Source of the DNA: a virus
Virus record (IMG/VR): IMGVR_UViG_3300027854_000015
Location: 1 to 21,425 of that record
Reading direction: 5' to 3' (one strand)
DNA: 21,425 nucleotides
In this document: piece by piece, positions 1-21,425 of the stretch
How positions within the stretch are numbered: position 1 is the stretch's first letter
Layout of the letters: each line of letters starts with the position of its first letter
The notes under the pieces: generated by a model
Seen by the model: the letters and a program-made list of their open reading frames with translations, nothing else
Told to the model about the DNA's origin: nothing
Database searches by the model: none
Position numbers and translations under genes: made by a program

Positions 1-483
1 CATAGCGTAGTGGTCCAACACTATGTACGGGATGTCGCCCCAACCCTTGGGTTTGAAACGATACCGGTCCTTCATCCAAACCCAACAATCCGGGATATCC
101 TCGGCTATTTGGTCGTGGTTGCCCCGGATAAAATAGAAATTACCCTTCATTTCGTAACGAGCTTCGCGTGCTTGTTGGGAATTACATTTAAGAGCAAAGT
201 CCCCCAACTCGTAGACCAAATCGCCCTTCTCGACGACCTCGTTGTGGTTGGAGATAATAGTTCTGTTCATTTCCCAAACATCAGAAAATAGACGCGGTGG
301 GGATTCTATCTGGAGCGGTACGGCGGCGCAACACAAAGTCTCACCATCAGCGTGAATGTCCTGTTTACGCAGCGGTTTGCCACACTCCGGACACTTCTGC
401 TTTCCACGGACCATGAACTCATGGAACAGGTGCTTGTCGCCCGAGAACCAGATGTTGGGAATGCCTTTGTTTACGAAAGCCAT
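1..483 (-). CDS. Calcineurin-like metallophosphoesterase with inserted zinc ribbon (C-terminus cut by window edge)
   Basis: The minus-strand frame from the ATG at 483 stays open to base 1, giving 161 residues of a gene that continues off the left edge. Metallophosphoesterase motifs are visible: FSGDKHLFHE near residue 14 (Asp16, His18), GDLVYELGDFAL near 87, and FIRGNHDQ near 118. This is the order of the family of dinuclear-metal phosphoesterases common in phages ('TSDTHFGH...GDxVYxLGDF...GNHD'). Between motif I and the rest lies an extra segment with Cys31, Cys34, Cys51 and Cys52 (CPECGK ... LCC), which looks like a zinc ribbon and is not part of the usual fold. No strong Shine-Dalgarno precedes the ATG; instead a GGTATTA element sits 8-14 bases upstream. 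Substrate unknown. The family call is solid; the zinc-ribbon reading is inference from cysteine spacing. Confidence 0.8.
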   Translation of the reverse strand, partial: MAFVNKGIPNIWFSGDKHLFHEFMVRGKQKCPECGKPLRKQDIHADGETLCCAAVPLQIESPPRLFSDVWEMNRTIISNHNEVVEKGDLVYELGDFALKCNSQQAREARYEMKGNFYFIRGNHDQIAEDIPDCWVWMKDRYRFKPKGWGDIPYIVLDHYAM

Positions 484-490
484 TGGTGGG

Positions 491-497
491 TAATACC
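491..497 (-). promoter_or_regulatory. GGTATTA motif upstream of phosphoesterase
   Basis: Reads GGTATTA on the minus strand, in the 15-base gap after the preceding stop codon and just ahead of the ATG at 483. It belongs to the recurring RGTATY set described in the findings. The gene has no clear Shine-Dalgarno, so this element may be a -10-like promoter giving a very short leader. Function is inferred from position only. Confidence 0.35.
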
Positions 498-498
498 G

Positions 499-735
499 TC
501 AGCGTCTTGGAAGTTCAAAATCTATGCCTGTGGCTTTCTCTAACAGAAATCTGGAAAGGCACTTCGGCATATCCAAAGCATCCCCTATCGCAGCATCGGC
601 GTGGAAAAGAATCATTCCGACTGCCAATGTCTTACCAAGTTTAGTTCGATGAACTTTAAACTCTGCAATACCAATCAACATCAGCCCCAGGTGCCAAAGG
701 GACATGTATGTTCGTTCATGAACCGGTCGAGACAT
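499..735 (-). CDS. Hypothetical protein, 78 aa
   Basis: Not recognised. The ORF begins at an ATG whose upstream sequence is CAGGATT, so AGGA lies unusually close to the start. The protein has an N-terminal half with a hydrophobic stretch (MSLWHLGLMLIGIAEF) and a C-terminal half with mixed charge ending DFELPRR. It lies in the minus-strand train between the phosphoesterase (15 bases downstream) and the small membrane protein (38 bases upstream). It is retained because it fills a coding-dense interval and no competing frame is open; its function cannot be guessed. Confidence 0.6.
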   Translation of the reverse strand: MSRPVHERTYMSLWHLGLMLIGIAEFKVHRTKLGKTLAVGMILFHADAAIGDALDMPKCLSRFLLEKATGIDFELPRR

Positions 736-773
736 AATCCTGTTCTAAATCTACGAAGTTTGAAAAGTATCGG

Positions 774-935
774 TTAAAGGAGTTTCCGTAGAACATTCGC
801 CAACAAGATCACCGCTACTCCGCACATTATAGTGGAGCCGACGTATTCGGTGTGGTATCTGAACAACAGAGTCAAACACAGAAACCCAGACCCTAGAACG
901 AACTGCGATATCAAAAACGGTTGTTTTTTAGACAC
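774..935 (-). CDS. Small two-helix membrane protein, 53 aa (GTG start)
   Basis: The start is the GTG at 933-935, preceded by GGAGG with a 6-base gap (GGAGGAACTTTGTG), a much better site than the longer ATG-initiated reading that would run 117 bases into the SbcD gene. It overlaps the SbcD stop codon by 8 bases (GTGTCTAA), implying translational coupling. The protein starts MSKKQPFLIS and has two hydrophobic stretches, about residues 7-25 and 34-48, then ends in the basic LRKLL. Small size and two predicted helices would fit a holin, antiholin or inner-membrane accessory protein, but no family signature is seen and the position in a recombination operon does not favour lysis. Confidence 0.6.
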   Translation of the reverse strand: MSKKQPFLISQFVLGSGFLCLTLLFRYHTEYVGSTIMCGVAVILLANVLRKLL

Positions 936-1932
936 AAAGTTCCTCCACAAATTGTACCAACTTTGGATCGTCCGGGCACAGCGCCCGTAGCACCGCGTGG
1001 AAATCCGCCGAATTGATGTCGATTTCTCCCACGGCTTCATCCATTTCTGCAAAGAGCTCCGTTACGGCGTCCGACTTTCGAACCTGCTCCATTCCTTTGT
1101 CTGATTTTGAGAAGACTAGGTCAATGGGTTTTACTGGTATGGGTACTTCTTTACAACGGGTGCCATCAATGGCAAAAGAGAAAACGGCGGCGGCTACTAC
1201 GCGGTCTAGTTCGTCATAATCAAACGCAGCGCGAGCGAGGGATCCCAACCTCACGTGGGTTACGTTTCCAACTTCTTCTATTCCGGACCTGCTATGGTCA
1301 TGGCCCCAAAACAGATAGTCAAAGTCAGAATTCTTCAACTGGTTGTAGCCTATTTTCGGCTCACCATACATAGTACCCTCATTACCGGGTTGCCCATAAG
1401 CGTGCACCAAACCCACTCTCGCGGTAATTCCTGGTAAGCGCGGCGGTGCTCCTAAGATTTGCTTTAAGACTCTTTCCCCGGAAACGTAAGGAAAGCTCTC
1501 GACACTCACTTTAACAGACTCATCCTGATTGACAAAAAGAGCAGGTTCTTCAACCAGGTTGTGGTACACTCCAGCTGCGATAAGGATACCGAGGGGCTGA
1601 TTGGGTAAACTGGCGTGAGAGTCAAAACTTAAATCGTGATTTCCTTCTGTTCCAACCACCTGCCCAGTTGGAAACGAACCGAATACACGGATAAGTCTCT
1701 CTATCATAGCTAAAGAGTTACCTGGATGTTTTGGAAGTTTGTGATGGAAAACATCGCCTCCTACCAAGCATACTCCTTTGATTTTTTGGGTGAGTTCTCT
1801 GACAAATTCTAGCTTTGCAAACAGCGCTTCAACATAATCGTCACTCCTTCGTCCCAGAGGGATAGCTGAAAAATGAAGGTCAGATATGAATACAAAGTTC
1901 AGTTTATCGTGTTTAACAACTTTTGAACTCAT
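928..1932 (-). CDS. sbcD: SbcD/Mre11-like recombination nuclease (T4 gp47 type)
   Basis: Dinuclear-metal (Mn) nuclease of the Mre11/SbcD/gp47 family, which with a Rad50/SbcC/gp46 partner processes double-strand ends for recombination. Counting from the ATG at 1932, the motifs run in order: FISDLHFS (Asp18, His20), VGGDVFHHK (Asp60), GTEGNHD (Asn98, His99, Asp100), GLVHAYG, then FWGHDHS. The 334-residue length matches phage members. An alternative GTG start lies at 1944 and would add four residues; neither start has a convincing ribosome binding site. The 5' end abuts a GIY-YIG gene on the opposite strand, which separates it from the genes upstream. The likely partner, the Rad50-like ATPase, is 3.8 kb away at 5718-6866. 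Confidence 0.88.
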   Translation of the reverse strand: MSSKVVKHDKLNFVFISDLHFSAIPLGRRSDDYVEALFAKLEFVRELTQKIKGVCLVGGDVFHHKLPKHPGNSLAMIERLIRVFGSFPTGQVVGTEGNHDLSFDSHASLPNQPLGILIAAGVYHNLVEEPALFVNQDESVKVSVESFPYVSGERVLKQILGAPPRLPGITARVGLVHAYGQPGNEGTMYGEPKIGYNQLKNSDFDYLFWGHDHSRSGIEEVGNVTHVRLGSLARAAFDYDELDRVVAAAVFSFAIDGTRCKEVPIPVKPIDLVFSKSDKGMEQVRKSDAVTELFAEMDEAVGEIDINSADFHAVLRALCPDDPKLVQFVEELCV

Positions 1933-1947
1933 ATCAGAGGACACGTC

Positions 1948-2646
1948 ATGACTTCATTTTCAGTTTACAAAACTACCTCCTTGGTCAGTACTGGATTTTA
2001 CTATGGAATACACAAAACCTCCCGACCCAACGACAGTTACCTGGGTTCGGGCACAATAATAAAACTGGCTGTCAAGAAATATGGACCGAAGCAATTCAAG
2101 AAAGAAGTTCTCTTCTGTTTTGCAACCCGAAAGGAAGCTGCGGATAAGGAACGAGAATTGATAGCCGCCGCTAAAGGCAACCCCCTTTGCTGGAATATCA
2201 CTCCCGGTGGCGAAGAAGGTTGGGATCAAGTTAACGAGTCCGGAGTTGTCCAAAGATATTGGAGAGCCAATCGTGAAACGATGCGCGAAGCTATTCGGGA
2301 AGCTGTTAAGAGAAAATGGGCCGATCCGGACCATCGTGCCTCCCACCTAGCGGTTAACAATAGTCCTGAGGTAAAGGAGAAGCAACGAGAAGGTCACAGA
2401 AGACAGTGGAAAAGCCTCTCAGCAGTAAAACTTCAAGCCGTTAAACAGGAAAGAAAAGCGAGGTTTGCAGACGAGGATTACAAAAATAGAAAAGTGGCCG
2501 ATTTGATGAAGTACGCAAGGAACCCGGACCGAAAACCAGAACGAACTCAGAACGCTCGTCTTGTCAATCATACCCGTTGGCACGTCAACCGGAGCATCGT
2601 CAAAGAAGACTGCGGCCTTTGTTTACCTAAAAGGGCAATGTCGTAG
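1948..2646 (+). CDS. GIY-YIG homing-type endonuclease 1 (opposite strand)
   Basis: The N-terminal GIY-YIG nuclease fold shows GFYYGIHKT and DSYLGSG (residues 16-35), then KKYG and a KERELI helix carrying the probable catalytic Glu70, then NITPGGEEG. The middle and C-terminal parts are basic helices of the kind used by Seg-type enzymes for DNA binding, with a repeated K/R-x-x-W pattern (VKRKWADPDHR, GHRRQWKS). The C-terminus has NHTRWHVNR followed by CGLC, a combination seen in phage mobile endonucleases. The start is supported by AGAGGA seven bases before the ATG. It is one of only two plus-strand genes here and sits between the SbcD and glycosyltransferase genes, with its start only a few bases from that of sbcD, as expected for a selfish insertion. 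Confidence 0.85.
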   Translation: MTSFSVYKTTSLVSTGFYYGIHKTSRPNDSYLGSGTIIKLAVKKYGPKQFKKEVLFCFATRKEAADKERELIAAAKGNPLCWNITPGGEEGWDQVNESGVVQRYWRANRETMREAIREAVKRKWADPDHRASHLAVNNSPEVKEKQREGHRRQWKSLSAVKLQAVKQERKARFADEDYKNRKVADLMKYARNPDRKPERTQNARLVNHTRWHVNRSIVKEDCGLCLPKRAMS

Positions 2647-2696
2647 AATAAACCCTGAAATCCATATCCGCAAAATAACCCGTCCCCGCACAATGC

Positions 2697-3326
2697 TCAA
2701 GGCTTTTCAGCAAACGCCGCGTGTATCGCATGGTGTCGTGTCACATCGCATTTATGCGCCGTGATGCTGGTGTTTCCAGGTAAAGGAGTGGAAGGATACA
2801 TAGTCCAAGGAGCATCGAACAGTCGACGGTCGTTGCTAACCCGCAGCCCACTCTTGTACATCGCGATACCAACAAGACGATCCTCGGCCCAATGACTTTT
2901 CCAATAATCCAAAGGAAGATTCATCAAGTACTCCATCGCACAGCGAGAAAGCCAATAGCCTGCTCCACCTTGCATCCAGTGAACGTAACGGTTAGCTAAG
3001 TCCGGGCGTCCTACGAAGTCAAATTCATCTTTGCCACAGGCCAGCAACCGGGGGATGTGGACATAAGTATCATCGTCGCACTTAAAGACACGGTCATAAC
3101 CGTTGTCCAGGATCCAGCGATACATAGCCAGGACCTTTAGAGGAAGCTGTTTGTAACCATCCTCGACGTCCAAGGAGATATCACTCGCAGTGCTAGGAAA
3201 GACGGGTCGACCTAAGAAAAATCGAATATCAACTAAGTGGCCCCACTTGCCTGCCCAAGTCTCTTTACAGGCTTGAATTAGATAGGAGTTCTTGTGGCAA
3301 GTCGGGATTGCTATCAACATCTTCAT
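2697..3326 (-). CDS. GT31-like (beta-1,3-galactosyltransferase-like) glycosyltransferase
   Basis: About 209 residues starting MKMLIAIPTC. It resembles family GT31: an N-terminal IAIPTC...ACKETW segment, a DXD-type metal and sugar-nucleotide site in RVFKCDDDTYV, the GGAGYWLSRCAM acceptor-side motif, and the WAEDRLVG segment that supplies the catalytic acid in this family. The frame is open further upstream to 3449, but that extension is basic, low in hydrophobic residues and overlaps the next gene, so the ATG at 3326 is preferred (a second ATG is at 3320); no good ribosome binding site is visible. It overlaps the upstream small gene by 62 bases. The substrate could be host envelope sugars, a phage protein or modified DNA; the sequence does not decide. 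Confidence 0.75.
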   Translation of the reverse strand: MKMLIAIPTCHKNSYLIQACKETWAGKWGHLVDIRFFLGRPVFPSTASDISLDVEDGYKQLPLKVLAMYRWILDNGYDRVFKCDDDTYVHIPRLLACGKDEFDFVGRPDLANRYVHWMQGGAGYWLSRCAMEYLMNLPLDYWKSHWAEDRLVGIAMYKSGLRVSNDRRLFDAPWTMYPSTPLPGNTSITAHKCDVTRHHAIHAAFAEKP

Positions 3327-3552
3327 AAGTGTTGTGTGGACAAAGCCGCTCGCGCATCGATGCTGTTTTGTAAGCCGCGTACAACGGCTTTGCTGTTTCG
3401 CAGAAGTCCTCCGGCTCCGGAGAGGAGCACTTCTCGCAGGTTTCAACATGAGCGATTAGGACGTCGGTAGCCACCAGGTATTCTTCTATGAGTCGTTTAA
3501 CGGTGTGTAAAGGGATTCGCAACCGGTGTCTAGGAGAAGTACTGAGGCACAT
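3265..3552 (-). CDS. Hypothetical small cysteine-containing protein, 95 aa
   Basis: Not recognised. The ATG at 3552 is chosen because GAGGA lies seven bases upstream (GAGGATACTTATG); longer readings would run antiparallel to no benefit through the 3' end of the DUF1937 domain. The protein starts MCLSTSPRHR, has a helical middle (LIEEYLVATDVLIAHVETC) and a cysteine cluster CEKC...FC that could bind zinc. It overlaps the stop of the upstream fusion gene by 23 bases and the start of the glycosyltransferase by 62 bases. Such a long overlap on the glycosyltransferase side is unusual for this window. Function unknown. Confidence 0.55.
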   Translation of the reverse strand: MCLSTSPRHRLRIPLHTVKRLIEEYLVATDVLIAHVETCEKCSSPEPEDFCETAKPLYAAYKTASMRERLCPHNTYEDVDSNPDLPQELLSNSSL

Positions 3553-4501
3553 AAGTATCCTCGGGTTCGGTGTCAACAACCTCATACCGCAAGTCCGATT
3601 CTGTGGGTTGTTCCGGATGCAAAATGATAAAACGAATGGGCAGTCCGTACTTTTCCGCAATTTTTCTTTCAGCAACCACCCCTGTCGATCTTTTCCAACC
3701 AGGCACAGTCAACACCCAAAGTTCATCACACTTAGAAAGAAAACACTCATCAAACGCGGCCCAGAATTGCCACTCGTGGGGAAGTTCCGAGCGTAAGGCA
3801 ATTGTGTGGGCATGGGCAATGGGTGAATAGAAAAAAGTGTCTCTATCTTTGTATCGATCTAAAAACCAACCGTTACAAATAACCGCCTCAACAAAGCGAG
3901 CCTCACGTATGGCAGGATTATTATGGGTAAACGGGCTTGCTATGTACACCAATTTTCCTTTCTGGAAAGGAAAATTGGTGTACATAAGGCGTTTTCGGAC
4001 TCCCGCTGCAAGAGCTCTGAGTTCCTGAATAGTTGCATCTGATTTCAGAGTGTTGGCCCGGAAGCTAATAATCCAATAGTTTTCCTTAGTGTAACCCTTA
4101 GAATTGTCTACGCGATCCACTGTAGGACTGTTAGGTCCTGGCTTGGCTTTGCCTGTATTATTGGGAAACAAAGGAATCCCAAGAATAGGGCATTTTTCTG
4201 GTATAACTATGTCATCAAGAGAAAGAGAGAACTCTATACCCTGATCCTTAGCTCGACCTTTGGCCCCATGAAACAAGGAGTATTCTAACGTCCTAGATTT
4301 TCCATGTTTGAATCCTCTATTATTCCCGGTTCTAAAACCCCCGCGCAGAGGAACACGGCCAACTCCGGCCTGACGTAGCAAACGACCCACCGAGGTCTGG
4401 CTACACCCGAAACGTCGGGCAATTTCATGCTGTGACGTCTCCGGATGCTCAACAGCAAAAGCCACTACAGCGGCCCGCAAGTCAAAAGTCAGAATAGACA
4501 A
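3530..4501 (-). CDS. Fusion: HTH-HNH endonuclease + DUF1937 (nucleoside 2-deoxyribosyltransferase-like) domain
   Basis: One 323-codon frame holds two unrelated modules. Residues about 5-48 form a helix-turn-helix (TSQHEIARRFGCSQTSVGRL). Residues 60-165 are an HNH-type homing endonuclease (CPILGIPL, then SPTVDRVDNSKGY, ENYWIISFRANTLKSD). Residues from 184 are a DUF1937/deoxyribosyltransferase-like domain (LVYIASPFTHN ... SPIAHAH ... DECDELWVLTVPGW-type core, GVVAERKIAEKYG). DUF1937 proteins normally start at the (K)LVYLASP motif, so the junction near residues 173-183 looks like an endonuclease inserted at the start of a pre-existing gene. Start is TTG at 4501 with GGGGA five bases before it. 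An internal GTG at 3949, behind AAAGGA, could produce the DUF1937 part alone. A perfect inverted repeat spans the junction. Confidence 0.8.
   Translation of the reverse strand: MSILTFDLRAAVVAFAVEHPETSQHEIARRFGCSQTSVGRLLRQAGVGRVPLRGGFRTGNNRGFKHGKSRTLEYSLFHGAKGRAKDQGIEFSLSLDDIVIPEKCPILGIPLFPNNTGKAKPGPNSPTVDRVDNSKGYTKENYWIISFRANTLKSDATIQELRALAAGVRKRLMYTNFPFQKGKLVYIASPFTHNNPAIREARFVEAVICNGWFLDRYKDRDTFFYSPIAHAHTIALRSELPHEWQFWAAFDECFLSKCDELWVLTVPGWKRSTGVVAERKIAEKYGLPIRFIILHPEQPTESDLRYEVVDTEPEDTYVPQYFS
3941..3986. repeat. Perfect 22-bp inverted repeat with 2-base loop at the endonuclease/DUF1937 junction
   Basis: Bases 3941-3962 are the exact reverse complement of 3965-3986, with TG between. On the minus-strand transcript this is a 22-bp hairpin inside the coding frame. 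Its 5' arm encodes MYTNFPF and its 3' arm holds AAAGGA plus the TTG and GTG codons at 3952 and 3949 that could start the DUF1937 protein. The arm would therefore hide that ribosome binding site. There is no U-run after it, so it is not a typical terminator. Confidence 0.9.
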
Positions 4502-4516
4502 ACTGATCCCCAGTCT

Positions 4517-4966
4517 TTAGAACTTAACACTGCGGAATGATACTCCCGCTTCCTGCCACATCACAATTGTTTGCCGATAAGACTCACCATACCGGTTATT
4601 AAAGTCCGGTGCGAGACCCACGAAAGCTTCAATCCCGGCCTGCACAATGGCTCGAGCGCAATCTGAACACGGAAATCCATGATCTCCATTGAGATACATG
4701 GTGCATCCCAGCAATGACAAACCCATACGACCTGCGTTGTAGATGGCGTTTCTCTCGGCATGTTCCCACCAAAATGCCTTAATCGGATGAACATAACGTT
4801 CTTCTACGTCATCGTTCACACCACGGGGCATGCCGTTGTACCCGTGCACAATTTCTGATTTAGGGCCAACAACAACACATCCCACTTTGGTATTGGGATC
4901 TTTGCTCCAAGTAGACACCAACTTGGCCATCTCCATGTATCTTTGGTCCCAAACTTTTTTACTCAT
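4517..4966 (-). CDS. dcd: dCMP deaminase
   Basis: Zinc-dependent deoxycytidylate deaminase that makes dUMP for thymidylate synthesis, as in T4. The zinc and catalytic motifs are intact: WWEHAERNAI (His69, Glu71) and FPCSDCARAI (Cys100, Cys103). TKVGCVVVGP and GYNGMPRG near residues 27-49 match the family's N-terminal core. At 149 residues it is full length for phage members. Its ATG overlaps the stop of the upstream 123-aa gene as ATGA, and 15 bases separate its end from the TTG of the HNH fusion. The gene symbol follows the phage T4 usage (cd/dcd naming varies), so treat it as a label only. Confidence 0.9.
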   Translation of the reverse strand: MSKKVWDQRYMEMAKLVSTWSKDPNTKVGCVVVGPKSEIVHGYNGMPRGVNDDVEERYVHPIKAFWWEHAERNAIYNAGRMGLSLLGCTMYLNGDHGFPCSDCARAIVQAGIEAFVGLAPDFNNRYGESYRQTIVMWQEAGVSFRSVKF

Positions 4967-5334
4967 TTAGTCCTCGTTGGATCTAACTTCGCGGCAGCGT
5001 TAGCGGACACGTCCGGCGCGATGTAGGTTTTTTGGAAGGTGTCCATCAACTGTTCATGCCGATCGTGGGCTTCCATACCGCGTAGGTCTCCCAGCACAGC
5101 CTTAGTCGCCAAGCTGTTCGGTCCCGATTTGTTATTTAGAAACTCCTCGTACTCCTTCGCCAGCTTTTCGTTCCAGGGGTCCATGGGAAACAGAACATCG
5201 GTGGACCTATCTGGGGAACTGAACACCCGCACGGTGTACGAACCGTCGCTGTTCTTTTGGGCTATCGCTTTTTTGAAACTCTCAAAGGTCTGCACGACCT
5301 TATCATCATACGGACTATCGTCAGGCATGTGCAT
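4963..5334 (-). CDS. Hypothetical protein, 123 aa
   Basis: Not recognised. The ATG at 5334 has AGGAGA seven bases upstream and overlaps the preceding stop codon (TAATG); a second ATG two codons in is possible. The protein is acidic at the N-terminus (MHMPDDSPYDDK), has a beta-rich part (GSYTVRVFSSPDRSTDVLF) and a helical second half with many polar residues. It shares the last four bases with the dCMP deaminase start, so the two are translationally coupled. No cysteine pairs, membrane segments or catalytic motifs are visible. Confidence 0.7.
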   Translation of the reverse strand: MHMPDDSPYDDKVVQTFESFKKAIAQKNSDGSYTVRVFSSPDRSTDVLFPMDPWNEKLAKEYEEFLNNKSGPNSLATKAVLGDLRGMEAHDRHEQLMDTFQKTYIAPDVSANAAAKLDPTRTK

Positions 5335-5618
5335 TATGTGTTCTCCTGGGTTGCTTGATACTTGGCCATTAGGGTTTCGCCTTGGTTGACCTGCTTGTCT
5401 AGAGCTTCGAGTTTCTCGGCAAACTCAGCCTGGAGTTTATCCGCAAGGTCTTGTATCTCCTGGGCGGATAAATCCTCCGGCTTTTCTATTCCGAGCTCGT
5501 GCAATTTCTCGTAAGCCTCTTCTAACCTACGTTCCTCGATCCCCTGGTCACGGATGATCTGGTCGCGCTTACTGGCGAGCGCCTTTACTTTGCCCTGAAT
5601 TTCTTTAAGATCGGCCAT
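5334..5618 (-). CDS. Short coiled-coil protein, 94 aa
   Basis: The whole protein has heptad-like, charged helical sequence (for example KRDQIIRDQGIEERRLEEAY and EFAEKLEALDKQVNQ), broken once near residues 43-52 by a GIEKPEDLS turn, giving two antiparallel helices. No catalytic residues. It starts inside the 3' end of the 37-aa gene at 5605-5718, which itself overlaps the Rad50-like gene's stop, so all three are coupled. A helical hairpin immediately after a Rad50 homologue that ends at its zinc hook could be an independent accessory protein or a remnant of the missing second coiled-coil arm; the sequence alone does not tell. Confidence 0.65.
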   Translation of the reverse strand: MADLKEIQGKVKALASKRDQIIRDQGIEERRLEEAYEKLHELGIEKPEDLSAQEIQDLADKLQAEFAEKLEALDKQVNQGETLMAKYQATQENT

Positions 5619-5718
5619 TCTTTTTCACCAGTTCAAGAATCATGTTGCGCACGTAATGAGCTTTGCCTTTCGGCAATCCTTGCTTCACCAGGTACTTCCA
5701 AATGCGATAATACGTCAT
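5605..5718 (-). CDS. Very small basic protein, 37 aa
   Basis: The short frame starts MTYYRIWKYLVKQG and ends KKNGRS. Its ATG overlaps the stop codon of the Rad50-like gene as TGATG at 5716-5720, and its TAA at 5605-5607 lies inside the first codons of the coiled-coil gene. Those two tight junctions, and the absence of any other reading for the 99-base interval, argue that it is translated. It is rich in Lys, Arg and Tyr and could form a single helix. Function unknown. Confidence 0.5.
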   Translation of the reverse strand: MTYYRIWKYLVKQGLPKGKAHYVRNMILELVKKNGRS

Positions 5719-6866
5719 CAAAACTCCAAACCACACTTCGGGCACTTCACCTTGGTAGCCGCGTCTTGTTCTGCTTCTACATGGGAGCGTTCATGCTGCA
5801 ACTCCCCAACCCGAGCGCGTAACGTTACCACGTTACCGATGTACCTAATACTGGCTTGTAGGTTGATCGCTTCGTAATGGGTATCCTCTAGACGACCAAT
5901 TATAGCATTCAATTCCTTGGCGTCCACCTCAGCAGTAGAAACCTCCAGAAATTCCGCCAACGGAGCGATTTCACGCAACTTCTTAATCTTATTGTACAAA
6001 CTAGCCACATAAGACCAAGATGAAGATATGTCCCCCAGAAATTGTTCAACCCCTCCCAAATTATTCAACCGGCCCCGCGCTGCCCACGCTAAACGCAAAT
6101 TGCCGATCTTACTCTGAAGGTTGTCCGCTGATTCTGTCTCAGGAATAATCAGGGATCCTAGGATCTCAAGCATCGGGAAGAGCCGAAGCTGTCGTTGGTG
6201 GGCTACACTCACCCAATAACTGCGTGCCTCTAGACGGCGTGCGGAGGACTCCAGCGCGTGAATCTCCGTGGCGAGTTGACTGCCTCCCTGAGCCAGAACT
6301 TCCAAAGCAGCGCGGCGGCGATGTGCGTCGACTATCTCATGGGACAAAGTATCTGCTTCACTATTCTTTTGGCGAACACGAAGGTTGGCTTCTTTCTTCC
6401 CAGCCTCTAATTTCTCGGTACCACCGAACGCTCCTAAGATGGCGTTCAGCAGGGAAGGACCGTAGGCTTTCTTGTCCAGCAGAAATTGAGGCTCATTCTG
6501 GGTAGCGAAGATCGGGTCAACGCTAAACTCCCCGACTTGTATCTCGCCATACCCTAACTTTTTGATATCGTCAGGGATGGCCTGATTGAGCTTGGCGAAC
6601 CTTTGTCCATCAATCCAATAAATGCTGGAGTCATCTCGAGTGCGGGTGGCTGTTACCACGTGACTATCTATCTTAGTGGTGAGTTCGAGGGGTAGTTTCT
6701 GACCATTCCGCACAAAGGCGGCGGAGAGATCGTTGCGCAGAAGACCTTTAAGTGCGCGAAATATAGCACTTTTGCCCTTATTGGAAGGACCGACAACTAC
6801 GGTTAACCCGGAGATTTCAAGATCAAAATCGGGCCAGGACTGGAAGTTACTACCGGAGAAATTCAT
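5718..6866 (-). CDS. Rad50/SbcC-like ATPase ending at the zinc hook (N-terminal half only)
   Basis: The 382-residue protein begins MNFSGSNFQSWPDFDLEI and has a Walker A motif GPSNKGKS at residues 26-33 and a Q-loop-like segment (ATQNEPQFLL near 120). About 200 residues of mainly helical, coiled-coil-like sequence follow. It ends with CPKCG (Cys375, Cys378), four residues before the stop, in the form of a Rad50 zinc hook. A complete SbcC/Rad50/gp46 continues past the hook through a second coiled coil to an ABC signature and Walker B; neither is found in this or the adjacent genes. The probable partner is the Mre11-like protein at 928-1932. Its ATG directly follows the stop of GIY-YIG gene 2. 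The family call is firm; whether the short form is native or a truncation is open. Confidence 0.8.
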   Translation of the reverse strand: MNFSGSNFQSWPDFDLEISGLTVVVGPSNKGKSAIFRALKGLLRNDLSAAFVRNGQKLPLELTTKIDSHVVTATRTRDDSSIYWIDGQRFAKLNQAIPDDIKKLGYGEIQVGEFSVDPIFATQNEPQFLLDKKAYGPSLLNAILGAFGGTEKLEAGKKEANLRVRQKNSEADTLSHEIVDAHRRRAALEVLAQGGSQLATEIHALESSARRLEARSYWVSVAHQRQLRLFPMLEILGSLIIPETESADNLQSKIGNLRLAWAARGRLNNLGGVEQFLGDISSSWSYVASLYNKIKKLREIAPLAEFLEVSTAEVDAKELNAIIGRLEDTHYEAINLQASIRYIGNVVTLRARVGELQHERSHVEAEQDAATKVKCPKCGLEF

Positions 6867-7415
6867 CTAGTCGACCGAACACAAGCTGCGTAATCCTTCA
6901 AGGGCAACTTGGTCTTCGATACTCAATTTTTTCCGAGGATATTTCTTGCCCAAACGAGAAGTTCGGATTTTGTGACGTGCTTTGATAGAAAGATGGGAAC
7001 CCCGATTATTTTCTTGCATTTCTTGGAGATGAACCTTTGCCTCGGGACGTTTCCAGTATTCCTGTTGCATTTTCTGTAAATGTGTTATCGCTCGGACGCT
7101 CTCTTTATGAGATTTTCTCATCAATTCCCGAGTTTCTTTGGAATGACGATACCCAGAAAGACCTTCTCCACCATCTGTACAATTCCTCAGGCACCCGGTG
7201 CCGAGGTCCCTACGACCATAGTACGCTATCAATAAAATTTCAGCTTGTATAGCGTCCGACTCTGAAGGGAACTCTTGAACAAGAATCCTGGACCTGTCTT
7301 GAGGAGGACGATGGCCAACAAAGGACGTATATGCGCGGCGGCCTTTCCCCTTTCCAACATAATAGGGAGAGCCATCGGTTCTCAACCATAGGTAAGTATA
7401 GTAGACAGTTTTCAA
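6867..7415 (-). CDS. GIY-YIG homing-type endonuclease 2
   Basis: The GIY-YIG core lies at the N-terminus: YYTYLWLRTDGSPYYVGKGKGRRAY (residues 5-29, the YTYLW and YYVGKG halves), a helix with Glu in QAEILLIAYYGRRD, and CTDGGEGLSG. A NUMOD3-like DNA-binding repeat follows (RHSKETRELMRKSHKES, SIKARHKIRTSRLGKKY). It is 182 residues long. The start is a TTG that overlaps the RecA stop (TTGA) with AGGAA five bases before; the stop is immediately adjacent to the Rad50-like ATG. It therefore sits exactly at the junction between two recombination genes, the usual place for free-standing phage endonucleases that avoid damaging their neighbours. Confidence 0.85.
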   Translation of the reverse strand: MKTVYYTYLWLRTDGSPYYVGKGKGRRAYTSFVGHRPPQDRSRILVQEFPSESDAIQAEILLIAYYGRRDLGTGCLRNCTDGGEGLSGYRHSKETRELMRKSHKESVRAITHLQKMQQEYWKRPEAKVHLQEMQENNRGSHLSIKARHKIRTSRLGKKYPRKKLSIEDQVALEGLRSLCSVD

Positions 7416-8701
7416 TCTTCTTCCTCTATCTGGAAAACTTTCCCTTTAGGCATCTCAACTTCGTCGCCCGGTTCCACAGCAACTTCGCCTTCAAGATAGG
7501 TCTTCTCTGCAGAATCAACAGCTGTGGTAAACTTAGCGGACTCGTCGGAATCTATCAAGCTGGCTGTGAGCTTCTTGAGCTTTTCCATGATGCTCACGTC
7601 CGGTACGGCAACCAGATGCTGAATGGCCTGCTCTTTGTTATCGAATGTAGCTATGAGATTCTTTTCATTGCCTAGGATCCACTTCGGCTTAACATATTCC
7701 AACAGACCATAAGCACGAGCTAACTCCCGCACGCTCATCCAATCATCAATGCCTTGGCCGGGGCGAACGTAGATTAGACCTTCACGGTACCCCATGCCCG
7801 TGACCTTGTTCTTCAGGGTGCGCGCCCGAACTTGGTTCACTACGAATTTGCCTTCTGTCTCGGGAGTTTGGGGTTCAACCAACCAAGGATCTTGGCCTTC
7901 TTTACCGGCAAAAGGACGCAAAGCCTTCATGAGTTTCAACTCTATCATAACCGACGGAGTGAAACGGCAGCAACGCCCACCTGGCAACGTGTAGGGCAGA
8001 TTGGTGAATGTGGGGTACTTCTGGGCTTGTTGCGCATCCATCGAATCTTCGATGCGATCGCGGGTCTGATTGACCATCATAAAGTGACAGTCGTATTCCG
8101 CTGCCCAGGGCAGCAGTAAATCAAAGAACATACTCATGCTGCGGGCATGGTTTGCACCGAACCCTTTGAATGCCTTTCCCTTCAGGATATCATCCATAGG
8201 AATCTTGGATTTCATACGCGGGATTGAGTCGAAGATGAAGAAACGAATACCTTGCCGCATGCGACGACAGACATCTTGTATGCAGGCTTCTACGGAATCA
8301 GGCTGCTCAAAGTGACAGAGCCGGGGATCCACACCCACGCGCTGTATGAAAGGCACTGTCCCGGTCCGTTCAAAATCGTAATCAGCCAGCGGCTCTCCGG
8401 TGAACTTTTGATAATTCGCTGCGATAGCGTAGGTCAGAGTGGACTTGCCGGCACCTTCATTCCCGTGTATCTGGCTAACCCGACCCCGGCGTCCGGTTCC
8501 ACGCAACCCAAGGACGTTGTCTAGGACAATCAGACCGTAGGGCACCAGCTCTTCTACATCGTCGGTTTGCAAAACATGAAAGTCAGGCTTCTCTTCCTTT
8601 TGGGCCTTTAGATACGTCTCACGCCGTTCGGCGGCGGTCATGTTACGCGGGTGCTTCGCCTTCTTCTCTTCCTCTTTGGAAACAATTTTCTTTGGGGGCA
8701 T
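7412..8701 (-). CDS. RecA/UvsX-family recombinase
   Basis: ATP-dependent strand-exchange protein of the RecA/RadA/UvsX superfamily, 429 residues from the ATG at 8701. That start has AGGAGA three bases upstream; the longer frame to 8767 would overlap ruvC and has no such site. Walker A GNEGAGKST is at residues 80-88, the conserved acidic segment DYDFERTG near 108-115, Walker B FFIFDS at 154-159, and MMVNQTRD at 208-215 gives the sensor Gln. GGRCCRFTPSVMIEL follows the position of the DNA-binding loop 2. The N-terminal 45 residues are lysine-rich and the C-terminus is very acidic (QIEEED), as in RecA proteins. The gene overlaps endonuclease gene 2 and follows ruvC by 7 bases. Confidence 0.88.
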   Translation of the reverse strand: MPPKKIVSKEEEKKAKHPRNMTAAERRETYLKAQKEEKPDFHVLQTDDVEELVPYGLIVLDNVLGLRGTGRRGRVSQIHGNEGAGKSTLTYAIAANYQKFTGEPLADYDFERTGTVPFIQRVGVDPRLCHFEQPDSVEACIQDVCRRMRQGIRFFIFDSIPRMKSKIPMDDILKGKAFKGFGANHARSMSMFFDLLLPWAAEYDCHFMMVNQTRDRIEDSMDAQQAQKYPTFTNLPYTLPGGRCCRFTPSVMIELKLMKALRPFAGKEGQDPWLVEPQTPETEGKFVVNQVRARTLKNKVTGMGYREGLIYVRPGQGIDDWMSVRELARAYGLLEYVKPKWILGNEKNLIATFDNKEQAIQHLVAVPDVSIMEKLKKLTASLIDSDESAKFTTAVDSAEKTYLEGEVAVEPGDEVEMPKGKVFQIEEED

Positions 8702-8708
8702 GGCTCTC

Positions 8709-9248
8709 CTAGATACTAGATGTTTTTGAATCTGACCAGATCCCGTAGTGGGCCAACAACAGAGCATCCGCCCTGCCTATGTCCTTCTTTCGGGAAAGTT
8801 CGGAAGCCGCTTGAGGATACAACTGGATAGCACGCTGCCTAGCCGCGTCTTTTTCTTTCGGCATATCTTTCATGAGAACGCTCTTCCAGGTGGTTGGGTG
8901 TACGAGAGAATAGGGAATCTCGAGAGCGGAAAGCATACCTCGCCATAGGCCAAATCCCATGCCAAAATTAAACATAGACGTCACTCCCTGATCCGGCATA
9001 GCGGAAACTTTTTCTAGGACACAGACAACTTCTGCGACTCCAGAAGGGAAGAAAGCGAAGTCCTTGAGAGCGCGAGCCATCGCTATTTCGTTGTATTCGT
9101 TCTTTATTTTGGGTTTTGCTTTGGTGCCGCTTTTCACTTGGAAAAGAGGAGGGTCAAAGAAACGTACTGTCTTTACCCCGTCGCAGATCTCGATTCTTGC
9201 CAAAGCGCCGGTTTGTCCCGGATCTATACCTAAGAAGATTTTTCCCAT
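8709..9248 (-). CDS. ruvC: RuvC-like Holliday junction resolvase
   Basis: RNase H-fold endonuclease that cleaves Holliday junctions and branched phage DNA. The catalytic acids can be placed: GIDPG (Asp9), VLEKV (Glu79), and the C-terminal IGRADALLLAHYG (Asp161 and its neighbours). At 179 residues the length is right for RuvC and its phage relatives. The ATG at 9248 is the first in frame after a stop; it has no Shine-Dalgarno at normal distance, but AGTATTTAAGCC lies just upstream. Its own stop overlaps a similar AGTATCTA element ahead of recA. It is the first gene of the recombination set downstream of the accessory island. Confidence 0.85.
   Translation of the reverse strand: MGKIFLGIDPGQTGALARIEICDGVKTVRFFDPPLFQVKSGTKAKPKIKNEYNEIAMARALKDFAFFPSGVAEVVCVLEKVSAMPDQGVTSMFNFGMGFGLWRGMLSALEIPYSLVHPTTWKSVLMKDMPKEKDAARQRAIQLYPQAASELSRKKDIGRADALLLAHYGIWSDSKTSSI
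8710..8717 (-). promoter_or_regulatory. AGTATCTA motif upstream of recA
   Basis: Overlaps the stop of ruvC and merges into the AGGAGA ribosome binding site of the recombinase gene. It is identical to the copy at 16826-16833. Confidence 0.35.
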
Positions 9249-9254
9249 AGGGCT

Positions 9255-9262
9255 TAAATACT
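9255..9262 (-). promoter_or_regulatory. AGTATTTA motif upstream of ruvC
   Basis: Lies 6 bases upstream of the ruvC ATG, in true intergenic DNA at the head of the recombination cluster. It continues as AAGCC, a tail shared with the copy upstream of the 255-aa gene at 16818. The rest of the 193-base gap (9249-9441) holds no ORF or strong -35/-10 pair that I can defend. This is the best place to look for a transcription start, since the divergent gene at 9442 begins on the other side. Confidence 0.4.
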
Positions 9263-9441
9263 ACTAAACTTACTCCTTTGGGACGAACGAGAGGGCAAAG
9301 TCAATTGATCTTGTCTAAAAGCAAGGCCAAAACCAACACCAATATGAGAACCCAATTGCTGCACGCGCTGAAGAGATCTCGCAAATCTGTAGTTTAACTG
9401 TATTTGACCAATAACCAGTAGAGCTAAACAGGGAGCCCACA

Positions 9442-9891
9442 ATGAAGATTGGCAAAGTTCTGATCGCGATATTCGCCCTTTGTTCGCTATGCTTTTCGAT
9501 GACGCCTGAAGACGCGGTTCTCCAGACGCCAGCGGTTCAAGCACAGTTGGTCACGCTGTACAAGCGGGCGTCTCTCACCTATATGAATTCGGACCATCAC
9601 GAGGAATACTCCTTCACTGTTAAGGCGAACGGTGCGCCGAATGAGATTACCTCCAGCGAGAGCTTCAATTCCAACGTGGTCGTGGTGAAGTCTAGCGACA
9701 AGGCAATAATCCATACGCACCCTGCCACTTGTAAGCCACAGCCTTCTCCTGGGGATATACAGGTAGCGCAGAGGTCGGGGGTGCCTAACTACGAATTAAG
9801 CCGGGATGCTCTCTATGTTGCTATGCCTGATGGAACTGTCCGTAAGGTAGGCAACGTCAACCTGAAGCATGGTGTTCTGGAAATCAAGTAA
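9442..9891 (+). CDS. Exported JAMM/DUF4329-like putative metalloprotease
   Basis: 149 residues on the strand opposite to most genes. The start has AGGGAG seven bases upstream. Residues 1-19 form a Sec signal peptide (MKIGKVLIAIFALCSLCFS) with cleavage after Ser19 likely. The mature part carries HTHP (His91, His93), then PSPGD (Ser102, Asp105) and glutamates near residue 54, which together resemble the JAMM/MPN metal site (E...HxH...SxxD); the spacing from the second His to Ser is one residue longer than the textbook form. DUF4329-type domains share this arrangement and the following region (VPNYELSRDALYVAMPDG). It could be an isopeptidase or peptidase acting outside the cytoplasm. No phage replication role is expected, so it is likely accessory cargo. 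Confidence 0.6.
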   Translation: MKIGKVLIAIFALCSLCFSMTPEDAVLQTPAVQAQLVTLYKRASLTYMNSDHHEEYSFTVKANGAPNEITSSESFNSNVVVVKSSDKAIIHTHPATCKPQPSPGDIQVAQRSGVPNYELSRDALYVAMPDGTVRKVGNVNLKHGVLEIK

Positions 9892-9993
9892 CTCCGCTCG
9901 TTTTGCCCACTCCTGGAACATTGCGATCGGCTAACCACTAGCACACGACAAGTTAGCCTCAAAGTAATATGTTACTCCGCCAGTTGCGGAACG

Positions 9994-10053
9994 TCAAGCA
10001 CAATTCCGATTATCACCTATCGTAAATGGGAATTCTCTCAATAGGTAGTTCAT
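9994..10053 (-). CDS. Possible 19-aa ORF with strong ribosome binding site
   Basis: ATG at 10053 follows GGAGGAGAC, an excellent Shine-Dalgarno though close to the start. The peptide would be MNYLLREFPFTIGDNRNCA. The start context GGAGACATGAA is shared with the secreted-protein gene just upstream (start 10310), so this may be a degenerate copy of a start region or a remnant of a lost gene rather than a functional peptide. The rest of 9892-10070 shows only weak inverted repeats between the convergent genes. Confidence 0.25.
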   Translation of the reverse strand: MNYLLREFPFTIGDNRNCA

Positions 10054-10070
10054 GTCTCCTCCGAAAATGC

Positions 10071-10310
10071 TTACTTCAACCCATCTGGGATCGGCGGATG
10101 CGGAATTGCATCATGACAAGCGATCCCACCATATCGAGCTTCTTGTAGAGACCCTATACAGATTTCAGATACAAGAAAACCGCCCCGATCATCGGGAACT
10201 GTTACTACCATCAAGTTATCTCCCCTATAAATAACTACATCAGAGATATACTTTGGTGTCGATGATGCAAACATCGAAAGACCCAAAAGTACAACCAAAA
10301 TTTTCTTCAT
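10071..10310 (-). CDS. Small exported protein, 79 aa
   Basis: Starts MKKILVVLLGLSMFASS, a Sec signal peptide with basic n-region and hydrophobic core. The mature part of about 60 residues is beta-rich (YISDVVIYRGDNLMVVTVPD) with Cys52 and Cys66 able to form a disulphide, ending in PHPPIPDGLK. AAGGAG lies just ahead of the ATG. It begins 7 bases after the end of the trypsin-like protease gene, suggesting co-expression and possibly a substrate, inhibitor or chaperone role for that protease; this is inference from adjacency only. Confidence 0.6.
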   Translation of the reverse strand: MKKILVVLLGLSMFASSTPKYISDVVIYRGDNLMVVTVPDDRGGFLVSEICIGSLQEARYGGIACHDAIPHPPIPDGLK

Positions 10311-10316
10311 GTCTCC

Positions 10317-11237
10317 TTATATTCCTTTGGCGGACTGGTATATGTGTTTAAGCAAGCGTCCAAAATATTTCATGGCACTATAAACCGGACCCGCTGCCCT
10401 GCGGACTGTCCACGCCAAGACCTTTACCACCTTTGACAGAATAGGAAATGCGAGGATAAGAGCAATCAACGCCAAAGTCGGCTGAAGCATATCAATATTC
10501 GTAGCAGCGGGAGTAGGTGCGGGTGCATTGACGGATACGGCCACTGACGTGCGATTGTCGGGCAAGTAAACAAACGTGCCGTTTCCTTCAGCCTGCGCGA
10601 TTTGGTCGGAAGTAAACGCAAGCGGGTAGACACCCGCAAACATTCCGTATTCAATGCCGTATGTCAAGACGCCCGCGATGTGGCTGTCCTCTGCACTGAA
10701 TACCGCGCTACCAGAATCACCGCCAACCACGGGGCCGCTCAGCATGAGAAAGGAGCTTACCACGTCTATTACGTCACCGTCGAGTGGGTTTATGACCGAC
10801 CCTGTAACATATCCCTCCCGGTATTGATTGTTAATCATGCCCGGATTTCCCCACATGTAATAGTGGTCGCCCTGCCTTAAAGGAAGAGCGGAACCATAAT
10901 CAACTAAATTCTTGAAAGAGACGCCGGGGATAACGAGAAGCATGTGGTCTTGGTGGTCTAGATATCTCTCGGAGACATCCAAAGGATGTTGGAATGGCTT
11001 TCGGCTCTGGTCGAGGTACACAACGGCACCAGCAATGTTGCAGTGCTCGGCTGTGAGCAGGACGTGCTCGGAGATGGCAGTCGCAGAGCAACCGGCACTC
11101 TCATGTTCCTTTTCGTTCAACATAACGATAGAGTGAGTTGCCTTGCGCTGCACGACCTTCATCGCCGGTGTAACGGTGGCGAACAATGCATAGGGCGCGA
11201 GCAAAAGCCAGAGTAATGTTTTACGAAGGAAGTTCAT
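10317..11237 (-). CDS. Exported trypsin-like serine protease with C-terminal membrane anchor
   Basis: 306 residues. An N-terminal signal peptide (about 1-20, FLRKTLLWLLLAPYALFA) precedes a chymotrypsin-fold protease: His65 in LLTAEHC, a likely Asp97 in LDHQDHMLL, and Ser175 in GGDSGSAVF, followed by IAGVLTYG. Cys50 and Cys66 bracket the catalytic His as in the usual disulphide. A linker rich in Ala, Pro and Thr (about 236-246) leads to a hydrophobic helix at about 251-275 and a basic 35-residue tail, so the protein would be held in the membrane with the protease outside. AGGA six bases before the ATG supports the start. Tailed phages rarely encode such enzymes; a role in envelope modification, superinfection exclusion or defence is possible but not shown. 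Confidence 0.75.
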   Translation of the reverse strand: MNFLRKTLLWLLLAPYALFATVTPAMKVVQRKATHSIVMLNEKEHESAGCSATAISEHVLLTAEHCNIAGAVVYLDQSRKPFQHPLDVSERYLDHQDHMLLVIPGVSFKNLVDYGSALPLRQGDHYYMWGNPGMINNQYREGYVTGSVINPLDGDVIDVVSSFLMLSGPVVGGDSGSAVFSAEDSHIAGVLTYGIEYGMFAGVYPLAFTSDQIAQAEGNGTFVYLPDNRTSVAVSVNAPAPTPAATNIDMLQPTLALIALILAFPILSKVVKVLAWTVRRAAGPVYSAMKYFGRLLKHIYQSAKGI

Positions 11238-11331
11238 AAAGCGTCCTGGCGGCGTAGTCAGAGCATTTCGCCGTGGATTTCCCGTCTACTTTCGTAGCCC
11301 TCTGCTCGGGTACTAATCGAGGCCCAGAAAG

Positions 11332-12063
11332 TTAGATTGTTAAAACCTGGACTGGGAAGCCCGCTGACTCTTTTTCTTTTTCCAAGAAACACTGCTTGAT
11401 GGTTTGCATCCAGATCTTTTTGTCACTTCGTTTCAAGGGATCATCTTGCCAGCGGTAGCCGCGAGCCTTTGCCAAATCGCGATCATCGTAAGAAACTAAT
11501 GCCTGAATGTCAATGTTTGGTTGTCTAGCGAGAAACAGAACCCGTTCCAGATCGTACTGATCAAGGATACGAAGCATAGTCATAACGTCGAAAATGGCTC
11601 TATGAGGGAAAGGATTTAGGAAGGAGTGGTCCGCCGCCATATATGAAAGTTTGCGACTCATCTTTTCCGGGAACGGAAGTTCGATGTCCGTGTTGGTGTC
11701 AATCCACAGTTTGTTCGGATCAGCATCGTAGCCGGGGCACTTACACCAAGCATTGAAGAAAGGACGGTCAAACCTTGTACCGTTGTGAGCACAAGCCACG
11801 TCGGCTGTCTGGTACCAGGACAGCACTTGCTTTAACGCCCGTTCGCTTTGGTAACCATACTTACCACAAAGTTCCGGCGTGATGCCTGTAACCCCGGAAA
11901 CAACCGAATCCCACACGGCATTCGGGCCAGGATCAACAAGGAATCCCATAACTTTGACTGGTGCTCTTAGAGAAGTTTCCCAAAGCACCATGCCAACTTC
12001 TGTTATGGAGTTTACTACCGGGTCTAGGCCGGTGGTTTCGAAATCCAGTCCGAGGATTAGCAT
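11332..12063 (-). CDS. DnaQ-like DEDDh 3'-5' exonuclease
   Basis: Exonuclease-superfamily protein of 243 residues. Exo I is DFETTGLDP (Asp7, Glu9), Exo II is VACAHNGTRFDRPFF (near residues 89-103), and Exo III is PHRAIFDVMT (near 153-162), with His giving the DEDDh type. The C-terminal segment (LAKARGYRW...KKIWMQTI) resembles an extension found in phage and bacterial epsilon-like exonucleases. It probably proofreads or trims for the phage polymerase, which is not in the window. Its ATG overlaps the end of GIY-YIG gene 3 by 7 bases. A 94-base gap after the stop, before the protease gene, holds no recognisable feature. Confidence 0.85.
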   Translation of the reverse strand: MLILGLDFETTGLDPVVNSITEVGMVLWETSLRAPVKVMGFLVDPGPNAVWDSVVSGVTGITPELCGKYGYQSERALKQVLSWYQTADVACAHNGTRFDRPFFNAWCKCPGYDADPNKLWIDTNTDIELPFPEKMSRKLSYMAADHSFLNPFPHRAIFDVMTMLRILDQYDLERVLFLARQPNIDIQALVSYDDRDLAKARGYRWQDDPLKRSDKKIWMQTIKQCFLEKEKESAGFPVQVLTI

Positions 12064-12770
12064 GCTGGTCTACCTAATACCGGGGTTCTGTTTTTGGGAA
12101 CAATTCCCCTCTCCTTCATAGTTGCGCTGATCTTTCGTTTGGTCTCCTCCGAGCGTTTCTGAACACCTATCTTCCCCTTGTTCCAGGGAATACGGCCTTT
12201 CTTCGCCCGACTCATCTTTGTTCTTGATTCTCCTGAATGGTGAAACCCCTTTGGTAGACCGTGGTGCCCTTTGACCATAACCTTTTTCCACGTCTCTTTC
12301 TGTTTCTCAGTCTGACCCCTCAACAATTTCGTGACGCGCACTTTGGCGATAGTCTCAGGAAGGCGGGCAAGTTCCAGATTGGCCAACTGGAGATCCGTCT
12401 TGGGAGCGGCTTTCATCTTTGCTATGGTTTCGGGGGAGGGTTTCCACCCCTTATTGACGTAAGCCGTCCCCTCACCGCCTGGTCGAAGATTGTACCCAAT
12501 AGAGGGGTTCTGTGAATCGTATTCCGCAACTAGAACTCGTTCCCAAAAGCATATCTCCTTGTCTGACTTCAGCGAAGATATAAGGGGAAAGATGGCCCAA
12601 ACATACGGCGGGTACTTTCGCATGGCAGCAAACAGGTGAGAACGGCCCTCGTATCGTTCAGTTCTAGCTGAGGACAGTTTGTCGCGGAGATACTTCTTCA
12701 GATCAGAGGTGATAGTCTTGCCGATGTAGATCTTGCCGTTTTCCTGGTTGAGGATCATGTACACAAACAT
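12057..12770 (-). CDS. GIY-YIG homing-type endonuclease 3 with NUMOD3 repeats
   Basis: Begins MFVYMILNQENGKIYIGKTI, a clear GIY-YIG motif pair, with a helix carrying Glu (FWERVLVAEYD) and GYNLRPGGEG closing the nuclease domain by residue 101. Then come NUMOD3-type repeats (PSPETIAKMKAA, SGESRTKMSRAKKGR, SEETKRKISATMKERG) and lysine-rich linkers that bind DNA in the minor groove in related enzymes. It is 237 residues long. It sits between the ssDNA-binding protein and dnaQ genes, overlapping dnaQ. The ribosome binding site AGGAGC lies in the 3' arm of a hairpin immediately upstream, so translation is probably restrained when the message comes from upstream promoters, as described for I-TevI of T4. 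Confidence 0.88.
   Translation of the reverse strand: MFVYMILNQENGKIYIGKTITSDLKKYLRDKLSSARTERYEGRSHLFAAMRKYPPYVWAIFPLISSLKSDKEICFWERVLVAEYDSQNPSIGYNLRPGGEGTAYVNKGWKPSPETIAKMKAAPKTDLQLANLELARLPETIAKVRVTKLLRGQTEKQKETWKKVMVKGHHGLPKGFHHSGESRTKMSRAKKGRIPWNKGKIGVQKRSEETKRKISATMKERGIVPKNRTPVLGRPAC
12075..12081 (-). promoter_or_regulatory. GGTATTA motif upstream of dnaQ
   Basis: Falls inside the last codons of the endonuclease gene, 11 bases before the dnaQ ATG. If it works as a promoter, dnaQ could be expressed independently of the inserted endonuclease. Confidence 0.3.
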
Positions 12771-12772
12771 AA

Positions 12773-12804
12773 AAAGCTCCTACAGTTGATACTGTAAGAG
12801 CTTT
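12773..12804 (-). promoter_or_regulatory. Hairpin hiding the ribosome binding site of GIY-YIG gene 3 (also terminator-like)
   Basis: Arms 12773-12786 and 12791-12804 form a 14-bp stem with one G-U pair and a 4-base loop. On the minus-strand RNA the 3' arm contains AGGAGC, the only Shine-Dalgarno for the ATG at 12770, and is followed by a U-run that gives the structure an intrinsic-terminator look. It could thus both end the ssDNA-binding protein message (stop at 12831) and block endonuclease translation. The loop and adjacent bases carry an AGTATCA element. Confidence 0.75.
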
Positions 12805-12830
12805 AGATAGTCCGTTTAGCTACGGATGAG

Positions 12831-13775
12831 TCATAAATTTTCCACGTCCCCCAATTTTGCATCTTCTGAGCCAGCCGCGAGTGAAGAAATCAAAGCCTTC
12901 ATTTCCAAGTCGGAGACCTTGCGGCCCAATTTGCCGTCCAGCTTCTTGCCGTCCAGCAGCGGTTTGACCTTCTCGGTTACTTCTGCGATCCAAGCCGGAT
13001 TGGTCTTCCAACGCGCCTTGGCCGACTTCTTGTGGAACTCGTAACCAAATGGCCGGTTCGTGTGCATCATAATGAGGTCCACGTCATTGACAGTCTGTTC
13101 TTCTTCGGGTAGCCGAGAGATTGATTGGAAATTGGCTTTGGACAACTGGACATATTTGATGTCCCAATCGATCATCACCCCCTTCTCCAGACCGCCTTCG
13201 ATTGGATCCGCGTTCTTGTAGTGGACAACCAACCCAACAACCAAAGGCTCGGAAGGCTCCTTCAACTTGTTGCAGCAATAACCAAGGGCATTCGGATCGC
13301 CTGGATACGGAGTGGGGCAGGTACAGGTCTTCGCCGAGAATCTTGTGTCTTTCGGATCCAGGACACAAACTCCTCCACATCTTACACACTTTCTCGGATC
13401 AGTCCGCTTGATCTTATCCACCAAGCAACGGTAGTTACCCTTCTTTTCGATGTAATGGGAGTACGTCATGCGCGGCTTGATGAACTCGCCCAGGAGGGCG
13501 AAACGCACGGCCTTACCCTTCTCCGGGCGCAAACGTTCGAGGCCATCGCCCCGCTTCATCAATTCCTTATCGCCGAAATCCACCGAGAGATCTTCGGTCT
13601 CATCGGAAGCGGCCCTTGCCGGCCTCAGACCAGCCTTATCATCGTCCTCGTCTTCTACTGTAACGTGAATAGGGGTTGCAGCGGGCAAAGCGGTTGCAGT
13701 TGCAGCAGCCGGTGTAACGGCGGCGGTTTGAACTGGCAGATCGTCTAGCTCGTCCTTAAAAGTTGGTACGGCCAT
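12831..13775 (-). CDS. Probable ssDNA-binding protein with zinc site (gp32-like)
   Basis: 314 residues. The first 75 are low-complexity (Ala, Thr, Pro then an acidic EDEDDDK run). The core (about 80-270) contains CVRCGGVCV, CTCPTPYPG and YCC, enough cysteines for a zinc site, and beta-rich aromatic sequence (MTYSHYIEKKGNYRCLVDK, GVMIDWDIKYVQLSKANFQ) typical of phage OB-fold ssDNA-binding proteins. The C-terminus is mildly acidic. AAGGAG eight bases before the ATG supports the start. Its place between HU and dnaQ, and a long 5' leader with an RGTATY element, fit a highly expressed replication protein. The call rests on composition, cysteines and context, so it is moderate. Confidence 0.55.
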   Translation of the reverse strand: MAVPTFKDELDDLPVQTAAVTPAAATATALPAATPIHVTVEDEDDDKAGLRPARAASDETEDLSVDFGDKELMKRGDGLERLRPEKGKAVRFALLGEFIKPRMTYSHYIEKKGNYRCLVDKIKRTDPRKCVRCGGVCVLDPKDTRFSAKTCTCPTPYPGDPNALGYCCNKLKEPSEPLVVGLVVHYKNADPIEGGLEKGVMIDWDIKYVQLSKANFQSISRLPEEEQTVNDVDLIMMHTNRPFGYEFHKKSAKARWKTNPAWIAEVTEKVKPLLDGKKLDGKLGRKVSDLEMKALISSLAAGSEDAKLGDVENL

Positions 13776-13799
13776 CGGTGTTCTCCTTATTGTTGTACT

Positions 13800-14126
13800 C
13801 TAAATACTGACTTCGGCAAACGGTCCAATAGTTCCTTTTTCTTGGGCTCGTAGTTGTCCCAAGGAGACAAATTTCACTTTCCTGGTGTCCTGAGTGTGGG
13901 TCATCTCCCCAGACCATGGGATCTTTCTGTCTATCCCCGCCCGATGGCGTACCGTAAATTTTCCGAGGCTGTTGAGTTTTAGAGAAAAATGACCATCATC
14001 CAAGTTATCAAGCAGTGTCTGCTCTATGGCGTACAAAACCTCATTCAGAACGTTCTCCGCTTCTTTCTTGGTGGGGAGACTTAGAGCCGCCTGAACCTTC
14101 GCGATCACCAAATCTTTTGTACTCAT
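13800..14126 (-). CDS. HU/IHF-family DNA-binding protein
   Basis: 108 residues from the ATG at 14126, which has GAGGAA six bases upstream; the longer frame to 14147 lacks such a site. The pattern is that of HU: an N-terminal helical pair (TKDLVIAKVQAALSLPTKKE, NEVLYAIEQTLLDNL), the GHFSLKLNSLGKFTVRHRAG beta segment, and a DNA-binding arm region (RKIPWSGEMTHTQDTRKVKF) ending in a family-typical VKFVSLGQLR. It is slightly longer than bacterial HU. It likely compacts or bends phage DNA during replication. It lies directly upstream of the ssDNA-binding protein gene. Confidence 0.82.
   Translation of the reverse strand: MSTKDLVIAKVQAALSLPTKKEAENVLNEVLYAIEQTLLDNLDDGHFSLKLNSLGKFTVRHRAGIDRKIPWSGEMTHTQDTRKVKFVSLGQLRAQEKGTIGPFAEVSI
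13801..13808 (-). promoter_or_regulatory. AGTATTTA motif upstream of ssDNA-binding protein gene
   Basis: Overlaps the HU stop codon and lies 25 bases before the next ATG. A TTGGAC hexamer 16 bases further upstream is a possible -35 element, the best of any copy in the window. Confidence 0.4.
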
Positions 14127-14143
14127 TTCAATTCCTCGTCCAA

Positions 14144-14151
14144 TCAATACT
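14144..14151 (-). promoter_or_regulatory. AGTATTGA motif upstream of HU gene
   Basis: Lies in the short gap between the 270-aa unknown gene and HU, 17 bases ahead of the ATG. A second CCCAGTATC copy occurs 35 bases further upstream, inside the end of the unknown gene. Confidence 0.35.
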
Positions 14152-14154
14152 GGG

Positions 14155-14967
14155 CTATCCAGAAAAGTTACTAAAGTTACCTGTGATACTGGGATTCCAG
14201 ATATTCGTCACCCGCAAAGCGCAGACTAGAGGAGGGTATTTCTGAGCACGCCACCTTGAAAGTTCCCTAATGCAGTCATACACTTTAACCAGATCCAAAT
14301 TGATCCTCTGCATAACTTTGAATTTTGCCATCGAGACACCAAATTTACGGGCCGCGTCCTGATCCCCTTCTTTTGCAAAGACGTATCCCACCAAGAAACG
14401 ATACAGGGTGTTCAGCCGTAAGCCGGGGTCTATCCCCTCAGGCATCCAAGCAATCGGCTTCTCCCAGGGATCTGGCCAACGTTCTTTGTTTTCCGAGAGG
14501 GGCGGGCCAACAAGTAAGCGAGCTGCCTCCCAAATCGCGGCCCGGATGTCGACTATCTCTTTAGTCAACAATTGGTCCGACACGCGCTGTACCAACTTAG
14601 TGTCTGCCGGAACATCCAAAAGGGTAGCAGCATACTTCACCAGGGCATTGGCCCCGGCGCTTCCCTTCTCAATAGAATCCAAGGACCAGATTCCAGATAG
14701 TGCTTTGGTGTTGGGAGACAACTCGAGGCACCGGGGAGATTCTACCCGGTAGAGCAGGGATTCCTCTTTGCCTAACAGATCTTCATCATGTAGAATCTCT
14801 ACGAACTTACAAAACACGCAAAGGATTTGCTCGGCGAAACGAACTTGCGCAGGATCATCTCCCACCAAAATATTGTAACGACGATAAGTCTTCTGCAAAA
14901 GGAGCGAAGGAGTAGTTGGCCAAACGGTCGCCCGGACGCCTGGTCTAAGTTTTCCCGATTCAGACAT
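14155..14967 (-). CDS. Hypothetical protein, 270 aa
   Basis: Not recognised. The second of two tandem ATGs (14967) is chosen because AAGGAG lies five bases before it and its first base overlaps the MgtC stop (TGATG). The protein starts MSESGKLRPGVR and is mainly helical, with a KEIVDIRAAIWEAARLLVG helix in the middle and, near residues 215-245, FAKEGDQDAARKFGVSMAKFKV, which has the shape of a helix-turn-helix. It has no metal site, Walker motif or membrane segment. The position between MgtC and HU does not reveal its role; a DNA-binding regulator is one weak possibility. Confidence 0.65.
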   Translation of the reverse strand: MSESGKLRPGVRATVWPTTPSLLLQKTYRRYNILVGDDPAQVRFAEQILCVFCKFVEILHDEDLLGKEESLLYRVESPRCLELSPNTKALSGIWSLDSIEKGSAGANALVKYAATLLDVPADTKLVQRVSDQLLTKEIVDIRAAIWEAARLLVGPPLSENKERWPDPWEKPIAWMPEGIDPGLRLNTLYRFLVGYVFAKEGDQDAARKFGVSMAKFKVMQRINLDLVKVYDCIRELSRWRAQKYPPLVCALRVTNIWNPSITGNFSNFSG

Positions 14968-15401
14968 CATTCTCCTTTGTGGAAGGGGTGCCAGTTTTCC
15001 AAAGGACGAAGCACAGCATTGGTGAAGAGAACCAAGGCAGTCCCCACTAGAGCTTGTTTCCAAAGCCCCATTCCACAGAGAGTTCCTACGGCGGCGGAGC
15101 ACCAAAGGGTTGCTGCGGTGTCCAACCCTTTAACGGATAGACCTTCTCGCAAAATGGCTCCCGCCCCTAAAAATCCGATACCGGTAACAACTTGTGCGGG
15201 TATCCTCAAGATCTCCCCTTGGACTGGGTAGAAAAACGAAATCAAACAGAAGGACGCGGCCCCGGTTGAAACCAGAACGTTGGTCCTGAGACCCGCTACT
15301 CGTTGGTGTATCTGTCTCTCCAAACCAATAGCCCCCCCTAAAGCCATAGCGATTGCTAGATAACCGGCCCACGGGATTCCGAGATTGATTGGAAGGTTCA
15401 A
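14967..15401 (-). CDS. mgtC: MgtC/SapB-family inner membrane protein
   Basis: 144 residues with about four membrane helices and the family's signature sequences: GGAIGLERQ...RVAGLRTNVLV (residues 22-45), GIGFLGAGAI (near 74-83), and GLDTAATLW..AAVG (92-105). In bacteria MgtC aids growth in low magnesium and inhibits the F1Fo ATP synthase; short one-domain forms like this one are common. The start is a TTG at 15401 overlapping the upstream stop by four bases; it has no clear Shine-Dalgarno but any later start would cut the first helix. Translational coupling to the deoxyribosyltransferase gene is likely. It is an unexpected gene in a phage replication operon and probably a host-derived acquisition. 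Confidence 0.88.
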   Translation of the reverse strand: MNLPINLGIPWAGYLAIAMALGGAIGLERQIHQRVAGLRTNVLVSTGAASFCLISFFYPVQGEILRIPAQVVTGIGFLGAGAILREGLSVKGLDTAATLWCSAAVGTLCGMGLWKQALVGTALVLFTNAVLRPLENWHPFHKGE

Positions 15402-16054
15402 ACGGTGAACAATCTGACGCTATTGGGGATTCCTGGTTCGCGAACAAGTAGACCAGAACGGGTTTTGTATCCCCTGTAAGAGCCACAAGGACACCCACAC
15501 TCGCGAAGTCCGTATTCCTCCCCACAACCAGAACAAAACTCAACCACCCTAGGATTAAGGATGTCGGCAATGAAATGATTCCACGTCTGAAACGCAATGA
15601 CTGGCTTGATGCGTTCTAACTTGAGAGCAACATCGGCGTCGTACTTTCGTGTACCACCCCAATCCTTTGGTTTCTCGCGGAGCATCACGAAAATGTTGCT
15701 GATGATGTCTTTCTTATCATCGTCCTCTGGACCAATTACAATACACTGTTTCCCCCAAGCCAGAGCCACCCCAAACTCCGCAACACGAGTGTTTCGTTCC
15801 AAAGGAACACCCGGCTCAAAGAGGATCAGAGTGTCACACTCCGCGATGTTACGCAAGTCACGAGTGGAAAGGATCGCACACTCCGCATGCAGACCCGCGA
15901 ATTTGGTGTTGGTGGAATTGTCGGGATTCGTAAAACAGGTGCCTTGTGTAAGCCACTCAGCGGTGATAATGTAGCCCAGACGCTCAAGTTCAACAGCGTG
16001 GGCTAGGATCTGGGCTTTCCAACTGAACGGGCCGGCAGGGTAGATTTTCTTCAT
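15398..16054 (-). CDS. Nucleoside 2-deoxyribosyltransferase-like protein with C-terminal zinc ribbon
   Basis: Residues 1-130 follow the nucleoside 2-deoxyribosyltransferase fold: MKKIYPAGPFSW at the N-terminus, ECDTLILFEPG near 72-82, and NTRVAEFGVALAWGK near 88-102, where Glu93 aligns with the catalytic glutamate of the family. The family swaps bases on deoxyribose; relatives also hydrolyse nucleotides. The C-terminal 50 residues add CSGCGEEYGLRECGCPCG (Cys174, Cys177, Cys186, Cys188, Cys190), a zinc-ribbon-like tail not part of the fold. The ATG overlaps the preceding stop (ATGA) with AGGAG about ten bases upstream. Another member of the same broad superfamily is the DUF1937 part at 3530-3949. 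Confidence 0.72.
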   Translation of the reverse strand: MKKIYPAGPFSWKAQILAHAVELERLGYIITAEWLTQGTCFTNPDNSTNTKFAGLHAECAILSTRDLRNIAECDTLILFEPGVPLERNTRVAEFGVALAWGKQCIVIGPEDDDKKDIISNIFVMLREKPKDWGGTRKYDADVALKLERIKPVIAFQTWNHFIADILNPRVVEFCSGCGEEYGLRECGCPCGSYRGYKTRSGLLVREPGIPNSVRLFTV

Positions 16055-16818
16055 AGTCTTTTCACTCCTGATCTAATACCCCACTTGTTTGAGTCCTGAA
16101 ATCTGGCGTGGGCTTCCATCAACAAACCAACAAATTTCTCCGCATCCAACAGATGGAGGAGAATGCGCTTCCCCAGAACGGTAAGAACAAATCCTTCCGG
16201 AGTAGTCTCCGTGATCCCGTACTCGGTGCTGACCACAAGGTATGACTCAATCAGACGATGGATCATCCGCCTTTTGTAAGCAGCCTGTTCTTCCAGCGGT
16301 ACCGGACTGCCGTCGGGCTTCGTGACTTTGAAATTTGTAGCTTTTTCCAGCGGCTCCACGAGATACTCATACTTAGGATGGTCAAGCTCCAAAAGCAAGA
16401 TCAAATAAAGTCGGCGGAGTAGAGGCTCAAACTTCCCCTCCATGGCCTTCACCTGTTCCAGGACCAACTCACCAACAAGCAGCGTAACGCCAAACGTAGC
16501 TCCCCAGTGCGTCCCTCCCGCCAGGTGGGGGATAAGGTTAAACTCAGTCAACGTGGGGTTATTCGCATACTTTTCAAGGATGTGCCGCTCGTCGGTCATA
16601 AACGTAGCGGCCTTCTTAGTAAACTCGTTCCCGGGCATCTCGGCTAAGTCTTTGGGATCTTGCAGACGAGCCAACTCCTTGGGTGAATCGAACAATGCTG
16701 CGTCGGAAGCCACCACCAAGAGTTCTTCCTTAGCTTGGCGCGTGACCATACGCTGCACGAACAGGACCTTCTTCAAATCTTCAATGGTCCGTAAGTTGAC
16801 GATGGGGGTTTCAATCAT
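16051..16818 (-). CDS. Hypothetical protein, 255 aa
   Basis: Not recognised. Almost entirely helical. A hydrophobic stretch in the middle (GVTLLVGELVLEQV, LLRRLYLILLLELDH) looks like a buried core rather than membrane helices. Near residues 205-230, TPEGFVLTVLGKRILLHLLD has the beta-hairpin-plus-helix look of a winged helix. The ATG at 16818 has no Shine-Dalgarno; an AGTATCTAAGCC element lies just upstream. Its last four bases overlap the deoxyribosyltransferase start. Confidence 0.65.
   Translation of the reverse strand: MIETPIVNLRTIEDLKKVLFVQRMVTRQAKEELLVVASDAALFDSPKELARLQDPKDLAEMPGNEFTKKAATFMTDERHILEKYANNPTLTEFNLIPHLAGGTHWGATFGVTLLVGELVLEQVKAMEGKFEPLLRRLYLILLLELDHPKYEYLVEPLEKATNFKVTKPDGSPVPLEEQAAYKRRMIHRLIESYLVVSTEYGITETTPEGFVLTVLGKRILLHLLDAEKFVGLLMEAHARFQDSNKWGIRSGVKRL
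16074..16080 (-). promoter_or_regulatory. GGTATTA motif upstream of deoxyribosyltransferase gene
   Basis: Lies in the 3' end of the 255-aa gene, 19 bases before the ATG at 16054, and is followed by the AGGAG ribosome binding site. Confidence 0.3.
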
Positions 16819-16824
16819 ATTGGC

Positions 16825-17112
16825 TTAGATACTCACTTTGAGCATGTGACAAAGGTACCCGACTAAAGAAGACACCGAGGTGACTTCCTCGGTTAACCGG
16901 CGGCCAACTCGCACAATGTAGTAGCCGCCCGCGTAGATGTCAACTGACCACTGAATCTCGTTCGTTTGAGTTTGCACCCGCCAGTTGGGCACGTGATGAT
17001 CTGATTCACGCCAACCCATGCGGAAGGGCATGTCTCGGGGAACCGCTTCTAAAGCGCGAAGCACCAGGGCGACGTCCTTCTGACGTGGGTACCGAGGACG
17101 TGATTTACGCAT
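16825..17112 (-). CDS. Hypothetical protein, 95 aa
   Basis: Not recognised. The ATG at 17112 overlaps the stop of the upstream gene by 8 bases (ATGCGTAA), which decides against the longer reading to 17178. The N-terminus is basic (MRKSRPRYPRQK); then comes a helix (VALVLRALEAV) and a beta-rich part with several tryptophans and tyrosines (WRVQTQTNEIQWSVDIYAGGYYIVRVG) that suggests a small alpha/beta or beta-sandwich fold. No catalytic motif is visible. Confidence 0.6.
   Translation of the reverse strand: MRKSRPRYPRQKDVALVLRALEAVPRDMPFRMGWRESDHHVPNWRVQTQTNEIQWSVDIYAGGYYIVRVGRRLTEEVTSVSSLVGYLCHMLKVSI
16826..16833 (-). promoter_or_regulatory. AGTATCTA motif upstream of 255-aa gene
   Basis: Overlaps the stop of the 95-aa gene and ends 8 bases before the ATG at 16818; the AAGCC that follows matches the ruvC copy. 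A TTGTCA hexamer about 15 bases further upstream is a weak -35 candidate. Confidence 0.38.
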
Positions 17113-17761
17113 AGAGTTCTTTATGGACTTGCTTTTGAATAGCAGGCCAGACGCTGCGACGGTAAACCTCGCAAGCATGGCACAAAACCGGAATTTTGAC
17201 TGTCTTACTCTTCACCTGGGATTCCCCTTTGCATTCCTTGCAGGTCTTCTTGAACTCCAAGACTTGGGTGCCCACTCGGGCCTTGGTTTCATCCTCTTCG
17301 ATACCGGACCGAGTCTTATCTGGATGGTGGGCCATCAAGGTCAAGCAAGTGGAGGAATATTTGAAGCCGGATATTTTTTGTTCTTGAATCTTTTTCTGGC
17401 GTTGAGCCGCCCGGTAATCGTCTAGGATGTCCTCAACTTTCCAGACGAACTTCTCCATAGTCAGCCGCCAACCCGACCAATAGTCACTCTCTTTGACCGC
17501 CCAACTCATACAATTGAGAATTTCTTTCTCTTCGTACTCTAGTAAAGGGTTTGATTGTTGTATCCACTCTCCCCGTTGCTCATCAGAAAGTTTCTTTCCC
17601 ATCAACTCAGCCAAGGCTTCAACCAGCGCCGGGCAGCCACGATCAGACAAAACAACGGCTTCCTCTTCGATTGATCGAATTTCCTTACTAGGTTTTGGAG
17701 TTGGAGATTTCCAAGAAACTGGTGTAGCTATTTTGAACCCTTGTGGGAGGAATTCACTCAT
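17105..17761 (-). CDS. Replication-associated protein with probable zinc site, function unknown
   Basis: 218 residues from the ATG at 17761, whose overlap with the upstream stop (ATGA) and nearby AGGGAAG favour it over the frame start at 17818. The N-terminal part is proline/lysine-rich (KSPTPKPSKE). A helical middle (WAVKESDYWSGWRLTMEKFVWKV, 110-132) resembles the C-terminal regions of phage replication and helicase-loader proteins, and the C-terminal half has CKECKG and CHAC pairs that could bind one zinc ion. It is coupled to the DnaD-like gene and two genes from DnaB, so a role in replication initiation or helicase loading is plausible but inferred. Confidence 0.6.
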   Translation of the reverse strand: MSEFLPQGFKIATPVSWKSPTPKPSKEIRSIEEEAVVLSDRGCPALVEALAELMGKKLSDEQRGEWIQQSNPLLEYEEKEILNCMSWAVKESDYWSGWRLTMEKFVWKVEDILDDYRAAQRQKKIQEQKISGFKYSSTCLTLMAHHPDKTRSGIEEDETKARVGTQVLEFKKTCKECKGESQVKSKTVKIPVLCHACEVYRRSVWPAIQKQVHKELYA

Positions 17762-18414
17762 AAGGCTTCCCTGATTAAAGAACCATCCATGGGACGACCG
17801 CAATCTGGGTTGGGGCATAAGAGATGAGCCTGGTTGTAACCCTCATCTTTGGCGAGTGTGTGACAATGTTGGCACTCAATGGTGGGTTGGTTGCTCTGCT
17901 CTTCGCTGTCTCGCTGTGAGGTCTCACTTTCACATACACTTACACTCACACATACACTAGGTGCTCCTCGATTGACTAACGGGTGCCCAACCAGTGCCGT
18001 ACCCGTGGCGCACGGGCAAAATTTCCGATGATCAGGCAGGGAAGATAGCGGCTCTTTTGGATTTGGTTTTTGGTGCTTGTTCCAGGAAGGGATATGTCCG
18101 TATCTTTCTCCCCTGTGTTCGTAATAGTGAACCATTCCTTTGCTTTCAAAAGAGTTAAGGATAGTTTCAAAGTTGACTTTTTCATCGAAAGGAAGAATGT
18201 CTTTCTTTAGAGAACGGGGTTTCCACGGAAATCTTCCTTCTCGATCTGCGTACAAAATTAGACCCACCCAAGCCAAGCGAACTGGTTGGTGAGACTCTTC
18301 TTCTAGGTCGAATAGATCTTCATGAGAGAAGGTTTGGGGTTTGATGTACCGCATCCTCATCATCCGGGGGGATTCTAATTTGGTCTCGTTGTTCACTGGT
18401 TGATCACTCGTCAA
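17758..18414 (-). CDS. DnaD/replication-initiator-like winged-helix protein (probable helicase loader)
   Basis: The N-terminal 130 residues match a widespread phage replication protein: RMRYIKPQTFSHEDLFDLEE, then RLAWVGLILYADREGRFPW, KPRSLKKDILPFD, and HIPSWNKHQKPNPKEP. In related phages this winged-helix domain precedes loader functions and binds origin DNA. A low-complexity Ser/Glu stretch follows, and the C-terminus has CQHCH...CPNPDCG, a zinc ribbon. The start is a TTG at 18414 without a strong ribosome binding site; ATGs at residues 18, 19 and 21 are alternatives that would keep the domain. It directly follows DnaB in transcription order. The domain call is good; the loader role is inference. 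Confidence 0.7.
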   Translation of the reverse strand: MTSDQPVNNETKLESPRMMRMRYIKPQTFSHEDLFDLEEESHQPVRLAWVGLILYADREGRFPWKPRSLKKDILPFDEKVNFETILNSFESKGMVHYYEHRGERYGHIPSWNKHQKPNPKEPLSSLPDHRKFCPCATGTALVGHPLVNRGAPSVCVSVSVCESETSQRDSEEQSNQPTIECQHCHTLAKDEGYNQAHLLCPNPDCGRPMDGSLIREAL

Positions 18415-18429
18415 GTACTCGTGGTTGAT

Positions 18430-18436
18430 TGATACC
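18430..18436 (-). promoter_or_regulatory. GGTATCA motif upstream of DnaD-like gene
   Basis: Sits in the 27-base gap between the DnaB stop and the TTG start at 18414. Confidence 0.3.
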
Positions 18437-18441
18437 TAATT

Positions 18442-19947
18442 TTAGAGGGAGCTGCTGATATCGAGGTCAATCACATCTGGGGGCAGGCTGGGCAAACCAT
18501 CACCGATCTTCACACTGCTGCCTCCCACTAGCTTGTACCAACCACAGCTGGACATGACCAAACGGAACGGTTTGAATCCAACATCGCGAGCCTTTGGGGA
18601 AGAGAGGACCATGTCGGTTTCTGGGCCCTCGGGGGTGAGATGCTGATTTAGTTGGAAGATTCCTAAGATTACGTCCATGCTGCGAGACAGTTCTTTCTCG
18701 TTGTTTACCCCGGAAAGCTGCCACTCACCTTCATGGTCCTCAGCATACTTCTTGCCTTCTTCATTTCCTTGAACTGGAGAGAGGACAACTTTGCGTTTGG
18801 CTTCAGTCCCCGACCGCAGAGCGTATTGTCGAATCTCTTTTACGATTGCGTTCATTTTTGACTTTCGATCGTCAGTGCTGCGCCCCGGTGCGTCTATCAA
18901 TTGGACATAGTCAATCAAAATTGCTTCGAGTTCGTCCACCCGATCTTGGGATTCAGCAATCCCACGCACGATATCCCAGGTTTGTTCATGGGGTTGTCGT
19001 ATGACCAGCTTGCCAGAAATGTTTTTCTTGAAGTCCGCTCCTACATAATCCAGCCAACTCCGCTGCATGGGGGTGAGTTTTCCTTTGTAGTAATCCGCGT
19101 AGGACAAAGTGGCAAATTCCCCGTTGAAGCATGGATTGTGGGCGTGGAGTAGGACGTATTTGTTACGTTCGACTTCCTGGTCATTCTCGATGGAAATGTG
19201 AAGACAAGGGTGCCCCGCCGCCGCCATGGTGTACAGGATAAATCGACCAAGGGTGGACTTCCCGTGTCCTGCGTGTCCCAGCAGACCTACAAAATTGCTG
19301 CGCATGAACTGAATGTCTGGCAAACCGGAAGGGAGGAATCCAGACGTTTTAGCTCGGTCGTACCAGGGTCCAACTTCTTCGGCTTCATTCTGAACTACGA
19401 TAGGCCGGTTGACCCCGCTTGTCTCGCTGACCAGGACCCCATCTTCTATGGATTCCATAATGAAGTTGATGGTGTCCTTAGCCCCAGAGATCTTAATGCT
19501 CTTCCCCCCGCCCTTTGGTTTATGGTCAACGCTGCTTGTTACGATGCGTTTGGCCCGCTCAAGGATGCTAAGCAATTTGAGATTTTCAAACGTGGTCATG
19601 TGGTCTTTTAGAACCACATTCATTTCAGGTACTTGGTGCGCGGTTAATTGGGAATGGATACTTTCATATTCCTTGAGGGCTTCTAGAGCACCCTCATTTT
19701 TGTCTAGATTCTGGATTCTTTCCTTGACTATGTCATAGGTGGGAAGAGTTTCAGTGTCTCGACTAAGGTCGTAAATTCCACCTATCAGGTCTAATTCGTA
19801 ATCAACACAACACTTACGTAGCTGTGTCATGTTGTTGTTTATCCACTCGTAGGCTTGGGTGGCCCGAGATGTTTCGCCCTTGCTGTTGCTGTGCCTGAGG
19901 AGAGAATGGAATAGCCGCCAGAAGCTAAGGGTGCTGAGATCTGCCAT
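18442..19947 (-). CDS. dnaB: DnaB-like replicative helicase
   Basis: 501 residues. An N-terminal helical domain (about 1-180) precedes a RecA-fold ATPase: Walker A GHAGHGKST at 224-232, SIENDQE near 252, Walker B ILIDYVQLID near 343-352, then KVVLSPVQGNEEGKK, the sensor region, and WQLSGVNNEKELSRSMDVIL, which corresponds to the conserved DnaB motif (S..I...D). It is the ring helicase that unwinds the fork. The ATG at 19947 lacks a clear Shine-Dalgarno; a GGTAATA element lies 11-17 bases upstream. It starts the replication block that continues with the DnaD-like and zinc proteins. Confidence 0.9.
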   Translation of the reverse strand: MADLSTLSFWRLFHSLLRHSNSKGETSRATQAYEWINNNMTQLRKCCVDYELDLIGGIYDLSRDTETLPTYDIVKERIQNLDKNEGALEALKEYESIHSQLTAHQVPEMNVVLKDHMTTFENLKLLSILERAKRIVTSSVDHKPKGGGKSIKISGAKDTINFIMESIEDGVLVSETSGVNRPIVVQNEAEEVGPWYDRAKTSGFLPSGLPDIQFMRSNFVGLLGHAGHGKSTLGRFILYTMAAAGHPCLHISIENDQEVERNKYVLLHAHNPCFNGEFATLSYADYYKGKLTPMQRSWLDYVGADFKKNISGKLVIRQPHEQTWDIVRGIAESQDRVDELEAILIDYVQLIDAPGRSTDDRKSKMNAIVKEIRQYALRSGTEAKRKVVLSPVQGNEEGKKYAEDHEGEWQLSGVNNEKELSRSMDVILGIFQLNQHLTPEGPETDMVLSSPKARDVGFKPFRLVMSSCGWYKLVGGSSVKIGDGLPSLPPDVIDLDISSSL

Positions 19948-19999
19948 AAGGGTTATCTATTACCGGGAACGAAGCTGAAGAGGAGAAAAGGGGCGAGTT

Positions 20000-20185
20000 T
20001 CATTGGCCAGGTTGCTTTTGGCACTTGTGTTTGATTCCGAAGAACCCGTTATCACAACAGCGCCTCGGCTTCTTTACCCGCTGGAGATGGACAGTCCGAC
20101 CGGCGACGTCACAGAAGGACTTGACCCACATTTTCTTGCTGGCACGCTCGACAACCTTCTTACAGGATGGGCATCGGTATTTCAT
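20000..20185 (-). CDS. Zinc-ribbon protein, 61 aa
   Basis: Starts MKYRCPSCKKVVERASKK. Cysteines at CPSC (5, 8), FC, CC and KC are enough for one or two zinc ions. The rest is very basic, which suggests nucleic-acid binding. The ATG at 20185 is preferred because AGAGGA lies nine bases before it and it begins just after the stop of the 62-aa gene; the longer frame to 20248 would overlap that gene. The 52 bases after it, up to DnaB, contain no gene. Confidence 0.6.
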   Translation of the reverse strand: MKYRCPSCKKVVERASKKMWVKSFCDVAGRTVHLQRVKKPRRCCDNGFFGIKHKCQKQPGQ

Positions 20186-20186
20186 T

Positions 20187-20375
20187 TCATTGATCCTCTT
20201 GGCTGATCTCGATGCGATTTTCCCCAAGCTCTGTAGCGATGCGGGCAAGAAAAGCGATGATTTCTACGACGGCTCGGTCCTCAATCATTTTCTTGATTTT
20301 TGCAGGCATTGTTCCGGTGTTGTCAATCACGTCGATGGGAATGCTGAAGTCGAAATCTTTCAAGATTCTTTTCAT
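20187..20375 (-). CDS. Hypothetical protein, 62 aa
   Basis: Not recognised. Starts MKRILKDFDFSIPIDVIDN and has one longer helix (IEDRAVVEIIAFLARIATEL). It is acidic overall and soluble-looking. It follows the DinG-like gene with one base between stop and ATG and precedes the zinc-ribbon gene directly, so the three probably share a message. The start lacks a clear Shine-Dalgarno; an AGTATCA element lies 9 bases upstream, in the last codons of the DinG-like gene. Confidence 0.6.
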   Translation of the reverse strand: MKRILKDFDFSIPIDVIDNTGTMPAKIKKMIEDRAVVEIIAFLARIATELGENRIEISQEDQ

Positions 20376-20376
20376 A

Positions 20377-21425
20377 TTACCAGATGATACTGTCCGTCCA
20401 CCATCTTGGGAGTATACTCTGATTCTTGGTTAGAAAATATTCAAAATTTCTATCGAGAATGTACGTGTGTGCACGATCTGTTCTTGAACGAACACAACGT
20501 CCGGTTGCTTGAACTATCGCCAGAGCGGTTAACCAATTATAGTACGCCGGGTCGATTCTAAGACGGGCTTGTTGATACGGGTCCAGGGCTGGCCAAGGGC
20601 ATTTTGCTACTATTTGCCAACGTCCTAGATCTTCTTTTAGATCTAGCCCTTCCATCATTGACGGGGACACTAAAAAAGTGTCTTCAGGACTAGATAAATG
20701 TTTTTGAACTGCCAGATCTCTAGACCCCTGTATCTCTCCGGTGTGAGTTAGAAGACGATTTCCAAAACCTTTTGCTTTTAGGTGATCTACAATAAATTTT
20801 GTAATTTTGAAACTGTGGGTGTGAACTAATCCTTTCTTCCCCTTGTACTTTGTTGCAATTTTTTCAACCATTTCCGCCATTTTTGGCAAAGTTTTGTCAA
20901 TATGTTGATAAGACATCAGGCCAACCGGGCGGTAGAAGATCGGGCGGTTCTCCACCGGGAACTCACTGGGTACGGCCAAGATCTCAGCGTCTTCGCGCCC
21001 GATCCCCAAGTTCCTCATAAACGTGCCGAAATCCAGGATCGTCGCGGACATGATAAGAATCTTCTTTGCCTTACGAAACAAGACCTCCTCGGCATACAAC
21101 GTAGCGGTCAAAGGTTTGATGGTCAGAACATTGCTGTCTTTATCCGACCAACACAACCAGTTGCCGGGGTCTTCGCTGTTGATGAAACGGTTCAGGCGGC
21201 ATAAGAACTTGTCGGTACTGTCCAGCTTGCGACCATACTTGATCTGATCTTCACGGTTCTGGGCATACTTGGCTTCGTTCATCAACTCTTCTAGGTTGCG
21301 CATGTACTCTTGCGTCGCCGGCACGAAAGTCTTGGCCAGCCATTCTCGTGTCTTTGCATTCTCTCCCGGCTTCATAAAGGGGAGCTTACCCGCGCTGTGC
21401 TCTTCACAGCGTTTGGGATTGATAA
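20377..21425 (-). CDS. DinG/XPD-like superfamily 2 helicase, C-terminal part (N-terminus cut by window edge)
   Basis: The frame is open to the right edge, so the ATG at 21375 is internal and the gene starts outside the window; 349 codons are visible. C-terminal helicase motifs are present: ILIMSATIL (motif III), GLVHTHSFKITKFIVDHL (motif IV), FLVSPSMMEGLDLK (motif V) and ALAIVQATGRCVRSRTDRA (motif VI, with Gln and Arg fingers). The spacing and wording match DinG/XPD helicases, which unwind DNA 5' to 3' and usually hold an iron-sulphur cluster in the N-terminal half, not visible here. In phages such helicases serve recombination-dependent replication and R-loop or fork processing. Confidence 0.82.
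   Translation of the reverse strand, partial: INPKRCEEHSAGKLPFMKPGENAKTREWLAKTFVPATQEYMRNLEELMNEAKYAQNREDQIKYGRKLDSTDKFLCRLNRFINSEDPGNWLCWSDKDSNVLTIKPLTATLYAEEVLFRKAKKILIMSATILDFGTFMRNLGIGREDAEILAVPSEFPVENRPIFYRPVGLMSYQHIDKTLPKMAEMVEKIATKYKGKKGLVHTHSFKITKFIVDHLKAKGFGNRLLTHTGEIQGSRDLAVQKHLSSPEDTFLVSPSMMEGLDLKEDLGRWQIVAKCPWPALDPYQQARLRIDPAYYNWLTALAIVQATGRCVRSRTDRAHTYILDRNFEYFLTKNQSILPRWWTDSIIW
20385..20391 (-). promoter_or_regulatory. AGTATCA motif upstream of 62-aa gene
   Basis: Lies in the last codons of the DinG-like gene, 9 bases before the ATG at 20375, a gene with no good Shine-Dalgarno. Confidence 0.28.

What the first reader, a model, noticed from the sequence alone, without database searches (positions are those of the whole stretch)
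9442..11237. Exported-protease island inside a replication cluster
Between ruvC and dnaQ lie three products with signal peptides: a JAMM/DUF4329-like protein on the opposite strand, a small disulphide-capable protein, and a trypsin-like protease with a C-terminal membrane anchor and basic tail. None is expected in DNA replication. A membrane-tethered protease facing out of the cytoplasm together with a second putative peptidase could process envelope proteins, block superinfecting phages or counter a surface defence. The small protein next to the protease could be its inhibitor or substrate.
Basis: partly seen in the sequence, partly recalled or inferred. Interest (0 to 1): 0.68.

Follow-up and report, generated by a model that had tools for sequence, protein, structure and literature searches.

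The report
Exported protease genes in soil jumbo phage
A soil-bacterium phage carries, inserted among its DNA-replication genes, a membrane-anchored protein-cutting enzyme with a small partner and, separately, an exported zinc-hydrolase-like protein; other phages carry each enzyme alone in other settings, so these are real accessory genes but not one three-gene system.

Summary
The three ORFs exist at the stated coordinates and each begins with a signal-peptide-like segment. Of 93 ORFs of 60 aa or more in the window, they are the only ATG-started ones with such an N-terminus. The trypsin-like protein keeps its triad (H65, D97, S175), a conserved Cys pair, a C-terminal membrane segment and a basic tail, and is under strong purifying selection. 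The opposite-strand protein keeps a JAMM-type motif (E55, H91-x-H93, S102, D105), and its model resembles JAB/MPN structures.

The window is colinear with Tunturiibacter jumbo phage Tunturi_5 (Acidobacteriota host), which has no detected copy of these genes: its SSB and RuvC genes are adjacent.

Co-occurrence fails. The protease recurs without the other two in five phage contigs, always between a dNMP-kinase gene and a coiled-coil-like protein gene, near probable late/lysis genes. The JAMM domain recurs only as a C-terminal extension of phage portal proteins. The small protein has no detected relative.

Best reading: two independently acquired accessory units. One is a periplasm-facing, inner-membrane-tethered serine protease, probably cleaving envelope proteins, most likely to aid lysis. 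The other is an exported Tox-JAB-2/DUF4329-like hydrolase. Superinfection exclusion stays possible but untested.

The parts
10317..11237 (-). Trypsin-like serine protease, 306 aa: signal peptide (residues 1 to about 20), catalytic domain with H65, D97, S175 and cysteines 50/66, C-terminal TM segment and basic tail
   Evidence: Pfam Trypsin and PHROG 9683; triad and Cys pair invariant in six homologues; purifying selection
11043..11045 (-). Catalytic His65 codon
   Evidence: Invariant column of A4
10947..10949 (-). Catalytic Asp97 codon
   Evidence: Invariant column of A4
10713..10715 (-). Catalytic Ser175 codon (GDSGS)
   Evidence: Invariant column of A4
10413..10469 (-). C-terminal membrane segment of the protease (residues 257-275)
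   Evidence: Mean hydropathy 2.27 over 19 residues; present in 4 of 6 homologues
10320..10412 (-). Basic C-terminal tail of the protease (residues 276-306)
   Evidence: Net charge +6 in the last 30 residues
10308..10319 (-). Protease stop, Shine-Dalgarno and small-gene start fused: TAAGGAGACATG, so the two are probably one translational unit
   Evidence: Sequence
10071..10310 (-). Small exported protein, 79 aa, two cysteines (51, 65), no known relative
   Evidence: ATG with Shine-Dalgarno and signal-peptide-like N-terminus; no relatives
9442..9891 (+). Exported JAMM/Tox-JAB-2-like (DUF4329-like) protein, 149 aa, on the opposite strand
   Evidence: Weak Pfam DUF4329 and Prok-JAB; JAB/MPN fold; 46% identical to portal C-terminal domains
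9604..9606 (+). Putative motif glutamate E55 codon
   Evidence: Invariant in A5, unlike E68
9712..9756 (+). HTHP...S..D motif (H91, H93, S102, D105)
   Evidence: Invariant in A5
9249..12830 (.). Interval between ruvC and ssb that holds extra genes relative to Tunturi_5: GIY-YIG gene, dnaQ, protease, small gene, JAMM gene
   Evidence: Synteny with L029

Best explanation
Two separate, horizontally acquired accessory units sit side by side in the replication block of a Tunturi_5-like jumbo phage, probably of Acidobacteriota (Gram-negative). Unit 1 is the protease and its coupled small gene. The protease is exported by its signal peptide, can form a disulphide in the periplasm, stays tethered to the inner membrane by its C-terminal helix with the basic tail in the cytoplasm, and cleaves envelope proteins during infection. 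The most likely purpose is to weaken the envelope for lysis (about 0.35), ahead of superinfection exclusion or counter-defence (about 0.25). The small exported protein is most simply its inhibitor, substrate or folding partner (weak). Unit 2 is a standalone exported Tox-JAB-2-like metallo-hydrolase read from the other strand, drawn from a domain pool that also decorates phage portal proteins, and not part of the protease's pathway. Shown: gene structures, export-like N-termini, catalytic residues, selection, insertion relative to Tunturi_5, separate occurrence elsewhere. Inferred: host, topology, activity, substrates, timing, purpose.
For: Triad and Cys pair invariant to 27% identity; catalytic domain pS 0.86 against pN 0.115. 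Protease 77-80% identical in the catalytic domain to phages L002, L003 and L008, whereas RecA is only about 25-31% identical and almost nothing else matches: horizontal exchange. Ten window proteins colinear with Tunturi_5, where SSB and RuvC are neighbours and neither enzyme is detected. In five of five relatives the protease follows a dNMP kinase and precedes a conserved coiled-coil-like protein with a weak Rz-spanin hit; tail genes upstream and lysozyme-like genes a few kb away in some. Tunturi_4 has kinase, three unknowns and endolysin in a row. Neither enzyme occurs with the other in relatives.
Against: In the window the protease lies among replication genes, with no lysis gene nearby, so a late lysis role needs separate timing. 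The Rz-like hit is weak (E=0.04) and a head-morphogenesis family scores better on the same protein. L009 and L010 homologues lack the anchor. Most contigs are fragments, so absence is soft evidence. No activity, localisation or host was measured.
Confidence: 0.45

Rival explanations
1. Superinfection exclusion or envelope counter-defence: the tethered protease is made early and removes receptors, incoming phage proteins or membrane-located defence components from the periplasmic face.
For: In the window the gene is co-directional with replication genes, 94 bases after dnaQ with no promoter match in the gap, which suggests early or middle expression; membrane-tethered exported design.
Against: In five relatives it sits beside probable late and lysis genes instead. 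Paper searches found no protease-based exclusion system, in an open-licence library only.
Confidence: 0.25
2. The three genes are one functional island: protease, partner and second peptidase act together on the envelope.
For: Adjacent; all three exported, the only such ATG-started ORFs in the window; protease and small gene are coupled.
Against: JAMM gene is on the other strand; relatives of each enzyme lack the others; JAMM relatives are portal extensions.
Confidence: 0.12
3. The JAMM protein is a phage-carried secreted toxin or effector of the Tox-JAB-2 type, released to affect other bacteria or the host, rather than an envelope processing enzyme.
For: Tox-JAB-2 equals DUF4329, a polymorphic-toxin tip; secreted versions noted in Xanthomonas phages (PMC3482391); complete motif kept.
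Against: No immunity-like neighbour recognised; a signal peptide alone reaches only the periplasm of a Gram-negative host; sequence link to DUF4329 is weak; the only close relatives sit on portal proteins, which suggests a virion or DNA-associated role.
Confidence: 0.3

Closest known systems
PHROG 9683 phage 'protease' and the chymotrypsin fold (Pfam Trypsin, Trypsin_2; DegQ and glutamyl-endopeptidase sequences in the PDB)
   Same: Triad, GDSGS motif, Cys pair beside the active-site His; family matches
   Different: No PDZ domain as in DegQ; a C-terminal TM anchor and basic tail; no relative found in cultured phages or in the bacterial and archaeal genome collection
Tox-JAB-2 / DUF4329 (Zhang et al. 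2012, PMC3482391)
   Same: E, H[ST]H, S, D motif; JAB fold; exported, as for the secreted phage versions mentioned there
   Different: Below the Pfam gathering score; not on an RHS or other toxin carrier; closest relatives are portal extensions
MuF-linked phage toxins (Jamet et al. 2017, PMC5576092)
   Same: Toxin-type domain at the C-terminus of a phage head protein near the portal, comparable to the portal-JAMM proteins L004, L005 and L024
   Different: Here the carrier is the portal protein itself; JAB and DUF4329 are not mentioned in that paper's main text; the window protein is free-standing
Tunturiibacter phage Tunturi_5 (PP885688, PMC11924767)
   Same: Colinear replication and recombination block, ten matching proteins
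   Different: SSB and RuvC adjacent; neither exported enzyme detected
Phage lysis cassettes (holin, endolysin, Rz-type spanin)
   Same: Relatives of the protease sit next to a coiled-coil-like protein and near lysozyme-like genes
   Different: A protease is not a known part of such cassettes, as far as I know; the window copy is not in one

Membership tests
Trypsin-like serine peptidase (Pfam PF00089) | Profile match above the curated cut-off | tested here: met
   22.4 bits against 20.6
Trypsin-like serine peptidase (Pfam PF00089) | His-Asp-Ser triad with GDSG | tested here: met
   H65, D97, S175 invariant in six homologues
Trypsin-like serine peptidase (Pfam PF00089) | Double beta-barrel fold | tested here: inconclusive
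   Model pLDDT 57.5; best matches are chymotrypsin-fold proteases, Z about 8
Trypsin-like serine peptidase (Pfam PF00089) | Proteolytic activity | not testable with these tools
   Needs purified protein
Tox-JAB-2 / DUF4329 (PF14220) | Profile match above the curated cut-off | tested here: not met
   16.7 bits against 28.6
Tox-JAB-2 / DUF4329 (PF14220) | E, H[ST]H, S, D motif | tested here: met
   Invariant in three members; motif as listed in PMC3482391
Tox-JAB-2 / DUF4329 (PF14220) | Toxin role with cognate immunity protein | not tested
   Neighbouring small protein has no family match; no immunity search beyond that
JAB/MPN superfamily | JAB/MPN fold | tested here: met
   Model pLDDT 79; AF2198 Z 8.3, 2.8 A over 91 residues, list dominated by JAB/MPN; plain Foldseek weak, deaminases first
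Phage lysis protein | Genomic association with holin, endolysin or spanin genes | tested here: inconclusive
   Relatives adjoin a coiled-coil-like protein with a weak Rz hit, lysozyme-like genes within several kb in L009 and L010; not so in the window
Superinfection-exclusion protein | Protects the infected or expressing cell from other phages | not testable with these tools
   Needs plating tests

The most novel reading that the evidence does not exclude
Phages of Acidobacteriota use an exported, membrane-tethered serine protease as a dedicated proteolytic step of lysis (cutting proteins that hold the envelope together), an envelope-breaching principle distinct from holin, endolysin and spanin, and a jumbo phage has borrowed it into its replication block.
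Probability: 0.17. Interest if true: 0.7.

Novelty: new variant of a known kind. Interest (0 to 1): 0.42.

Why it matters
An exported protease kept at one locus across strongly diverged phages has no described function that I could find. If it acts in lysis or exclusion, it adds proteolysis to the ways phages handle the Gram-negative envelope. The JAMM domain shared between portal proteins and a free exported protein shows one enzymatic domain moving between virion and secreted settings, and gives a concrete place to test what phage JAB domains do. Tunturi phages and their hosts are in culture (PMC11924767), so related systems can be approached in the laboratory.

Tried and rejected
Whole-window megablast against cultured phages: no match. 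tblastn of the protease, its L009 and L010 homologues and the JAMM protein against cultured phages: none. Both genome-contig scans (JAMM and protease alignments): no relative. Searches for the small protein: none; without a positive control these are soft negatives. L011 as a protease relative (26%, E=2e-4) was set aside: no clean ORF with the same layout. Sigma-70 promoters near the three genes: at chance level. Rfam and tRNA: nothing. A T5-like label for the L002-type phages was dropped: the A1-like DNA-transfer protein is widespread, although T5 also has the kinase near its lysis genes. Xanthomonas phage OP1, the literature example of a secreted Tox-JAB-2, was not found under the accession I tried. 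A ubiquitin-type substrate for the JAMM protein was considered; nothing here supports one. Paper searches for protease-based exclusion or lysis: no relevant paper.

Full report
What is there. The window is a 21.4-kb linear viral fragment. The three ORFs are as stated: JAMM-like 9442-9891 (+), small 10071-10310 (-), trypsin-like 10317-11237 (-). Their export signals are not a chance pattern: of 93 ORFs of at least 60 aa on both strands, five have a basic, strongly hydrophobic N-terminus, and the three with ATG starts are exactly these genes; the JAMM and small genes also have a Shine-Dalgarno site. This was a hydropathy test, not a trained signal-peptide predictor.

Protease. Pfam Trypsin is above its gathering score, and PHROG 9683 'protease' matches. 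Six homologues down to 27% identity keep H65, D97, S175 (GDSGS) and two cysteines at the positions of the classic disulphide beside the active-site histidine. The catalytic domain is under strong purifying selection (window against L002: pS 0.86, pN 0.115). The C-terminal anchor region evolves fast; between L002 and L003 the catalytic domain has dS 0.037 but the tail dS 0.70, which suggests a recombination boundary, so the anchor may be an exchangeable module. The window, L002, L003 and L008 proteins have the anchor and basic tail; L009 and L010 do not. The structure model was poor (pLDDT 57.5) but still drew chymotrypsin-fold proteases.

JAMM protein. Profile scores are weak, so the case rests on motif and fold: E55, H91-x-H93-P, S102 and D105 are invariant in the three distinct members, with HSHP in L024. 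E68 is not conserved, which points to E55 as the motif glutamate. The model (pLDDT 79, pTM 0.75) aligns best with JAB/MPN proteins (AF2198, Z 8.3), which dominate the list. Plain Foldseek placed cytidine deaminases first, at weak scores; Zhang et al. class Tox-JAB-2 under the deaminase fold (PMC3482391). That paper equates Tox-JAB-2 with DUF4329 in Pfam, notes secreted versions in Xanthomonas phages, and suspects nuclease rather than peptidase action for toxin JAB domains.

Portal link. The only relatives found are the C-terminal extension of phage portal proteins (Pfam Phage_portal E=1e-70 for L004) in L004, L005 and L024, 46-47% identical over the domain, each followed by a ClpP-like protease gene, probably the prohead protease. 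The same domain therefore exists on a virion protein and as a free exported protein.

Setting of the window. Ten window proteins match the 309-kb jumbo phage Tunturi_5, which infects Tunturiibacter (Acidobacteriota), in the same order: helicase, DnaB, three unknowns, SSB, RecA/UvsX, SbcC-like, a small unknown, SbcD, at 26-45% identity. There SSB is followed directly by RuvC and UvsX (phage described in PMC11924767). The window has a GIY-YIG gene, dnaQ, the protease, the small gene and the JAMM gene between SSB and RuvC, and Tunturi_5 has no detectable protease or JAMM homologue. They look like accessory insertions in a conserved block; a host in Acidobacteriota is inferred from this kinship.

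Origin of the protease. The closest homologues are in other phages, L002 (109.7-kb contig G001), L003 and L008, at 77-80% identity in the catalytic domain. The RecA proteins of these phages are only 25-31% identical to the window's, and the fully retrieved G001 matches little else but GIY-YIG endonucleases and a glycosyltransferase. This indicates horizontal exchange between phage lineages. G001 shares UvsX, primase-helicase and helicase with Tunturi_4, another Tunturiibacter phage (40-46%), so a common host group is plausible.

Where the protease normally sits. In L002, L003, L008, L009 and L010 it follows a dNMP-kinase-like gene (directly, or after an HNH gene in L003) and precedes, directly or after further small genes, a coiled-coil-like protein with relatives across the set. 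That protein has a hydrophobic N-terminal segment above my threshold in L009 and L010 only, a weak Rz-like hit (E=0.04) and a better hit to a head-morphogenesis family. Upstream lie a small one-TM protein and, in L002 and L010, tail-fibre-like genes on the same strand; lysozyme-like genes lie several kb away on the other strand in L009 and L010. Tunturi_4 has kinase, three unknowns and endolysin in a row after its tail genes, and T5 has the kinase near holin and lysozyme. This points to a late/lysis neighbourhood without proving a lysis role.

Do the three genes belong together? Probably not. The protease contigs show no JAMM domain and no small protein; the JAMM contigs show no protease. Most are fragments, but two protease contigs exceed 100 kb. 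Within the window the protease and small gene are coupled (TAAGGAGACATG), so they are probably one unit; the JAMM gene is on the other strand.

Mechanism. Signal peptide, conserved cysteine pair and C-terminal anchor imply a periplasm-facing enzyme tethered to the inner membrane. Cleavage of envelope proteins follows if it is active. Lysis assistance is favoured by the conserved neighbourhood, exclusion by the position among replication genes in the window; neither is shown. The small protein as inhibitor is a guess from gene order. The JAMM protein would be a zinc hydrolase of unknown substrate in the periplasm or outside.

Verdict. Paper searches found no described exported phage protease of this kind, within the limits of an open-licence library.

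Noticed in passing
L004:530-2533, L005:41-1222, L024:4402-6414: Phage portal proteins carry a JAMM/Tox-JAB-2-like domain as a C-terminal extension, just upstream of a ClpP-like protease gene. A virion-borne version of a toxin-type domain, function unknown.
   Followed up: partly
L002:7947-8861 and L003:1156-2070: The protease catalytic domains are 97% identical (dS 0.037) but the C-terminal anchor regions only 57% (dS 0.70), suggesting the anchor was swapped by recombination next to HNH genes.
   Followed up: partly
window 1948-2646, 6867-7415, 12057-12770: Three GIY-YIG-like genes are scattered through the replication block; relatives of the second occur at about 45-53% identity in the protease-bearing and the JAMM-bearing phages, a possible vehicle of gene exchange.
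   Followed up: partly
window 14967-15401: A clear MgtC-family membrane protein gene (Pfam MgtC E=2.6e-39) lies among replication genes and overlaps the listed 5' end of the next ORF (14155-15105), whose true start is probably further downstream.
   Followed up: no
window 8709-9248: The ruvC gene has a GIDPGQTGA motif and the right position but no Pfam hit, and no tblastn match to the RuvC-like protein at the same locus of Tunturi_5.
   Followed up: no
L029:1-549 (Tunturi_5 gp205): Tunturi_5 carries an annotated ADP-ribosyltransferase exoenzyme-like gene upstream of the same replication block, another accessory toxin-type gene in this lineage.
   Followed up: no
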